Positions 1 through 64,000 of a stretch of DNA of 64,000 bases are shown here, piece by piece; within the stretch, counting starts at the first letter, position 1; every line of letters starts with the position of its first letter. The translations under genes and the position numbers were made by a program. The stretch is from Variovorax sp. OV329 (lineage in GTDB: Bacteria > Pseudomonadota > Gammaproteobacteria > Burkholderiales > Burkholderiaceae_C), in NCBI RefSeq assembly GCF_900114785.1, contig NZ_FOUG01000006.1, positions 186,001 through 250,000 on the forward strand, read 5' to 3'. The notes beneath the pieces are model-generated. The model worked only from the letters and a program-made list of their open reading frames with translations, made no database searches and was not told where the DNA came from.

Positions 1-935
1 TGTGTGTAGGTGCGCACCCGGCCGGCGAACAGGCCCTGCGGCTCGAAGCCCACGGTCAGGCCCAGGGCGGTGAGCTTCTCGCGCACGTCGGGCATGGCAA
101 TCACCTTGGCCAGCGCCGCGCCGAAGCGGTCGACGAAGGCTTGCGGCGTGCCCACCGGCGCGAAGATGCCGTAGTAGGGCAGGTCGTCCAGGTTGGAGAA
201 GCCCAGTTCGGCGAAGGTGGGCACCTGCGGCAGCAGCGCCTGGCGCTTGCTGCCGATGGTCGCCACGATGCGCACCTTGCCGCCCTTGTGGTTCTCGATG
301 AAATCGGGGACCGAGCCGATGCCGGCATGGATCTGGTTGCCCAGCATGTCGGCCATCATGGGCGCGCTGCCGCGGTAGGGCGCGCTCTGCAGGTCCAGCT
401 TGTACTTGTCGCCCACCATCTTCACCAGGAACTCGGGAATGGAGGCCGGCGCCGGAACGCCGATGGTGTCCTTGCCGCCGTTCTTGCTGCGCACCCAGGC
501 CACGTACTCGGGCAGCGACTTCGCGGGCGTGCCGCCCGACAGCGCCAGCGCATTGGCGAAAGTGGCGAAGCCGGCCACCGGCACGAAGTCGCTGGCAGGG
601 TTGAAGCCAGGGTTCTTGACCACCTGCGGCAAGATGGAGATGCTGTGGTCGTGCGAGAGGAACAGCGTGTGGCCGTCGGGCACGGCGGTCTTGAGCACCT
701 GCGCGGCGATCTGGCCGCCGGCACCTGCGCGGTTCTCGACCACCACCGGCATCCCCAGTTCGTCCTTGAGCTTCTCGGCCAGCAGGCGGGCGATGGCGTC
801 GGTGCCGCCGCCGGCCGGAAAGCCGACCAGGATCCGGATGGGCGTGCCGGATTGCGCGCGTGCCACGCCCGGCAGTGCCGCCAGGGGGCCCAGGGCCAGG
901 GCCCCGGTCAGAACGCCACGTCTTGAAAGGGACAT
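1..935 (-). CDS. Bug/TctC-family periplasmic substrate-binding protein (partial, C-terminus off the window)
   Basis: The protein starts at the ATG whose complement is at 933-935 and stays open to the left edge, about 311 codons, so only the last residues are missing. It begins MSLSRRGVLTGALALG, a signal-peptide-like N-terminus, and the mature part carries the Bug hallmarks ILVGFPAGGGTD, VENRAGAGG and APYRGSAPMM. Bug proteins bind small carboxylates or similar solutes in the periplasm and are hugely expanded in Burkholderiales; most are orphans without a TctAB permease. The ligand cannot be told from sequence. It is divergent from clpB, with 122 bp between the two starts. Confidence 0.9.
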   Translation of the reverse strand, partial: MSLSRRGVLTGALALGPLAALPGVARAQSGTPIRILVGFPAGGGTDAIARLLAEKLKDELGMPVVVENRAGAGGQIAAQVLKTAVPDGHTLFLSHDHSISILPQVVKNPGFNPASDFVPVAGFATFANALALSGGTPAKSLPEYVAWVRSKNGGKDTIGVPAPASIPEFLVKMVGDKYKLDLQSAPYRGSAPMMADMLGNQIHAGIGSVPDFIENHKGGKVRIVATIGSKRQALLPQVPTFAELGFSNLDDLPYYGIFAPVGTPQAFVDRFGAALAKVIAMPDVREKLTALGLTVGFEPQGLFAGRVRTYT

Positions 936-1009
936 CGTCGACTCCAATGCTTAGGTAGTTGTTGATCTGTGTACAGACCGGAAAAAGCGGCCGCCGGTGG
1001 CCCGGTGCC

Positions 1010-1038
1010 CTTGAATCGGCCCGCCAAGGCCCTATTTT
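1010..1038 (+). promoter_or_regulatory. Putative sigma-32 (heat-shock) promoter of clpB
   Basis: CTTGAA at 1010-1015, preceded by CC, is followed after 14 nt by CCCTATTTT at 1030-1038. The known sigma-32 consensus is CTTGAA, 13-17 nt, CCCCATnT. The -10 element ends about 20 nt before the clpB start. The assignment rests on the motif match plus the fact that clpB is a classic heat-shock gene. Confidence 0.75.
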
Positions 1039-1057
1039 GAGTGCAGGAATCAAGCCA

Positions 1058-3679
<2,622 letters not shown>

Positions 3680-3685
3680 CTGCGG

Positions 3686-4027
3686 ATGTTCACTTTCATC
3701 CTTCGCATCGTCCTGTTCGTGATGGGACTGATGTTCGCCGCCAGCCTGGCGGTGGCGGTGACCCTGCTGGCCACCGTGTGGGGCCTGCGCTATGCGTGGG
3801 CCCGCCTGACCGGCAAGCCGGTCGACCCCTGGGTCATGCGCTTCCATCCGGGCAAGGGCTTCGAGCAGTTCCGCGCTGCGGCGGCCCGCCGCAACGGACC
3901 CGCCGCCGCCGACGTGGCGGCTGCGCGGGCGCGTGGCGAGTCGGTGAGCAGCCCCGTGGTCAGCATCGGCCGGGGCGACGCCGACGTCACCGACGTGCGT
4001 TCGCGCCCGCTGGACAGCCGCAGCTGA
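3686..4027 (+). CDS. Small membrane protein of unknown function
   Basis: A 113-aa protein starting 6 nt after the clpB stop, so probably co-transcribed. Residues 1-35 form one long hydrophobic segment that could be a single helix or a hairpin (MFTFILRIVLFVMGLMFAAS onward). A basic segment follows (WARLTGKPVDPWVMRFHPG), then an Ala/Arg-rich hydrophilic tail predicted to be in the cytoplasm. I do not recognise a family. The codon use and length support a real gene. Confidence 0.7.
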   Translation: MFTFILRIVLFVMGLMFAASLAVAVTLLATVWGLRYAWARLTGKPVDPWVMRFHPGKGFEQFRAAAARRNGPAAADVAAARARGESVSSPVVSIGRGDADVTDVRSRPLDSRS

Positions 4028-4045
4028 GCGCGGCCCTCACACGGC

Positions 4046-4825
4046 TCACTTGAGCCACTTGTCGGACACCTGCTGCAGGTTGCCGCGCTTGTCCAGCACG
4101 TCCCACACGAAGCCCATCACCCGGGTGTAGTCCGCGTCGTCTGCCGGCAGCATGAAGCCCAGCCAGTTCTTGGGCGTCAGCGGCGCATCCAGGTAGGCGG
4201 CGTACAGGCGCGGGTCGGCCTTGCTGTAGTGCAGGGCCTCATAGGTCTCGGTGATCATCACGTCGCCCTTGCCGTCGGCGATCAGCGCCGGGATCTCCGC
4301 GTTCTTCTCATGCGTGCTCACCTGCGCGGCCGTGAGGTTCTGCAGCACGTAAGCCTCGTTGGTGCCGCCGGGGTTCTTGATGACGCGCACGCCGGCCTGG
4401 TTCAGGTCCTGCGGCTTGCTGAACTTGGCCTTGTCCGCGCTGCGCACCAGCGCCACCTTGCCGAAGGGCGCGTAGCCCGGGAGCATCGCCACCTGGCGGA
4501 TGCGCGTCACGTTGCGGGTGATGCCGCCCACGGCCAGGTCGAACTTGTCGGACTGGATGTCCTTCATCAGGTTGGGCCAGCTGGTCTGCACGTACTCCAC
4601 CTTCACACCCAGTTCCTTGGCCATGAGCTCGACGACTTCGATGTCGTGGCCCGAGAAGCCATCGTCCGTCTTGATGGCGAAGGGCCGATAGTCGCCGGGG
4701 GTGCCCACGCGCAGCACCTTGGTCTCCATGATCTTGTCCAGCCGCGGGCCGGCCTGGGCGGTGTGCGTGAAGGCGAGGCTGGCCAGCGCGAAGGCGGCCA
4801 GGGCGAGGATTCTCTTGGGGATCAT
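4046..4825 (-). CDS. Periplasmic solute-binding protein family 3, cyclohexadienyl dehydratase (PheC)-like
   Basis: A 259-aa protein with a signal peptide (MIPKRILALAAFALASLAFT, cleavage near AQA-G at 25-26). Segments RLDKIMETKVLRVGTPGDYR, TSWPNLM (81-87) and NPGGTN (151-156) match, from memory, those of periplasmic cyclohexadienyl/arogenate dehydratase PheC. Glu196 in ETYEA falls where PheC has its catalytic glutamate. PheC is a receptor-fold enzyme making phenylpyruvate or phenylalanine in the periplasm. No ABC permease or ATPase is adjacent, which fits an enzyme or orphan receptor. The start has a good signal peptide; a longer upstream extension does not. It could still be a plain amino-acid receptor. 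Confidence 0.8.
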   Translation of the reverse strand: MIPKRILALAAFALASLAFTHTAQAGPRLDKIMETKVLRVGTPGDYRPFAIKTDDGFSGHDIEVVELMAKELGVKVEYVQTSWPNLMKDIQSDKFDLAVGGITRNVTRIRQVAMLPGYAPFGKVALVRSADKAKFSKPQDLNQAGVRVIKNPGGTNEAYVLQNLTAAQVSTHEKNAEIPALIADGKGDVMITETYEALHYSKADPRLYAAYLDAPLTPKNWLGFMLPADDADYTRVMGFVWDVLDKRGNLQQVSDKWLK

Positions 4826-4856
4826 GTGCTTGCCACTCCAATGTTGATCGATCGTT

Positions 4857-4907
4857 GCGCCATGGCGCGGCGGGCAGCTTAACCGGCTGCCCTGCTGCAT
4901 CGCAGCA
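4857..4907. promoter_or_regulatory. Three consecutive inverted repeats in a divergent intergenic region
   Basis: Perfect dyads lie side by side: GCGCCATGGCGC (4857-4868); GGGCAGC, 7 nt, GCTGCCC (4872-4892); TGCTGC, 3 nt, GCAGCA (4893-4907). They sit between the PheC-like gene (start 4825, leftward) and the SDR operon (start 4999, rightward), so they may be operator sites for the divergent promoters or RNA hairpins in a leader. Which protein would bind is unknown. Confidence 0.45.
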
Positions 4908-4998
4908 CGAAAAACCAATCTTTTGTTGGGGGCCCCGGGCCAGGGGCGCTGCTGGAATCTCCCCACGCGTGAATCGAACGCGGACAGGAGACAAACAC

Positions 4999-5760
4999 AT
5001 GATCGAACTGCAGGGCCGACGAGCCCTCGTGACGGGAGCGGCGCAGGGCCTGGGCCTGGCCATTGCCCGATTGTTCGTCGAGCGCGGCGCGCAGGTGATG
5101 CTCGCCGACATCGACGAGGCGGGTGCCGGCAAGGCCGCCGATGAACTCGGCCCCATGGCGCGCTCCGTGCGCTGCAACGTGACCTCGGCAGCAGACCTCG
5201 CCCGCGCCGTCGAAGCCACCACGCAGGCCTTCGGCGGCATGGACACCCTCATCAACAACGCCGGCATCGAGATCGTCAAGCCGCTGCTCGACCACTCCGA
5301 GGAAGAGTTCGAGCGGATCATGGCCATCAACGTCAAGGGCGTGTTCCTGGGCATGAAGCAGTCGCTGGGCGCTCTGGTGGCCTCGGGTCGCGGCTCCATC
5401 GTCAACATCTCCTCGCTGGCGGGCGTCAACGGCGTGCCGCTGTTCGGCTGCTATGCGGCTTCCAAGGGGGCCGTGCTGCAGCTCACCCGCACGGCTGCGG
5501 CAGAACTGAAGCAGGCGGGCGTGCGCGTCAACGCGGTGTGCCCGGGCTTCATCGGCACCGCCATGGTCGATCGCCTGATTCCCACGGTGGAAGCCGCCGT
5601 GGGTGTGCCCTTCGATGCCCTGGTCGCGGTCAAGCAAGGCCGCCTGGGCACCGCGCAGGAAGTGGCCGAGATGACCGCCTTCCTCGCTTCCGACGCCGCC
5701 AGCTGGACGACCGGCTCCCACTACATCCTGGACGGCGGCCTGTCTGCCGGATTGCTATGA
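4999..5760 (+). CDS. SDR-family oxidoreductase (first gene of a catabolic operon)
   Basis: A classical short-chain dehydrogenase of 253 aa. Cofactor motif TGAAQGLG is at 12-19, NNAG at 86-89, and the catalytic Ser138/139, Tyr152 and Lys156 lie in ISS and YAASK. Asp37 after the second strand (LADID) suggests NAD(H) preference. It likely oxidises a secondary alcohol or 3-hydroxyacyl-type substrate. It has a GGAGA site at 4986-4990 and opens a co-directional run of CoA-metabolism genes. The next SDR starts inside its stop codon (ATGA), implying translational coupling. The substrate is unknown. Confidence 0.92.
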   Translation: MIELQGRRALVTGAAQGLGLAIARLFVERGAQVMLADIDEAGAGKAADELGPMARSVRCNVTSAADLARAVEATTQAFGGMDTLINNAGIEIVKPLLDHSEEEFERIMAINVKGVFLGMKQSLGALVASGRGSIVNISSLAGVNGVPLFGCYAASKGAVLQLTRTAAAELKQAGVRVNAVCPGFIGTAMVDRLIPTVEAAVGVPFDALVAVKQGRLGTAQEVAEMTAFLASDAASWTTGSHYILDGGLSAGLL

Positions 5761-6524
5761 GCAAGAAGCTGCTTCAAGACAAGGTCGCCATCGTCACGGG
5801 TGCCGGGCGCGGGCTGGGCGAAGCCGTGGCACGGGCCTACGCTGCCGAGGGTGCGAAGGTCGTCGTGTCCGACATCGATGCCTCCGCCGCGCAGAAGGTG
5901 GCCGACTCGCTGCCCGGCGCCATCGCCGTGGCCTGCGACGTGCGCAAGTCCGAGCAGGTGAAGGCGCTGGTCGATGCAGCGGTGAGCAAGCACGGGCGCC
6001 TGGACATCATGGTGCCCAACGCCGGCGTGGCGCGTGTCGCACCGCTGGTATCCACCAGCTACGAGGAATGGCGCGAGGTCACCTCGGTCAACCTCGACGG
6101 CGTGTTCCTGTGCATCCGCCATGCGGCGCCGGCCATCATCGCCGCGGGCGGCGGCAGCATCATCAACATGGCCTCGGTCACGGCCAAGGCCGCCTGCGCG
6201 CTCATCGGCAGCTACGCGGCGGCCAAGGCGGGCGTGGTCTCGCTCACGCAGACCGCGGCGGTGGAACTGCGGGCGCACAAGGTGCGGGTCAACGCGATCC
6301 TGCCGGGCTTCATCGACACCGAGCTGGTGAAGTCGCACATCCCCGAGTTCGAGGAGCAGCTCAAGCTGCCCGACTTCGGCGCAGTGGTCGCGCAGCGCCA
6401 GGGCCGCTACGGCACGGTGGAGGAGGTGGCCCACCTGGCCGTGTTCCTCGCCTCGGAGCGCTCCAGCTTTTCCACCGGCAGCGGCTTCGTGCTCGACGGC
6501 GGCGTCAGCTCGTCGCTGCTCTGA
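5757..6524 (+). CDS. SDR-family oxidoreductase
   Basis: A 255-aa short-chain dehydrogenase with TGAGRGLG at 14-21, NAG at 88-90, catalytic Ser140, Tyr153 and Lys157 (YAAAK), and Asp39 in VSDID typical of NAD users. It overlaps the preceding SDR gene by 4 nt. The two differ enough to be separate enzymes acting on successive or stereoisomeric intermediates rather than a recent duplication. Soluble and cytoplasmic; substrate not predictable. Confidence 0.92.
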   Translation: MSKKLLQDKVAIVTGAGRGLGEAVARAYAAEGAKVVVSDIDASAAQKVADSLPGAIAVACDVRKSEQVKALVDAAVSKHGRLDIMVPNAGVARVAPLVSTSYEEWREVTSVNLDGVFLCIRHAAPAIIAAGGGSIINMASVTAKAACALIGSYAAAKAGVVSLTQTAAVELRAHKVRVNAILPGFIDTELVKSHIPEFEEQLKLPDFGAVVAQRQGRYGTVEEVAHLAVFLASERSSFSTGSGFVLDGGVSSSLL

Positions 6525-6565
6525 CCGAGCCGGCACCCCCAACGAATTCCAAGGAGAGATTCAAG

Positions 6566-7693
6566 ATGAGCAAGAAACCTGTGGTGGTCTACGGCGCCTC
6601 CGGCTACACCGGGCGCCTGGTGTGCGAATACCTGCGCGAGTACAACATCCCCTTCATCGCCGCGGGCCGCAGCGCCGAGAAGCTCGAGGCGGCGATGAAG
6701 TCCAACGTGGCGGGCATCGAGACCGCGAGCTACGAGGTGGTGGAGGTGGCGCATTCGGTGAAGGCGCTCACCGAGCTGTTCACTGGTGCGTCGGTGGTGC
6801 TCAACACCGTGGGACCCTTCGCCAAGTTCGGTCCGGAAGTGGTGCAGGCCTGCCTGGCGGCCAAGTGCCACTACACCGACACCACCGGCGAGCAGGACTG
6901 GCTCATCACGCTCGAGCAGGAGTGGGGCGCCAAGTTCGCCGAAAAAGGCTTGCTGCTGTCTCCGGGCCTGGCCCAGATGTACACCACGGGGGAGATCGCG
7001 GCCCAGCTGTGCCTCGAGACGCCCGGGCTGGACACGCTGGACATCGCCGTGTTCTGGGGCGGCAGCCCCACCATCGCGTCGACGCAGACCATCCTGGTCA
7101 ACGCCGCCACCTCCAAGGCCTTCTACCTGGAGCAGAACGAGTACAAGGAATGGCAGCCGGACGCCGGCCTCTACCAGCTCGCGATTCCCGGCCAGCATGA
7201 GATGGCGCTGGCGCTGCCCTGGGGCGGCACCTCGCACCCGGTGTGGTTCAAGCGCGATCCGCGCGTGGCCAACGTCAAGGTGCTGGGCGGCGTGTTCAAC
7301 AAGCCGCTGATGCTGGGCGTGCCGCAGATCGTGGCAGCGGCGCTCAAGGCCACCGAGGGCATGAACGAGCAGGACCGCTACGAGGCGCTGGCCAAGACGG
7401 CCGCGAGCGTGATGAGCACCATGCCGCCGCGCGAGAACCCGCGCATCAACAAGTCGGTCGATTCGGTGCATGCCTCCGGGCCGCTGGGCCGTGTGCACTG
7501 CGTGATCTTCGGCAACTGCAACTACAAGCAGACGGGCCTGCTCAACGCCTACGCCGCGGCTTCGCTGCTGCAGCAGCCGCCCAGGCGCGCCGGTTTTGCC
7601 TCGGGCTGCCAGGCCTTCGGGCACCACGAGCTGCTGGGCGTGCTGCGCAGCTTCGGCCTGGTGCAGGAACCGGTCATCACCCGCGCGAGCTGA
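6566..7693 (+). CDS. Saccharopine dehydrogenase-like / trans-acting enoyl-reductase-type oxidoreductase
   Basis: A 375-aa protein beginning MSKKPVVVYGASGYTGRLVC, a GxxGxxG Rossmann motif of the saccharopine-dehydrogenase NADP-binding family. Members include trans-acting enoyl reductases of lipid and polyketide pathways, and many have no known substrate. It has a strong AAGGAGA ribosome site at 6551-6557. Sitting between two SDRs and a CoA ligase, it probably reduces or oxidises an intermediate of the same pathway. True saccharopine dehydrogenase is unlikely because no lysine-pathway gene is near. Confidence 0.8.
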   Translation: MSKKPVVVYGASGYTGRLVCEYLREYNIPFIAAGRSAEKLEAAMKSNVAGIETASYEVVEVAHSVKALTELFTGASVVLNTVGPFAKFGPEVVQACLAAKCHYTDTTGEQDWLITLEQEWGAKFAEKGLLLSPGLAQMYTTGEIAAQLCLETPGLDTLDIAVFWGGSPTIASTQTILVNAATSKAFYLEQNEYKEWQPDAGLYQLAIPGQHEMALALPWGGTSHPVWFKRDPRVANVKVLGGVFNKPLMLGVPQIVAAALKATEGMNEQDRYEALAKTAASVMSTMPPRENPRINKSVDSVHASGPLGRVHCVIFGNCNYKQTGLLNAYAAASLLQQPPRRAGFASGCQAFGHHELLGVLRSFGLVQEPVITRAS

Positions 7694-7698
7694 CGCAC

Positions 7699-9243
7699 GT
7701 GCGCCTCGTCGACTACCTGGACAAGGGCGCCCAGCTGGGCGCCGATTCGCCCTGCCTCACCATGGGCGAGAGCGACCTGAGCTACGCGCAGGTGCAGCGC
7801 TTCAGCTGGCGCGTGGCCCGAGGCCTGCAGCGCGCGGGCGTGCGCCCGGGCGACAAGGTGGCGGTGCTCTCGAGCAACGACGCGCATGCCTTCGCCACCG
7901 TGTTCGGCATTTCGCGCGCGGGTTGCGTGTGGTGCCCGGTCAATCCGCGCAACGAGGCGGCCGAAAACGCCTTCGTGCTGGACGCCTTCGACTGCGCCTG
8001 CCTGGTCTTCCACAGCAACTACGCGCCCATGGTCGAGCAGATGCGCGCGCAGTGGCCCAAGCTGCGCGCCCTGGTGTGCCTGGACAAGCGGCAGGTCTTC
8101 GCAGCTTCCATGGACGAGTGGCTCGACGGCCTTAGCGAGGAACCGACCGACATCGCGCCGCCCGACGACGTGGCCATGATCGCCGGCACCGGCGGCACCA
8201 CCGGCCGGCCCAAGGGCGTGATGCTCACGGGCCGCAACCTGGAGACCATGTCGGCGCTCACGCTGATGGGCTACCCCTTCGAGGGCCGGCCCTGCTACCT
8301 GGCACTGGCGCCGCTCACCCATGCGGCCGGCGTGCTGTGCCTGCCGGTGATGGCGCTGGGGGGGCGCGTGGTCATCATGCCCAAGCCCGACCTGGGCGAC
8401 TTCCTCTCGCTCATCGAGCGGCACCGCGTCACCCACACCTTCCTGCCGCCCACGCTCATCTACATGCTGCTGCAGCACGAGAAGCTGGCGAGCACCCGGC
8501 GCGATTCGCTGCAGTGCTTCTGGTACGGCGCCGCGCCCATCGCGGCCGCGCGCCTGGAAGAGGCATTGGAGAAGATCGGGCCGGTGATGGCGCAACTCTT
8601 CGGCCAGACCGAGGCGCCGATGATGATCTCCATGATGTCGCCGCGCGAGCACTTCAACGCCGACGGCACGGTGGCGCGCGCTCGCCTGTCCTCGGCCGGC
8701 CGGCCCGGACCGCTCGTGCAGGTGGCCACGATGAACGCCGATGGCGAGCTGCTGCCCAGCGGCGAACGCGGCGAGATCGTGGTGCGCTCCTCGCTGGTGA
8801 TGGGCGGCTACTACAAGGACGCGGCGGCCACCGCAGAGGCCTCGCGCTTCGGCTGGCACCACACCGGCGACATCGGATATCTCGACGAAGAGGGCTTCCT
8901 CTACATCGTCGACCGCGCCAAGGACATGATCATCAGCGGTGGCTTCAACGTCTACTCGGTCGAGGTCGAGGCCGCGCTGCTGCAGCACCCGGACGTGCAG
9001 GACAGCGCCGTGATCGGCCTGCCCGACGAGAAGTGGGGCGAGCGCGTGGTGGCGGTGCTGCAGCTGCGGCCGGGCCGCGCGCTGGCGGCCGAGGAGGTCA
9101 TCGCCTTCGTCAAGGCGCGCATCGGCAGCGTCAAGGCGCCTAAGCAGGTGGAATTCTGGGACGACCTGCCGCGCTCCAAGGTCGGCAAGGTGATGAAGAA
9201 GGACGTGCGCGCCACGCTGCTGCACAAAGGCGGCGCCACATGA
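7699..9243 (+). CDS. AMP-dependent acyl-CoA synthetase/ligase
   Basis: ANL-superfamily ligase of 514 aa that activates a carboxylic acid to its CoA thioester through an acyl-adenylate. The P-loop GTGGTTGRPKG is near residues 167-177; FGQTEAPM, HTGDIGYLDEEG and the hinge SGGFNVYSVEVEA follow, with the catalytic lysine in SKVGKVMKKD. The GTG start 5 nt after the preceding stop gives VRLVDYLDKGA, typical of this family; the first ATG downstream would remove part of the N-terminal domain. Acid specificity is unknown. The 3-prime end overlaps the thiolase start (ATGA). Confidence 0.9.
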   Translation: MRLVDYLDKGAQLGADSPCLTMGESDLSYAQVQRFSWRVARGLQRAGVRPGDKVAVLSSNDAHAFATVFGISRAGCVWCPVNPRNEAAENAFVLDAFDCACLVFHSNYAPMVEQMRAQWPKLRALVCLDKRQVFAASMDEWLDGLSEEPTDIAPPDDVAMIAGTGGTTGRPKGVMLTGRNLETMSALTLMGYPFEGRPCYLALAPLTHAAGVLCLPVMALGGRVVIMPKPDLGDFLSLIERHRVTHTFLPPTLIYMLLQHEKLASTRRDSLQCFWYGAAPIAAARLEEALEKIGPVMAQLFGQTEAPMMISMMSPREHFNADGTVARARLSSAGRPGPLVQVATMNADGELLPSGERGEIVVRSSLVMGGYYKDAAATAEASRFGWHHTGDIGYLDEEGFLYIVDRAKDMIISGGFNVYSVEVEAALLQHPDVQDSAVIGLPDEKWGERVVAVLQLRPGRALAAEEVIAFVKARIGSVKAPKQVEFWDDLPRSKVGKVMKKDVRATLLHKGGAT

Positions 9244-10424
9244 GCCGGCGCGTCTTCGTCGCCGGCGTCGGCATGATCCCCTTCGTGAAGCCCGGCGCGA
9301 ACGACCCGTATCCGGTGATGGGCGCCAAGGCCGGGCGGCTGGCGCTGGCCGATGCCTGCATCGGCTACGAGGCGGTGCAGCAGGCCTACGTGGGCTACGT
9401 CTACGGCGACTCCACCAGCGGGCAGCGGGCGGTGTACGGGCTGGGCATGACGGGCATCCCGGTGGTCAACGTCAACAACAACTGCTCGACCGGCTCGACC
9501 GCGCTCTTTCTCGCGCGGCAAGCCATCGAGGGCGGCGCGGCCGATTGCGTGCTGGCCCTGGGCTTCGAGCAGATGAAGCCCGGCGCGCTCAACACCGTCT
9601 TCAACGACCAGCCGAGTCCCTTCGAGGACTTCGAAGCGCAGGCCGCCGAGCTGGTCGGCATGCCCGACCTGCCGCTGGCCCTGCGCTACTTCGGCGGCGC
9701 GGGCCTGGCGCACATGCAGAAGCACGGCACGCCGCTGGAGGCCTTCGCGGCCATCCGCGCCAAGGCGAGCCGGCATGCAGCGCGCAACCCGCTCGCACTG
9801 CTGCGCCAGGAACTCACGACCGAGGACGTGATGAATGCGCCCGTGCTCTGGCCCGGCGTGCTCACCCGCCTGATGGCCTGTCCGCCCACCTGCGGCGCGG
9901 CCGCGGCGCTGCTGGTCAGCGAGGACTTCGCGCGCCGCAACGACCTGCGCACCGATGTGTTCATCCGCTCGCAGGCGATGACCACCGACACGCCAGGCAC
10001 TTTCGAGAGCCGCGACATGATGGCGCTGGTGGGCTACGGCATGAGCCGGTCGGCGGCGCAGAAGGTCTACGAAGACGCGGGCGTGGGGCCCGGCGACCTG
10101 GACGTGGTCGAGCTGCACGACTGCTTCGCCCACAACGAGCTCATCAGCTACGAGGCCCTGGGCCTGTGCGCCGAAGGCGGTGCTGCCGGCTTCATCGCCG
10201 ATGGCCTCAACACCTACGGCGGGCAGGTGGTGACCAATCCCTCGGGTGGCCTGCTGTCCAAGGGCCATCCGCTGGGCGCCACCGGCCTGGCCCAGTGCTA
10301 CGAGCTCACCCACCAGCTTCGCGGCACGGCGAAGGCGCGCCAGGTGGAGGGCGCGCGCCTGGGCCTGCAGCACAACCTGGGCCTGGGCGGCGCGTGCGTT
10401 GTCACGCTGTATCAGGCAAACTGA
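9240..10424 (+). CDS. Thiolase-fold protein, SCP-x/lipid-transfer type
   Basis: A 394-aa thiolase-superfamily protein of the sterol-carrier-protein-x/lipid-transfer branch. Nucleophilic Cys82 lies in NNNCSTGSTALF, and the C-terminal half has VELHDCFAHNEL and SKGHPLGATG with the catalytic histidines. Such enzymes cleave branched or cyclic 3-ketoacyl-CoA side chains, or act as aldolase partners. It overlaps the acyl-CoA ligase gene by 4 nt. Together with the ligase and SDRs it suggests beta-oxidation-like breakdown of a non-standard acid. Confidence 0.88.
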   Translation: MSRRVFVAGVGMIPFVKPGANDPYPVMGAKAGRLALADACIGYEAVQQAYVGYVYGDSTSGQRAVYGLGMTGIPVVNVNNNCSTGSTALFLARQAIEGGAADCVLALGFEQMKPGALNTVFNDQPSPFEDFEAQAAELVGMPDLPLALRYFGGAGLAHMQKHGTPLEAFAAIRAKASRHAARNPLALLRQELTTEDVMNAPVLWPGVLTRLMACPPTCGAAAALLVSEDFARRNDLRTDVFIRSQAMTTDTPGTFESRDMMALVGYGMSRSAAQKVYEDAGVGPGDLDVVELHDCFAHNELISYEALGLCAEGGAAGFIADGLNTYGGQVVTNPSGGLLSKGHPLGATGLAQCYELTHQLRGTAKARQVEGARLGLQHNLGLGGACVVTLYQAN

Positions 10425-10438
10425 AGGACGAACAACGC

Positions 10439-13219
10439 ATGCAGGAGACAGGGATGGCGCGGTCCGCCCGGTCCGTGGGAGCTGCCAAGGCATCGGCCGC
10501 CGTGCTGGTGGAGTCGCGCCTGGTGCCGCCCCAGCTGTCGGCCACCACGCTGCTGGCCCGGCCCGGCCTTTCCACCCTGCTGCATACGGGCGTCGGCAAG
10601 CGGCTGGTCTGCATCACGGCGCCGGCCGGCTACGGCAAGACCACTGCGCTGACGCAGTTCGTGTCGCAGCTGGAGCCGCATGGCGTCACGGTCGCCTGGC
10701 TCAGCCTCGAGGCGCAGGACAACGACCCGCTGCTCTTCTTCCGCTACCTCGCCGCCGCGCTGAACCATGCGGACCCGCGCCTGGGCCGAAGCGTGCTGGC
10801 GCAGACGGCCGGCGGCAGCCTCGCATCGCCCGATGCCATCGTCGCTTCGCTGCTGAGCGACCTCGGCACCGACTGCGGCCGGCTGCTGCTGGTGCTGGAC
10901 GATTTCCATCTCATTCAGCACGAAGGCGTGCACCGGCATATCGAATGGCTGGCGGGCCACCTGCCGCCCAACGTGGGCGTGGTCATTGCCAGCCGCACGC
11001 GCCTGCCACTGTCGCTGAGCCAGTGGCGCGTGCGCAACCAGCTGCTGGAGCTGGACGCCGCGCATTTCGGCCTGGCGCTGGACGAGGCGGCCGACTTCGT
11101 GGGCCGCGTCAGCGGCGCGCCGCTCGCGCGCGAGCAGTTGCGGGCGCTGCACGATCGCACCGAGGGCTGGATCGCCGGCCTTCAGCTGGCCTCGCTGGCA
11201 CTGCGCGAAAGCGGCGACCGTGGCGCCTTCCTGCGCGACTTCTCCGGCAGCGACCGCGACATCACCGACTACCTGGGCGAGCACGTGCTCGACAGCCTGC
11301 GGCCCGACCTGCGCGACTTCCTGCTCGACACCGCCGGCCTGGAGCGCTTCTGTGCCGAGCTGTGCGACGAGGTGCTGGGCCGCAGCGACAGCCGTGCGCT
11401 GCTGGCCGAGGTGCAGTCGCGCAATCTCTTCCTCTCGGGCCTGGACCGCACCCGCACCTGGTTCCGCTACCACCACCTGTTCGCGGACTACCTGCGCAGC
11501 CGTAGCCGAGAGCGGCAGCCGGAGCAGAGCCGCGCGATCAGCCTGCGCGCCAGCGCCTGGTTCCAGCGCCAGGGGCATCTGCACGAGGCGATCCGCTATG
11601 CCTTCGACGGGCAGGACTTCGAGCGCGCCGCCGACCTGGTGGCCGAGTTCTCCGCCGAGCTGGTGCAGCACCGCGGCGAGCACGCCACCTTGCTGGGCTG
11701 GCTGGCGCGCCTGCCGCAGCACCTGGTGCACGCGCGGCCGAAGATCCGCGTCGGCCATGCCTGGTCGCTGGTGCTCACGCGCCGCTACGCCGAGGCCGAG
11801 CAGGAACTGCGCGCGCTGGAACAGGCCTGCAGCGAAAGCGGCGACGCCGAACTGCGCTGCATGGTCGAGATGATCCGCTGCGTGTACTGGGCGCATGCGG
11901 GCGAGCCCCTGCAGGCCAAGGCCACCAGCGAGACCTGGCTCAAGAGCTGGCCGCGTGCCGACGCCTTCTGCACCGGCGTGGTGGCCAACGTGCTGGCCAG
12001 CGGCTGCTGCGCCACCGACGCCTTCGAACAAGGCGAGCAGGCGCTGGCGGTCGCCCGGCGCTCCTTCGGCGAGTCGCACGCGGACTACGGCCTCGCTTGG
12101 GCCGCCGCCCTGGCCGTGATGCTGGCGATTCGCCGAGGCGACTACCACGAGGCCATGGTGCAGGTGAAGGCCGGCATCGCGGTCGTGGAGCGCAACCTGG
12201 GCCTGGCTTCCTACGCCGGCTCCATGCTGGCGTTGCTGGCGGCCGAGGTCTGCTACGAGCAGGGCGACCTGGCCGGCGCGCAGACCTTCGTGGACGTGGG
12301 GCTGCCCTACGTGGACGACCACGGCCTGGTCGAGATGACCACCGCCGGCTACCTCACGCGCGCGCGCCTGCTGCGCCTGCGCGGCGAGGTGGCGCAGGCC
12401 GACAGCTGCCTGTTGGAAGGCGAGTCACTGGGCCACCGGCTCAAGCTGCAGCGGCTGGCGCTGATCCTTTCGGCCGAGCGCTGCGCACTGCGGCTGCACG
12501 CGGGCTCGACCGAGGAGGCGCAGAAGCTGGGGCGCTCCTACGGCCTGATCGGCTACGGCGCCGGCAACACGCCGCAGGCGCCCGCCGCGCCCATCGAGGA
12601 CGACAGCGTCTGCCTGCTGCACCTGCGGCTGCGCCTGGCGGGAGCGCAGGGTGGCAACGTGGCAGGTGCGCTGAACGATGCGTTGCGGCGCGCCCTGCGG
12701 GACAACCACCGCGCCCAGGTCGCGCGGCTGCTGGTGCTCAAGGCGGTCCACCAGCACCGCGCCCAGGAAGGCGCGCAGGCCCTGCGCACGCTGGACGAGG
12801 CCCTGGACCTTTCCGCGCGATGCGGCCTGGTGCGCAGCCTGGTCGACGGCGACCCGGTGGTGCTGGACATGATCGAGACCATCCGGGCCAATCGCGGCGG
12901 CCGCCCCGCTCAGGGCTCGGGGCAGGCGCCCGAGGCCTACCTGGAGCAGCTCCTGGTGGCCGCGGGCCGCTCCGGCGAGGCCTCGCCGCGCACCGTGCGG
13001 GCCGGCACCAGGCCGGGCGTGGCGTCCGAACTGCTCACCGAGCGCGAACTGAAGATCCTGCGCCTGCTCAAGGCCGGCCTGGGCAATCGCGAGCTGGCGC
13101 AAAGCCTGTTCGTGTCCGAGGCGACGGTGAAATGGCACCTGCACAACATCTTCGCCAAGCTGGGCGTGAAGAACCGCACCAGCGCCCTGGCCCGCGCGCA
13201 GGAAAACTCGCTGCTGTGA
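10439..13219 (+). CDS. LuxR-family ATP-dependent activator of the MalT/LAL type
   Basis: A large regulator of 926 aa. Its N-terminal STAND ATPase has Walker A APAGYGKTT at 61-69 and Walker B LLLVLDDFHL. A long helical TPR-like sensor region follows, and a C-terminal GerE/LuxR helix-turn-helix (LTERELKILRLL, SEATVKWHLHNIFAKLGVKN). MalT-like proteins oligomerise and activate transcription when they bind ATP and an inducer; relatives include AlkS and AcoK of catabolic operons. It follows the thiolase by 14 nt with an AAGGA site and is likely the operon's own activator, whose inducer would be a pathway substrate. An alternative start is the Met at residue 6. Confidence 0.92.
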   Translation: MQETGMARSARSVGAAKASAAVLVESRLVPPQLSATTLLARPGLSTLLHTGVGKRLVCITAPAGYGKTTALTQFVSQLEPHGVTVAWLSLEAQDNDPLLFFRYLAAALNHADPRLGRSVLAQTAGGSLASPDAIVASLLSDLGTDCGRLLLVLDDFHLIQHEGVHRHIEWLAGHLPPNVGVVIASRTRLPLSLSQWRVRNQLLELDAAHFGLALDEAADFVGRVSGAPLAREQLRALHDRTEGWIAGLQLASLALRESGDRGAFLRDFSGSDRDITDYLGEHVLDSLRPDLRDFLLDTAGLERFCAELCDEVLGRSDSRALLAEVQSRNLFLSGLDRTRTWFRYHHLFADYLRSRSRERQPEQSRAISLRASAWFQRQGHLHEAIRYAFDGQDFERAADLVAEFSAELVQHRGEHATLLGWLARLPQHLVHARPKIRVGHAWSLVLTRRYAEAEQELRALEQACSESGDAELRCMVEMIRCVYWAHAGEPLQAKATSETWLKSWPRADAFCTGVVANVLASGCCATDAFEQGEQALAVARRSFGESHADYGLAWAAALAVMLAIRRGDYHEAMVQVKAGIAVVERNLGLASYAGSMLALLAAEVCYEQGDLAGAQTFVDVGLPYVDDHGLVEMTTAGYLTRARLLRLRGEVAQADSCLLEGESLGHRLKLQRLALILSAERCALRLHAGSTEEAQKLGRSYGLIGYGAGNTPQAPAAPIEDDSVCLLHLRLRLAGAQGGNVAGALNDALRRALRDNHRAQVARLLVLKAVHQHRAQEGAQALRTLDEALDLSARCGLVRSLVDGDPVVLDMIETIRANRGGRPAQGSGQAPEAYLEQLLVAAGRSGEASPRTVRAGTRPGVASELLTERELKILRLLKAGLGNRELAQSLFVSEATVKWHLHNIFAKLGVKNRTSALARAQENSLL

Positions 13220-13238
13220 CCCCTCCCTGAAGGAGGGG
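13220..13238 (+). repeat. GC-rich hairpin (CCCCTCC / GGAGGGG), weak terminator candidate
   Basis: A perfect 7-bp stem with a 5-nt loop (CTGAA) directly follows the LAL gene stop. No T-run follows, so intrinsic termination is doubtful; it may be a remnant of a dispersed intergenic repeat. It separates the catabolic run from the BktB gene. Confidence 0.4.
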
Positions 13239-13294
13239 GAGCCCCCCGCCCGAAGGCCTGCGAAAATGGATCATTCCCCTTTGAGAGACATTCC

Positions 13295-14479
13295 ATGACC
13301 CAACGCGACATCTTCGTGGTCGGCACCGCCCGCACCGCCATCGGCACCTTCGGCGGCGCGCTGAAGGACGTTCCCAACACCCAGCTGGCCACCACCGTGG
13401 TCAAGGCCGCCATCGAGCGCAGCGGCGCGTCAGCTGCAGACGTGGGCCACCTGGTCATGGGCAACGTGATTCCCACCGACACGCGCGATGCCTACCTGAG
13501 CCGCGTGGCCGCCGTGGACGCCGGCTGCCCCATCGAGACGCCGGCCTTCAACGTCAATCGCCTGTGCGGCTCGGGCCTGCAGGCCATCGTGTCGGCGGCG
13601 CAGGCCATTGCGCTGGGCGACTGCGACATCGCGATCGGCGCCGGCTCCGAGTCGATGAGCCGCGGTCCGTATTTCGACACGGCCGCCCGCCACGGCGCGC
13701 GCATGGGCGATGCCCAGCTGATCGACTACATGATCGGCATCCTGCACGACCCCTGGGAGAAGATGCACATGGGCATCACCGCCGAGAACGTGGCGGCGCG
13801 CTACGGCATCTCGCGCGAGCAGCAGGATGCGCTGGCGGTGCAGAGCCAGCAGCGCGCGGCAGCCGCCATCGCCGCCGGCCGCTTCAAGGAGCAGATCGTC
13901 CCGGTGGAAGTGAAGACCCGCAAGGGCGTGGTGCTCTTCGACACCGACGAGCACGTGCGCGCCGACACCACGCTGGACGTGCTGGCGAAGATGAAGCCCG
14001 CCTTCAAGAAGGACGGCCTGGTCACCGCGGGCAATGCCTCGGGCATCAACGACGGCGCGGCCGCCGTGGTGCTGGCGGAAGGTGCGCGCGTCAAGGCGCT
14101 GGGCCTCAAGCCGCTCGCGCGACTGGTGGGCTATGCGCACGCCGGCGTGGAGCCGGCGTACATGGGCATCGGCCCGGTGCCGGCCACGCGCAAGGTGCTG
14201 GAGCGCACCGGCCTGAAGGTCAGCGACCTGGACGTGATCGAGTCCAACGAGGCCTTCGCGGCCCAGGCCTGCGCGGTCATCAAGGAACTGGGCTTCGATC
14301 CGGCCAAGGTCAACCCCAACGGCTCGGGCATCTCGCTGGGCCACCCGGTGGGCGCCACCGGCGCGATCATCACGGTGAAGGCGCTGGCCGAACTGCAGCG
14401 CGTGCAGGGCCGCTATGCGCTGGTGACCATGTGCATCGGCGGCGGCCAGGGCATCGCCGCGATCTTCGAACGGGTCTGA
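13295..14479 (+). CDS. bktB: Beta-ketothiolase / acetyl-CoA C-acyltransferase (BktB-like)
   Basis: Biosynthetic/degradative thiolase of 394 aa, very similar along its length to Cupriavidus BktB as I remember it. Active-site Cys91 in NRLCGSGLQA, GHPVGATG histidine and the second cysteine in CIGGGQG are present, as is the ESNEAFAAQ loop. BktB condenses or cleaves C4-C10 3-ketoacyl-CoA and feeds polyhydroxyalkanoate synthesis or beta-oxidation. An AGAGA site precedes the ATG. Its stop overlaps the arfB start (TGATG). It may work with the upstream ligase/SDR genes, but a housekeeping role is equally possible. Confidence 0.9.
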   Translation: MTQRDIFVVGTARTAIGTFGGALKDVPNTQLATTVVKAAIERSGASAADVGHLVMGNVIPTDTRDAYLSRVAAVDAGCPIETPAFNVNRLCGSGLQAIVSAAQAIALGDCDIAIGAGSESMSRGPYFDTAARHGARMGDAQLIDYMIGILHDPWEKMHMGITAENVAARYGISREQQDALAVQSQQRAAAAIAAGRFKEQIVPVEVKTRKGVVLFDTDEHVRADTTLDVLAKMKPAFKKDGLVTAGNASGINDGAAAVVLAEGARVKALGLKPLARLVGYAHAGVEPAYMGIGPVPATRKVLERTGLKVSDLDVIESNEAFAAQACAVIKELGFDPAKVNPNGSGISLGHPVGATGAIITVKALAELQRVQGRYALVTMCIGGGQGIAAIFERV

Positions 14480-14889
14480 TGTCCTTCAGCGCCCGCGTCC
14501 TCGTCGATCCTTCGGAAGTGGAGATCAGCGCCATCCGGGCGCAGGGCGCGGGCGGCCAGAACGTCAACAAGGTGTCGAGCGCGGTGCACCTGCGCTACGA
14601 CATCCACGCGTCCTCGGCGCCCGAGGCGGTGAAGGAACGGCTGCTGGCCACGCGCGACAGCCGCATCACGCAGGAGGGCGTGCTGGTGCTCAAGGCGCAG
14701 CAGCACCGCAGCCAGGAGATGAACCGTGCGGATGCGATGGAGCGGCTGCAACTGATCGTGGACGGGGTGTCGGTTGCGCCGCGTGTGCGGCGGGCGACCC
14801 GGCCGACGCGGGCGTCGGGTCAGCGCCGGCTGGAAGCCAAAAGCCAGCGTTCCGACGTGAAGCGCACGCGGGGGCGAGTTCTCGACTGA
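14479..14889 (+). CDS. arfB: Alternative ribosome-rescue factor ArfB (YaeJ-type peptidyl-tRNA hydrolase)
   Basis: A 136-aa class-I release-factor-like protein lacking codon-recognition domains. The GGQ motif lies in QGAGGQNVNK near residues 20-29 and hydrolyses peptidyl-tRNA on stalled ribosomes. The C-terminal tail is Arg/Lys-rich (ATRPTRASGQRRLEAKSQR), as needed to enter the empty mRNA channel. Length and tail match ArfB rather than PrfA/PrfB or the PrfH type. Confidence 0.94.
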   Translation: MSFSARVLVDPSEVEISAIRAQGAGGQNVNKVSSAVHLRYDIHASSAPEAVKERLLATRDSRITQEGVLVLKAQQHRSQEMNRADAMERLQLIVDGVSVAPRVRRATRPTRASGQRRLEAKSQRSDVKRTRGRVLD

Positions 14890-15010
14890 GGTGCCTCGGC
14901 GTCGGCCACCCGGCTGCTGTCGCGCCGCCTGCAGGCCGAAGCCGCATCGATCACACCTCCTTGCCGGGAGGCTGGCGAAATTCTTTGGGGCGACCGTGCC
15001 CTGTACGTTC

Positions 15011-16717
15011 TCAGCCCGGTGTGCGCGCCAGGGTCAACGCTGCCAGCGTCTCCGCGTCGGTGCGGTAGTTGAACAGCATGGGCCCGGGCGCGAGCAGCCC
15101 GGCACTGTCCAGCACCTGCTGCGCCGGCAGCTTCAGGCCGGAGATGTGCAGCCGCACGCCCTTGGCTTCCAGCGCGCGGCGGATGCTGCCGAAGACCTCG
15201 GCGCCGGTGATGTCCACCCGGTTGATCGGCTGGGCGAACAGGCACACGTCGGTGAGGCCGGGCCGCTGCGCCAGGGCCGAGTTGACCGCGCGCTCCAGCG
15301 TGCTGGCAGAGGCGAAGTCCAGCTCGGCATCCATCCGCAGCGCATAAAGCCGCGGCGCCAGCGGCGGCAGGTGCCACAGGTGGCGGTCGCGCAGGCTGCC
15401 GTCCGGGTGCAGGCCCACCTCGATGATGCGCGGGTGCAGGTGCCGGTACATGTAGTGCGCCAGGGCCGCCAGCAGTCCGCCGAGCACGCCCCAGTAGATC
15501 TGCGGCGCCGACGCGATGGTCAGGGCGAAGGTGCCGAGGGAGATCGCGGCCTCGATGCGCGACACCTTCCACAGCGCCACGAAAGCGCGCGGCTTGAGCA
15601 GGCCCAGCGTGGCCGTCACCACCACCGAGGCCAGCACCGCCTGCGGCACGTTGTAGAGCAGCGGCATGGCCCACAGCAGGGCGCCCGCGACCACCGCCAC
15701 GCTGAACAGCGTGGCCCACTGCGTCTTGGCCCCTGCGTACAGCGTGATGGCCGAGCGCGAGAAGGAGGAACTGGTGGGGAAGGAGCCGCTCAGGCCCGAG
15801 GAGATCTTGGCCAGGCCCTGGCCCATCAGGTCCTGGTCCTCGTTCCACAGCGTGCCGGCGCGGGCGTTGTCCACCTTGGCACTGGAGGCCGTCTCCAGGA
15901 AGCTCACCAGCGTGACCAGGAAGGCCGGCAGCAGCAGCGAGCCCAGGCCCACCCCGGGCACCAGGTGCGGCACGTAGAACGACGGCAGGCCCGAGGGCAG
16001 GGCGCCGATCACGGCGCCGCCCTGCAGCGCATAGCCGATGGCGTAGCTGATCGCGGCGCTCAGGGCGACCAGCGCCATGGTGGTGGGAAACCTGGGAACG
16101 AAGCGCTTGCCCAGCCACAGCATGGCCATGCCGCCCAGGCCGAAGCCGATGGCATAGAAGTCGGGATGCGGGCCGCTCAGCAGCTGCGAGTAGCTGCGGC
16201 CGGTGAAGCCCAGCAGGGCCGGCAGCTGCGAGAGCGTGATGAGCACCGACGCGCCCTGGGTGAAGCCCATCAGCACCGGCGAATTCACCAGTCGCAGCAG
16301 CCAGCCGAAGCGCACGGCCCCCAGCAGCACCTGCATCAGCCCCGACAGCAGCGTGAGCCACACCGCCAGCGCCACCCACTCGTCGCTGCCCGGCACCGCC
16401 AGCGGCGCCAGCGAGGCGCCCACCAGCACGCTGGTCAACGCCGTCGGACCCACCGACAGGCGCGCGGAGGAACTGAAAAGCACCGCGATCAGCGCGGGGA
16501 AGAGGGCGGCGTAGATGCCCGTGATCAAGGGCATCCCGGCCAGCGCCGCATAGGCCACGCCCTGCGGAATGACCATCAGCGCGACCGTGACGCCGGCAGA
16601 GGCCTCGTTGATCAGCAGGGCCCGGTCGGGCCGGGGCCAGGAAAGAAAGGGGAGCCAGCGCTCGAGGCGTTCGCGGCGGGACGGGGTCGGCTTCTTGTTG
16701 TTGTCTTCGTCGGTCAT
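15011..16717 (-). CDS. SulP-family anion permease with STAS domain
   Basis: A 568-aa inner-membrane transporter. The sulfate-transporter signature region VIPQGVAYAALAGMPLITGI is near residues 49-68, followed by about 10-12 hydrophobic helices to residue 425 and a C-terminal cytoplasmic STAS domain (about 440-560). SulP proteins move sulfate, bicarbonate or dicarboxylates; the substrate here is unknown and no carbonic anhydrase or sulfur gene is adjacent. It ends convergently with arfB across a 121-bp gap in which I see no convincing terminator. Confidence 0.93.
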   Translation of the reverse strand: MTDEDNNKKPTPSRRERLERWLPFLSWPRPDRALLINEASAGVTVALMVIPQGVAYAALAGMPLITGIYAALFPALIAVLFSSSARLSVGPTALTSVLVGASLAPLAVPGSDEWVALAVWLTLLSGLMQVLLGAVRFGWLLRLVNSPVLMGFTQGASVLITLSQLPALLGFTGRSYSQLLSGPHPDFYAIGFGLGGMAMLWLGKRFVPRFPTTMALVALSAAISYAIGYALQGGAVIGALPSGLPSFYVPHLVPGVGLGSLLLPAFLVTLVSFLETASSAKVDNARAGTLWNEDQDLMGQGLAKISSGLSGSFPTSSSFSRSAITLYAGAKTQWATLFSVAVVAGALLWAMPLLYNVPQAVLASVVVTATLGLLKPRAFVALWKVSRIEAAISLGTFALTIASAPQIYWGVLGGLLAALAHYMYRHLHPRIIEVGLHPDGSLRDRHLWHLPPLAPRLYALRMDAELDFASASTLERAVNSALAQRPGLTDVCLFAQPINRVDITGAEVFGSIRRALEAKGVRLHISGLKLPAQQVLDSAGLLAPGPMLFNYRTDAETLAALTLARTPG

Positions 16718-16739
16718 TGAAAAAGAGGCGGCAACCAGG

Positions 16740-17609
16740 CTAGCTGGATTTCTTCTTGTGCTGGAAGGAAGTGGGCGATTGTCCCGTAGCCGCCTTGAAC
16801 ATGGCGCAGAAGGCGCTGTCGGTGGCATAGCCGCTGGCCGAGGCCACCTGGCTCACCGGCATGCCGCGGGCCAGCAGCGGTATGGCGTGGGCCAGCACCG
16901 CCTGCTGCCGCCACTGCTGCCAGCTCATGCCCAGCTGGTCGCGGAACATGCGCGCCACCGTGCGCTCGCTGGCGCCGATGGTCTGGGCCCGCTCGGCCAG
17001 CGTGGCGCGGCCGGCGGGCGCGCGCAGCAGGCCTTCGCACAGCTGGCGCAGCCGTTTGTCGGCCGGCAGCGGCACGTCGATGCGGATCTGCGTGGCGCGC
17101 TCCAGCTCGTCGATGAGCAAAGGCGCGATCCAGCGCTCGCGCTGCGGCGCATGCGGGTCGGCGGGAGGCTGGCCGTCGGGCGTGGTGTCCAGCGCCAGCA
17201 TCAGGGCGCGCAGCAGAGGGCTGATCTCCAGCACCTCGCAGTTCTCCCAGGCGGGCGCCATCCAGCTGTGCACATACACCGTGCGCAGCTCGGCGTCCTC
17301 GATCAGGTTGATGCTGTGCGGCATGTTGGCCGGCACCCAAAGCGCCCGCGAGGGCGGGACGATGTAGCTGCCGTCCTGCGTCGACAGGCGTATCACCCCG
17401 CGGGTCGAGAAGGTCAGTTGCGGCCAGGGATGGGTGTGCAGCTCGACCAGGGTGTCGGCCTTGAGGAAATGTTCCTTGGCGCGCAGGGGGCGCACCGCGT
17501 CGGGAGCGAACAGGTGCGGCGTGAGCGACTGGACGCTGTGCACCGGTGTCGGCAGGGGCGCCGGCGCCGGTCTGGCGCTGGGCCGGGAGGGCGTTTCGGT
17601 GATTGGCAT
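16740..17609 (-). CDS. AraC-family transcriptional regulator
   Basis: A 289-aa protein with an N-terminal cupin-like sensing domain (HTHPWPQLTFSTRGVIRL) and a C-terminal AraC helix-turn-helix pair (TIGASERTVARMFRDQLGMS, then VSQVASASGYATDSAFCAMF). It is divergent from an MFS exporter gene 88 bp away, the usual layout for a local regulator. A perfect inverted repeat lies just upstream of its own start. Its stop is 22 nt from the SulP start on the same strand, so SulP could be co-transcribed. Confidence 0.9.
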   Translation of the reverse strand: MPITETPSRPSARPAPAPLPTPVHSVQSLTPHLFAPDAVRPLRAKEHFLKADTLVELHTHPWPQLTFSTRGVIRLSTQDGSYIVPPSRALWVPANMPHSINLIEDAELRTVYVHSWMAPAWENCEVLEISPLLRALMLALDTTPDGQPPADPHAPQRERWIAPLLIDELERATQIRIDVPLPADKRLRQLCEGLLRAPAGRATLAERAQTIGASERTVARMFRDQLGMSWQQWRQQAVLAHAIPLLARGMPVSQVASASGYATDSAFCAMFKAATGQSPTSFQHKKKSS

Positions 17610-17614
17610 GGTTT

Positions 17615-17629
17615 CGACAAATGTTGTCG
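17615..17629. promoter_or_regulatory. Candidate operator palindrome between AraC regulator and MFS gene
   Basis: CGACAA, 3 nt, TTGTCG is a perfect 6-3-6 dyad that ends 6 nt upstream of the AraC gene start. Its position suggests autoregulation or control of both divergent genes. AraC proteins more often use direct repeats, so another regulator is possible. Confidence 0.4.
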
Positions 17630-17697
17630 CGGTATCGCCATTCTGACGCGACTGCCACGATTAGGATCAAAGCCTTCCCCCAGATTTGTTGCCAGAA

Positions 17698-18936
17698 ATG
17701 ACTGTTTCCGCCACCGCGCCCGATGCCCGTTCCCTGGGCGCGGACGCCAAGTTGATTGGCCTGGTAGGCCTTGCCCACGCCATCAGCCACTTCAGCCAGC
17801 TGGTGCTGCCGCCGCTGTTTCCCTGGATCAAGGACGCCTTCTCCCTGAGCTACACCGAGCTGGGCGCGGTGCTCACCGTGTTCTTCGTGGTCTCGTGCAT
17901 CGTGCAGGCCGCCTCGGGCTTCCTGGTCGACAAGATGGGGCCGAGGCCGGTGCTCTTCGCCGGCCTCGGCCTGCTGGCACTGTCGGGCTTCGTCTATGCG
18001 ACGGCGCAGGCCTACTGGATGCTGTTCATCGGCGCGGTGCTGGCCGGCATCGGCAACGGCGTGTTCCACCCGGTCGACTACACGCTGTTCAACCGCAAGG
18101 TGGCGCCCACGCGCCTGGGCCATGCCTACAGCGTGCATGGCATCACCGGCAGCCTGGGCTGGGCGCTGGCGCCGATCTTCGTGGTGCCCCTGGCCATCGC
18201 CTTCAACTGGCGCGTGGCGGTCGCTGCCGCGGGCGCCGTGGCGGTGGTGGTGCTGCTCGTCCTGTGGATCAATCGCAGCGTGCTGCACCTGGACGTGAAG
18301 GAAGTCCACAAGGCCACCGGGCAGGGCGCGCACGCAGCCGGCGGCGAGTTCGACTTCCTGCGCATCCCCGCGGTGTGGATGTGCTTCGGCTTCTTCTTCC
18401 TGTACGCGGTGGTCATCAGCGTGGTGCAGACCTTCGCGCCCTCGGCCGCGGCGCACCTGCACGCGGTGCCGGTGGGGCTGGTGGCCCTGTGCCTGACGAC
18501 CTACATGGTGGCCAGCGCGGGCGGCATGCTGGTGGGCGGCTTCCTGGTCACCGACCCCTCGCGCTGCGAGCGCATCGTGGCCATCGGCTTCGGCCTGGCC
18601 GCCGCGCTGGCGCTGGTGCTGGCCCTGGCCGACTTCGCGCCGGTGCTGGTGCCGGTGCTCTTCGGCGGCATGGGCTTCGCCAGCGGCATCGCGGGGCCGT
18701 CGCGCGACCTGCTGGTCAAGCGCTCCACGCCGCCCAATGCCACCGGCCGCGTGTACGGCGTGGTGTATGCCGGCCTGGACATCGGCCAGGCGACGGCGCC
18801 GCTGATCTTCGGCGCGCTGATGGACCATGGCCAGTACCGCAGCGTGATCCTGGGCCTGGCGGTGGTGCAGGCGACCCTGATTGCCGGCGCCTTCAACGTG
18901 CAGCGGGTGCGGCGCACGGCCCTGGTGCCGACTTGA
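17698..18936 (+). CDS. MFS transporter (Fsr-like)
   Basis: A 412-aa, roughly 12-helix major facilitator protein. The segments HAISHFSQLVLPPLFPW and GNGVFHPVDYTLFN resemble fosmidomycin-resistance-type exporters (Fsr). The ATG at 17698 is preferred; an in-frame TTG lies 12 nt upstream. Divergent transcription from an AraC regulator suggests induction by a ligand, perhaps the exported compound. Drug efflux is an inference; no substrate is shown. Confidence 0.87.
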   Translation: MTVSATAPDARSLGADAKLIGLVGLAHAISHFSQLVLPPLFPWIKDAFSLSYTELGAVLTVFFVVSCIVQAASGFLVDKMGPRPVLFAGLGLLALSGFVYATAQAYWMLFIGAVLAGIGNGVFHPVDYTLFNRKVAPTRLGHAYSVHGITGSLGWALAPIFVVPLAIAFNWRVAVAAAGAVAVVVLLVLWINRSVLHLDVKEVHKATGQGAHAAGGEFDFLRIPAVWMCFGFFFLYAVVISVVQTFAPSAAAHLHAVPVGLVALCLTTYMVASAGGMLVGGFLVTDPSRCERIVAIGFGLAAALALVLALADFAPVLVPVLFGGMGFASGIAGPSRDLLVKRSTPPNATGRVYGVVYAGLDIGQATAPLIFGALMDHGQYRSVILGLAVVQATLIAGAFNVQRVRRTALVPT

Positions 18937-18955
18937 GCGGCGCCGCCCGGCCGCG

Positions 18956-18994
18956 CCCCGGCGCGGCTGCCGCCCCCCGGCGCGGCTGCCGCCC
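18956..18994. repeat. Two tandem copies of a 19-bp GC-rich unit
   Basis: The unit CCCCGGCGCGGCTGCCGCC occurs twice with a 19-bp period between the MFS stop (18936) and the TSUP start (19011). It is probably a replication-slippage duplication. No function is evident. Confidence 0.6.
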
Positions 18995-19010
18995 CCGCAG
19001 CGCGGGCTTC

Positions 19011-19769
19011 ATGAGCACTTCCCTCATCGCGATCGTCGCGCTCGGCGCGGTGGTCGCGGGCTTCGTCCAGGGCCTGTCCGGCTTCGCTTTCGGCATGGTG
19101 GCCATGTCCATCTGGGCCTGGACAGTGGAGCCGCGGCTGGCCGCGGTGCTCTCGGTGTTCGGCGCGCTCACGGGACAGGTGATCGCCGCGGTCACGACGC
19201 GCCGCGGCTTCGAGCGCACGCTGCTGTGGCCCTTCCTCGCCGGCGGCGTGCTGGGCGTGCCGCTGGGCATCTGGCTGCTGCCACGCTTCGACGTGCCGCT
19301 GTTCCAGGCCTGCCTGGGCCTGCTGCTTGCGGTGTGGTGTCCCCTGATGCTGGTGTCCGACCGGCTGCCGCCGATCCGCTGGGGAGGGCGCAAGGCCGAT
19401 GCCCTCATGGGCGGCATCGGCGGCGTGATGGCCGGCGTCGGCGGATTCAGCGGCGTGATTCCCACCCTGTGGTGCACGCTGCGCCGGATGCCGCGCGATC
19501 AGCAGCGCGCCGTGATCCAGAACTTCAACCTGGCGATGCAGACGGTGGCCTTCAGCCTGCACATCGCCAGCGGCAACGTGCGCTGGGAAATGGTGCCCCT
19601 GCTTGCGCTGGTGGCGGTGGCCGTGCTGGTGCCGGTGCTGCTGGGCAGCAAGCTCTACCTGGGCATCAGCGAACTGGCCTTCCGCAAGATCGTGCTGGGT
19701 TTGCTCACCGCTTCGGGCATCGCATTGCTGCTGGTGTCCGTGCCTGTGCTGCTCAAGCGCTTCGGCTGA
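19011..19769 (+). CDS. TSUP (TauE/SafE) family membrane permease
   Basis: A 252-aa protein with about eight hydrophobic helices and the TauE/SafE N-terminal pattern GFVQGLSGFAFGMVAM plus a matching central repeat GVMAGVGGFSGV. TSUP proteins move sulfite, sulfoacetate, taurine-derived sulfonates or other anions. It follows the MFS gene by 74 bp on the same strand. Combined with the nearby SulP it hints at anion or sulfur-compound handling, but this is inference. Confidence 0.88.
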   Translation: MSTSLIAIVALGAVVAGFVQGLSGFAFGMVAMSIWAWTVEPRLAAVLSVFGALTGQVIAAVTTRRGFERTLLWPFLAGGVLGVPLGIWLLPRFDVPLFQACLGLLLAVWCPLMLVSDRLPPIRWGGRKADALMGGIGGVMAGVGGFSGVIPTLWCTLRRMPRDQQRAVIQNFNLAMQTVAFSLHIASGNVRWEMVPLLALVAVAVLVPVLLGSKLYLGISELAFRKIVLGLLTASGIALLLVSVPVLLKRFG

Positions 19770-19905
19770 CTGCGATGTCGGCCGCGAAAAGCGGCAATAG
19801 TGCGCACCGTCTTACACCCGCATACGCCTTGTAGCTGATGGATACCTGCGTGCTAAAGCATTACGCTGACTGCAACCGAAAGACCCGAGCGCCAGGGAGT
19901 CCAAG

Positions 19906-20133
19906 ATGCTCAGCACCCAGCAGAAATCACAGATCCTGAAGAAGGCCGGCCGCACCGCGCCTGCCATGCCTGCCGGCAACGGCCCGGAACTGGATGCCTG
20001 GAAACGCGAGATCGAGAACCTCTACGTTTCGTATGTGGCGGCTCGCGCCGCGCGCAGCCTGCGCGAGTCCGAGGAGGCCGCGCAACTGGATCGGCTGCGC
20101 AACCTGGCCCTGCGGGTCTACGCCTCGGCCTGA
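19906..20133 (+). CDS. Small hypothetical protein, helical
   Basis: A 75-aa protein with a GGGA-type ribosome site (about 19894-19897) ahead of the ATG. The C-terminal 45 residues (ELDAWKREIENLYVSYVAAR onward) look like one or two amphipathic helices with heptad-like spacing. No family recognised. It has its own 136-bp upstream region and converges with the DUF924 gene. Confidence 0.6.
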   Translation: MLSTQQKSQILKKAGRTAPAMPAGNGPELDAWKREIENLYVSYVAARAARSLRESEEAAQLDRLRNLALRVYASA

Positions 20134-20185
20134 TCCGGCGTTCTCGCCTGGACCGGGCCGAGACTCGCCTCGACCAACCGCGCCA

Positions 20186-20743
20186 CTAGCCGGTAAATCC
20201 GCCTTCGGCCAGGAAAGCCGATTCCTCCGCTGTCGATTCCCTCCCCAGCACCTCGTTGCGGTGTGGAAAGCGTCCGAAGCGCGCCACGATGTCGCGGTGG
20301 TGTTTCGCGAAGCGCAGGTTGTTGGCATCCGCCCGCGCGCACAGCGCCACGCTGCGCTCCTGGTCGGCCAGCGATTCCGAATGCATGAAAGGCAGGTAGA
20401 AGAAGGCCCGCAGGCCCGGGTCTTCGATCTGCATGTCCTGCCCGGCATCCACTGCGCGTCGCGCCACTTCCAGCGCCTTGTCGTCGGTGGCGTACATGCG
20501 GGCCGTGTTGCGCCAGGCATTTCGCGGCAGCTGGTCCAGCAGCACCAGCAGGGCGAGCGAGCCCTCCGCGCTGTCGCCCCAATGGTCGAATGCGCCGCTG
20601 GCGGCGGCTTCGTGCGCGGCCTCGAAGCGCGCCTTGAACTGCGCGTCGAAGGCCTCGTCCTTCTTGAACCACTTCTGCGGACCGGCCTCGCGCCAGAAGT
20701 CGAGCACGGCCTGTGCCGAAGCGCTGGAATGCGGCGCGCTCAT
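20186..20743 (-). CDS. DUF924 family protein
   Basis: A 185-aa soluble protein with the DUF924 signature LDQLPRN (69-75) and the conserved FFYLPFMHSE segment. The family is all-helical (TPR-like) and biochemically uncharacterised. The start MSAPHSSASA overlaps the arsC stop (ATGA), so the two are coupled. A longer start is possible but would lie inside arsC. Confidence 0.9.
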   Translation of the reverse strand: MSAPHSSASAQAVLDFWREAGPQKWFKKDEAFDAQFKARFEAAHEAAASGAFDHWGDSAEGSLALLVLLDQLPRNAWRNTARMYATDDKALEVARRAVDAGQDMQIEDPGLRAFFYLPFMHSESLADQERSVALCARADANNLRFAKHHRDIVARFGRFPHRNEVLGRESTAEESAFLAEGGFTG

Positions 20744-21123
20744 GCCGGCAGGATCTCGCGCACGCGTTCCCACGGACGGCACATCAGCGTGCCGCGCGGC
20801 GAGACCACGATGGGGCGCTGCAGCAGGATGGGGTGCGCCACGATGGCGTCGAGGATCTGGTCATCGCTCCACTTGGGGTCGTCCAGCTTCAGCTCCGTGT
20901 ACGGATCTTCCTTGGTGCGCAGCAACTCGCGCGCACCCATGCCCATGGCCTTGGCCAGCTCGCCCAGCTTCTGCTTCGTAGGCGGGGTCTTGAGGTACTC
21001 GATGATCTCGGGTTCCACGCCGCTTTCGCGGATCAGCTGCAGCACGTTGCGCGAGGTGCTGCAGTTGGGCTTGTGGAAGATGGTCATCGGGTAGTCGGTG
21101 GAGGGGGCTTTGCGTGTGCTCAT
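20740..21123 (-). CDS. arsC: ArsC-family (glutaredoxin-dependent) arsenate reductase
   Basis: A 127-aa thioredoxin-fold protein. Cys21 in HKPNCSTSRN corresponds to the catalytic cysteine of E. coli ArsC, and Arg69 (LLRTKEDPY), Arg103 (LLQRPIVV) and Arg116 (MCRPWE) match its three anion-binding arginines. It reduces arsenate to arsenite. No arsR, arsB or ACR3 is adjacent, so it may be a housekeeping or orphan copy. The start MSTRKAPS was chosen; upstream in-frame codons lack a ribosome site. Confidence 0.9.
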   Translation of the reverse strand: MSTRKAPSTDYPMTIFHKPNCSTSRNVLQLIRESGVEPEIIEYLKTPPTKQKLGELAKAMGMGARELLRTKEDPYTELKLDDPKWSDDQILDAIVAHPILLQRPIVVSPRGTLMCRPWERVREILPA

Positions 21124-21193
21124 GCGGCGCATTATCGGAATGCGCGGCGGCAAGCCCGCGTCGCCCCGCCCAGTCACCCGGGCGCGGGGAGGG

Positions 21194-21213
21194 CGAAGGG
21201 CTCGCGCCCTTCG
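21194..21213 (-). terminator. Hairpin with GNRA tetraloop downstream of ribH2
   Basis: CGAAGGGC pairs perfectly with GCCCTTCG; on the minus strand the loop is GCGA, a GNRA tetraloop. It begins 13 nt after the ribH2 stop. There is no U-run, so it may be a Rho-assisted terminator or an RNA 3-prime-end stabiliser. Confidence 0.55.
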
Positions 21214-21225
21214 AACATGCCCGCC

Positions 21226-21741
21226 TCAGGCGGCCAGCAGCGCCTCGACCTGCTTGAGCCCTTCGAGCGTCTTCACGCAGGCCTCGGCCACCTCGGCACC
21301 CTTGACGGCGAAGTGGCGGTGGAAGTACTTGCGATGCTCCACGTGCTCGTGGAAGTGGTGCGGCGTGAGCACCGCCGAGAACATCGGCACGTTGGTCTCC
21401 AGCTGCAGCGACATCAGCGTGCTCACCACCGTGTTGGCGACGAACTCGTGGCGGTAGATGCCGCCGTCCACCACCAGGGCGCAGGCGACGATGCCGGCGT
21501 AGCGGCCCGACAGGGCCAGCCGCTTGGCATGCAGCGGGATCTCGAAGGCGCCGGGCACGTCGAACACGTCGATGCGCTCGCGCGGCACGCCCAGGCGCGC
21601 CATCTCCTCGAGGAAGGCGTCGCGGGCCTGGCGGACGATGTCGGAATGCCATTGCGCCTGGACGAAGGCGATGCGCTGGCCGGCGCCGTCTTTGGCGGCA
21701 ACAGGCACGGCGTTGATGGGAAGGTCGTTGATCTGACTCAT
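21226..21741 (-). CDS. ribH: 6,7-dimethyl-8-ribityllumazine synthase, type II (RibH2)
   Basis: A 171-aa lumazine synthase catalysing the penultimate step of riboflavin synthesis. IAFVQAQWHSDIV, FDVPGAFEIPLHAK, DGGIYRHEFVA and LTPHHFHEHVEH match Brucella RibH2 as remembered, a decameric type distinct from the usual icosahedral RibH1. No other rib gene is adjacent, and an FMN riboswitch precedes it. A main RibH may be encoded elsewhere with ribBA. The ribosome site GAGGTG is embedded in the palindrome GGTGCACC just before the ATG. Confidence 0.95.
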   Translation of the reverse strand: MSQINDLPINAVPVAAKDGAGQRIAFVQAQWHSDIVRQARDAFLEEMARLGVPRERIDVFDVPGAFEIPLHAKRLALSGRYAGIVACALVVDGGIYRHEFVANTVVSTLMSLQLETNVPMFSAVLTPHHFHEHVEHRKYFHRHFAVKGAEVAEACVKTLEGLKQVEALLAA

Positions 21742-21844
21742 GGTGCACCTCGTTGAATGCAGGATTGCCTGAATCAGGGCGCACGCAGCAGCGCCTCGGG
21801 CACGCGACGACGCAAGGACGGCGCGCGCCCAGGGGCGCGGTCAC

Positions 21845-22012
21845 GCGCTCTCTTTCATCCGGACTGTACCGTCGGCCCCGGAATCCAACCGGGTCTGCTG
21901 ACCCCGTGCCGCAGGTGGGCACGGGCGCTCGCGGGCTTGTGCCATCACAACCGTCAGGTTGCCTGGCCTTCACCGCCGGTGGGGAGTTGCACCCCGCCCT
22001 GAGAACGCTTTT
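21845..22012 (-). ncRNA. FMN riboswitch (RFN element)
   Basis: Read on the minus strand, the conserved aptamer blocks appear in order: TCTCAGGGCGGGGTG, CCCCACCGGCGGT, AGCCCGCGAGCG, GGTCAGCAGACCCGGT, ATTCCGGGGCCGACGGT, AGTCCGGATG, then GAGAG. It binds FMN and lowers expression of the downstream riboflavin gene. It lies about 100 nt upstream of ribH2. A CGCGCCC/GGGCGCG hairpin at 21824-21839 directly follows the aptamer and may be the expression platform, but no U-run is present, so control may be translational or Rho-dependent. Confidence 0.95.
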
Positions 22013-22083
22013 CCGGCCAAGGCCGGAGCGGCGATTGTGCCGCGCCCGGCCGGACCGCGCTGTCCCGGCCCGGACAAGCCCCT

Positions 22084-23448
22084 TCAGCGCCGCAGCTTGA
22101 GGTAGCGCAGCATGATGTCGGACATGGTGCCGGCGCGCTGGAACACCGGCTCGAACAGCACGTTGTAGACGGCCGTGCCCACCACCGAGCCCAGGCCGAC
22201 GGCGACGATGGTGAAGAGCGTGGTCACGAAGTTCTCCACGCCGGCCAGCCGGTCGTTGCCCACCAGCTCGGCCATGCCGATCAGGCCCAGCGAGCCGGGC
22301 ACCAGGATCCACAGCGCCGGGATGAAGGTCACCATGAAGGGCGGGCCGGCGAAGCGGTACTGCACGATGTAGGCGGCCGGCGTGATCAGCACCGCGGCGA
22401 AGAAGCCGCTCATGTAGCCGCCGAAGAGCGCGTTGCCGATCTGTTGCCCTGCCAAGGCAATCAGCAGCAGGGCCAGGACCCAGGGCAGGGCGCGGCGCGT
22501 GGTGGAGTAGTGCAGCCAGTGACCCAGGGCGAAGAGCAGCACGCCCAGCCAGGGCGCCCAGGCCCGCACCGCCGCGTCGGACACCGGCACCAGCAGCTTG
22601 TCCGGCGGCAAGCCGACGATGGAGGCCGCCGTCAGCATGCCCAGCATCAGGAAGACCAGCTGCAGCATCCCAGACACGAAGCGCGTGGCGCCCGAGACGA
22701 TGTCGCCATAGGCCAGCTCCACCGTGGCGACCGCCAGCGTGCCGCCGGGCAGGAAGGTGTAGAGCGCCGCCACCAGCACGTAGATCGGGCTGCCCGCCAT
22801 GCCATGGCGCGCACCCAGCAGCGCCAGCAGCGCCACCACGAAGGCACAGAACATCGGCATCAGCGTGTTGACGATGCCGCCGCGCCCCATCAGCTGACGC
22901 AGCACCCCCACCACGAGGCCGAAGAAGGCTGCAGACAGCAGTACGTCGGCCGAGGGCCGCAGGATCAGGGCGATGCCCCCGGTGGCCAGCACGTGGCCCA
23001 GCACGCTCCAGTGCGGCTTGAGCGGTGGCGGCATGGCCAGGATGGCGTTCACGCGGCGCAGGCCTTCGGTGGGGTCCAGCGAGGTGCGCTCGGCATCGCG
23101 CGCCAGCTCGTAGGTGGCCTCGACCTGGTCGAAGCGCAGCACCAGGCCCTGCTCGGCGGTGAACTCGATCTGAAGGCTGGCGTCCTCGTCGGCGAAGTTG
23201 ACGAAGACCACGGTGGGCAGCGCCAGCGTGTTGAACTGCTTGATCTTGTAGTTCTGCGCCACGCGGCGCAGCGTGGTCTCCACCACGCCGGCCGCTGCGC
23301 CGGTGGCCAGCAGCAGGTGGCCCAGCCGCAGCAGGAAGCGCAGTAGGCGGCGGCGTTCCTGCTGGGCGATCTCCGAGTCGGAGACAGCCGGTGCGGCGGC
23401 CGGTGCAGGCGCGGTCTCGACGGGAAGGTTCTCCGCCAGCTCGCTCAT
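22084..23448 (-). CDS. ThrE-family threonine/serine exporter-like membrane protein
   Basis: A 454-aa protein with an N-terminal domain (about 30-160) containing the ThrE signature GVVETTLRRVA and DPTEGLRRVN, then about 9-10 hydrophobic helices. The fused architecture equals YjjP plus YjjB. ThrE exports small amino acids. It is the last gene of a three-gene unit, overlapping the TAXI gene by 4 nt, with a P1 peptidase upstream. Export of amino acids or small peptides released by that peptidase is an inference. Confidence 0.88.
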   Translation of the reverse strand: MSELAENLPVETAPAPAAAPAVSDSEIAQQERRRLLRFLLRLGHLLLATGAAAGVVETTLRRVAQNYKIKQFNTLALPTVVFVNFADEDASLQIEFTAEQGLVLRFDQVEATYELARDAERTSLDPTEGLRRVNAILAMPPPLKPHWSVLGHVLATGGIALILRPSADVLLSAAFFGLVVGVLRQLMGRGGIVNTLMPMFCAFVVALLALLGARHGMAGSPIYVLVAALYTFLPGGTLAVATVELAYGDIVSGATRFVSGMLQLVFLMLGMLTAASIVGLPPDKLLVPVSDAAVRAWAPWLGVLLFALGHWLHYSTTRRALPWVLALLLIALAGQQIGNALFGGYMSGFFAAVLITPAAYIVQYRFAGPPFMVTFIPALWILVPGSLGLIGMAELVGNDRLAGVENFVTTLFTIVAVGLGSVVGTAVYNVLFEPVFQRAGTMSDIMLRYLKLRR

Positions 23449-24812
23449 GCCTGCGCATCCTTCTGCGCGGTCAGCCGCCGGCGCGTCGCGTAGATGTTGC
23501 TGCGCAGCTCATACAGCTCGCTGGCGTACGAGAGCGGCACGGTGACCTTGTTGGCAAGGGTCTCCAGCGATTCGAGCTCGCGCAGCAGCACATCGGGCGA
23601 CTCGGCGCGCGTGTCGGCGCGGTGCTCGATGTCGCGCAGCTGCGCGTACCAGCGGAACACCCGGCTGCGCACCCGGAACTGGTAGAGCGGCGGCACCACG
23701 CGGGTGAGCGGCAGCATCAGCACCAGCAGGCCGCCCAGCACCAGCCACATGCGCTCGAACAGGTTGCTGGCCCAGAAGGGCAGGTAGCGTTGCCAGAAGG
23801 GCGGCGTGCCGTTGATGGCGCGGTCGCCTTCGGGGCTCACCGGCAGTTCGCTGGTCTTGGTGTTGGGAAAGTCGCGCGCCCGGTTGAACCAGCCGCCCGA
23901 GCTGTGGATCTGCTGCGCGCTCTGCGCGAACAACTGGCGCAGGGCCGGGTGCGTTTTTTCCCGTGCAAGCAGCGAGGTGGTCGTGGCCAGCAGCGTCACG
24001 TCATGGCGCGGCAGGTCGGCCGCCAGGTCGACCACGCCGCGCGGCAGCGTCACGTCCGAGAGGAAGGCGAAGCGCCGCACGTAGGCCTCGGCCTGCTCGA
24101 AGTTCATCAGCTCGATGCCGGGCGAGCGCAGCAGCTTCTGCACCAGCGGCGACTGCGGCGCCGAGGCGAGCACGATGGCATCGAGCATGCCGGCTTCCAG
24201 CGCCTCGGCGGCGGGGGTCTGTTCCAGGTGCGAAAGCTCGACCGACTCCGGGTCCACATGGTTGGCCCGCAGCAGCTGCGTGATGATCTGCGGCACGCCG
24301 CTGCCAGGCTTGTCGATGTTGAGCCGGAAGCCCCTGAGCTGCGCCAGCGCATCGAGTTCCTTGCCCTCCTTGCGGCGCTCGCTCTTGCGCTTCTTCTGCT
24401 CGGCGCGCTGCACCGCGTCGCTGCGGTAGAACACCCACAGGGGCTCGTAGAAGAGGGCGCCCAGCGAAGTGAGCCCGGCCTCCTCGTCCTTGACCGGGTC
24501 CGCGCTGCCGCCGCGCACGAAGGCCACGTCGGCCTCGCCCTTGCGCAGCAGCTCCAGGTTGTCCAGCGAGCCGTCGGTGGGCTTGAGGATCACCTCGATG
24601 CCGTTGGTCTTGAGGGCATCCGCGTAGCGCTTGCCGAACTCCGCGTAGGCGCTGCCCGCAGGCCCTGTGGCCAGCGTGACCTGTTTGGGCGGCTGCGGAT
24701 CGAGCCACCAGTAGGCCAGCACCAGCAGGCCCGCCACGATGAAAGCCACCGGCCCCGCCGAGACCAGCAGGTCGCGGATCGACAGGAGGATCAGCTTCAG
24801 CGTCTTGGGCAT
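23445..24812 (-). CDS. TAXI-family solute-binding protein with two membrane segments
   Basis: A 455-aa protein, longer than usual TAXI receptors (about 320 aa). An N-terminal transmembrane helix (about 17-37) is followed by a TAXI domain (TLATGPAGSAYAEFGKRYAD near 46-65, then DVAFVRGG). A second helix lies near 345-367 (MWLVLGGLLVLMLPL), with a C-terminal cytoplasmic helical tail of about 80 residues (LLRELESLETLANKV). No TRAP permease is encoded nearby, so it may sense rather than import. It starts 3 nt from the stop of the upstream peptidase gene. Confidence 0.85.
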   Translation of the reverse strand: MPKTLKLILLSIRDLLVSAGPVAFIVAGLLVLAYWWLDPQPPKQVTLATGPAGSAYAEFGKRYADALKTNGIEVILKPTDGSLDNLELLRKGEADVAFVRGGSADPVKDEEAGLTSLGALFYEPLWVFYRSDAVQRAEQKKRKSERRKEGKELDALAQLRGFRLNIDKPGSGVPQIITQLLRANHVDPESVELSHLEQTPAAEALEAGMLDAIVLASAPQSPLVQKLLRSPGIELMNFEQAEAYVRRFAFLSDVTLPRGVVDLAADLPRHDVTLLATTTSLLAREKTHPALRQLFAQSAQQIHSSGGWFNRARDFPNTKTSELPVSPEGDRAINGTPPFWQRYLPFWASNLFERMWLVLGGLLVLMLPLTRVVPPLYQFRVRSRVFRWYAQLRDIEHRADTRAESPDVLLRELESLETLANKVTVPLSYASELYELRSNIYATRRRLTAQKDAQA

Positions 24813-24815
24813 GGC

Positions 24816-25865
24816 TCAGTGCCCCGCGAGGTCCGATGCGCTCGGGATGTGCAGCGGCACGCCGCCCGAGAGCACGTCGATGGCGCGCGCAGCCAGCACG
24901 GCGCGCAGGGTCGCTCGCGCCACCACCTCCGCCGCCATGGCGCTGAGCACCGTCATGCCCAACTGCTCGGCGCCGGCTGCGGCGCGTCCGGTGGCCAGGG
25001 CGAACAGCGTGTCGCCATCGCTCATGGTGTGCACCGGGTTGATGGCGCGGGCCAGGCCGTCGTGCGCCACGGTGGCCAGGCGGTTGGCCTGCACCTTGGT
25101 GAGCGTGGCATCGGTGGCCACCACGCCCAGCGTGGTGTTGGTGCCGGCCAGCAGGGGCTTGGGCAGGTCGCCGCGCAGCAAGGCGCGGCGCGTGTCGAGA
25201 AGGGCGTGGCCGTCCGCGGTGCGCGCGCCGGCCACCACCTGCGCGGTGTCGGGGTCGATCACGTCGCCCAGCGCGTTGCAGGCGATGAGCGCGCCCACGG
25301 TGATGCCGGCCACGGTGACCGAGGCAGTGCCGATGCCGCCTTTCATCGCGCGTTCCACGCCGAAGAGCTTGCCCACCAGCGCGCCGCTGCCAGCGCCCAC
25401 GTTGCCTTCGGCGGGCGCCGCAGTGGAGGCCGCTTCACAGGCGGCGTAGCCTGCAGCCGCGTCCGGTCGGATGCGTGCATCGCCCACGGGCAGGTCGAAG
25501 AGCACGGCGGCCGGCACGATGGGCAGGGTGCCGAAGCGCACGTCCATGCCCACGCCTTTTTCCTCCAGCCAACGCACTGCGCCCTCGGCGGCGGCCAGGC
25601 CCCAGGCGCTGCCGCCGGCCAGCATCACCGCATGCACGCTGGAGACGAGGTTGCCCGGCGCCAGCAGGTCGGTCTCGCGCGTGCCGGGCGCGGCGCCGCG
25701 CACGTCGACGCCGCCGACTGCGCCGCCCCGGGTGAGGATCACGGTGCAGCCGGTGGGCCGCCGCGGGTCGCTGAAATGACCGACCTCGATGCCGGCCACG
25801 TCGGTGATGGCGCCGGCCGGCGCGCTGCTGATGGAAGTGGAGTTCGCGTTCTGTCCAAGGGGCAT
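24816..25865 (-). CDS. P1 family peptidase / N-terminal-nucleophile amidohydrolase (DmpA/NylC-like)
   Basis: A 349-aa member of the self-processing DmpA/NylC fold. ITDVAGIEVGH at 20-30, CTVILTRGGAVGGVDVRG and AGGSAWGLAAAEG are family hallmarks. The region GTNTTLGVVATD at 241-252 places a Thr rather than Ser after the presumed cleavage site (Asn243/Thr244), as in the nylon-oligomer hydrolase NylC group, whereas DmpA and BapA use Gly-Ser. It cleaves aminopeptide or amide bonds in the cytoplasm. It heads a unit with the TAXI and ThrE-type genes. Confidence 0.88.
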   Translation of the reverse strand: MPLGQNANSTSISSAPAGAITDVAGIEVGHFSDPRRPTGCTVILTRGGAVGGVDVRGAAPGTRETDLLAPGNLVSSVHAVMLAGGSAWGLAAAEGAVRWLEEKGVGMDVRFGTLPIVPAAVLFDLPVGDARIRPDAAAGYAACEAASTAAPAEGNVGAGSGALVGKLFGVERAMKGGIGTASVTVAGITVGALIACNALGDVIDPDTAQVVAGARTADGHALLDTRRALLRGDLPKPLLAGTNTTLGVVATDATLTKVQANRLATVAHDGLARAINPVHTMSDGDTLFALATGRAAAGAEQLGMTVLSAMAAEVVARATLRAVLAARAIDVLSGGVPLHIPSASDLAGH

Positions 25866-25918
25866 GGCGGCCGATTATGGGGGCCTGCCCGCGCGCTCCG
25901 TAACCCCCTGTGTGTGCC

Positions 25919-28006
25919 TCAGCCCTTGTGGCGCAGCAGGCGCAGGCCGTTGGCGATCACCAGCAGGCTGGCGCCCATGTCGGCGAACACGGCCATCCAC
26001 ATGGTGGCCTGGCCCGCCACCGCCAGCAACAGGAACACCAGCTTGATGCCCAGCGCCAGCGAGATGTTCTGCCACAGCACGCCGTGCGTGCGGCGCGACA
26101 GGCGCACCGTCTCGGCCAGGCGGCGCAGGTCGTCGTTCATGATCACCACGTCGGCCGCTTCCATGGCGATGTCGGTGCCGGCCTTGCCCATGGCGAAGCC
26201 GATGTCGGCCTGGGCGAGCGCGGGTGCGTCGTTGATGCCGTCGCCGGTCATGCCGGTGGGGCCGAAGCGTTGCTGCAGCTCGCGGATGGCGCCCTGCTTT
26301 TCTTCGGGCAGCAGGTTGCTGCGCAGCTCGGTGAGGCCGGCCTGGGAGGCCACCGCGCGCGCCGTGGCCTCGTTGTCGCCGGTGAGCATGACGGGCGCCA
26401 CGCCCATCGCCTCCAGCTCGGCGATGGCCGCGCGCGCGGTCGGCTTGACGGTGTCGGCCACTGCGAAGAGCCCGATCACGCTGCGGGCGCTGGCCAGCAG
26501 CGTCACGGTGCGGCCTTGGCGCTCGTGCTCGCGCAGCGCGGCTTCCAGCTCGTCGCCGCACTGGCCGCGGTCCTCGACCAGGCGGTGGTTGCCCAGCACC
26601 AGCAGGTCGCCGGCGATGCGGCCCTCGGTGCCGCGGCCCGGCAGGGCCTTGAAGTCGGTGATCTCGTAGGCTTCGCTGCGGAAGTGCTCGGGGATGCCGG
26701 CCAGGATGGCACGCGACACCGGGTGGTCCGAGCGGCCGGCCAGCCCCGCGGCGGCACGCTGCACGTCGGCCGGCTGCGCGCCGCCCCAGACCTGCCAGTG
26801 CACCAGCTTCGGCTTGCCCTCGGTGATGGTGCCGGTCTTGTCCAGCGCGATCGCCTTGAGCAAGCGTGCGGCCTCCAGGTGGTTGCCGCCCTTGATCAGG
26901 ATGCCGCGCCGCGCGCCCGAGGTGAGCGCGCTCACCACCGTCACCGGTGTGGACAGCACCAGCGCGCAGGGGCAGGCGATCACCAGCAACACCAGCGCCT
27001 TGTAGATGGCGTCGACCCAGGCCCAGCCCATGAGGAGCGGCGGCAGCACCGCCACCGCCACAGCGATCGCGAAGACGGCGGGCGTGTAGATGGCGGCGAA
27101 GCGGTCGACGAAGCGCTGCGTGGGTGCGCGGGTGGCCTGCGCCTCTTCCACCGCGTGGATGATGCGGTCGAGCGTGGTGGTGCCGGCCGGGGCGGTCACG
27201 CGAAATTGCAGCTCGCCACCCTGGTTGATGGTGCCGGCGAAGACCGCATCGCCCACCCCCTTGTCCACCGGGATGCTCTCGCCCGTCACGCTGGACTGGT
27301 CGATGGCGCTCTGGCCCGCAGTGATGTCGCCGTCGAAAGGCAACCGCTCCCCGGGGCGCACGCGCACCGTCGCGTCCATGGCCACATCGCGCGCGGGCAT
27401 GCGCTGCCAGCTGCCGTCCTCGCGCATCACTTCGGCTTCTTCGGGTGCCAGCGCCATCAGGCTGGAGATGGCGTGGCGCGCGCGGTCGGCCGCGCGGTGC
27501 TCGATGAGCTCGGCCAGCGCATACAGCGCCATCACCATCGCCGCCTCGGGCCACTGGCCGATGAGGAAGGCGCCGGTGACCGCCACCGTCATCAGCGTGT
27601 CGATGCCCAGCTTGCCGCGCAGCAGCGCGCGCAGCCCGCTCTGGTAGATGCCGATGCCCGCCAGCGCGATGGCCAGCGCCGCCAGCGCCATGCCGGCCAC
27701 GTGCCAGGCAGTGGTGTCGGGCGCGAGGAAATGCAGCAGCTCGGCGGAGATGGCCGCCACCAGCGAGGCGGCGAGGCGCCCGATGCCGGGCAGGGGGCCG
27801 TGGTCGTGGCCGTCTTCCGCGCCTTCGTGTGCGTGCGCATGGTCGTGGCCGTGGTCGTGGTGCTCGTGGCCATGCGCCGCCTTTTTCGCCGGGGCGCGCA
27901 GCGGGATCGGAGCGCCGGCGCCGCACCCGCAGCAGTCATCCAGCGCCGCGGCGGCGGGTACGGTCTTGGGAGCAGAGGGCTTGGGGTCGCAGCAGGCGTC
28001 GGACAT
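25919..28006 (-). CDS. Heavy-metal-exporting P1B-type ATPase (Cd/Zn/Pb class)
   Basis: A 695-aa metal pump. Motifs are TGES (241-244), CPC metal site (345-347), DKTGT phosphorylation site (389-393), HP in RSDHPVS and GDGINDAP. The N-terminus lacks a GMTCxxC HMA domain and instead has CC pairs (residues 5-6, 25-26, with Cys28) and a His-rich run (about 45-69, alternating H with D/G/A). It likely exports Zn, Cd or Pb from the cytoplasm. It is divergent from a MerR-type regulator, and the shared 63-bp region holds a 19-bp-spacer promoter. Confidence 0.95.
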   Translation of the reverse strand: MSDACCDPKPSAPKTVPAAAALDDCCGCGAGAPIPLRAPAKKAAHGHEHHDHGHDHAHAHEGAEDGHDHGPLPGIGRLAASLVAAISAELLHFLAPDTTAWHVAGMALAALAIALAGIGIYQSGLRALLRGKLGIDTLMTVAVTGAFLIGQWPEAAMVMALYALAELIEHRAADRARHAISSLMALAPEEAEVMREDGSWQRMPARDVAMDATVRVRPGERLPFDGDITAGQSAIDQSSVTGESIPVDKGVGDAVFAGTINQGGELQFRVTAPAGTTTLDRIIHAVEEAQATRAPTQRFVDRFAAIYTPAVFAIAVAVAVLPPLLMGWAWVDAIYKALVLLVIACPCALVLSTPVTVVSALTSGARRGILIKGGNHLEAARLLKAIALDKTGTITEGKPKLVHWQVWGGAQPADVQRAAAGLAGRSDHPVSRAILAGIPEHFRSEAYEITDFKALPGRGTEGRIAGDLLVLGNHRLVEDRGQCGDELEAALREHERQGRTVTLLASARSVIGLFAVADTVKPTARAAIAELEAMGVAPVMLTGDNEATARAVASQAGLTELRSNLLPEEKQGAIRELQQRFGPTGMTGDGINDAPALAQADIGFAMGKAGTDIAMEAADVVIMNDDLRRLAETVRLSRRTHGVLWQNISLALGIKLVFLLLAVAGQATMWMAVFADMGASLLVIANGLRLLRHKG

Positions 28007-28035
28007 GGGTGCAGGGCTTTTTCAGGTGTGCCACC

Positions 28036-28066
28036 ATTGGAAAGCTTCAAGTCCCTTCAAGGTCAA
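28036..28066 (-). promoter_or_regulatory. MerR-type promoter/operator of the metal ATPase
   Basis: On the minus strand -35 TTGACC (28061-28066) and -10 TCCAAT (28036-28041) are separated by 19 nt, the overlong spacer typical of MerR-activated promoters. The spacer holds the imperfect dyad CCTTGAAG, 3 nt, CTTGAAGC (arms about 7/8 complementary). Metal-bound MerR proteins untwist such spacers to activate transcription. Confidence 0.7.
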
Positions 28067-28069
28067 GCC

Positions 28070-28546
28070 ATGCCAGGAAAAAAGCCGTCCGCCGGTCAAG
28101 GTTATCGCATCGGCCAAGCGGCAGACCGCAGCGGCGTGAGCGCCGCCAACATCCGCTACTACGAATCACAAGGCCTGCTCGCGCCGGCCGCACGCGGCGA
28201 GAACAGCTACCGCCTCTACAGCGAATCGGACCTGCACCAGCTGCGCTTCATCCGCATGTGCCGGGCCATGGACATGTCGCTGGACGAGGTGCGCACCCTG
28301 CTGGGCCTGGACCTCTCGCGCAAGGCCGATTGCGCCGCCGCCTGCGTGGCGCTGGATGCGCACCTGTCGCATGTGCACGAGCGCCTGATCGAGCTGCAGG
28401 CGCTGGAGGCCAAGCTCAAGTCCCTGCGGGATTGCTGCGACGGCACCGGTCCGCACTGCCTGCTGATCGAGGCGCTGCACGACCGCGCCGATGCGCAGCC
28501 TGGCGACGAGGAAGGGCGCGCCAACGCGGTGACGCGCCACGTCTGA
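28070..28546 (+). CDS. MerR-family metal-responsive regulator (CadR/PbrR-like)
   Basis: A 158-aa protein with an N-terminal winged helix (GYRIGQAADRSGVSAANIRY at 11-30), a long dimerisation helix and cysteines 88, 122, 123 and 130 in the spacing of CadR/PbrR metal sites (DC, then CC, seven residues, C). It senses Cd, Pb or Zn. It lies divergent from the P1B ATPase it is expected to control. The gene ends exactly where the convergent small gene at 28547 ends. Confidence 0.93.
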   Translation: MPGKKPSAGQGYRIGQAADRSGVSAANIRYYESQGLLAPAARGENSYRLYSESDLHQLRFIRMCRAMDMSLDEVRTLLGLDLSRKADCAAACVALDAHLSHVHERLIELQALEAKLKSLRDCCDGTGPHCLLIEALHDRADAQPGDEEGRANAVTRHV

Positions 28547-28846
28547 CTAGCCGTCCATCTCCAGCCGAAGGCGCGCGTGGGCCAGCCAGGACTGCAGGCC
28601 GTCCAGCAGGTCCTTCTGGCTGAACGAACAGCTTTCGTCGCTGAACAGGGCACTGGCCGAGAGGCGGTCCAGCAGGTCGCCCAGCACGGTCTCGAAGCGC
28701 TCGGGCAGCGCGGCGCGCAACTCGGCCGCCTCGCTGGCGCGCGCCGACAGGTTGTCGATGCCGCCCTGGCCGCTTCGCAACTGCTCCAGCGCCTTGGACA
28801 GCGACTGCCATTGCGTTTCCAGCGTGGTGGAAGTTCGAGTGCTCAT
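28547..28846 (-). CDS. Small hypothetical protein, helical
   Basis: A 99-aa acidic, helix-rich protein (MSTRTSTTLETQWQSLSKAL at the start; LLDGLQSWLAHARLRLEM at the end). No domain recognised. Its start overlaps the GDPD gene stop (ATGA), so it is translated from the GDPD mRNA. A link to glycerophosphodiester metabolism is not shown. Confidence 0.65.
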   Translation of the reverse strand: MSTRTSTTLETQWQSLSKALEQLRSGQGGIDNLSARASEAAELRAALPERFETVLGDLLDRLSASALFSDESCSFSQKDLLDGLQSWLAHARLRLEMDG

Positions 28847-29823
28847 TTCACTGCCTCCGTGCCGTTGGGAAGGGGCATGCCGCGCTCGCGCATCAGCTCG
28901 CGCAGCACATCGGGGTAGTCGGTGATGATGCCGTCCACGCCCAGGTCGAGCAGGCGGGCCATGTCGGCGCGGGCATTCACCGTCCAGGGGAGCACCAGCA
29001 GGCCCAGCTTGTGCGCTTCCTGCACCTGGGCCTGCGTCAGGTCGCGATAGGCCGGCGACCAGGTCAGCGGCGCGGTCGAGGGGCCGGCGGCCGCCTTCAG
29101 CAGCTGCGGCGCCGAGCCGCCATGGGATGCCAGTTCCAGCCCCATCGTCCAGCGCGGGTCGGCCAGCGTGCGGCCGCTGCTGAGATAGGCGCGCGGAATC
29201 TGCGGCGCACGCTGGCCGACGCGGGCCAGGGTGCGCCAGTCGAAGCTCTGGATGGTCACGCGGCCCGCCATGCCGGCGCGCTCGATCTCGGCCAGCAGGG
29301 CGTCGGTGATCGCGTCGGGCGATGCGGTCTCGTCCGGCAGCGTGGGGTCGACCTTGGTCTCGATGTTGAAGCGCAGCTTCGAGCCGGGCGTGGCCCGCAC
29401 CTGCTCGAACAGCGCGGCCAGGGTGGGAATGCGCTGGCCGTCCGCCGCCTGCTGCCGGGTGAACTGCTTGCCGTAGTCGCTTTCGGCGCGGATGCGGCCG
29501 ACGTCGTAGCGCTGCAGTTCGGCCAGGGTCAGCGAGCGGATCGTCGGGCCCTTGGCGGCGAGCCACTGGCCTTGCGCGTCCCGGGTGTGGTCGGGGTTGA
29601 GCGAGGTGTCGTGCGAGACCACGACCACGCCGTCGGCGCTCAGGCCGATGTCCAGTTCCAGCGTGTCCACGCCCAGGGCCGCGGCCTGCGCGAAGGCGGC
29701 CAGGGTGTTCTCGGGCGCCAGGCCGCGTCCGCCACGGTGGGCCTGCAGGTCAAAGGCCAGGGCCGGCGCGGCCACGAGGAGGGCCAGCAGCGGCGTGGCA
29801 AGGCGGGGGCGGAATGCGGACAT
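28843..29823 (-). CDS. Periplasmic glycerophosphodiester phosphodiesterase (GDPD)
   Basis: A 326-aa protein with a signal peptide (LATPLLALLVAAPALA, cut near residue 23). The GDPD catalytic set is visible: His29-Arg30, Glu38-Asn39-Thr40, Glu56, Asp58, and His71-Asp72. It hydrolyses glycerophosphodiesters to glycerol-3-phosphate and an alcohol and resembles GlpQ-like periplasmic enzymes. It is divergent from an SDR gene across 155 bp. Confidence 0.93.
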   Translation of the reverse strand: MSAFRPRLATPLLALLVAAPALAFDLQAHRGGRGLAPENTLAAFAQAAALGVDTLELDIGLSADGVVVVSHDTSLNPDHTRDAQGQWLAAKGPTIRSLTLAELQRYDVGRIRAESDYGKQFTRQQAADGQRIPTLAALFEQVRATPGSKLRFNIETKVDPTLPDETASPDAITDALLAEIERAGMAGRVTIQSFDWRTLARVGQRAPQIPRAYLSSGRTLADPRWTMGLELASHGGSAPQLLKAAAGPSTAPLTWSPAYRDLTQAQVQEAHKLGLLVLPWTVNARADMARLLDLGVDGIITDYPDVLRELMRERGMPLPNGTEAVK

Positions 29824-29842
29824 GGCGGCGCAGCTTGCCACA

Positions 29843-29867
29843 GTCGGCCGACAAGGCGATGTCGGCC
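29843..29867. promoter_or_regulatory. GTCGGCC-type palindrome plus extra half-site
   Basis: GTCGGCCGAC (29843-29852) is a perfect 10-bp palindrome, and the half-site GTCGGCC recurs at 29861-29867. It lies 20 nt upstream of the GDPD start on the divergent side. A binding protein is not known. Confidence 0.3.
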
Positions 29868-29932
29868 ATCGTCCCGACCTCATTCCGCCCGGGCGCAGGC
29901 TGCGGAGAATCGCGAGGGCCTGCATCGATGGC

Positions 29933-29953
29933 GGGCCATGCTTAACATGCCCC
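29933..29953. promoter_or_regulatory. Candidate operator upstream of SDR gene
   Basis: GGGCCATG, 5 nt (CTTAA), CATGCCCC forms a 7-of-8 matched inverted repeat centred 36 nt upstream of the SDR start at 29979. Size and spacing resemble a TetR- or MarR-type site. No such regulator gene is adjacent. Confidence 0.35.
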
Positions 29954-29978
29954 ACCCAACAGCAAGAGGAGTGCTCCC

Positions 29979-30773
29979 ATGAGTGAACGCAAGGCCGCCA
30001 TCGTCACCGGCTCGGCCACCGGCGTCGGTGCCGCCACCGCGCTGGAACTGGCCAGGCGCGGCTACGACGTGCTGATCAACTACAGCCGCAGCGAGCAGGA
30101 AGCGCATGCCTCGGAAGCCGCCTGCCGCGCCGCCGGCGCCGACACCCTGCTGGTGCGCGGCGACGTTGCCAGCGACGCAGATTGCCGCGCCATGGTCGAG
30201 GCCGCGCTCGCGCGCTGGAAGCGGCTGGATGCGCTGGTCAACAACGCCGGCATCACCACCTTCGTGGGCGCCGGCCAGTGGGATGCGCTGGACGCCGAGG
30301 CCTTCCAGCGCATCTACGCGGTGAACGTGATCGGTGCCTTCCAGATGGTGCGAGCCGCGGCCGAAGCGCTCAAGTCAAGCGGCGGCGCGGTGGTGAACGT
30401 GTCTTCCATCGCTGGCAGCCTGGGCATCGGATCGTCGGTGCCCTACGTGGCCTCCAAGGGCGCGGTCAATTCGATGACCCTGCACCTGGCCCGCACGCTG
30501 GCGCCGAAGGTGCGGGTGAACGCGGTGTGCCCCGGCCTCATCACCACGCGGTGGTTCGTCGACGGCGTGGGCGCCGAGGCGGCGGAGAAGCTCAAGGCCG
30601 GCTACGAGCAGATGTCGCCGCTGGCCCGCGCCAGCAGCGCCGAAGACGTGGCCGACGCGGTGATCTGGCTCATCGAGGGTGCGCGCAGCACCACCGGCGA
30701 GATGATCCACCTGGACGGCGGCATGCACCTGGGCGGCACCATCCGCGTGCCGTCGGCGGCATCGCCACTCTGA
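29979..30773 (+). CDS. SDR-family oxidoreductase
   Basis: A 264-aa short-chain dehydrogenase with TGSATGVG (10-17), NNAG (88-91), catalytic Ser142/143, Tyr156 and Lys160 (YVASK). Arg37 after the second strand (NYSRS) suggests NADP(H). It has an AGAGGA ribosome site. It resembles 3-oxoacyl-ACP reductase-like proteins, but the substrate is unknown. It stands alone, divergent from GDPD and convergent with the DUF1439 gene. Confidence 0.9.
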   Translation: MSERKAAIVTGSATGVGAATALELARRGYDVLINYSRSEQEAHASEAACRAAGADTLLVRGDVASDADCRAMVEAALARWKRLDALVNNAGITTFVGAGQWDALDAEAFQRIYAVNVIGAFQMVRAAAEALKSSGGAVVNVSSIAGSLGIGSSVPYVASKGAVNSMTLHLARTLAPKVRVNAVCPGLITTRWFVDGVGAEAAEKLKAGYEQMSPLARASSAEDVADAVIWLIEGARSTTGEMIHLDGGMHLGGTIRVPSAASPL

Positions 30774-30779
30774 GCCGGA

Positions 30780-31361
30780 CTACTTCAGCTGCACCTTGAT
30801 CTCATCCTGTGCCACGGTGATGTCGCCGATCTCGTAGGTCTTGCGGCCGAAGCGCAGTTCCTCGGGCTTGAAGGTGCGCAAGGGGTAGCCCTGCAGCAGC
30901 TCCTGCGCCACGGCGCCGCCGATGCGCTTCAGGCGCTCGGCGTCGCGCCCGGTGACGCCATCCAGCTCCAGCCGCTCGGCGCGCGGGTCCTGCAGGCGCA
31001 GGGCCAGCGCCGGCGCGTCGTAGCGCAGCGCGCTGCTGATGGACACCATGCCGCCCACGGTCGAAGGCTGCAGGAAGGGGCTGTTGATGGACAGCCGCGC
31101 GGTGAGGGCCGCGCGGTTGGCCCCCGCGTCCAGCGCCAGCACCGGATCGAGCAGCGAGACGTTGAACACCTCGGCATAGCGCTGCGTGAGCGGGAAGCGC
31201 TTGGTGATCTCGGCCTGCAGCTCTTCGCGGCTCGCGGTGTATTCGCTCAGGAAGAAGTTGAAGCCGGCGTGCGCGGCCAGCGGCAGGCCCAGGGGCAGGG
31301 CGACCGCGCTGGCGCGCAGCAGGAAGAGGCGGCGCGAGGCATGTTGCAGGCGAGGGGGCAT
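30780..31361 (-). CDS. DUF1439-type exported protein
   Basis: A 193-aa protein with an N-terminal signal (RRLFLLRASAVALPLGLPLA, cut near AHA-G). The mature part starts GFNFFLSEYTASREELQAEI, a pattern of DUF1439 proteins, which are lipid-binding-like (BPI/tubular-fold) periplasmic proteins of unknown role. The expected lipobox cysteine is absent, so it is likely soluble. It follows the amino-acid ABC operon by 35 bp on the same strand. Confidence 0.75.
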   Translation of the reverse strand: MPPRLQHASRRLFLLRASAVALPLGLPLAAHAGFNFFLSEYTASREELQAEITKRFPLTQRYAEVFNVSLLDPVLALDAGANRAALTARLSINSPFLQPSTVGGMVSISSALRYDAPALALRLQDPRAERLELDGVTGRDAERLKRIGGAVAQELLQGYPLRTFKPEELRFGRKTYEIGDITVAQDEIKVQLK

Positions 31362-31396
31362 GGACCTGTGAGCTTGCCACAGGCCCGCGGGTTCAA

Positions 31397-32191
31397 CTAA
31401 TCGTGCAGCGAGGACAGGAACTGCTTGAGCTCCGGCGTCTGCGGATCGCCGAACAGCTGCGCCGGCGGCGCCATCTCGTGCACGCGGCCCTGGTGCATGA
31501 AGATCACCCGGTCGGCCACCTTGCGGGCGAAGTTCATCTCGTGCGTGACCATGAGCAGGGTCATGCCTTCCTCGGCCAGCGACTCGACCACGCGCAGCAC
31601 CTCGCCCACCAGCTCGGGGTCGAGCGCCGAGGTGATCTCGTCGCACAGCAGCACCGCGGGCTCCATGGCCAGGGCGCGCGCAATGGCCACGCGCTGCTGC
31701 TGGCCGCCGGAAAGCTGCTCGGGCATGGCGTCGAACTTCTCTTCCAGCCCCACGCGGGCCAGCAGCTTGCGCGCCTGCGAGGCAGCCTGGATCTTCTGGC
31801 GGCTCTTGACCAGCATGGGGGCCAGCATCACGTTGCGTCCCACCGTGAGATGCGGAAAGAGATTGAAGCCCTGGAAGATCATGCCCACGCGCTGGCGCAA
31901 CTCGCGCATGGCCATGGCGCTTTCGTGCAGCAGCGGCTTGCCGTCCACCGTGAGCGCACCTTCCTGGAACACCTCCAGCCCGTTGATGCAGCGAAGAAGC
32001 GTGCTCTTGCCCGAGCCGCTCTTGCCGATGATGGCGATGACCTCGCCGCGCCGCACATCCAGGTCGATGCCCTTGAGCACCTCGTTCGTGCCGTAGGACT
32101 TGCGCAGCGCCGTGATGCGCACGATGGGCGCGCCACCGGGCGGCGGCGCCACGCGCTCTTGCGTTTGCGATGGTTCAAGCACGGCGGCCAT
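31397..32191 (-). CDS. Polar amino-acid ABC transporter ATP-binding protein
   Basis: A 264-aa ABC ATPase of the GlnQ/HisP class. Walker A GKSGSGKS is at 56-63, followed by signature LSGGQQQRVA, Walker B AVLLCDEITSALDP and switch histidine in VTHEM. It energises import through the two permeases upstream, whose second gene it overlaps by 17 nt. A Pro-rich 20-residue extension precedes the domain. Confidence 0.95.
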   Translation of the reverse strand: MAAVLEPSQTQERVAPPPGGAPIVRITALRKSYGTNEVLKGIDLDVRRGEVIAIIGKSGSGKSTLLRCINGLEVFQEGALTVDGKPLLHESAMAMRELRQRVGMIFQGFNLFPHLTVGRNVMLAPMLVKSRQKIQAASQARKLLARVGLEEKFDAMPEQLSGGQQQRVAIARALAMEPAVLLCDEITSALDPELVGEVLRVVESLAEEGMTLLMVTHEMNFARKVADRVIFMHQGRVHEMAPPAQLFGDPQTPELKQFLSSLHD

Positions 32192-32828
32192 GGGTCTTTC
32201 TCTCGAGTTGGCGAGCCAGCAGGCTCACCGGGAAGCACAGGGCGAAGTACATCAGGGCCACGCAGCTGAACACCACGAAGGGCTTGAAGGTGGCGTTGGA
32301 AATCATGCTGCCGGCCTTGGTGAGCTCCACGAAGCCGATCACCGACGCGAGGGCGGTGCCCTTGATCACCTGCACCAGGAAGCCCACCGTGGGCGCGATG
32401 GCAATCTTCAGCGCCTGCGGCAGGATGATGTGGCGCATCTGCTCGCCAAAGCGCAGCGCCAGGCTCGTGGAAGCCTCCCACTGACCCTTGGGGATGGAGG
32501 CCACGCAGCCGCGCCAGATCTCGGTGAGGAAGGCGCTGGTGTAGAGCGTGAGGGCCAGCGCCGCCGCCGTCCACGGCGAGACCTCGATGCCCAGCAGCGC
32601 AATGCCGAAGTAGGCCAGGAAGAGCTGCATCAGCAGCGGCGTGCCCTGGAAGAGCTGCACGTAGAGCCCGACCGCCTTGTCGGCGAATCGTCCGCCGGAC
32701 AGGCGCGCGAACAGCAGCAGCGCCCCCACCAGCCCGCCGCCCACGAAGGCGATGGCTGACAGCGCCACCGTCCAGCGCAGCGCCAGCAGCAGGTTGCGCA
32801 GGATGTCCCAGAGCGAGAAGTCGTTCAT
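32175..32828 (-). CDS. Polar amino-acid ABC transporter permease (HisM/GlnP-like)
   Basis: A 217-aa, about 5-helix inner-membrane permease with the EAA loop (WEASTSLALRFGEQMRHIIL and PQALKIA) that docks to the ATPase. It is homologous to but distinct from the neighbouring permease, so the pair likely forms a heterodimer. It starts 4 nt after the other permease stop. Confidence 0.94.
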   Translation of the reverse strand: MNDFSLWDILRNLLLALRWTVALSAIAFVGGGLVGALLLFARLSGGRFADKAVGLYVQLFQGTPLLMQLFLAYFGIALLGIEVSPWTAAALALTLYTSAFLTEIWRGCVASIPKGQWEASTSLALRFGEQMRHIILPQALKIAIAPTVGFLVQVIKGTALASVIGFVELTKAGSMISNATFKPFVVFSCVALMYFALCFPVSLLARQLERKTHGRRA

Positions 32829-32832
32829 GCGC

Positions 32833-33489
32833 TCAACGCCCGAAGAAAAAGCGCGGACCCATCCAGTTGAGCAGCCGGCGCGCCAGGATGGACAGGAGCA
32901 GGTACACCAACGTGGCCACGATGAAGGCCTCGAAGGCGCGGAAGTTGCGGCTCTGGATCAGGTTGGCCGCGTAGCTGAGTTCTTCCACCGAGATCTGGCT
33001 GCACACGGCCGAGCCCAGCATCACGATGATGATCTGGCTCACCATGGCCGGCCACACCTTGCGAAGCGCGGGCGGCAGGATCACCCGCGTGAAGACCTGC
33101 ACCTTGTTCAAAGCCAGGCTCAGCGCGGCCTCGATCTGCCCGCGTGGCGTCGCCTCGATGCCGGCGCGGATGATCTCGGTGGCGTAGGCCCCCAGGTTGA
33201 GCACCATGGCGATCACCGAGGCCACCTCGGGCGTGAGCTTGACCCCCGCCGCCGGCAGCCCGAAGAAGATGAAGAAGAGCTGCACGATGAAGGGCGTGTT
33301 GCGGATCAGCTCCACGTACGTGCCCACCAGCCAGCGGAGCCAGGGCGGACCGTTCGCCCGTGCCCAGGCGCACAGCGTGCCCACCACCATGCCAATGACG
33401 GTGGCGATGGCCGTGAGCCCCAGTGTCCAGGCCACGCCCCTGGCGAGCATGCGCCAGTCGACCAGGATGGCGCCGAAGTCGAACTCCAT
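32833..33489 (-). CDS. Polar amino-acid ABC transporter permease (HisQ/GltJ-like)
   Basis: A 218-aa permease with the typical FIVQLFFIFFGLP segment and EAA loop (IEAALSLALNKVQVFTRVIL PPALRK). It is the second gene of the receptor/permease/permease/ATPase operon at 31397-34296, 12 nt after the receptor stop. Confidence 0.94.
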   Translation of the reverse strand: MEFDFGAILVDWRMLARGVAWTLGLTAIATVIGMVVGTLCAWARANGPPWLRWLVGTYVELIRNTPFIVQLFFIFFGLPAAGVKLTPEVASVIAMVLNLGAYATEIIRAGIEATPRGQIEAALSLALNKVQVFTRVILPPALRKVWPAMVSQIIIVMLGSAVCSQISVEELSYAANLIQSRNFRAFEAFIVATLVYLLLSILARRLLNWMGPRFFFGR

Positions 33490-33501
33490 GGCGGCGCGCG
33501 T

Positions 33502-34296
33502 TCAGACGGGCAGTTCGCCGATGCCCTTGCCCAGCCACTTCTTGGACATGGCGTCCAGCGTGCCGTCCTTCTTGGCGGCGGCGATGATCTCGTTCACCTT
33601 GGCCTTGAGCGGGTCCTCGCCCTTGGCGATGCCGATGTAGCAGGGGCTGTCCTTGAGCAGCAGCTTGAACTCCGCGTTGATCTGCGGGTTCTTCGTGATC
33701 ATCTCGGCCGCAACGGCGCCGCTGGCCGCGAGGATCTGGGTCTGGCCCGAGACGAAGGCGGCGATGGTGGCGTTGTTGTCCTCGAAGCGGCGATAGTCGA
33801 CGTTGGCGGGCGCCACCTTGTTGAGTTCCTGGTCCTCCATGGCGCCGCGGGTGACGGCCACCGTCTTGCCCGCCAGGTCGCCGAAGCTCTTCACCGGCAT
33901 GCTCTTGGGGCCGAACACGCCCTGGAAGAAAGGCGCATAGGCCGAGCTGAAGTCGATCACCTTCTCGCGCTCGGCGTTCTTGCCCAGGGTGGAGATGACC
34001 AGGTCCGCCTTCTTCGTCTGCAGGTAGGGAATGCGGTTGGCGCTGGTGACGGGCACCAGTTCCACCTTCACGCCCAGCTTGGTGGCGATGAGCCGGGCCA
34101 TGTCGACGTCCAGGCCGATGGGCGTCATGGTCTTGTCGACCGAGCCGTAGGGTGGGTAGTCGGTGGGAATGGCGACCTTGAGGGTCTTCGACTTCAGGAT
34201 GTTGTCGAGCGCGGCCTGGGCCTGGGCGGCGCCGGTGCCCAGCAGGGCGGCGAAGGCAAGGCCGAGCAGGGCGATGCGGCGGGAGGGAGAGGGCAT
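33502..34296 (-). CDS. Periplasmic amino-acid-binding protein of the ABC importer
   Basis: A 264-aa family-3 receptor. The signal peptide (RRIALLGLAFAALLGTGAAQ, cut near AQA) precedes the two-lobed domain with LKVAIPTDYPPYGSVD, GLDVDMARLIA and TRGAMEDQELNK. First gene of the operon. The aspartate typical of the amino-acid carboxylate/amine pocket cannot be assigned with certainty, so the ligand (polar or acidic amino acid, opine) is unknown. Start set at MPSPSRR by the signal peptide. Confidence 0.93.
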   Translation of the reverse strand: MPSPSRRIALLGLAFAALLGTGAAQAQAALDNILKSKTLKVAIPTDYPPYGSVDKTMTPIGLDVDMARLIATKLGVKVELVPVTSANRIPYLQTKKADLVISTLGKNAEREKVIDFSSAYAPFFQGVFGPKSMPVKSFGDLAGKTVAVTRGAMEDQELNKVAPANVDYRRFEDNNATIAAFVSGQTQILAASGAVAAEMITKNPQINAEFKLLLKDSPCYIGIAKGEDPLKAKVNEIIAAAKKDGTLDAMSKKWLGKGIGELPV

Positions 34297-34378
34297 GTCG
34301 GGCGTCCTGGGCAAGAGGTAGAGGCAGCCGCCGATCGGCCGCCTCCTGCCCGACATGCAAGAGCTGTGCCGCGGGTCC

Positions 34379-35374
34379 TCAGTCCATGCGCGCGCCCGAG
34401 GCCTTCACCGCCTTGTCCCAGCGCGGCGTCTCGGTGGCGAGGAAGCGGCCGAAGTCCTCGCTGCCCATGAAGGCGGGGTCGGCGCCCTGGCTCACCATGC
34501 GCTCGCGCAGCTCCGGGTTGGAGAGCACCTGGCGGAAGGCGTCGGACAGCCTGGCCACCACGTCCTTCGGTGTCGCGGCGGGCGCAAAGAAGCCGTAGAA
34601 GCCCACGACGTCGAAGTCCTTGACGCCGGCTTCCATCACCGTCGGGATGTCCGGCAGCGCGGGGTTGCGCTCGCGGCTGGTCACGGCCAGGGCGCGCACC
34701 TTGCCCTGCTTGTGGTAGCTGGCCGCCTGCGGAATGGACTCGGCCATGAACTGCACCTGGCCGCCCATCAGGTCGGTGAAGGCCGGGGCGCTGCCGCGGT
34801 AGGGAATGTGGACCATGAAGATGCCGGCCTGCGTCTTGAACATCTCGGGCACCAGGTGGCTGATGCCGCCGTTGCCGGCCGAGCCGTAGTTGACCTGGCC
34901 GGGCCGGGCCTTGGCGTAGGCGATGAATTCCTGCAGGTTCTTCACCGGCAGCTTGGGCGTGACCAGCAGCGCCAGCGGCTGCATGGCGGTACGGGCGATC
35001 GGGACGAAGTCGCGCTGCGTGTTGTAGGGCAGCTTGCTGTACAGCGCGCCGTTGATCACGGCCACGCCGGTGTTGGCCAGCATCAGGGTGTAGCCGTCGG
35101 GCGCGCTCTTGGCCACGGCCTCGGCGCCCACCGAACCACCGGCCCCCGGCTTGTAGTCGACGATGATGGGCTGGCCCAGCACGGCCTGCAGTCGGTCGGT
35201 GAGCAGGCGCGCATGCTGGTCCAGCGGGCCGCCTGCAGGAAAGCCGATCACGACCTTGATGGGCTTGTCGGGAAAGGCGGCCAGCGCGGGCCACGCGGCC
35301 CATGCGGCACAGGCCGCGAGCGCGGCCTTGGCCAGGGTCCTTCTCATCATCGCTGCGGGCGCGCTGCGCTTCAT
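34379..35374 (-). CDS. Bug/TctC-family periplasmic substrate-binding protein
   Basis: A 331-aa orphan receptor. A signal peptide (TLAKAALAACAAWAAWPALA) is followed by the Bug pattern IKVVIGFPAGGPLDQ, PGAGGSVGAEA, SAPDGYTL and IPYRGSAPAFTD. The start at 35374 has a GGAGAC site upstream; longer starts lack one. No TctAB permease is near. A GC-rich imperfect dyad at 34321-34345 (core CCGATCGG) downstream may help end transcription. Confidence 0.92.
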   Translation of the reverse strand: MKRSAPAAMMRRTLAKAALAACAAWAAWPALAAFPDKPIKVVIGFPAGGPLDQHARLLTDRLQAVLGQPIIVDYKPGAGGSVGAEAVAKSAPDGYTLMLANTGVAVINGALYSKLPYNTQRDFVPIARTAMQPLALLVTPKLPVKNLQEFIAYAKARPGQVNYGSAGNGGISHLVPEMFKTQAGIFMVHIPYRGSAPAFTDLMGGQVQFMAESIPQAASYHKQGKVRALAVTSRERNPALPDIPTVMEAGVKDFDVVGFYGFFAPAATPKDVVARLSDAFRQVLSNPELRERMVSQGADPAFMGSEDFGRFLATETPRWDKAVKASGARMD

Positions 35375-35437
35375 GCCGGTCTCCATGTCGTTGTGATGTG
35401 GCCGGCGATGATACGCAGCAGCGCTGCCCACGCGGAC

Positions 35438-35875
35438 TCAGCTCTTGAGCGTCGCCTTCAGCGTGATCTCCGGCACGCTGGCCAGCGCCTTCGACAGCGG
35501 GCAGCCCGCCTTGGCGCCCGCGGCCAGTTCGTCGAACTTCGCCTGGTCGATGCCCGGGATCACCGCTTCCATTTCCAGTGCGATGCGGTCGATCTTGAAG
35601 CCGGGGCCGTCCTGCACCAGCCGCACCGCCGCCTTGGTATCGATAGAGGTGGCCGTGATGCCGGCGCCTTCCAGCGCGAAGGCGAAGGCCATGGTGAAGC
35701 AGCCGGCGTGCGCGGCGCCCAGGATCTCTTCCGGGTTGGTGCCCTTGCGGTCGTCCCCGAAGCGGCTGCCGAAGCCGTAGGGATAGTCCTTGAGCGCGCC
35801 GGTCTCGGTGCTGATGGCGCCCTTGCCGGTCTTGCCGGCACCTTCCCAATGAACACTGGCTTTTTTCTCTGGCAT
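35438..35875 (-). CDS. OsmC-family organic-hydroperoxide reductase
   Basis: A 145-aa OsmC/Ohr-superfamily protein. Peroxidatic Cys59 (HAGCF) and resolving Cys125 (AGCPLS) are present, with Arg38 and Glu50 in positions used to activate the thiol. N-terminal YPYGFGSRF and GTNPEEILGAAHA match OsmC rather than Ohr. It detoxifies organic peroxides in the cytoplasm. The ribosome site is AAGGAG; TATAAG on the minus strand at 35914-35919 could be a -10 element. Confidence 0.93.
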   Translation of the reverse strand: MPEKKASVHWEGAGKTGKGAISTETGALKDYPYGFGSRFGDDRKGTNPEEILGAAHAGCFTMAFAFALEGAGITATSIDTKAAVRLVQDGPGFKIDRIALEMEAVIPGIDQAKFDELAAGAKAGCPLSKALASVPEITLKATLKS

Positions 35876-36067
35876 GAAAAACTCCTTTGCGACTCAGGTG
35901 GATGGAGGGCATGCTTATACGCCCTTGCCGCGTCGCCGGTCTGTCAGCGGATGGCTCCGCATGCCAGGCTCCGGCCGCGTCGCGAAGGTGACGCCATCAG
36001 GGCCAACCCGCTTCGACGCGACGCGGGGTCCTGTGTAGGCTCACAACCCCCTGGAGACCACGCCCTC

Positions 36068-37762
36068 ATGGAACGCCCGCACTACAAGTTCTGGCCCAAG
36101 CGCCTGCCCAAATCGATTCAAGTCCCCGCCACCTCGCTGTGGCACAACCTGGCCACCAACGCGGCCCGCTATCCGGACAAGCCGGCGCTGATCTTCTTCG
36201 GCACCGAGACCACCTATTCGCAGCTCGCGGACCAGGTCGAGCGCCTGGCCGGCACGCTGCATGCCCTGGGCGTGAAGCGCGGCGACCGCGTGGTGCTGGA
36301 CATGCAGAACAGCCCGCAGCTGATCGTGGCCCACTACGCCATCCTGCGCGCCAATGCGGTGGTGGTGCCGGTGAACCCGATGAACCGGGCCGAGGAGCTC
36401 AAGCACTACATTACCGACCCCGATGCCAAGGTCGCCATCACCACCGGCGAGCTGGCGGCCGAGTTGGCCAAGGCCAGCGACGCGCTCGATCCCAAGGACC
36501 GCCTGAAGCACCTGATCGTCACCCAGTACACCGACGGCTTCGACGCGCAGGTGCAGGGAGACATCGCTCCGCCGCCCGCATGGCGCGACTGGCTGCTCAC
36601 CCGCCACCCCCTGCCGCAGCTTGCCGGCGGCGAGGTCATCAGCTGGACCGACGCCTTGAACGCCGGCCACCCCGCGCCCGAGCACGTGGTGGGCATCGAC
36701 GACATGGCCCTGCTGCCCTATACCAGCGGCACCACCGGCCTGCCCAAGGGCTGCATCCACAACCACTCGAGCCTGATGCACAACGCCACCGCAGGCCAAC
36801 TGTGGGGACTGGGCTCGGCCGAGACGGTGGTGCTGGCGGTGGTGCCCATGTTCCACATCACCGGCACGGTGAGCATGCTGCACACCTCGATCATGATGGG
36901 CGCCACGCTGGTCATCATGCCGCGCTGGGACCGCGACCTGGCCGGCCGCCTGATCTCGCGCCACAAGGTCACGAGCTGGACCAACATCCCCACGATGGTG
37001 ATCGACCTGATGGCCAGCCCCAACTTCGCCAACTACGACCTGAGCAGCCTGCAGTACATCGGCGGCGGCGGGGCGGCCATGCCGCAGGCCGTGGCGCAGC
37101 GCCTGCTGGAGCAGTTCGGCCTGAAGTACCTGGAGGGCTACGGCCTGACCGAGACGGCCGCGCCCTCGCATGCCAATCCCTACGAGAACCCCAAGCAGCA
37201 GTGCCTGGGCATTCCCTACATGAGCACCGACTCGCGCGTGGTCGACCCCGACACGCTGCAGGAACTGCCGGTGGGCGAATCGGGCGAGATCATCACGCAC
37301 GGGCCCGGCGTCTTCAAGGGCTACTGGAAGCGCCCCGAGGCCGATGCGGCCGCGTTCATCGAGTTCGAGGGCAAGCGCTTCTTCCGCACCGGCGACATGG
37401 GCCGCATGGACGAGGACGGCTACTTCTTCATCACCGACCGCCTCAAGCGCATGATCAATGCCAGCGGTTTCAAGGTCTGGCCGGCCGAGGTCGAGCTGCT
37501 GATGTTCCGCCACCCCGCGATCCAGGAAGCCTGCGTGATCGCCACCAAGGACAGCTACCGCGGCGAGTCGGTCAAGGCCGTGGTCGTGCTGCGGCCCGAC
37601 TTCAAGGGCAAGGTCAGCGAGCAGGACATCGTCGACTGGTGCCGCGAGAACATGGCCGTCTACAAGATCCCGCGCGTGGTGCAGTTCGCCGATGCACTGC
37701 CCAAGAGCGGCAGCGGCAAGGTGATGTGGCGCCTGCTGCAGGAGGCGGAAGACAAGGGCTGA
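36068..37762 (+). CDS. Fatty-acid/aryl acyl-CoA synthetase (AMP-binding)
   Basis: A 564-aa ANL ligase. P-loop YTSGTTGLPKG near 218-228, GYGLTETAAPSH, FFRTGDMGRMDEDGYFF, hinge RLKRMINASGFKVWPAEVE, and catalytic lysine in KSGSGKVMWR. It resembles long-chain fatty-acid ligases of FadD3/DmdB type. The ATG has a GGAGA site 11 nt upstream. It is transcribed alone, divergent from osmC. The acid substrate is unknown. Confidence 0.9.
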   Translation: MERPHYKFWPKRLPKSIQVPATSLWHNLATNAARYPDKPALIFFGTETTYSQLADQVERLAGTLHALGVKRGDRVVLDMQNSPQLIVAHYAILRANAVVVPVNPMNRAEELKHYITDPDAKVAITTGELAAELAKASDALDPKDRLKHLIVTQYTDGFDAQVQGDIAPPPAWRDWLLTRHPLPQLAGGEVISWTDALNAGHPAPEHVVGIDDMALLPYTSGTTGLPKGCIHNHSSLMHNATAGQLWGLGSAETVVLAVVPMFHITGTVSMLHTSIMMGATLVIMPRWDRDLAGRLISRHKVTSWTNIPTMVIDLMASPNFANYDLSSLQYIGGGGAAMPQAVAQRLLEQFGLKYLEGYGLTETAAPSHANPYENPKQQCLGIPYMSTDSRVVDPDTLQELPVGESGEIITHGPGVFKGYWKRPEADAAAFIEFEGKRFFRTGDMGRMDEDGYFFITDRLKRMINASGFKVWPAEVELLMFRHPAIQEACVIATKDSYRGESVKAVVVLRPDFKGKVSEQDIVDWCRENMAVYKIPRVVQFADALPKSGSGKVMWRLLQEAEDKG

Positions 37763-37780
37763 GCCCCGGGGGCTTGCGCG

Positions 37781-38248
37781 TCAATCGGCCAGTTGCGGCA
37801 GGTACCCGCTCAGCATCCTGGCTGCTTGGTCGAGGAGTTCAAACTCCGCGTCGGCCAGCGGATGGCTGCGCATGTCGAAGTGACTCAGCGTTCCCCATAG
37901 CGCCCCGTGTTCGTTCACCACGGGAACGCTGTGGTACGAGACCACGACGCCGCGGTACGGGTTGCCGACCAGGCGTTCGTCCTGCGACGAATCGTCGGTG
38001 CGAAAGGCCTGGTCCCGCAGCACGAACTGGCAGAAGCTCTGCTTGAAGGGGACGGCGATCAGGTAGTCGGGGCGCATCTGCCCTCGCTTGTCGTGCAGCA
38101 GCACGTTGCGAAGCAGTTCGCCTTCGAAGCGGTAGATGGCGGTATAGCGATGCGCGACACCGCTGTTCAGGTATTTCAGTGCCGCGTCCGGCCCCTCGCT
38201 CGCCAGCAGGCGCGAGAACGCGTCCGGGCTTCGTACGGATTGCCCCAT
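37781..38248 (-). CDS. GAF-domain protein
   Basis: A 155-aa single-domain protein ending in a GAF pattern (NPYRGVVVSYHSVPVVNEHG then LWGTLSHFDMRSHPL) similar to stand-alone GAF proteins fused elsewhere to signalling enzymes. The ligand is unknown; no tetrapyrrole or cyclic-nucleotide contact residues can be assigned. It converges with the acyl-CoA synthetase 18 nt away. Confidence 0.78.
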   Translation of the reverse strand: MGQSVRSPDAFSRLLASEGPDAALKYLNSGVAHRYTAIYRFEGELLRNVLLHDKRGQMRPDYLIAVPFKQSFCQFVLRDQAFRTDDSSQDERLVGNPYRGVVVSYHSVPVVNEHGALWGTLSHFDMRSHPLADAEFELLDQAARMLSGYLPQLAD

Positions 38249-38274
38249 GCTTCCATTCCCCCAGGAATCATCGT

Positions 38275-38297
38275 GAGCGCCTCGGGGCGAGGCGCTC
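38275..38297 (-). terminator. Strong hairpin between two minus-strand genes
   Basis: GAGCGCCTCG pairs perfectly with CGAGGCGCTC (10 bp, 3-nt GGG loop on the plus strand). It lies 66 nt after the end of the gene at 38363 and 27 nt before the GAF gene start. No U-run follows on the minus strand. It is a candidate terminator for the zinc-ribbon operon or an attenuator for the GAF gene. Confidence 0.5.
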
Positions 38298-38362
38298 TTG
38301 GACTATAGCCCGCTGCAGGGCAGGCACATGCAACACCGTGTGCGTGCACCGGACTTTGGAGA

Positions 38363-38836
38363 TCAGGGAGGAAGCTGATGGTCGCGCCGCAGGCGGCGGC
38401 GCACCGGGTGCAGCGAACTGGCATCGACTTCCTCCGGCCTGTCGAGCCGCCGGATGGAGAGCGCCATCAGTTCCGCCGGCCAGGCCGACAGGTAGCCGCA
38501 TCCGCCGTGGAACAGCGGACCGCTCAGCGAACCTCGCACGATCACCCGGGCGCCGTTCCACCGGCGGAACTGGCTCTCATAGGACTGAAGCGCCGCCGAG
38601 CCGAAGTAGAGCCAGAGGCTCGAGGACTCGCGGGGTTTGCCAACTGGCGCTTCGTGTCGTTCGGACCCGGGGAAGTGGTCCAGGGCCGCGCCTTCGAACT
38701 CGAAGCGGAGGATGCCGCTGACCGCGACATGCTCGCCTGCAAAACTGGACAGGTCGTCGAGAACTGCGTTGACTGAAAGCCCGAAGTCGACAGGGGCCGG
38801 TGCGAAGGCCGGGTACTGGGTGTAGTCGGTTCTCAT
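38363..38836 (-). CDS. Hypothetical protein with OB-fold-like pattern
   Basis: A 157-aa protein read from MRTDYTQYPA, which has an AAGGTG site; an ATG 12 codons upstream is possible. The body alternates beta strands: EHVAVSGILRFEFEGAALDH, SSLWLYFG, then RVIVRGSLSGPLFHGGCGYL and AELMALSIRRL. This is the strand order and spacing of small OB-fold (tRNA_anti-like) proteins. No catalytic motif. It follows the glycine-rich protein gene by 44 nt and is probably in its operon. Confidence 0.6.
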   Translation of the reverse strand: MRTDYTQYPAFAPAPVDFGLSVNAVLDDLSSFAGEHVAVSGILRFEFEGAALDHFPGSERHEAPVGKPRESSSLWLYFGSAALQSYESQFRRWNGARVIVRGSLSGPLFHGGCGYLSAWPAELMALSIRRLDRPEEVDASSLHPVRRRLRRDHQLPP

Positions 38837-38880
38837 CTTGGGTTCACCTTGGATGCTTGCGAAGCCAGGCATGGGATTGC

Positions 38881-41094
38881 TCAGCGGCCAGGGCCACCGC
38901 CACCGCCAGGGCCACCGCCCCCGGGGCCGCCGCCACCGCCGGGGCCACCGCCACCGCCGGGGCCACCGCCACCGCCAGGGCCACCACCACCGCCAGGGCC
39001 ACCACCGCCGGGGCCACCGCCACCGCCGGGGCCACCGCCACCGCCGGGGCCACCGCCACCGCCGGGGCCACCGCCACCGCCGGGGCCGCCGCCGCCACCG
39101 GGGCCACCGCCGCCGCCACCAGGGCCACCGCCACCACCGGGGCCACCGCCGCCACCGGGGCCGCCGCCGCCGCCGGGGCCGCCGCCGCCACCGCCAGCGC
39201 CGCCACCGCCAGCGCCGCCACCGCCAGCGCCGCCACCACCGGCGCCGCCACCACCGGCGCCGCCACCACCAGCGCCGCCACCACCAGCGCCGCCACCACC
39301 AGCGCCGCCACCACCAGCGCCACCACCACCCGCGCCGCCACCACCAGCGCCACCCCCGCCGGCGCCGCCACCAGCACCAGCACCAGCACCAGCACCAGCA
39401 CCAGCACCAGCACCAGCACCAGCACCAGCACCAGCACCAGCACCAGCACCAGCACCAGCACCAGCACCAGCACCAGCACCAGCACCAGCACCAGCACCAG
39501 CACCAGCACCAGCACCAGCACCAGCACCGGCACCAGCACCAGCACCAGCACCAGCACCAGCACTCGCACCGCTACCCGAGCCACCGCCAGGCCCGCCCCC
39601 TGCGTTTCCAGAGGGCGCGCTCCCACCGGGGCTGTCGGGTCCCGCGCTCACGCCCGTACCGCCGACGCCGTTGCTGCCGCCGCTCACAGCGGTGCCAGGC
39701 CCCGTCGCTGTCGCGGACATCGCCAGCGGCGGCGAGCCCTTGCTTGCAACACCGGGACTGGCCTGCTGCGCCGCCGAGACACCGGGCGCCGGCGCGCCGG
39801 CGGAGCCTGGGCCTTGCGCCGCCGCTGCCGGCGAGTTGATGCAGACGACCTCGCCATAGGGGTTGTATCGATCGCAGCGGGATGGCGCTGCCGTCGTGCG
39901 ATTCACCTCGACGGGCACTGGGGCTGGCGGCCGCGCCACCGGAGCCGGGCTTTCGGCCTTCAGGGACGCGGGCTCGTTCAAGCGCTGCATGCTCGCCGGA
40001 ACCGGGTTGCCGACGGCCGGTTGGCTTCTCGCCGCCGCGCGCGCAGTGACGGCGGGGCTTGTCGTCCTGTCGCGCTCGGCTGCCCGCGACCGCTCCTTCT
40101 GCGCCGGCGCGGCGGATGCCTGGCTGGACGGCGCGCGGGAGTGCTCGCTTCGCACGATCCGCGGCTCTTCTGCCGGGGCAGTCACGGGCGCCGCCAAGGC
40201 CTGCCGCGCAGCTGCACTCTGCTCGATCGAAAGCGCGCGCAGCGGCTCCTGCGCCTGCGAAGCCTGGGTCTGCGAAGCCTGCCCTTGCGGCGCTTGAGGC
40301 TGTGCAGGCGCCGCGGCTACTTGCGGTTGCGGCACCGACGCTTGCGGCGCCGACTCGACTTCGACGCGATGCGCTTCGTTCATCGGCAAGAGTGCCGGTG
40401 GGACCGCAGCCATCTGATTTGCGGGTTCCAGCGCCGAAGCCGGAGCTGGTCCGGCTTGCGAAGCCGCTTCAGGCGCCGCCTCCGGCGGCGGCGCGCCTTG
40501 CGAATCTTCCCGAGCCACCTCGGGGCGCGACACCTGCAAGTTCTCGTCCGCGTCGCTCTCGAGGCGGTAGACCAGCGAGGCCAGGAGAGGCAGCACGACC
40601 AGCGGCACGAGGACGAACAGCAGCTTCCTGGTATTGCTGGCTCCCCTTGGCGTTGGCGCTTCGAGCGGCTCGACTGCCGGTGCTGCCTCCGCGGGTTCTG
40701 CGCGTTGCCTGGCATCGAGAGGATCCTCGCGCAACGGCGTCGGGTTCGCCGTGTGCGCCCAGGGCGCCGCGGCCGCCGCGCGAGGCACTCTGGCGGCGCT
40801 TCGCGAGGACGCCCTGGCGAGCGTCCTCGCCGAAGGCTCACGGTGCGGCCTGGCGAAGCTGCCCACTGGTGCGGGCCCCGCCGCCGTCCTTGCAAAGGTG
40901 CTCCCTGCAGGACCTGCCACCGCGGTCAGGCTGGCCGTCGGCTTTCCGAACATGTCTTCGCGCTCGTCGCCGGCTTCGGCACGCGCAGGCTGCAGCGCCG
41001 ATGTGCGCACACCGCTGAACCGGCCTGCGCATCCCTTGCAGGACCGCGCGTTGTCCTTGTTCGCGGTATGGCAGGCTTCGCAATATTTGGTCAT
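38881..41094 (-). CDS. Zinc-ribbon membrane protein with very long glycine-rich repeat tail
   Basis: A 737-aa protein. An N-terminal zinc ribbon has Cys5, 8, 19 and 22 (CEACHT and CKGCAGRF). A basic linker leads to one transmembrane helix at about 157-176 (KLLFVLVPLVVLPLLASLV), then a Pro/Ala/Gln-rich stretch predicted outside the membrane and a Cys407/Cys418 pair around DRYNPYGEVV. From residue 498 it is almost pure glycine with Ala or Pro: GA dipeptides (about 511-575), GGGGA pentamers (about 576-635), then GGGGGP hexamers (about 636-736). No family recognised. It is second in an operon with another zinc-ribbon membrane protein. Confidence 0.8.
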   Translation of the reverse strand: MTKYCEACHTANKDNARSCKGCAGRFSGVRTSALQPARAEAGDEREDMFGKPTASLTAVAGPAGSTFARTAAGPAPVGSFARPHREPSARTLARASSRSAARVPRAAAAAPWAHTANPTPLREDPLDARQRAEPAEAAPAVEPLEAPTPRGASNTRKLLFVLVPLVVLPLLASLVYRLESDADENLQVSRPEVAREDSQGAPPPEAAPEAASQAGPAPASALEPANQMAAVPPALLPMNEAHRVEVESAPQASVPQPQVAAAPAQPQAPQGQASQTQASQAQEPLRALSIEQSAAARQALAAPVTAPAEEPRIVRSEHSRAPSSQASAAPAQKERSRAAERDRTTSPAVTARAAARSQPAVGNPVPASMQRLNEPASLKAESPAPVARPPAPVPVEVNRTTAAPSRCDRYNPYGEVVCINSPAAAAQGPGSAGAPAPGVSAAQQASPGVASKGSPPLAMSATATGPGTAVSGGSNGVGGTGVSAGPDSPGGSAPSGNAGGGPGGGSGSGASAGAGAGAGAGAGAGAGAGAGAGAGAGAGAGAGAGAGAGAGAGAGAGAGAGAGAGAGAGAGAGAGGGAGGGGAGGGGAGGGGAGGGGAGGGGAGGGGAGGGGAGGGGAGGGGAGGGGAGGGGAGGGGGGPGGGGGPGGGGGPGGGGGPGGGGGGPGGGGGPGGGGGPGGGGGPGGGGGPGGGGGPGGGGPGGGGGPGGGGGPGGGGGPGGGGGPGGGGPGGGGGPGR
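38884..39190. repeat. Tandem repeat of about 18-bp units encoding GGGGGP
   Basis: About 17 degenerate copies of an 18-bp unit (occasionally 15 or 21 bp) made of CCACCGCC/GGGGCC-like words. Every unit length is a multiple of three, so copy-number change keeps the frame. Confidence 0.85.
39191..39369. repeat. Tandem repeat of 15-bp units encoding GGGGA
   Basis: About 12 copies of a 15-bp unit of the form CCACCACCAGCGCCG with CCG/CCA variation at synonymous sites, between the GGGGGP block and the GA block of the same gene. Confidence 0.85.
39370..39565. repeat. Near-perfect hexanucleotide tandem array (CCAGCA)n
   Basis: Roughly 32 copies of the 6-bp unit ACCAGC with only a few variants (one ACCGGC near 39528, ACTCGC at the right end). 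It encodes alternating Gly-Ala on the minus strand. Such homogeneity suggests recent slippage and a copy number that varies between strains. Confidence 0.92.
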
Positions 41095-41118
41095 GTCAGT
41101 CCTCGCTCGGGCGGCCGG

Positions 41119-41529
41119 TCATTGGATGGGCATGAACTCGGCGACCATCACCAGCAGGTTGACGACCAGCGCGAACGCCGCGAAATCCGTGAACGAAGCG
41201 CGATTCACAATGCTCCAGGTGCGGCGCATCGGCAGGCTCGATTCCTCCAGGCGGGGCAGCTTCGGCTCGCGCTCACAGGCGGCGTAGTAAGCCGGAAGCT
41301 TGTGGGCGCAGCCCTTGCAGTAGTGGGCCGACCCGAGGTTGACGGTGTTGCACGCATCGCAGATCTCCACGGACGAGGCGCCGAACTGCATGCGCGCCAG
41401 ATCGACCAGGCTGGCGAAGGTGCAGGAGGTCTGTGATGCGGAGGGGTCCGACAGCCAGGTGGCGGGGCTCCCCGGCAATGAGTGATCGATTCCGCTGAGG
41501 TCCTGCAAGGCGTTGAGATTCAAGGACAT
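41119..41529 (-). CDS. Small zinc-ribbon membrane protein
   Basis: A 136-aa protein with a zinc ribbon at Cys57, 60, 71 and 74 (CDAC, 10 residues, CKGC) and a C-terminal hydrophobic helix at about 114-132 (DFAAFALVVNLLVMVAEFM). No family recognised. It precedes the glycine-rich zinc-ribbon protein by 24 nt; the shared CxAC...CKGCA layout suggests the two ribbons are related and the proteins interact. The ribosome site is a strong GGAG (CCTCCTTCGGAG context). Confidence 0.72.
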   Translation of the reverse strand: MSLNLNALQDLSGIDHSLPGSPATWLSDPSASQTSCTFASLVDLARMQFGASSVEICDACNTVNLGSAHYCKGCAHKLPAYYAACEREPKLPRLEESSLPMRRTWSIVNRASFTDFAAFALVVNLLVMVAEFMPIQ

Positions 41530-41572
41530 AACTCACTCCGAAGGAGGGGGAAGCCGCATGCCGGCCAGCAAT

Positions 41573-41589
41573 ATGGGAAAATTTCCCAT
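41573..41589. promoter_or_regulatory. Perfect 8+1+8 palindrome in divergent region
   Basis: ATGGGAAA, A, TTTCCCAT is a perfect inverted repeat 44 nt upstream of the small zinc-ribbon gene and 117 nt upstream of the divergent DUF6502 gene. Length and symmetry are typical of a dimeric repressor or activator site. The local AT-rich core stands out in GC-rich DNA. Confidence 0.55.
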
Positions 41590-41705
41590 GTGGAAAGGGT
41601 TATGTACTCTCGTGCGAGGGTGCTGTGTAAGACGAAAGCTTTTGAACCTGTCCCGTTGGTAACCGGCTGTTAGCGTCGCTCCCTTATCGAGGTGAAATCA
41701 GCTCC

Positions 41706-42632
41706 ATGACGACCAGGCGTACGGACTCGCACAGTTCCGCGAAGGGCCGCCAGACGCGCGTGCCGCGCGAGCAGATGGCTCAGGTCCGGGAAGGGCAGCT
41801 GGGGTGGGTGCTCGGGGCCTGCGAGCGCGTGTTGCGTCCTCTCGTGCGCCTGGCGCTGGCCTTCGGGGTCAAGCACGCGCAGATCGAACGTGTCCTTCGC
41901 GACGTGATGCTGGACGAGGCCCGGCGCGCCTGGCTGCACAAGGGCGTCGAGCCCAACGTCAGCCAGCTCTCGGTGACCACCGGGCTGAACCGCAAGGCCA
42001 TCACCAGCCGCGTGCGCGAGCCGACGGAATCGCTGCCGCAGACCGAGGTGTCCGCGGAAGCCAAGACCCTGACCCTGTGGTTGCAGATGCAGGTGGACGA
42101 CCCCGCCAACCGCTCGCTGCCGATCACCTCGGTCGACCCGTCCGAACCGTCCTTCGAGGCCGTCGCACGCCTGGCAAGCCGGGGCGACGTGCACCACCGG
42201 GCCATCCTGGACGAACTGGTCCGCTTGAACATGGCGACCGAGCGGGATGGCATGGCTCAACTGTCGGTCGAAGGCTTCGTGCCGGCCGGCGACCTGAAGG
42301 GGATGCTGTCCTTCCTGGGCGACAACGCGCGGGACCACCTGCTGGCGAGCGTGTCGAACACCGTCGGTGCCAGGGCGCCCCTGCTCGAGCGCTCGGTCTT
42401 TGCGGCCGGAATCTCTCTGGAGGAGTGCGAGCGAATCCACCGCATTGCGCGGGATCGCTGGGCCGGCCTTCATGACGAAATGACGCGCGAGATGCGCGGC
42501 GCCTTCGATGCGCGAGACAAAGGCGATTCCGCACGCATTCGAGTCGGCGTCTATGCCTACTTCGAAGACGCAGTTGGCGAGCTAGATTCGGCGACGTCCG
42601 GCTCTGGAGTGCTTCCGGGAAGCAAGAAATGA
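41706..42632 (+). CDS. DUF6502 family protein
   Basis: A 308-aa soluble protein. The N-terminal half contains RPLVRLALAFGVKHAQIERV and a winged-helix-like stretch NVSQLSVTTGLNRKAITSRV (about 77-98) that could bind DNA. The family is found in proteobacteria next to DUF5666 proteins and has no known function. Its stop overlaps the next start (ATGA). A regulatory role for the downstream lipoprotein is an inference from the HTH-like segment and linkage. Confidence 0.75.
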   Translation: MTTRRTDSHSSAKGRQTRVPREQMAQVREGQLGWVLGACERVLRPLVRLALAFGVKHAQIERVLRDVMLDEARRAWLHKGVEPNVSQLSVTTGLNRKAITSRVREPTESLPQTEVSAEAKTLTLWLQMQVDDPANRSLPITSVDPSEPSFEAVARLASRGDVHHRAILDELVRLNMATERDGMAQLSVEGFVPAGDLKGMLSFLGDNARDHLLASVSNTVGARAPLLERSVFAAGISLEECERIHRIARDRWAGLHDEMTREMRGAFDARDKGDSARIRVGVYAYFEDAVGELDSATSGSGVLPGSKK

Positions 42633-43975
42633 GGAACCGTCTGCTGCGTGTTGGCCTGGTGACGCTGATGCTGAGCGTCGTGATGTCGTGCGGGGGCGGC
42701 GGCGGCGGCGGCGTGGACGGCAGCGCATCGGCCACGGGGGCGATGGGATCGACAACGGGGGTTGGCGCCATGCCAGGCACCGACGGCAGTCCGGGCGCGA
42801 ATGGGGCCGGCAACGGCATCGGCGGTATCGGCGCGGACGACGGCAGCACCGCCACCGCCGCGAGCGGTGGCGGCGGCGACGACGGCTCCGGTGTCGGATC
42901 CGGTGGCACCGGCGTGAGCACCGCCGACGCGACCGGCGTCGGTTCGGTCGATGGCGCAGGCAGCATCATCGTCAATGGCTTGCGCTACGACACCAGGACG
43001 GCGACCGGCAGCGTCGAGGATGCGCCCAATGGGCTGCAGCTGGGCATGAGCGCGAAGGTGACCGGCCCGGTGAACACCGACTTCACCCAGGGCGTTGCGC
43101 GTTGGGTCGAGTCCGCCGCCGATGTGCGCGGGCCGGCGGCATCGGTCAACCTGGCGCGCGGCACTTTTGTCATCCTCGGAACGACCGTCACCACCGACGA
43201 AGCCACCGTGTGGGCGGACGTCAGCGGACTGGCCAGCATCCAGGCGGGCCAGACCCTGCAGGTCTGGGGCCTGCCGGGCGTGCCTGGCGTGCTGCGCGCC
43301 ACGCGCATCGAGCAGCGGCCCGTGTCGTCGCCGATCCTCACCGGAACGGTACAAAACCTTGATGCGGGGCGACGCACCTTCACCCTGGGCCAGGCCGTGG
43401 TCGACTATTCGCGCGCCATGCCCGACGGAATGCTGGATGGCCGGCCGCTGGTCAATGGAACGCTCGTGCGGGTGCGCGCCGACATGTCTGGACCGGGCAA
43501 CAGCCTGTTGGCGACGCGGGTGCAGTGGTGGTATCCGGTGCCGACCAACGACAACGGGATCGCCCAGCTCGCCGGCATCGTCACGGACTTCGCCGGCCTG
43601 GGCTCCCTGCGGGTGCTCGGCTTCCCGGTCGATGCCAGCGCCGCAAAGGTCACCGCGGGACCGAACGGTGCCGTCGGCAATGGTGTGAAGGTCGAGGTGG
43701 GTGGCGCGGTGAGCGGTGGTGTGCTGCGGGCCACCAAGCTGAAGATCCGCAACGTGCCGGGCACGGGCGGGCCGGCATCCTTCGACCTGTCCGGCAACGT
43801 CGGGGCATTCAGGTCGGCTTCGGACTTCCGCGTCCGGGGCCAGCCGATCGATGCGAGCGCAGCCACTTTCGTCAACGGCCAGGCGGCTGGCCTGCGCAAC
43901 GGCGTGCGGGTGCGCGTGCAGGGTGCCCAAGTCGTCGACGGCGTGCTGGCTGCCCAGACAGTGACCTTCCAGTAG
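42629..43975 (+). CDS. DUF5666-containing lipoprotein
   Basis: A 448-aa protein with a lipoprotein signal (lipobox VVMSC, Cys21) and then a Gly/Ser/Ala/Asp-rich linker to about residue 110. Four to five similar beta-rich units of about 65 residues follow, each with a GTxxxLDxxxRTFTLG- or VxGxVSGGVLRATKL-type core (DUF5666). It is likely anchored to the outer membrane and translated together with the DUF6502 gene. Function unknown. The -2 Met of the lipobox is slightly unusual. Confidence 0.8.
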   Translation: MRNRLLRVGLVTLMLSVVMSCGGGGGGGVDGSASATGAMGSTTGVGAMPGTDGSPGANGAGNGIGGIGADDGSTATAASGGGGDDGSGVGSGGTGVSTADATGVGSVDGAGSIIVNGLRYDTRTATGSVEDAPNGLQLGMSAKVTGPVNTDFTQGVARWVESAADVRGPAASVNLARGTFVILGTTVTTDEATVWADVSGLASIQAGQTLQVWGLPGVPGVLRATRIEQRPVSSPILTGTVQNLDAGRRTFTLGQAVVDYSRAMPDGMLDGRPLVNGTLVRVRADMSGPGNSLLATRVQWWYPVPTNDNGIAQLAGIVTDFAGLGSLRVLGFPVDASAAKVTAGPNGAVGNGVKVEVGGAVSGGVLRATKLKIRNVPGTGGPASFDLSGNVGAFRSASDFRVRGQPIDASAATFVNGQAAGLRNGVRVRVQGAQVVDGVLAAQTVTFQ

Positions 43976-44119
43976 GCCGACCTGGTGATCGGCTGCGGCG
44001 GACAGACGCAGGCCTCGGTGCTCAAGGTGGCCAAGCGCGCCGCGGCAAGCAGGAGTCCGGGACGGCTTCCGCGCTGCGCTGGCGGGCCAGCGGAGCTGCT
44101 ACTGGAACTGCGCCGGCAC

Positions 44120-44941
44120 CTATGGCCGGTCCGTTGTGTGACCCCAAGCCTGGATGAAGACACTTGACAGCACCAGTGTTTCCGGGTCTTCAAGGTGGCG
44201 CTTCAGGAGAGCTGTCAACTCGTTCAACTCGGCTTCTCCGATCAGTTTTTGACCGAGCATCCTGACCCGCGCGTTCTCTACGAAATCAAGCAGCAACATG
44301 CGACGGCCATGACCCACCGGGTATGCGTGTACCCACGGTTGCACGCGAACATCCGCCAACCCGGCTTCACGCATCAAACGCGGCAGCTTCGAGCCGATGG
44401 TCCGGTCAATCCCGTCCATCTCGGCCGAAGCGTTGAGCAACTCGAGCAAGCGGGTCTGGGCGTGGTGGGGTGGATCGCATCGTTGCGTGCTTGACTCGGC
44501 CTCGTGCAGTGCAACGATGCCCCCCGGTCGGACAAGCCGAACCATCTCCTGCAGGAGGCCCTCGGGTTGCGGAACGTTGACGAGAACCAGCCGCGCAGTC
44601 ACGAGATCGAACGATTGCTCAGGCAGGCCGGTCTTGCGGCCATCGGCATGTAGAACCTCGACGTTGGCCAGGTGACAGTCCGCGACAAAACTTTGTGCAC
44701 GCTGCGCTTGCTCAACGCTGCGTTCCACGCCGACGACGCGGCCCGCCGCACCGACGCGCCCGGCGAGAAGGCCCAGACAACCCTGGGGGCCGCAGCCAAT
44801 CTCCACCACCCGCCAGCCCGCCGATACACCCACATGATCGAACAGCCAGTTCGAATCGGCGGCGAGCTCCAGAGCTTGTCGCCCCAGGCGATCTTGCTCC
44901 TCCTGTCGATAGCCTAGGAAATAGGGATCAGCTTCAATCAC
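44120..44941 (-). CDS. SAM-dependent class-I methyltransferase
   Basis: A 273-aa protein with motif I VVEIGCGPQGCLG near residues 45-57, acidic VVGVERS after the second strand, and motif post-III LVRPGGIVALHEAE, as in UbiE/MenG-like methyltransferases. The substrate is unknown. It starts at GTG (44939-44941 complement) behind a strong GGAGGTGA site. Local base composition is lower in GC (33 of 60 in 44221-44280) than neighbours, a sign of recent acquisition. Confidence 0.85.
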   Translation of the reverse strand: MIEADPYFLGYRQEEQDRLGRQALELAADSNWLFDHVGVSAGWRVVEIGCGPQGCLGLLAGRVGAAGRVVGVERSVEQAQRAQSFVADCHLANVEVLHADGRKTGLPEQSFDLVTARLVLVNVPQPEGLLQEMVRLVRPGGIVALHEAESSTQRCDPPHHAQTRLLELLNASAEMDGIDRTIGSKLPRLMREAGLADVRVQPWVHAYPVGHGRRMLLLDFVENARVRMLGQKLIGEAELNELTALLKRHLEDPETLVLSSVFIQAWGHTTDRP

Positions 44942-45138
44942 TGCTCACCTCCGGGGCGGCGTTCAGAGCTCGATGGCGCAGAACGGATTCGACCCAGTAT
45001 CGTCCAGGCATCGCCGGCCTTCAAGCCTTCGCTGGGGACCGCAGCTGTCTTGCGGTGCAAACGCATTCCACACGCTGGTGCCTGCGGCTGCAGAACGCTC
45101 CCGCGGCGTCACGGTCAATACGACTGAAACGCGAGCGA

Positions 45139-45474
45139 TCAGCTGGGACTGGTTTCCCAAAGCGCCCTGATTTCGATGTATCCCCCAGCGCGGGCGCACG
45201 GCGTTCCCTCGACAAGGCGGTGCACCTCTTCGAATGTCTCCGCTTCGATGACTGAGAAGCCGGCGAGGGGAAGCGTGTGCGTCGCATAGGGTGCGTCAGA
45301 CAAGCGGGGACTTCGGTCCCAATTGGTGACGGTACGGACTTCCGCTCGGACGGCGGACATGAAGTCTCCCCGGGCACGAATCGCCGCGTCGGCGGCCAGG
45401 ACCTCGTCCTTGTCCGAAGCACTCAGGCGATTCCACCCTGCTTCATCTCCATACGCCAAACACAGGAACTTCAT
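45139..45474 (-). CDS. YCII-related (DGPF-domain) protein
   Basis: A 111-aa protein MKFLCLAYGDEAGWNRLSAS with the C-terminal GGYIEIRALWE typical of YCII/DGPF dimeric ferredoxin-like proteins. They are usually encoded beside an ECF sigma factor, but none is here. Function unknown. A 197-bp gap to the methyltransferase gene holds nothing I can identify. Confidence 0.82.
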   Translation of the reverse strand: MKFLCLAYGDEAGWNRLSASDKDEVLAADAAIRARGDFMSAVRAEVRTVTNWDRSPRLSDAPYATHTLPLAGFSVIEAETFEEVHRLVEGTPCARAGGYIEIRALWETSPS

Positions 45475-45599
45475 CTCGGACCCCAACGCAGTGTCGTTAG
45501 CAAGTTGACGCGTTCGAAAGCTCTGCAGGCCAGCTGTTGGCCGATGATTGCCTCGGTAAGCCGTTGGTCGCCATTCCATCCGAAACTCGAATCCGGAGT

Positions 45600-47996
45600 T
45601 CAGAAAAGACCCTGCTGCGAATTCGTGAGCGCCACGAAATTCTCCCCCATGGGCTGGAGGATGGCATCGGCGATCGGCTGGAGCTGCTTGCTCAGGTAGT
45701 GTTCGTAGTCGATGCGGGAGCGGCGCGTCTCCAGCGGCTCCGGCCCCATCTGCGTCATGACGTATCGGATCCATCCGCCTTTCTGGTACTGCAGGGGCCG
45801 GTTGGCCCGGGCGTTGTATTCGTCGGCTGTGCGCGCCGCGCGCACCTGCGGCGGCACGTTGACCTGGTAGGCATCGAGACGATGGCGCAGCCGCTTGCGG
45901 TAGATGAGCAGGTCGTCCTTCTGTCCGGCCAAGGTCGAGCGCGCATAGTCGGCCACGAACGCCTTGTACGGGTCGCCATGGAAGATGCGCGACAGCAGCC
46001 CTTCCTGGAACTGGCGCGCCAGCGGAGTCCAATCGCTGCGGGCCATCTCCAGGCCCCGGTAGACCATCTCCTCCTGGCCCGCGGCATCCACGCTCAGGCC
46101 CGCGTAGCGCTTCTTGCTGCCCACGTCAGAGCCGCGGATGGTGGGCATGAAGAATTTCTTGTAGTGTGTGTCGAATTCGATCTCGAGGAAGTTCGCCAGG
46201 CCGTGCTCCTCGCGCAGGGTGCGCGTCCACCAGTCGTTGATGTCCTTCACCAGCCCGGCCGCAACCGCGTGCGCCTCCTCGTTGGCATGGCTGCGCTTGA
46301 GCCAGATGAAGATCGAGTCGGTGTCGCCGTAGATGGCCTCGTAGCCCCGCTCCTCCACGAAGGTGCGCGTCAGCTTCATCATCTCGTGCCCCCGCAGCGT
46401 GATGGCGGAGACCACCTGCGGATTGAAGAAGCGGCAGTCGGCCGCACCCAGCACGCCGGCGAAGGAGTTCATGAGCAGCTTCAGTGCTTGCGACAGCGAT
46501 TCGTTCCTGGCGCGCTTGGCCTCGTCCCGGGCCCGCCACAGGGTGGTGACGATCTCGGGCAGGCAATGCTTCTCGCGCGAGAACAGGGTGCCCTGCGGTC
46601 CCTTCACGAGCGTCGAGGGGTCGCTCGCGTTCGCGCCCTCGACGAAGCCGACCGGGTCGACCAGGAAGGTCCGGATGATCGAGGGGTAGAGGCTCTTGTA
46701 GTCCAGCACCACGACCGAGTCGTAGAAGCCCGGTTTCGAGTCCATCACGTAGCCGCCGGGAAAGGCCTTGCTCGGGATCTCGCCCACGTTCGGCGCGACG
46801 TAGCCCAGGCGGTGCATGCGCGGCAGGTAGTGGTGGCTGAAGGCGGCAATGGAGCCGCCGAAGTGGTCCACCTGAAGGCCCGTCGTGTGGGCCCGTTCCA
46901 GCATGAACTGCAGCAGCTTCGTCCTGTCGAAGATGCGCAGCACCAGTTCGCAATCGCGGATGTTGTAGATCGCGAGGGCGGGCTTGTCCTGCTGGTAACG
47001 CCGCTCGATCTCGGCCATCTTGTCGTACTCGTCGCCGATGGCCTTGCCCTCGCCCAGCAGTTCCTGCGAGACGCTCTCCAGGCTGAAGGAAGCGAAGCTC
47101 TTCGAGGCGGCCCTGAGTGCCTCGATGCCGTCGATGACCACCCGGCCGGGCATGGCTGCGAACAGGTAGCCCTGCTTCCCCGGGTGCGTGCGCCAGTCGA
47201 TGGGTTGGCGCTCGCGACCCAGGAGGAGCTGCACGCCGTGGGCGTCGGCGCATTTCTGCAGCACGCGAAGGTCGAACTGGATGACGCTCCATCCGATGAT
47301 GACGTCCGGGTCGTTGCGCTCGAACCAGTCGTTGAGCTTCTCGAGCATGGCCCTGCGGCTCGTGCAGTAGACGAGGGCGAAGTCCAGCGCTTCGCCCGGC
47401 TCGGGCGGCGGCTCGCCGAGCATGAAGACGACCCGCTCGGCCGTGCCGTCCAGTGCGATGGAATAGAGCTCTTCGTGTTGGCTGGTCTCGATGTCCAGCG
47501 ACACCACCTTCAGCGAGGGCCGGTAGTCGGAGGCTGGCTTGAGCTTGCAGTCGACGATGGTGGAAGAGTCCGCCCTGCCGCCTTCGACCTGCACGCCGGC
47601 GGTGATGAAGCGCTCCATGAGGAAGCGGTCCTGCGGGCGCACGTCGGCTTCGAGCAGGGGGATGTCCTGTGTCCGGAGGGTGCGTGCCAGTCGCCCCAGC
47701 TGGCGGAAGCTCTTCGCATAGACGCCGACGACGGGGGCCTGGTGAAAGGTCTTCAACCCGAGTTCGCGTAACTCCATCCCTGGCATGGCGGCCAGATGCG
47801 CTTCGACCGATGCCCTGTGCTTCGCTTCGACGAATGCGACGGAGGTCTGGGATGTGAGGAGCACTTTCCGCGGCCCCGCATCGGTGGCCAGCCAGTACTC
47901 GATCTCGGTGCCCGAGCTGAGCTCTCGCGAGCGGCGGGTGAGGATGAAGCCCTGGATGTCAATGGGGACCACGGGAGCTGCACCTACAGGTGGCAT
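45600..47996 (-). CDS. polB: DNA polymerase II (family B)
   Basis: A 798-aa polymerase, close to E. coli Pol II (783 aa). The 3-5 exonuclease begins at SLDIETS (Asp168, Glu170) with DPDVIIGWSVIQFDL as Exo II; polymerase motif A DYKSLYPSII is at 432-441 and motif C YGDTDS at 556-561. It takes part in damage-tolerant synthesis and replication restart. The frame is open much further upstream, through the next gene, so the start MPPVGAAPVV was placed where homology begins. I see no LexA-box-like CTGT...ACAG in the 83 bp upstream. Confidence 0.95.
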   Translation of the reverse strand: MPPVGAAPVVPIDIQGFILTRRSRELSSGTEIEYWLATDAGPRKVLLTSQTSVAFVEAKHRASVEAHLAAMPGMELRELGLKTFHQAPVVGVYAKSFRQLGRLARTLRTQDIPLLEADVRPQDRFLMERFITAGVQVEGGRADSSTIVDCKLKPASDYRPSLKVVSLDIETSQHEELYSIALDGTAERVVFMLGEPPPEPGEALDFALVYCTSRRAMLEKLNDWFERNDPDVIIGWSVIQFDLRVLQKCADAHGVQLLLGRERQPIDWRTHPGKQGYLFAAMPGRVVIDGIEALRAASKSFASFSLESVSQELLGEGKAIGDEYDKMAEIERRYQQDKPALAIYNIRDCELVLRIFDRTKLLQFMLERAHTTGLQVDHFGGSIAAFSHHYLPRMHRLGYVAPNVGEIPSKAFPGGYVMDSKPGFYDSVVVLDYKSLYPSIIRTFLVDPVGFVEGANASDPSTLVKGPQGTLFSREKHCLPEIVTTLWRARDEAKRARNESLSQALKLLMNSFAGVLGAADCRFFNPQVVSAITLRGHEMMKLTRTFVEERGYEAIYGDTDSIFIWLKRSHANEEAHAVAAGLVKDINDWWTRTLREEHGLANFLEIEFDTHYKKFFMPTIRGSDVGSKKRYAGLSVDAAGQEEMVYRGLEMARSDWTPLARQFQEGLLSRIFHGDPYKAFVADYARSTLAGQKDDLLIYRKRLRHRLDAYQVNVPPQVRAARTADEYNARANRPLQYQKGGWIRYVMTQMGPEPLETRRSRIDYEHYLSKQLQPIADAILQPMGENFVALTNSQQGLF

Positions 47997-48079
47997 GGGA
48001 TCGATTTCGGCGTGCTTTCGGGATGAATCGTTGATTGTTCCGCTCAGGATCGGATTTTGCCTGCCGCGGCTCCGGCGGC

Positions 48080-48964
48080 CTACCGCTTGCGCTCGATTGA
48101 TCTGGGTGCCTCGCTTCGCGCCAGCCACGACCCGCTCAGGATGATCAGCGCACCGCCACCCAGCGTCCAAGCATCGGGCGCGGCCTGCCAGAACAGCCAG
48201 TCCAGCACCAGCGCCCAGGCGAGGGCGCTGTATTCGAAGGGGGCGATGGCGGCGGCCTGGCCGTGGCGGAAGGCCTCGGCAATGGCCATCTGGCCGAGGA
48301 AGCCGCTGACCGCCAGGCCCGCGAGCAGCCCCGCGTGCTGCGCCTGGATCGGCACCCATGCGGGCGCCGCCAGCAGGGTGCCGCCCACCGCCATGCCGGC
48401 CGTGGTCCAGAAGACCAGCGCCGCGCTCGACTCGGTGCGGCTGATGAGCCGGCCCAGCATGTTCGACAGCGCATAGCAGACCGCGGCCGCCAGCACCGCG
48501 ATGGCGCCCATGGAGAGGAAGGCGCCCTGCTCGGGCCGCAAGGCGATCACGACGCCGACGAAGCCTAGGCCGATGGCGATCCAGTGCCGCGGCTGGACGG
48601 ACTCCCCCAGCATCGGCACGGCGATGAGCACCATCAGCAGCGGCGCGATGAAGCTGAGCGTGTAGGCCTCGGCCAGGCCCAGGGTCTTCAGGCCATAGAC
48701 GAAGAGCACGAGCATCGTCATGTTGAGCGTGGTGCGCAGCAGGTGCAGGCGCCAGCGCAGCCGGCGGTTGAAGACGCTGGCGGCCTCGCGGCGCCATGCG
48801 ATGTACAGGCAGACCAGGGGCAGGGCCGTCAGGCCGCGCAGTGCCATCACCTGCACCGGCGGGTAGTGGCCGGCCAGGTTCTTCAGCAGCGCATCCATGC
48901 TCGCGAAAAACGCGCAGGCCAGCAGCATCGCGGCAATGCCGCGCAAGGTCCCGGTCGCGTGCAT
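48080..48964 (-). CDS. EamA/DMT-family transporter
   Basis: A 294-aa membrane protein with two EamA repeats, about 10 helices (FASMDALLKNLAGHYPPVQV; later PFEYSALAWALVLDWLFW). It probably exports metabolites; the substrate is unknown. It lies between ndh and polB on the same strand, 8 nt from the ndh stop, so likely co-transcribed with ndh. Confidence 0.9.
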   Translation of the reverse strand: MHATGTLRGIAAMLLACAFFASMDALLKNLAGHYPPVQVMALRGLTALPLVCLYIAWRREAASVFNRRLRWRLHLLRTTLNMTMLVLFVYGLKTLGLAEAYTLSFIAPLLMVLIAVPMLGESVQPRHWIAIGLGFVGVVIALRPEQGAFLSMGAIAVLAAAVCYALSNMLGRLISRTESSAALVFWTTAGMAVGGTLLAAPAWVPIQAQHAGLLAGLAVSGFLGQMAIAEAFRHGQAAAIAPFEYSALAWALVLDWLFWQAAPDAWTLGGGALIILSGSWLARSEAPRSIERKR

Positions 48965-48972
48965 GGGCGGCG

Positions 48973-50334
48973 TCAGCCCTTCGTCTCGGGCGGCACGCCG
49001 GCCGGCAGGTCCGGCACCACGCGCGCATAGCGCTGGAAGCTCCAGTACGCGCTGGCCCAGTCCATCAGCACGACCAGCCGGTTTCGAAACCCGATCAGGA
49101 AGTACACGTGCGCGAACAGCCAGAACTGCCAGGCGATGCGCCCGCTCATGCGCACGTGGCCGAAGGGCGTGGTGAGGTCCACCACCGCCGAGTTGCGGCC
49201 GATTGTGGCCAGGTTGCCGTAGTCGCTGTAGCGGAAAGGCTGGGTGGCCCTGCCGGCGATGCGGGCCAGGATGTTCGCGGCTGCGGCACGCCCCATCTGC
49301 TTGGCGCCGGGCGACACGCCAGGCACCGGCCGGGGCTCCTTGCCGGGCGCATGGCTCATCGCCGCGGCCAGGTCGCCCACCACGCTGATTTCGGGATGGC
49401 CCGGAAGGCTGAGGTCGGGCTCCACCTTCACGCGGCCTGCGCGGTCCACCTCCGCGCCGGTCGCCTCGCCCAGCATGCGGCCCAGCGGCGACGCGGCCAC
49501 GCCGGCGGCCCAGACGATGCAATGGCTGTCGATGCGCTGCGTGCTGCCGTCGGCAAGCTGGGTCGTGAGGCCGGTGGCGTCGATGCCGGTCACGCGCGAG
49601 TTCAGGCGCACTTCCACGCCCAGCTTCTGCAACTGCACCAGGGCCTTCTGGCTGAGCACTTCGGGCATGGCCTGCAGCACGCGCCCGCCGCCTTCGATCA
49701 GCAGCACCTCGGCGCTGCCCGGGTCGATGTGGCGGAACTCGCCCTGCAGCGTGTGCCTCGCGATCTCGGCCATGGTGCCGGCCATCTCCACGCCGGTGGG
49801 TCCGGCGCCGATCACGGCGAAGGTGAGCTTGGCGCGCCGGCGCAGCGGGTCGCTCTCGCGTTCGGCCGCCTCGAAGGAAAGCAGCACGCGCCGGCGGATG
49901 TCGAAGGCATCGGCCAGGGTCTTGAGGCCCGGCGCGTTGGCCGCCCACTCGTCGCGGCCGAAGTAGCTGTGGGTGGCGCCGGCGGCCACGATCAGGTGGT
50001 CGTAGCCGATCTGCGATCCGTCGTTGAGGCGCACCATGCGTTCATCCGGGTCGACGCCGCTCACCTCGCCCAGCAGTGTCGTCACGTTGGGGTAGTTGCG
50101 GAACAGCACGCGCACCGGCGCCGCGATCGAAGGCGCCGCGAGGCCGGCGGTGGCCACCTGGTAGAGCAGCGGCTGGAAAAGATGGTGGTTGGTCTTCTCG
50201 ATCACCGTGATGTCGACCTGCGCCCGCTGCAGGGCGCGCGTGGCTTCGAGGCCGCCGAATCCGCAGCCGATGATGACGATGTGCGGTCGCGCCGATGAGG
50301 CGCCGGGGCGGGTGCTGCTGCTCATGCGTCGCAT
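48973..50334 (-). CDS. ndh: Type-II NADH dehydrogenase-like FAD oxidoreductase
   Basis: A 453-aa flavoprotein. FAD-binding IVIIGCGFGGLEAT (19-32), NAD-binding FAVIGAGPTGVEMAG (172-186) and VVGDLAAA before the C-terminal membrane-associating part (QFWLFAHVYFLIGFRNRL). The quinone-site region TNHHLFQPLLYQVATAGL matches NDH-2. It oxidises NADH and reduces quinone without proton pumping. Starts at either of two Met codons three residues apart. A 24-bp inverted repeat sits just upstream. Confidence 0.9.
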   Translation of the reverse strand: MRRMSSSTRPGASSARPHIVIIGCGFGGLEATRALQRAQVDITVIEKTNHHLFQPLLYQVATAGLAAPSIAAPVRVLFRNYPNVTTLLGEVSGVDPDERMVRLNDGSQIGYDHLIVAAGATHSYFGRDEWAANAPGLKTLADAFDIRRRVLLSFEAAERESDPLRRRAKLTFAVIGAGPTGVEMAGTMAEIARHTLQGEFRHIDPGSAEVLLIEGGGRVLQAMPEVLSQKALVQLQKLGVEVRLNSRVTGIDATGLTTQLADGSTQRIDSHCIVWAAGVAASPLGRMLGEATGAEVDRAGRVKVEPDLSLPGHPEISVVGDLAAAMSHAPGKEPRPVPGVSPGAKQMGRAAAANILARIAGRATQPFRYSDYGNLATIGRNSAVVDLTTPFGHVRMSGRIAWQFWLFAHVYFLIGFRNRLVVLMDWASAYWSFQRYARVVPDLPAGVPPETKG

Positions 50335-50349
50335 GATACGCAGCGCCGA

Positions 50350-50373
50350 CTCCTGACAGAACGCTGTCAGGAG
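50350..50373. promoter_or_regulatory. Perfect 10-4-10 inverted repeat between ndh and egtB
   Basis: CTCCTGACAG, 4 nt (AACG), CTGTCAGGAG. It lies 16 nt upstream of the ndh start and 95 nt upstream of egtB, so it can be an operator in a divergent promoter region or a leader hairpin of ndh. Confidence 0.55.
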
Positions 50374-50467
50374 CGAGGCACCTGGGGGCCTTGTCCTACC
50401 GGCGCCGAACGCCGAAATGGGCTAGAAACGCGATTTGGCCGTCCCAAAACAAGTGCGGAGCACCCCC

Positions 50468-51745
50468 ATGTCCATCTCCGGGATACAACTTCAGGCGGCA
50501 AGCGGCGCCTTGCATCAGCGATTTCGCGATGTGCGCGCGCACAGCCTGGCACTGGCGGCGCCCCTGTCGGCGGAAGACCAGTGCATCCAGTCGATGCCCG
50601 ATGCCAGCCCCACCAAGTGGCACCTGGCGCACACCACCTGGTTCTTCGAGACCGTGCTGCTGATGCCGCACCTGGCGGGCTACCGGCCCTTCGATGCGCG
50701 CTTCCAGTACCTCTTCAATTCCTACTACGAGGCCCTGGGTCCGCGCCATCCACGGCCACATCGTGGCCTGCTCACGCGCCCCTCGCTGCAGGCCGTGCAC
50801 GACTACCGGGCGCACGTCGACGAGGCGGTGCAGCGCCTGCTGCAGCAGCAGGCCGAGTCGACATGGCGCGAGATCGAGGCGATCGTCAACCTGGGCTTGA
50901 ACCACGAGCAGCAGCACCAGGAACTGCTGCTCACCGACATCCTGCATGCCTTCTGGTGCAACCCGACGCTGCCGGCCTACGACGCCTCGCCCGCGCCGGC
51001 GCTGCGCCTGGCATCCAGGCCGATGCCGTTGCAGTGGACCGAGATGCATGGCGGCGTGGTGCAGATCGGCCACGACGACAGGAGCGGCGCCTTCGCTTTT
51101 GACAACGAGACCCCTCGCCATGCAGCCCTGATGCAGCCCTGCCGCATCGCCGACCGGCTGGTGAACTGCGGCGAGTTCCTGCAGTTCATCGAGGACGGTG
51201 GCTACCGCAACCCCCAACTGTGGCTCTCCGATGGCTGGGCCACGGTGCAGGCCCAGGGCTGGCGCGCGCCGGCCTACTGGGTCGGCGCGGACGACCCGCG
51301 CCGTGCGCTGGCCCAGCAGGACGCTGGTGCTGCTGCGAGCCAGGACGACTGGCAGGTGTTCGGCCTGCAGGGCCTGCGCGCACTGGACCCCGAGGCGCCT
51401 GTGATGCAGCTTAGCTTCTACGAGGCCGCCGCGTACGCCGAATGGGCCGGCGCCCGCCTGCCCACCGAGGTCGAGTGGGAAGCCGCCAGCGCCATGCCCG
51501 GCATGCGCCAGCTGAGCGGCCACGCGTGGCAGTGGACCCGCTCTTCCTACGACCCGTATCCGGGCTTCAGGCCGCTGCCCGGCGTGGCGGCCGAATACAA
51601 CGGCAAGTTCATGGTGGGCCAGCTGGTGCTGCGCGGCGGCAGCCTGGCCACGCCGGCGGGCCACACGCGGCCCACCTATCGCAACTTCTTCCCGCCGGCC
51701 GCCCGCTGGCAGTTTTCCGGGCTGCGGCTCGCCAAGGAGCTTTGA
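50468..51745 (+). CDS. egtB: Ergothioneine biosynthesis sulfoxide synthase EgtB
   Basis: A 425-aa non-haem iron enzyme joining trimethylhistidine to a cysteine donor. The N-terminal DinB-like part supplies the iron ligands: WHLAHTTW (His52 or His55) and NHEQQHQE (His146, His150). The C-terminal formylglycine-enzyme-like domain follows (LPTEVEWEAAS, HAWQWTRSSYDPYPGF, LRGGS). The ATG at 50468 was preferred over an upstream TTG. The egtD start is 2 nt after its stop, with an AAGGAG site inside the egtB end. No egtC (amidohydrolase) is adjacent, which fits direct use of cysteine. Confidence 0.95.
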   Translation: MSISGIQLQAASGALHQRFRDVRAHSLALAAPLSAEDQCIQSMPDASPTKWHLAHTTWFFETVLLMPHLAGYRPFDARFQYLFNSYYEALGPRHPRPHRGLLTRPSLQAVHDYRAHVDEAVQRLLQQQAESTWREIEAIVNLGLNHEQQHQELLLTDILHAFWCNPTLPAYDASPAPALRLASRPMPLQWTEMHGGVVQIGHDDRSGAFAFDNETPRHAALMQPCRIADRLVNCGEFLQFIEDGGYRNPQLWLSDGWATVQAQGWRAPAYWVGADDPRRALAQQDAGAAASQDDWQVFGLQGLRALDPEAPVMQLSFYEAAAYAEWAGARLPTEVEWEAASAMPGMRQLSGHAWQWTRSSYDPYPGFRPLPGVAAEYNGKFMVGQLVLRGGSLATPAGHTRPTYRNFFPPAARWQFSGLRLAKEL

Positions 51746-51746
51746 C

Positions 51747-52742
51747 ATGCGTTTTTCACCCGCCCATTCCGACGCCTTCCAGTCGGCCACGCAAGAAGGA
51801 GACGACAAGGAGGGCGAGGGCGACAGCTTCGGCCGCGAGTTGCTGGCCGGCCTGGCGGGCAAGCCGCGCAGCATCTCGCCCAAGTTCTTCTACGACGCGG
51901 CCGGCTCGCGCCTGTTCGATGCCATCTGCGAACTGCCCGAGTACTACCCCACGCGCACCGAGCTGAGCATCCTGGCCGACCGCGCCGGCGAGATCGCGCA
52001 GCAGATCGGGCCCGATGCCGAAATCATCGAGTTCGGCGCCGGCTCGCTGCGCAAGGTGCGGCTGCTGCTCGATGCATTGAAGACGCCGCGGCGCTTCGTG
52101 CCCATCGACATCTCGGGCGAGCACCTGGCGCAGGCCGCGCGGTCCTTGCGCTCCGACTATCCGGCGCTGGACGTGCAGCCATTGGTGGCCGACTACACGC
52201 GCCCCTTCTCGCTGCCGACAAGGCACGACGGCGGCGGCATGCGCGTGGGCTTCTTCCCAGGCTCCACGCTGGGCAATTTCACCCCGGAGGAGGCGCTGGC
52301 CTTCCTGCAGGGCGCGGCGCGCGTGCTGCGCGGTGGCGGCCTGCTGCTGGGCGTGGACCTGGTGAAGGACCCGGCCCGCCTGCACGCCGCCTACAACGAC
52401 GCCCAGGGCATCACGGCGCGCTTCAACCTCAACCTGCTGGCGCGTGCCAATGCCGAGCTGGGCGCCGACTTCGACCTTTCTGCCTTCACCCACACGGCCT
52501 TCTACAACGCGCCGCACCAGCGTATCGAGATGCACCTGGTCAGTCGCGCCTCGCAGACGGTGAACCTGCTGGGCGAGCGCCTTCACTTCGCCGAGGCCGA
52601 GACCATCCACACCGAGAACTCGCACAAGTTCACCGTGGAAGGGCTGCGCACTTTGGCGGCGCGCGCGGGCTTCGGCATCGGCCCGGTCTGGACCGACCCC
52701 GAGCGCCTGTTCAGCGTGCACTGGCTGCCGGCGGCACAATAG
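51747..52742 (+). CDS. egtD: L-histidine N-alpha-methyltransferase EgtD
   Basis: A 331-aa enzyme making trimethylhistidine (hercynine) from histidine and SAM. DSFGRELLAGLAGKPRSISPK, KFFYDAAGSRLFDAICELPE, YYPTRTELSIL, the SAM motif EFGAGSLRKVRLLL and GSTLGNFTPEEA are EgtD hallmarks; the C-terminal HTENSHKF is also conserved. With EgtB it forms the core of ergothioneine synthesis; a C-S lyase (EgtE) is not visible here and may be supplied from elsewhere. Confidence 0.96.
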   Translation: MRFSPAHSDAFQSATQEGDDKEGEGDSFGRELLAGLAGKPRSISPKFFYDAAGSRLFDAICELPEYYPTRTELSILADRAGEIAQQIGPDAEIIEFGAGSLRKVRLLLDALKTPRRFVPIDISGEHLAQAARSLRSDYPALDVQPLVADYTRPFSLPTRHDGGGMRVGFFPGSTLGNFTPEEALAFLQGAARVLRGGGLLLGVDLVKDPARLHAAYNDAQGITARFNLNLLARANAELGADFDLSAFTHTAFYNAPHQRIEMHLVSRASQTVNLLGERLHFAEAETIHTENSHKFTVEGLRTLAARAGFGIGPVWTDPERLFSVHWLPAAQ

Positions 52743-52789
52743 GGCGGTGCCCTGCCGGCGTGCGGGGCCGGCCTGGAGATACATCGTCT

Positions 52790-53071
52790 ATGAAAGCAAC
52801 CTGGAACGGCGCCACCATCGCCGAGAGCGACGACACCGTGGTCGTCGAGGGCAACCACTATTTCCCCGCGAGCTCGCTGAACCGCGACCACGTCACCTTC
52901 AGCAACCACCGCACCACCTGCCCCTGGAAGGGCTCGGCCAGCTACTACTCGCTGCTGGTCAACGGCGAACTCAATGCCGACGCCGCCTGGTACTACGCCG
53001 ACCCCAAGCCCGAGGCCGAGATGGTGCGCGACCGCGTGGCCTTCTGGAAGGGCGTGAAGGTCGAGGCCTGA
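52790..53071 (+). CDS. DUF427 family protein
   Basis: A 93-aa small beta-rich protein with the DUF427 hallmarks GNHYFPASSL (about 21-30) and TTCPWKGSASYYSL (about 42-55). Function unknown. It follows egtD by 47 nt with a GGAG site, in the same directon as the ergothioneine genes. Confidence 0.92.
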   Translation: MKATWNGATIAESDDTVVVEGNHYFPASSLNRDHVTFSNHRTTCPWKGSASYYSLLVNGELNADAAWYYADPKPEAEMVRDRVAFWKGVKVEA

Positions 53072-53081
53072 GCGCCGCCGG

Positions 53082-53822
53082 ATGAGCAAGGATTTCTCGC
53101 CTCCGGCCACGCCGCCGGAGAACCTGGATACGGCCCTGGCGGAAGACGGCTACGCGGTGTTGGCGCCGCAGGGCCTGTCGCAGTGGCTGGGCCTGCCGCT
53201 GGCCGAGCTGGAGGCCCTGCGGCCCGACTGGGACGCACTGCCCCCCGACGAATACCTCAAGGACGGCGGCCGCTACCGCACCCGCCGCCATGCCTGCTTC
53301 GTCGCCGAGGGCGAGGCGCTGCGCCCGGTGCCGCACCGTGCGCACTGGCAGCCAGTGGAGTACAACGCACTTCACGGTGGCATGCAGCGCTGGTTCGCAC
53401 CCATGCTCGACGCCACCGTCGCCCGGCCTGCCTGGCAGCGCCTCATGCACCAGCTGGCCGTGGCGGCCAGCGCGTTGCGTGGCACGCAGCCCTGGTTCAT
53501 CGAGGCGCACCAGTTCCGCATCGACACGGCGGGCGGCATTGGCCGGCCCACGCCCGAGGGGGCGCACCGCGACGGCGTCGACCTGGTGGCGGTCGCCCTG
53601 GTGGGCCGCCACAACGTCAAGGGCGGGGAGACGCGCGTGTTCGAGGCCGCCGGCCGACGTGGCGAACGCTTCACCATGAGCGAGCCCTGGACCCTGCTGT
53701 TGCTGGACGACGCGCGCGTCATCCACGAGACCACGCCCATCCAGCCCCTGGCCGAAGGCGAGGGCGGCTGGCGCGACACCCTGGTGGTCACCTGCCGCGC
53801 CGGGGCTTTCCAGGGCGATTGA
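53082..53822 (+). CDS. 2-oxoglutarate/Fe(II) dioxygenase family protein (amino-acid hydroxylase type)
   Basis: A 246-aa enzyme of the 2OG-Fe dioxygenase family that includes bacterial free L-isoleucine 4-hydroxylase. The facial triad is visible: His162 and Asp164 in AHRDGVD, His215 in RVIHETTPI, and Arg231 in WRDTLVV binds 2-oxoglutarate. It likely hydroxylates a free amino acid or related small molecule in the cytoplasm. It starts 10 nt after the DUF427 gene and lies downstream of egtBD, so an ergothioneine- or histidine-related substrate is possible but unproven. Confidence 0.85.
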   Translation: MSKDFSPPATPPENLDTALAEDGYAVLAPQGLSQWLGLPLAELEALRPDWDALPPDEYLKDGGRYRTRRHACFVAEGEALRPVPHRAHWQPVEYNALHGGMQRWFAPMLDATVARPAWQRLMHQLAVAASALRGTQPWFIEAHQFRIDTAGGIGRPTPEGAHRDGVDLVAVALVGRHNVKGGETRVFEAAGRRGERFTMSEPWTLLLLDDARVIHETTPIQPLAEGEGGWRDTLVVTCRAGAFQGD

Positions 53823-53931
53823 GGGAAACCCCGGGCGGCCGGGAGAGTCCTACACCTGGCGGCCTGCGGAGTCTGTACATTTGGCCTCGCAGCCGCGATT
53901 GCGGCAAGGACTCAAAGAAAGCGAGGGCACC

Positions 53932-54369
53932 ATGTTCAACCACATCCTGGTTCCGATCGACGGCTCCGACGCCTCGATGGCGGCGGTGAGCAAGGCGAGC
54001 GGGCTGGCGCTGGCCTTCGGCAGCCGCATCACGCTGATCCACGTGATCGACAACTACCCCTTCATCGGCGTGGGCGCCGACTACGCGCTGGGGCAGAACG
54101 AGTACCTGGCGGCCGCCACCTCCAGCGCCAACGCGGCACTGGCGCGCGGCGTGGCCGCGCTGGCGGCAGAGGGCCTGCACAGCGACCAGCGGGTGATCGA
54201 CGGCCACGTGGTGCACGAGGGCATCGTCGACACCGCCAACGCCCTGGGCTGCGACCTGGTCGTGATGGGCTCGCACGGCCGACACGGCATCGAGAAGCTG
54301 CTGCTGGGCAGCGTCACGCAGCGCGTGCTGCAGGACGCCCACGTGCCGGTGCTGGTGGTGCGCAGCTGA
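53932..54369 (+). CDS. Universal stress protein (UspA family)
   Basis: A 145-aa protein starting MFNHILVPIDGSDAS with the ATP-binding signature GSHGRHGIEKLLLGSVTQ (G2xG9xGS type) at about 113-130, so of the ATP-binding class. Soluble dimer induced by stress. A single gene with 109 bp upstream; converges with the bestrophin gene 13 bp away. Confidence 0.95.
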   Translation: MFNHILVPIDGSDASMAAVSKASGLALAFGSRITLIHVIDNYPFIGVGADYALGQNEYLAAATSSANAALARGVAALAAEGLHSDQRVIDGHVVHEGIVDTANALGCDLVVMGSHGRHGIEKLLLGSVTQRVLQDAHVPVLVVRS

Positions 54370-54382
54370 GCAAGCCGGCCCG

Positions 54383-55300
54383 CTAGGTCTGCAGGTATTC
54401 GACCGGCACGGCGGAAGGAGCGGGCGGCACGGGTTTCTCGCCCATCATCTCGCGCAAGGTGGCCTCGATCGAGGCCGACATCGCGTCCAGCGCCAGGTCG
54501 TTGGGCGAGGTGCCGAACGGGTCCTCGATTTCCTCGCCCAGCGCCTCCAGCGCGAAGAAGGTGTAGGCGATGAAGGCCACGATCACCGGCGTCATCGGCC
54601 CGATGGAATCCACCAGCCCGAAGCGCAGCAGCACGCAGTACAGGTAGATGGTGCGGTGGATGATGACCGCGTAGGTGAAGGGAATGGGCGTGCCCGCGAT
54701 GCGCTCGCAGCCGCCCAGCGCGTCGGTGAGCCGGCCCAGGGGCGCTTCCATGGCCTGCGCCAGCCCGGGCGACAGCTGCCCCGTGCGCAGCCGGTCGCGC
54801 AGCCATTCCCCCGCCATGAGCAGAAGCAGGGCCGGCTTGTAGCGCGCCTGCTGGAGCCGCTCGCATTCCTGCGCCGGCAGCAGGCGCCGCAGGTCGGCCA
54901 TGGGGTCGGACGCGCGCAGCTGGTGCCGAAGCGCGTGCACGAAGGCGATCAGCCTCGCGCCCACCACTTCCGCGTGCGATGCCGAGTCCGGCAGCGTCAG
55001 CGCCTGCCGCACCAGGCTGCGCGTCTCGTTGAGCACCGATCCCCACAGCGTGCGCGCCTCCCAGTAGCGCGCATAGCTGGTGCTGTTGCGAAAGCCCAGG
55101 AAGATCGCCAGCGTCAGGCCGATCAGCGAGAAGGGCACGAAGTTCAGCGGGATCTTCCAGGCGAAGAGCCGTCCGTGCAGCACCGTGACGAGAATCGCGA
55201 AGGCGGTGGTGCCCAGAAGTTGCGGCAGGATCACCGGCAGCACCGAGCCGCGCACCACGAAGAGCATGCGCAGCCAGTTCGGGCGTGGCCGCACGATCAT
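54383..55300 (-). CDS. Bestrophin-family ion channel protein
   Basis: A 305-aa membrane protein. MIVRPRPNWLRMLFVVRGSV, the IPLNFVPFSLIGLTLAIFLGFRNSTSYARYWEAR segment (shown here only in part: LTLAIFLGFRNSTSYARYWE) and FVALEALGEEIEDPFG-like FFALEALGEEIEDPFG match bacterial bestrophins (YneE/KpBest), which form pentameric cation or anion channels. It overlaps the upstream membrane-protein gene by 4 nt. Confidence 0.9.
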   Translation of the reverse strand: MIVRPRPNWLRMLFVVRGSVLPVILPQLLGTTAFAILVTVLHGRLFAWKIPLNFVPFSLIGLTLAIFLGFRNSTSYARYWEARTLWGSVLNETRSLVRQALTLPDSASHAEVVGARLIAFVHALRHQLRASDPMADLRRLLPAQECERLQQARYKPALLLLMAGEWLRDRLRTGQLSPGLAQAMEAPLGRLTDALGGCERIAGTPIPFTYAVIIHRTIYLYCVLLRFGLVDSIGPMTPVIVAFIAYTFFALEALGEEIEDPFGTSPNDLALDAMSASIEATLREMMGEKPVPPAPSAVPVEYLQT

Positions 55301-55902
55301 GGCGCAGTGCTGCCGCCCAGCACGTCGAAGCTGCGCAGGATCCAGGACACCTGGTAGAGCAGGTTCAGCACAGCGAAGGAAACGTGGAAGCGCCGGTTGG
55401 TGGTGCTGGCCGCGATCCACGCCAGCACCAGGTAGAAGCCCAGGCGGATCGGGTACTCGATGCCGAAGGCCGCGAAATGCTCGCGCCCCTTGAGCCAGGA
55501 GTCGATCGCGTCGAAGACCATCGACACCGCCAGCAGCGCGAAGAACCAGCGCCGGCGCGACATGAAGTAGTCGTCGTAGTCGCGGTAGTCGCGGATGTCC
55601 GCCGGGAACAGCACCGCGCACATGAAGTAGTAGAGGATGGCGAAGGCCATCACGAACAGGTACAGCTCGAAGCGCCAGGCCACGATGCCCGAGAGTCGGT
55701 ATTCCCACCACCAGAAGTGCAGCATGGCCAGCAGCATCGACAGCGCCCAGGCCAGGTGGACCCAGTCGGGCTTCTGCCGCGTGGGATGCTGCACGAATCG
55801 CGCAACGCCGGTCAGCACGCTGGCGATGGCCAGGCTCACCACCATGCCGATGGCGACCTTGATGTGGATGAAGAGGGCGGGATCGCCCGCGGTGGTGCCC
55901 AT
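55297..55902 (-). CDS. Conserved membrane protein of unknown function
   Basis: A 201-aa protein with about six hydrophobic helices (IHIKVAIGMVVSLAIASVL first) and a conserved-looking cytoplasmic loop RDYRDYDDYFMSRRRWFFAL. It contains no signal or known domain. Translational overlap with bestrophin suggests it may be an accessory subunit. Confidence 0.8.
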   Translation of the reverse strand: MGTTAGDPALFIHIKVAIGMVVSLAIASVLTGVARFVQHPTRQKPDWVHLAWALSMLLAMLHFWWWEYRLSGIVAWRFELYLFVMAFAILYYFMCAVLFPADIRDYRDYDDYFMSRRRWFFALLAVSMVFDAIDSWLKGREHFAAFGIEYPIRLGFYLVLAWIAASTTNRRFHVSFAVLNLLYQVSWILRSFDVLGGSTAP

Positions 55903-55948
55903 GGGGCGCGATTCTTGTCCAAAAGCGGCGAAAGCCGGAAGCGTGGGC

Positions 55949-56599
55949 CTAGAAGGGCACCGGACTCTCGAAGCGCAAGGGCGCGCCGGTGAAAGGGTGG
56001 GCGAGCTCCAGCCGCGTGGCATGCAGCAGCAGCCGCGGCGCGCGCGCCTGCGCGGACTCGCCGGCGTAGAGCGCATCGCCCAGGATCGCGTGGCCGATGT
56101 GCGCCAGGTGCACGCGCAACTGGTGCGTGCGGCCGCTTTGGGGCGCCAGCTCCAGCCGCGTGGCGCCCGGCTCGCTCATCGGCGCCTTCACGCGCCAGCG
56201 CGTGAGGCTGGGCTTGCCCTGCACGGGATCGACGATGCGAAGCGGCCGGCGCGGCCAGTCGGCGGCGATGGGCGCGTCGATCGTCTGCCATTCGTCCTCG
56301 CCCATCGATGCAGGAGCGATCAGGCCGTCGACCACGGCCTCGTAGCGCTTGTCGACCCGCTGCTCGGCAAAGGCCTGGCTGAGCGCGCGCTGCATCTCGA
56401 TGCCGCGCGCCATCAGCACCAGCCCGCTGGTGCTCATGTCCAGGCGGTGCACCACCAGTGCGTCGGGCCACTGCTGCCGCGCGCGCTCGCTGAGGCAGTC
56501 CTGCTTGTCCGCGCCGCGGCCGGGCACGCAGAGCAGGCCCGAGGGCTTGTCGAGCACCAGCAGGCCGGCGTCTTCATGAATCACTTGCAGCAAGGGCAT
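55949..56599 (-). CDS. RluA-family 23S rRNA/tRNA pseudouridine synthase
   Basis: A 216-aa pseudouridine synthase with the family motif HRLDMSTSGL (Asp54 catalytic), YEAVVDG and GRTHQLRVHLAHIGHAILGD. It is short and lacks an S4 domain, like RluA (dual 23S U746 and tRNA U32) rather than RluC/RluD. The start is the ATG giving MPLLQVIHEDAGLLVLDKP. Confidence 0.93.
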   Translation of the reverse strand: MPLLQVIHEDAGLLVLDKPSGLLCVPGRGADKQDCLSERARQQWPDALVVHRLDMSTSGLVLMARGIEMQRALSQAFAEQRVDKRYEAVVDGLIAPASMGEDEWQTIDAPIAADWPRRPLRIVDPVQGKPSLTRWRVKAPMSEPGATRLELAPQSGRTHQLRVHLAHIGHAILGDALYAGESAQARAPRLLLHATRLELAHPFTGAPLRFESPVPF

Positions 56600-57015
56600 G
56601 GGCGCAAGTGTGCCGCGGCGCATGCCATGTGCCCGTGACGAAGCGATGACGGCCCGCAAGAGCACGGGGCATTGCGGGTGCGTCACGGCGCAGCCACCTC
56701 CGGGGCCTAGTCTGTCCCTGACCTCCGAAGAAGCAAGCCTGAAATCACAATGAACACCTCGATCCTCTCCCGCATCCTTGCGACCACCGCCACGGCCTGG
56801 TCCATCGTGGAACGCCGGCGCAAGCCGGCTCCGCTCGCGCTCGCTTGCACCGTGAATTAGCAAGCGGGTGAAAGTGCGCCCGCGCAGGCGCCGCCTGGGC
56901 CTTGGGCCCCTAAAACCCCTCGGGTAAGACTCGTCTGATCGCCGATTCGACTGGCTTGGGCGAGGGAGTTCGTTCCACAATGACCCAGCCCGACCCGGGC
57001 GTCGGAGAGGCCCCC
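56600..57015. other. 416-bp intergenic region with one possible tiny ORF
   Basis: The stretch between the pseudouridine synthase start and the next gene holds no established feature. One open frame of 36 codons at 56750-56860 is listed separately. The rest is G/C-rich and shows no clear promoter, RNA or repeat to my eye. Confidence 0.5.
56750..56860 (+). CDS. Possible 36-aa small protein
   Basis: ATG at 56750 to TAG at 56858-56860. The peptide begins MNTSILSRILATTATAWSIV, a short amphipathic/hydrophobic start, and continues with a basic ERRRKPAPLALA. The ribosome site is poor (AAGAAG 15 nt upstream). It could be spurious. Confidence 0.3.
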   Translation: MNTSILSRILATTATAWSIVERRRKPAPLALACTVN

Positions 57016-57285
57016 ATGAACGCCATCAAGCGCGCACGCCGCTACATCGAAGACCACCACGACGAACCCGCCGCCCTGGTGCTCTCGCAACTCGTGCTGG
57101 CACTGGAGACCGAGCACAGCTTCGCCCTCTCCACCATCTACCAGCTCGACCTCGATCAGTTCGAACTGGCCATCGACATCCTCAAGGAATGGCGCCTGGA
57201 CCGCTATTACGCGGGCAAGGCCAAGCTGTTCGACATCTCACTGCAGATGGCCGCGCTCCAGGCCGGCGGCGGCACGCAGCCTTGA
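57016..57285 (+). CDS. Small conserved-looking hypothetical protein
   Basis: An 89-aa helical protein (MNAIKRARRYIEDHHDEPAA; later YQLDLDQFELAIDILKEWRL). The ATG at 57016 has GGAGAGG 5 nt upstream and is preferred over an ATG at 56980. No domain recognised. It stands alone. Confidence 0.72.
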   Translation: MNAIKRARRYIEDHHDEPAALVLSQLVLALETEHSFALSTIYQLDLDQFELAIDILKEWRLDRYYAGKAKLFDISLQMAALQAGGGTQP

Positions 57286-57315
57286 GCTGAAAACTTTTTC
57301 CTGGCCCGGGCAGCA

Positions 57316-57373
57316 GCGTGAAGCAGTTCACGCGCGAAGGCTGCAACGTCGCCAAATTGTCACTAGATGTGAC
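57316..57373. repeat. Two inverted repeats upstream of an ABC receptor gene
   Basis: GCGTGAA, 4 nt, TTCACGC (57316-57333) and GTCAC, 5 nt, GTGAC (57359-57373) lie in the 102-bp gap before the gene at 57388. The first could be a hairpin at the end of the preceding transcript, the second an operator. Confidence 0.35.
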
Positions 57374-57387
57374 GAGCATTGGCCGGC

Positions 57388-58542
57388 ATGCAACTTTCGA
57401 CTTCATCCGTGCGCCGGCGCCAGGTGCTGCGCGGCATGGCGGGCGCCCTGGGCGCCAGCGCCATTTCCTTCTTTCCTTTCCTTTCGAGCGCGCAAGGCCG
57501 CCCGGACGCGGCGGGCATGCGCGTCACGCAGCTGCTGGACATGTCGCCCGACCAGCAGCAGCTCTCGCGTGACTATTCGACCGGCATCCGGCTCGCATTC
57601 GCCGAGCTGAAGAAGGCCGGCCAGCCGGTGCCGCAACTGTCCACAGTCGAGACCGACGGCAGCACGACGGCCGTGCGCAATGCGCTGCAGCTGATCCGTG
57701 ACGACACTTCGCAGGTTGCCCTGCTGGGTACGGCAGGCGAGGGCGTCGCGCTCGCGAGCATGTCGGAGTCCTCCCAGCTCAAGCTCGACATCGCCCACGT
57801 CGCGCCCTGGCTGGCCGATCCGCAGATGGACGACAACCCGCGCCTGTTCGCGCTCTTCGCTTCGCGCGAGGAGCAGATCCGCTACGTGCTCAAGACGCTG
57901 TCGGTGGTGGGTGTGCACGAGCTGGGCCTGGTCTATCCCAGCCAGGCGCATGCCGACACCATCCAGGCCGGCATGGCAGCCATCGGCGGCCGCCTTCAGC
58001 TCAAGACGCGCAGCCTGGTCATCCCCAAGGACAAGGACATTGCCGCCTATGCGACACAGCTGCCGGCCGATGCGCCTTTCTTCCTGATGTTCATGGGCGG
58101 CGCCATCGAGCTGGCGCTGTTCACGCAGGGCCTGAACAAGCTGGGGCGCCAGCGCTACGTGCTGTGCCTGTCGGACGTGGACACCAACACCTTCCTGCAG
58201 CTCAACCCCGGCAAGACGGTGCCGGTGATCTTCACCGACGTGGTGCCCAACCCGCACACCAGCAAGCTGCCGGTGGTGCGCAACTACCGCAGCCTGCTGC
58301 AGAACCTGTATGACGAGGCGCCCACGCCGGTGAGCCTGGCGGGCTACCTTGCGGGCCGCTATGCCGCCACGGTGCTGGCCAGCGTCGGTGCGGGGGCCAC
58401 GCGGGCGCGCGTGTTGGCGGAGTTCCAACGCCGCCGTCCGCTGGAGCTCGACGGCTGGCACCTGGCCTTCAACGCACAGGGGCGCGCAAGCAGTTTCGTG
58501 AGCCAGACCATGCTCAACACACGCGGTAACTTCGTCGGTTGA
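57388..58542 (+). CDS. Orphan branched-chain-amino-acid-type ABC receptor (Peripla_BP_6)
   Basis: A 384-aa type-I periplasmic binding protein with a Tat-like leader (RRRQVLRGMAGALGAS, Arg9-11) and the lobes of the LivJ/amide-receptor fold (TVETDGSTTAVRNALQLI, VHELGLVYPSQAHADTIQAG). No LivHMGF genes are near. The pattern is common in Burkholderiales, where such receptors are scattered. Ligand unknown. The ATG at 57388 was chosen over an earlier TTG by 3 residues. Confidence 0.85.
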   Translation: MQLSTSSVRRRQVLRGMAGALGASAISFFPFLSSAQGRPDAAGMRVTQLLDMSPDQQQLSRDYSTGIRLAFAELKKAGQPVPQLSTVETDGSTTAVRNALQLIRDDTSQVALLGTAGEGVALASMSESSQLKLDIAHVAPWLADPQMDDNPRLFALFASREEQIRYVLKTLSVVGVHELGLVYPSQAHADTIQAGMAAIGGRLQLKTRSLVIPKDKDIAAYATQLPADAPFFLMFMGGAIELALFTQGLNKLGRQRYVLCLSDVDTNTFLQLNPGKTVPVIFTDVVPNPHTSKLPVVRNYRSLLQNLYDEAPTPVSLAGYLAGRYAATVLASVGAGATRARVLAEFQRRRPLELDGWHLAFNAQGRASSFVSQTMLNTRGNFVG

Positions 58543-58564
58543 AGTCGTCTTGATGACGGCTTCG

Positions 58565-58585
58565 TGACACACGCTTGACACACGC
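58565..58585 (+). promoter_or_regulatory. Direct repeat with embedded -35-like box upstream of CorA/ZntB gene
   Basis: TGACACACGC occurs twice with an 11-bp period (58565-58574 and 58576-58585), one helical turn apart. The second copy overlaps a perfect TTGACA (58575-58580), but no good -10 follows at 17 nt. It may bind a tandem-site regulator. Confidence 0.35.
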
Positions 58586-58676
58586 AGGGTGGAGCATGCC
58601 GCCCACCGCGTGATGTCCCGCGGCTGCATGCGCGTGCCCCCACCCTTTCCGTCAGCCATCCCGAGTCCCCGCCACC

Positions 58677-59738
58677 TTGCCAGCCATCTTTTCGGAAGTG
58701 AGCACCGCCAACTACGGCGGCGACGAAGCGGGACTGATCTGCGGATTCGTGTTCGGAGAAGCCGGGGTCGGCCGGCCCGTGTCCTCCAACACCGCGGCCG
58801 ACTGGCTGGCGCAACGCGGCCCGCCGGACGAAGAGGCGCAGGGTGCCGCGGCCGGCTTCGCCTGGCTGCACTTCAACCTCGCGCAGGTGTCGGCCGAGCG
58901 CTGGCTGGCCCGGCATGCGGGCCTGTCGGACGACTTCTTCGAGCTGCTGCACGACGACCTGTATTCCACGCGCATCGAGCGCGCCGACCAGGCGCTGATG
59001 GCGGTCATCAACGACGTGCATTTCGACTTCGAGATGGACGCCTCGGACATCTCGACCCTGTGGATCAGCGTGGACCGCCGACTGGTGGTGACGGCCCGCC
59101 GCCATCCGCTGCGTTCGGTGGACCACCTGCGCACGGCGGTGAACCGGGGCGAGGCCTTCCGCTCCACCTCCGAGCTGCTGGAGCGCCTGATGCGCACGCA
59201 GGCCGACGTGCTGGTGGGCATCGTGCGCTCGGTCACCGACCGGGTCGACAAGATCGAGGACCAGCTGCTGGCCGGCCGGCTCGCCACCAAGCGCTCGCGG
59301 CTGGGCAACCTGCGCCGCGTGATGGTGCGGCTGCAACGGCTGCTGGCACCGGAGCCGGCGGCGCTGTTCCGGCTGCTGCAGAACCCGCCCGCCTGGATGG
59401 CATCCAGCGACGTGCAGGAACTGCGCGCCGCCACCGAGGAGTTCTCGGTGGTGCTGCGCGACATGCAGGCGCTGCAGGAACGCATCAAGCTGCTGCAGGA
59501 AGAGATCGCGGCCAGCGTGAACGAGGACAACAACCGCAGCCTGTTCGTGCTGACCATCGTCACCGTGCTCGCGCTGCCCATCAACATCCTGGCGGGCCTG
59601 TTCGGCATGAACGTGGGCGGCATCCCGCTGTCCGACGACTCGCACGGCTTCTGGATCCTGGTGGCGCTGGTGGTGGGCTTCACCTGCGTTGCCGGCTGGG
59701 CCGTGCTGCGCCGGCATCGCAAGGACCGGCAGGACTGA
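58677..59738 (+). CDS. CorA-like divalent metal transporter (ZntB type)
   Basis: A 353-aa CorA-superfamily protein: long cytoplasmic helical funnel, then two C-terminal transmembrane helices with the pore signature GMNVGG near 309-314 (GMN plus VGGIP rather than CorA GMNF). This loop is typical of ZntB and related Zn/proton or Mg carriers. The start is uncertain: a TTG at 58677 or a GTG at 58698 gives the same core; no strong ribosome site precedes either. Confidence 0.88.
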   Translation: MPAIFSEVSTANYGGDEAGLICGFVFGEAGVGRPVSSNTAADWLAQRGPPDEEAQGAAAGFAWLHFNLAQVSAERWLARHAGLSDDFFELLHDDLYSTRIERADQALMAVINDVHFDFEMDASDISTLWISVDRRLVVTARRHPLRSVDHLRTAVNRGEAFRSTSELLERLMRTQADVLVGIVRSVTDRVDKIEDQLLAGRLATKRSRLGNLRRVMVRLQRLLAPEPAALFRLLQNPPAWMASSDVQELRAATEEFSVVLRDMQALQERIKLLQEEIAASVNEDNNRSLFVLTIVTVLALPINILAGLFGMNVGGIPLSDDSHGFWILVALVVGFTCVAGWAVLRRHRKDRQD

Positions 59739-59778
59739 GCCCGCCGGCGCGATCCGGTCACCGCGATGCGGCAGCCGG

Positions 59779-60825
59779 CTAACGGGTCCAGCGGCGCAGG
59801 CCCAGTTCCTCGGCCAAGCGGCGGTAGGCGTCCAGGCGTTCGTCCACGTAGGCCTGCAGCGCCGCGCCCGTGAGCTCGAAGGGATAGAGCCCGTAGCGCT
59901 GGCGCAGGGCGGCGTAGCCCGGCGCCGCCACGGCCTCGCGAAACGCCGCCTGCCAAGCCTGGATGGCGCTCTCGGACACGTTGGCGCTGGCATAGAGCCC
60001 GCGCACCGTGGGCCACACCAGGTCCACGCCCTGCTCGCGCGCGGTGGGAATGCCTTCGAGGCCGCCGCCCAGGCGCGTTTCGGACAGCACGGCCAGCAGC
60101 CGCGCCGGCAGGCCGGCCCCGATGGCCTGCAGGGCCTCGGCTGCATCGCCCGGGAACACGTCCACATGACGGCCACGCAGCGCATCCAGCGCGTCGCCGC
60201 CGCCTTCGAAGGAGACGAAGCGCAGGGCCCGGTGGTCGGCGCCCGCGGCGCGCACCAGCAGCGCGGCCTTCACCCAGTCCTGGCTGCCCACCGAGCCGCC
60301 GGCGCCGAAGACCACGCGCGAGGCGGACTGGCGCAGCGCCTTCAGCACATCCTCCAGAGTCCGGTAGGGCGAATCGCGGTGCACCGCCACCACGCCGTAG
60401 TCGGTGCCCAGCGCGGCGAGCCAGCGCACGGCGGAGGGCGGATGCGGGCCGAAGCGGCCCTGCGCCAGGTTGAGCAGCGAGCCGCTGGAAAAAGCCACCA
60501 GCGTTTCCGGCCCGCCCAGGGCGCCGGTGGCGATGCGGTCGAAGGCCACCGCGCCGATGCCGCCCGGCAGGTAGCGTTGCGCCAGCGGCGGCCGGCTCGG
60601 ACGCACCGCCTGCAGCGCGTCGCGCGCCAGCGCGCAGGTGAGAGCGAACCCGCCGCCCGCCTTGGCCGGAATCACGCATGCGGCGGCGCCCAGCGAAGGG
60701 TCGGCAGCCTGCGCGGCCACGATCGCCGGGCCGGCCGGCAGCAGCGTGGCGGACAGCGCCCGCAATGCGTTGCGGCGCGTCATGCCGCCGGCTGCCGGCG
60801 GGACGATGCCTTTCACGCGAGTCAT
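59779..60825 (-). CDS. Bug/TctC-like periplasmic receptor coupled to a sensor kinase
   Basis: A 348-aa protein with a signal-like N-terminus (RRNALRALSATLLPAGPAIV) and a divergent Bug pattern (ACVIPAKAGGGFALTC, YLPGGIGAVAF, RFVSFEGGGDALDALRG). Several canonical Bug residues differ. Its start overlaps the kinase stop by 4 nt. In Bordetella the Bug receptor BctC regulates the sensor BctE, so a sensing role is plausible here. Ligand unknown. Confidence 0.82.
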   Translation of the reverse strand: MTRVKGIVPPAAGGMTRRNALRALSATLLPAGPAIVAAQAADPSLGAAACVIPAKAGGGFALTCALARDALQAVRPSRPPLAQRYLPGGIGAVAFDRIATGALGGPETLVAFSSGSLLNLAQGRFGPHPPSAVRWLAALGTDYGVVAVHRDSPYRTLEDVLKALRQSASRVVFGAGGSVGSQDWVKAALLVRAAGADHRALRFVSFEGGGDALDALRGRHVDVFPGDAAEALQAIGAGLPARLLAVLSETRLGGGLEGIPTAREQGVDLVWPTVRGLYASANVSESAIQAWQAAFREAVAAPGYAALRQRYGLYPFELTGAALQAYVDERLDAYRRLAEELGLRRWTR

Positions 60826-62261
60826 TGCGCGACGCCTCCAGTGCGCGGCCACCAGACGATGGCATGCAGTCCGAGCGCGCCTTCGCCCGGGAGCAGGCGC
60901 AGTTCGCCGCCGTGCCGCTGGGCGATGGAGCGCACGATGGCCAGGCCCAGTCCGAAGCCGCCCTTGCCGGCGCGGGCGCCGCGCCGGAAACGCTGGCCGA
61001 GCACGGCGCGCTCTTCCTCGCTCAGGCCGGGGCCCTTGTCCTCCACGTTCAGGCTCCAGCCCAGCGCGTCGCTTGCGGCGGACACGGTGATGGTTCCCTC
61101 GGGCGGGTTGTAGGCGATGGCGTTGGCCACCAGGTTTGTCAGCGCCTCGCGCAGCAGCGCGCGGTCGCCCACCGCCGCAGCGCCGCCGGCCGGCGGCTGG
61201 ATGCCCAGGTCGATGCGCTTGGCGCGCGCCTGCGGCAGCATCTCCACTGCCACCTCGCGCAGGAGGGGCGCCAGCTCGAACTCGCTGGCCGAGACGGCCA
61301 CCGTGTCGCTGCGGCCCAGGGCCAGCAGCTGCTGCGCGCTGCGGGTGGCGCGTGCGATCTCCTGGCCCAGCGCGTCCAGCGTGTCGCGCACCTGCGCGGG
61401 GTCGCTCTCGCGCTGTGCGTAGTCCACCTGCATCTGCAGCGTGGTCAGGTGGGTGCGCAACTGGTGCGAGGCGTCGTCCAGGAACTGTCGCTGCAGCGCG
61501 ACCAGGTCCTGCGTGCGCGCCATGTGGTGGTTGACCGCGCCCACCAGCGGCCGCACCTCGGCCGGCAGGCCAGCGTCGTCGATGCGGGTGAGGTCCTCGG
61601 GCGCGCGGGCCTCCACATCGCGCGCCAGCCGCGCCAGGGGCCGCAACGCCGCATGCAGCACCGCCGCCGTTCCCAGCAGCAGCAAGGCGAGCACCAGGCC
61701 GTCGCGCACGGCGGCGCTGCGCACGAAGCGGGTGGTGAATTCCTGGCGCGAGCGGGTGCTCTCGGCCACCTGGATCAGCACGCTGCGGCCGCCGGCACCG
61801 GCCGGTGCGCGGTCCAGCAGGCGCTGGTAGGCGGCCAGGCGCACCGCCTCGCCGAAGTAGACGGCGTCGTAGAACACCGGCACGTTCATGGCCAGCGGGC
61901 CGGGCGGCCCTGGCAGGTCGGCGCTCCCCAGTTCGACCAGGCCGTCGGAGGTGGCCACGCGGAAATACACCTGGCCGCTGGCGGTCAGCTCGAAGAATTC
62001 GAACATGGTGTAAGGCAGTTCGACCGAAAGGCCGCCCGAGGCGGTCGAGATGTTGCCGTCGATGGACTTGAGCGCGCCCAGCAGCGAACGGTCGTAGGCC
62101 GCGTTGGCCGACTCCAGCGCGTCGTGCCGCGTCATCCACAGCTCGATGCCGGTGACCGCCAGCAGGGCGGGCAGCATCAGCAGGGCCATGCGCTGCCACA
62201 GGCTGGTGCGGCGCAGCCACTGCATCAACCGGCGGCCCGGCGCAAATCGCAGAAGCGCCAC
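60822..62261 (-). CDS. tctE: TctE-like sensor histidine kinase
   Basis: A 479-aa kinase. A transmembrane helix (about 23-43), a periplasmic sensor loop (about 45-185), a second helix (about 187-205), then HAMP, and a dimerisation domain with phosphorylatable His266 in DDASHQLRTHL; most relatives have a proline where this has the second His. The ATPase domain follows (NLVANAIAYNPPEG, DKGPGLSEEER, GFGLGLAIV). It starts at GTG 3 nt after the regulator stop (an ATG 12 codons in is possible). It likely senses a carboxylate or receptor complex. Confidence 0.92.
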   Translation of the reverse strand: MALLRFAPGRRLMQWLRRTSLWQRMALLMLPALLAVTGIELWMTRHDALESANAAYDRSLLGALKSIDGNISTASGGLSVELPYTMFEFFELTASGQVYFRVATSDGLVELGSADLPGPPGPLAMNVPVFYDAVYFGEAVRLAAYQRLLDRAPAGAGGRSVLIQVAESTRSRQEFTTRFVRSAAVRDGLVLALLLLGTAAVLHAALRPLARLARDVEARAPEDLTRIDDAGLPAEVRPLVGAVNHHMARTQDLVALQRQFLDDASHQLRTHLTTLQMQVDYAQRESDPAQVRDTLDALGQEIARATRSAQQLLALGRSDTVAVSASEFELAPLLREVAVEMLPQARAKRIDLGIQPPAGGAAAVGDRALLREALTNLVANAIAYNPPEGTITVSAASDALGWSLNVEDKGPGLSEEERAVLGQRFRRGARAGKGGFGLGLAIVRSIAQRHGGELRLLPGEGALGLHAIVWWPRTGGVAQ

Positions 62262-62264
62262 GCC

Positions 62265-62930
62265 TCAGTCCGCTTCCAGCACGTAGCCCAGGCCACGCAG
62301 CGTGACGATGCGCACCCCGCTGCCTTCCAGACGCTTGCGCAGCCGGTAGACGAAGACCTCCACCGCCTCGCGGTGCACGTCCTCCTCGTCGGAGAACACG
62401 CGGTCGATGATCTGCTCCTTGGACAGCGGCTCGCCGCTGCGCTGTGCGAGCGCGCGCAGCACGCCCAGCTCGCGCGGAGACAGGGCGAGCGGCTCGCCGC
62501 GCAGCATGAACTGGCGGCGCGCGCCGTCGTACACCAGCGGCCCGCAGGCCACGCGCGGATGCTCGACGCCGCGCGCGCGGCGCACCAGGGCGTGCAGGCG
62601 CGCCTCCAGCTCGGCCAGGGCGAAGGGCTTGGCGAGGAAGTCGTCTGCACCTGCATTGAGCGCGCGCACGCGCTCGTCGAGCGAGTCGCGCGCCGTGAGG
62701 ATCAGGGCCGGCAGGCGCTGGTCGCGCTCGCGCAGGCGCTGCAGCACGCGATGGCCGTCCATGCCGGGCAGGCCCAGGTCGAGCACCAGGGCGTCGTGGT
62801 CGCGCTGCTGCAGGGCGCGATCGGCCAGGCGGCCATCGTCCACCCATTCGACCTGGATGCCCGCGTGCTCCAGGGCCTTGCACAGCCAGGTGCCCAGCGT
62901 GCGCTCGTCTTCCGCCAGCAGGATCCGCAT
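62265..62930 (-). CDS. tctD: TctD-like OmpR-family response regulator
   Basis: A 221-aa regulator: receiver domain with phospho-acceptor Asp51 and conserved Lys101 (LAKPF), acidic pair at Asp8/Glu7, then an OmpR winged helix (SPRELGVLRALAQRSGEPLS, FVYRLRKRLEGSGVRIVTLR). Cognate to the kinase encoded immediately downstream. It presumably controls the flanking receptor genes. Confidence 0.95.
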   Translation of the reverse strand: MRILLAEDERTLGTWLCKALEHAGIQVEWVDDGRLADRALQQRDHDALVLDLGLPGMDGHRVLQRLRERDQRLPALILTARDSLDERVRALNAGADDFLAKPFALAELEARLHALVRRARGVEHPRVACGPLVYDGARRQFMLRGEPLALSPRELGVLRALAQRSGEPLSKEQIIDRVFSDEEDVHREAVEVFVYRLRKRLEGSGVRIVTLRGLGYVLEAD

Positions 62931-62957
62931 GGCGCGAATGCTAACCCCGGGGCTGCC

Positions 62958-63980
62958 TCAATCCGGCTTGATGCCGGCCCGCGCGATGACCTTCTGCCAG
63001 CGCGCCTGCTCGGCGGCGATGAACTGGGCGAACTGCTCGGGCGTGCCGCCGATGACCTCGGCCGCATCGGCGTTGAGGCGCGTCATGGCGTCGGGCGACT
63101 TCACGGCTTTCATGGTCTCCGCCGAGAGCTTGGCGACGCTGGCCGGGGCCAGGTTGGCCGGTGCCAGCATGCCGTACCACTGCGTCATCTCGAAGCCCGG
63201 GAAGCCCTGCTCGGCCACCGTGGCCACGTCGGGCAGCTGGGGCAGCCGCTTGGCCGAGCCGGTGGCGATGCAGCGCAGCTTGCCCGACTTGATGAAGGGA
63301 ATGACCGCCGCCGCACCGATGGCCGAGGCCTCGAGCCGGCCGGCCAGCAGGTCGGTCATCAGCGGGCCGGTGCCGCGGTAGGGCACGTGCAGCATGAACA
63401 TGTCGGACGTCATCTTCAGATACTCGAAGGCCAGGTGGCCGGCGCTGCCGTTGCCGGCCGAGCCGTAGCTGAGCTTGCCGGGCCGGGCCTTCACGAAGGC
63501 GATGAATTCCTTGAGGTTCTTCGCCGGCACGTCGGGATGCACCACGTACAGGCTGGGCACCTTGGCCAGCAGGCTGATGGGCTTGAAGTCCTTGTTGGGG
63601 TCGTAGGGCAGCTTGGCGAAGATGTACGGGTTGACGGCCAGGGTGCCGATGTGCCCGAGGATCAGCGTGTGCTGGTCTTCGCTGCGGGCCACTTCCTGCA
63701 TGGCGATGTTGCCGGCGGCGCCGGGCTTGTTGTCGACGTACACGCTCTGGCCCAGGGTCTTGGTCAGCTCGGCGGCGGTGGAGCGCGCCACGATCTCCGA
63801 GCTGCCGCCCGGCGCGAAGGGCACCACGAAGCGGATCGCCTTGCTCGGCCAGGTGGTGTCGGCCCGGCCCAGCGCGGGCAGCAGGCCGCCGGCGGCAAGG
63901 ACGCCACCCGCCTGCAGGAGGCGGCGGCGCAGGGCGGATTCGGGCAGGCCGCTGGGGGCCCAGGCGAGGGGGGTGGTCAT
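62958..63980 (-). CDS. Bug/TctC-family periplasmic substrate-binding protein
   Basis: A 340-aa receptor with a leader (RRRLLQAGGVLAAGGLLPAL, Tat-like RRR), IRFVVPFAPGGSSEI, NKPGAAGNIAMQEVAR and VPYRGTGPLMTDLLAG. It precedes the TctD/TctE genes by 27 nt and is likely in the same operon, giving a receptor/regulator/kinase/receptor set without TctAB. GGAGAC lies ahead of the ATG near the window end. Confidence 0.94.
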   Translation of the reverse strand: MTTPLAWAPSGLPESALRRRLLQAGGVLAAGGLLPALGRADTTWPSKAIRFVVPFAPGGSSEIVARSTAAELTKTLGQSVYVDNKPGAAGNIAMQEVARSEDQHTLILGHIGTLAVNPYIFAKLPYDPNKDFKPISLLAKVPSLYVVHPDVPAKNLKEFIAFVKARPGKLSYGSAGNGSAGHLAFEYLKMTSDMFMLHVPYRGTGPLMTDLLAGRLEASAIGAAAVIPFIKSGKLRCIATGSAKRLPQLPDVATVAEQGFPGFEMTQWYGMLAPANLAPASVAKLSAETMKAVKSPDAMTRLNADAAEVIGGTPEQFAQFIAAEQARWQKVIARAGIKPD

Positions 63981-64000
63981 GGACTTGTCTCCGTCTTTTG

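Follow-up and report, generated by a model that had tools for sequence, protein, structure and literature searches.

A mosaic CoA-dependent operon with its own LAL-type regulator in Variovorax sp. OV329, possibly serving the catabolism of 3-hydroxy and 3-oxo acids

The DNA analyzed here, referred to as the window, is a 64-kb stretch from the soil bacterium Variovorax sp. OV329, in which an operon occupies positions 4999–13219. The six genes that the first-pass annotation had recognized lie where it had put them, all on the + strand and separated by overlaps or short gaps, and profile scores confirmed their identities. Together with an element ahead of them, they are as follows.

4893–4931, + strand: 39-nt element YGCTGCRNYGCARCANNNNAAACCAAYCTTTNGKTGGGS with two dyads, probable (predicted) LAL binding site
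4999–5760, + strand: short-chain dehydrogenase SDR1 (adh_short, 193 bits)
5757–6524, + strand: SDR2 (adh_short, 188 bits), with a 4-nt overlap with SDR1
6566–7693, + strand: DUF5938/saccharopine-dehydrogenase-like protein (DUF5938, 436 bits), 41-nt gap after SDR2
7699–9243, + strand: AMP-forming ligase with a GTG start (AMP-binding, 249 bits), 5-nt gap after DUF5938
9240–10424, + strand: SCP-x thiolase (PRK08256, 669 bits), with a 4-nt overlap with the ligase
10439–13219, + strand: LAL regulator (TPR_MalT, 67 bits; GerE, 62 bits), 14-nt gap after the thiolase

An identical six-gene order was found in loci L009, L010 and L011, with 84–95% identity per gene, and also in L031 and L039, with 69–89%, indicating that the operon is not a product of chance. 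Clearly, the five-enzyme operon with its own activator is real, and the conserved linkage on which the first-pass proposal had been made to depend recurs across other loci. A promoter scan returned 0 promoters, and a terminator scan returned 2 terminator-like sites as compared with 3.6 expected.

SDR1 has a YAASK motif at position 152, and SDR2, which is 44% identical to it, has YAAAK at 153. Strand 2 appears to end in Asp in SDR1, in SDR2 and in SDRt, the SDR of another form of the module described below. As Asp at this place favours NAD and Arg favours NADP, the SDRs look NAD-type. Among the matches listed, the only NCBIfam cut-off that they reached was that of PRK07231, a broad 'glucose 1-dehydrogenase' subfamily (237 bits for SDR1 and 224 bits for SDR2, cut-off 215), and not that of any 3-hydroxybutyrate dehydrogenase, which we counted against the β-oxyacid substrates considered below. 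The 3-hydroxybutyrate dehydrogenase models TIGR01963 (cut-off 307) and NF009093 (cut-off 258) gave 188 and 200 bits with SDR1, and 182 and 216 bits with SDR2, respectively. The ligase is an AMP-forming acyl-CoA ligase of the FadD type, with no curated cut-off reached among the matches listed. It falls short of the acetoacetate-CoA ligase model: TIGR01217 (cut-off 521) was absent from the best 25 of its 108 matches, the top one of which scored 421 bits.

The thiolase belongs to the PRK08256 subfamily (cut-off 436) and its thiolase motifs are intact (CSTGS at 82, HDCF at 293, GHPLGATG at 342 and HNLGLGG at 378). It aligned over its full length (454 bits) with the SCP2-thiolase structure 6hsj, presumably the zebrafish enzyme, and has in common with it CSTGS, HDCF and GHPLGATG, whose Cys and His we take to be catalytic residues. 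Among solved structures, the closest to SCP-x was SCP2-thiolase type 1. The animal peroxisomal type 1 enzyme acts on 2-methyl-branched substrates, and, by analogy, this kinship hints at a possible 2-methyl branching of the substrate, which bears on the first-pass suggestion of cyclic or branched compounds.

The third protein is a clear member of the DUF5938 family (cut-off of the Pfam model, 27 bits), and a Pfam scan identified in it a saccharopine-dehydrogenase-type NADP-binding domain. Arg35 was invariant among 24 DUF5938 sequences, a residue that would favour NADP. A search of solved structures with a single DUF5938 sequence gave no match, the best match of a profile search was carboxyspermidine dehydrogenase (E 5.4e-6), covering the NADP domain, and the AlphaFold model was of low confidence (mean pLDDT 47.6). 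The name DUF5938 was not found in the part of the literature that was searched. The ligase gene adjoined the DUF5938 gene, or was separated from it by one thiolase gene, in 69/69 sampled genomes with a match, and tblastn placed it ≤2.5 kb downstream of DUF5938 in 76 of 80 loci.

The first-pass annotation had treated the six genes as one set, and in this respect it did not hold: the SDR type, the ligase type, the thiolase and the regulator are swapped around DUF5938. The counts rest on tblastn, as the gene caller used for locus reading merges some genes, and some loci in separate samples are probably identical contigs, judging by their equal lengths. Among 48 Variovorax loci, 37 had one SDR and a ligase, 35 of these with a TetR gene (in one tally, the 'TetR' form is defined by an SDRt match of >50%), and 11, including the window, had the SDR pair, a ligase and LAL. 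Around DUF5938 in the Variovorax loci, the ligase type varied and the SCP-x thiolase was optional. SCP-x was present in 14 of the 80 loci examined for a ligase, with 0 matches among Bradyrhizobium loci. The SDRt form, which is the commonest one, is thiolase-less, with the SCP-x match absent in 35/37 Variovorax loci of this form, and L080 and L084 showed no ligase downstream of DUF5938 within 10.0 and 1.8 kb of sequence, respectively; we counted both observations against a β-oxyacid reading. Distant DUF5938 clusters contained an acyl-CoA dehydrogenase in 8 of 12 loci, some of them a TonB receptor and one a LigB dioxygenase. This suggests that they handle bulkier substrates, and it too was counted against β-oxyacids. 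The steadiest part of the module is DUF5938, not the thiolase.

In the window, the operon sits between clpB and bktB (13295–14479, 75 nt past LAL), which adjoin in many relatives. We infer that this place arose by insertion, and the five-enzyme operon is probably mobile. BktB was considered as a seventh gene of the operon and thought unlikely to be one: clpB-bktB-arfB stands without the operon in 11/27 loci and in 4/7 larger regions of other Variovorax, even though on two Variovorax plasmids a cassette is followed by a BktB homologue (91%). As clpB and bktB adjoin in many relatives, BktB is probably local background.

The regulator (926 aa) has the N-terminal NTPase, the MalT-type TPR region and the C-terminal LuxR-type HTH of a LAL protein, the group to which the catabolic regulators AlkS and AcoK belong. 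It is not MalT itself (NF003420 equivalog, 353 bits, cut-off 537). The 39-nt element, with the dyads TGCTGC-N3-GCAGCA and CCAAY-CTTTN-GKTGG, was found upstream in 15/15 LAL-form loci and in L028, classed as LAL-form by its SDR pair and the element, as its contig stops before LAL. The pattern was derived from 12 loci, whose exact matches are by construction; outside these 12, L046 had 1, L139 had 0, and L140 and L143 had 6 mismatches each. The genome of the window contains one copy at ≤3 mismatches. The LALs of the distant DUF5938 clusters are just 28–29% identical to that of the window, and the element was not found with them. A DNA hairpin was rejected as an explanation of the element, whose fold was no better than that of shuffles (z -0.44). 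Judging from this co-occurrence, LAL probably binds the element. The TetR form carries another dyad, TTGACN4GTCAA. The two predicted regulator–DNA pairs are precise enough for a simple reporter assay to probe them, and that of LAL might be developed into a sensor for the substrate of the operon. The association of the element with LAL strengthens the first-pass view of a CoA-dependent, probably catabolic operon under its own LAL, which our results support.

A hint at the substrate came from a Phyllobacterium plasmid (L091) with a co-directional run of SCP-x (65%), SDR, DUF5938 (66%), acetoacetate-CoA ligase, polyhydroxyalkanoate (PHA) genes, SDR and TetR. Its ligase is a true acetoacetate-CoA ligase (TIGR01217, 817 bits, cut-off 521), and the PHA genes encode a PHA-synthase-like protein (PhaC_N, 191 bits) and a PHA depolymerase (TIGR02240, 298 bits, cut-off 251). 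The TetR protein falls in the same cluster as the TetR of the TetR form, and the dyad of that form starts 91 nt ahead of the SCP-x start. The gaps between genes reach 267 nt, which makes a single transcript uncertain. The plasmid hints at 3-hydroxyalkanoates as substrates; the PHA context comes from this one plasmid, which was counted against the β-oxyacid reading.

Taken together, these observations lead us to favour, tentatively and at less than even confidence, a horizontally moved operon for the catabolism of acids already bearing a β-carbon oxygen (3-hydroxy or 3-oxo acids), which the β-keto-acid ligase in the ligase slot of L091 would fit. Its substrate, direction, cofactors, regulator binding and DUF5938 reaction we infer as follows. 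LAL would sense the substrate or a derived product, bind the element at 4893–4931 and turn on the operon. SDR1 and SDR2 would oxidize the 3-hydroxy acid to the 3-oxo acid with NAD+, perhaps dividing between them two enantiomers, or the acid and the CoA ester. The ligase would convert the 3-oxo acid to 3-oxoacyl-CoA, which the SCP-x thiolase would cleave to acyl-CoA and acetyl-CoA, or propionyl-CoA if the substrate were 2-methyl-branched. DUF5938 may be an NADP(H) enzyme working close to the ligase in the pathway, where it might reduce a keto group or double bond that blocks thiolysis. With such substrates, an acyl-CoA dehydrogenase or hydratase would not be needed in the operon. The first-pass annotation had found their absence telling; they are indeed missing from the operon, but we rejected this as a pathway clue, as the genome carries 34 Acyl-CoA_dh_1 and 27 ECH_1 matches outside it.

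Those matches would also suit a rather less probable explanation, in which the substrates are terpenoid acids or other acids that are branched and unsaturated: an alcohol would be oxidized by the SDRs in the direction of the acid, which the ligase would activate, DUF5938 would be an NADPH enoyl-CoA reductase removing a conjugated double bond, the β-oxidation enzymes of the genome would do the middle part, and SCP-x would cleave 2-methyl-3-oxoacyl-CoA. The kinship of SCP-x to SCP2-thiolase type 1 agrees with this, as do the saccharopine-dehydrogenase NADP domain of DUF5938, a domain also present in its putative kin, the mycobacterial trans-acting enoyl reductases, the acyl-CoA dehydrogenases of the distant clusters, and a PhyH gene ~10 kb from DUF5938 in Caballeronia. 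However, this explanation would not account for the acetoacetate-CoA ligase found in L091, and, as weak evidence, the partly annotated Variovorax flanks (L016 and L089) showed no terpene gene. It is improbable that the module is anabolic, making 3-hydroxyacyl-CoA for PHA or lipid, with condensation by the thiolase followed by reduction by the SDRs, and with DUF5938 serving as a reductase: SDR1 and SDR2 resemble FabG-type reductases, below the FabG-type cut-offs, and L091 has the PHA-synthase-like gene, but hardly any locus lacks a CoA ligase, the SDRs look NAD-type, L091 also encodes a depolymerase, and form-specific regulators would rather suit an inducible catabolic set. Least probable of all are loosely related functions sharing one promoter without forming one pathway, a reading suggested by the exchange of SDR, ligase, thiolase and regulator between loci and by the stretches of L080 and L084 without a ligase, since swapped parts are replaced by the same kind and each form keeps its own DNA element.

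The operon itself would be of a familiar catabolic type. As a bolder proposal, held with somewhat less confidence than the β-oxyacid reading, DUF5938 may be the founding enzyme of a step, dependent on NADP(H) and not described so far, that acts on newly formed acyl-CoA or on the corresponding acid. It may thereby define a mobile module for catabolism, spread over Comamonadaceae, Bradyrhizobium, sphingomonads and an actinobacterium, which would have come on two or more occasions under the control of one of two dedicated regulators, each recognizing a DNA site of its own. That DUF5938 travels with a CoA ligase tells where in metabolism its reaction should be sought.

The first-pass statement that no known pathway fits agrees with the part of the literature that was searched, where none was found. 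DUF5938 (PF19362) is a family of unknown function. The regulator has in common with MalT and the LAL regulators the NTPase, the TPR region and the HTH. The thiolase shares score, length and motifs with SCP2-thiolase type 1/SCP-x and the bacterial PRK08256 'lipid-transfer protein', whereas it differs from them in that the Pfam scan gave no match to the SCP2 lipid-binding domain and in that it accompanies DUF5938. The logic of the operon is like that of ketone-body/3-hydroxybutyrate utilization by 3-hydroxybutyrate dehydrogenase, acetoacetate-CoA ligase and thiolase. In contrast to that system, the window has a FadD-type ligase, SDRs below the cut-offs and, in DUF5938, a protein without a counterpart, whereas L091 comes closer to it with its true acetoacetate-CoA ligase.

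The first-pass annotation had described six tightly coupled genes at 4999-13219, and this was borne out: SDR1, SDR2, DUF5938, an AMP-forming ligase, an SCP-x thiolase and the LAL regulator lie on one strand, joined by 4-nt overlaps or spaced by gaps of 5, 14 or 41 nt. The DUF5938 protein has an NADP domain of the saccharopine-dehydrogenase type. A further AMP-forming ligase is encoded in the window at 35480-37762 (323 bits).

DUF5938 was present in 48 of 101 genomes of the genus, Variovorax, and one locus was read in each of the 48. In 37 of these loci the order was SDRt-DUF5938-ligase, accompanied by TetR in 35 and by SCP-x in two, and in 11 (the window and 10 others) it was SDR1-SDR2-DUF5938-ligase-LAL, with SCP-x in six and a ligase of the window's type in four or of the PRK07529 type in seven. 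SDRt never occurred together with SDR1/SDR2 among the 48 loci; outside the genus set, a Xenophilus locus (L046) combined SDRt with LAL. On a tree of 46 DUF5938 proteins, the LAL label required five changes, at least two of them forced by well-supported branches; DUF5938 is thus the steady part, and the regulator/dehydrogenase end beside it has been swapped. In the wider comparison set, the best 80 of 378 DUF5938 stretches, the whole six-gene set recurred in L009, L010 and L011 (84-95% per gene) and in L031 and L039 (69-89% per gene). Beyond the genus, DUF5938 was patchy; in counts that take in the window's own genome, it was found at family level in 8 of 150 genomes, at order level in 1 of 300, at class level in 2 of 274 and at phylum level in 6 of 398 (E up to 1e-50), and in 11 of 396 genomes around genome G1052.

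A ligase adjoined DUF5938, or lay one thiolase gene away, in all 69 DUF5938 genomes in the union of the genome sets above. Among the best 80 of 378, a ligase match followed within 2.5 kb in 76 loci, and in L062 and L074 the stretch ended too early after DUF5938 for its presence to be judged. No ligase match was found in L084 over the 1.8 kb that follow, or over the next 10.0 kb in L080 (11113-21113), a Bradyrhizobium DUF5938 locus with an SDR. SCP-x occurred in 14 of these 80 loci, and in no Bradyrhizobium locus among them.

When the upstream regions of 12 loci (the window, 10 LAL-form loci, and L028, whose contig stops before the LAL) were aligned, they matched poorly except in a 39-nt element (window 4893-4931, forward strand), a short GAAT and the ribosome-binding stretch. 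In a scan allowing up to six mismatches, the element was present in all 15 distinct LAL-form loci as well as in L028, and nowhere else in 3.4 Mb of loci, duplicates counted; 13 of the 15 had at most one mismatch, and L140 and L143 had six. The window's own genome held it once (up to three mismatches), and a backward control pattern gave no match. It was absent near the more distant LALs by DUF5938 (L092, L093, L152-L154, L180). L046, with its SDRt and LAL, carried the element too, so the element accompanies the LAL and not the SDR pair.

Between TetR and SDRt, 56 of 68 TetR-form loci held exact copies of the dyad TTGACN4GTCAA, 91 in total and often two in tandem; the 1.31 Mb of flanks of these loci held none. 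The remaining 12 had near-matches, as judged by eye, and near-matches were also seen in the actinobacterium Tsukamurella (L090). Exact copies were found in 29 of the 37 SDRt-form genus loci, but in none of the 11 LAL-form ones; the window had none in its 64 kb, and none with up to two mismatches in 4821-5000. However, L181 has one copy well away from its cassette, and the TetR-form locus L150 lacks an exact one. The dyad is an operator-like element with a sharply confined position, belonging to the TetR form.

The dyad also stands before a gene run on a Phyllobacterium plasmid (L091):

L091:9538-9551, TTGACN4GTCAA dyad, beginning 91 nt before the SCP-x start
L091:9629-19541, gene run of SCP-x thiolase, SDR, DUF5938, acetoacetate-CoA ligase, PHA-synthase-like protein, PHA depolymerase, SDR and TetR

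Gaps between these genes reach 267 nt. The PHA-synthase-like protein passes PhaC_N and stays below the class cut-offs (573 against 855 bits for class II, 425 against 623 for class I). A plasmid search with the L091 DUF5938 returned 16 records, no other above 66%, and thus the PHA-linked form rests on a single record.

Two genes flank the operon in the window:

4046-4825, reverse strand, family 3 solute-binding protein running divergently to the operon (start at 4825 inferred) and kept in L009-L011
13295-14479, BktB-like thiolase, passing the subfamily cut-off (707 against 565 bits)

The thiolase misses the BktB equivalog cut-off (671 against 725 bits), and the stretch from clpB to the operon showed no permease gene. 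In the window and L009-L011, clpB is followed by the divergent solute-binding protein and then by the operon, and bktB follows LAL in the window, L009 and L186. In other Variovorax, clpB, bktB and arfB often adjoin. The operon was present in 3 of 30 bktB loci examined (the window, L186 and L187), and clpB preceded bktB within 1.5 kb in 11 of the 27 without it. Eight larger bktB regions were also examined; L217 comes from an operon carrier, and in the other seven clpB was directly before bktB in four, 5.9 kb off in one and not seen in two. Neither clpB nor bktB was found nearby in seven other LAL-form genus loci. The operon was probably inserted between the two, and we treat BktB as probable background rather than as part of it. 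However, two Variovorax plasmids carry a 91% BktB homologue behind a TetR-form cassette and on the opposite strand, immediately after SCP-x in L138 and about 6 kb further on in L089, so BktB is not to be dismissed altogether.

Twelve loci of drawn genomes made up a distant set (L147, L148, L152-L154, L178-L184). The DUF5938 proteins of L147-L154 were 38-47% identical to the window protein, and those of L178-L184 38-45% identical to that of L162. An SCP2-type thiolase was near in 11 of the 12, an acyl-CoA dehydrogenase was in the same run in eight, and a LAL-like gene, 31-37% to the nearest reference, was in four (L152, L153, L154, L180). L183 carries a LigB dioxygenase, and TonB receptors adjoin the run in L179, L184 and L175. 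In the sphingomonad-like loci L162 and L175-L177, DUF5938 is accompanied by an SDR and a ligase but by no thiolase match.

Our leading, still tentative, reading is that the operon handles beta-oxygenated (3-hydroxy or 3-oxo) acids. On such substrates the ligase and thiolase would suffice, the two probably NAD-type SDRs would be accounted for, and an acetoacetate-CoA ligase could occupy the ligase slot. The reading is weakest in the single PHA-linked record, the many thiolase-free cassettes and the putative role of DUF5938. In the literature searched, 'DUF5938' was not found, and the gene set was not described in the titles and abstract beginnings. The parts of the operon all come from known families, and catabolic operons under LAL control are already known.
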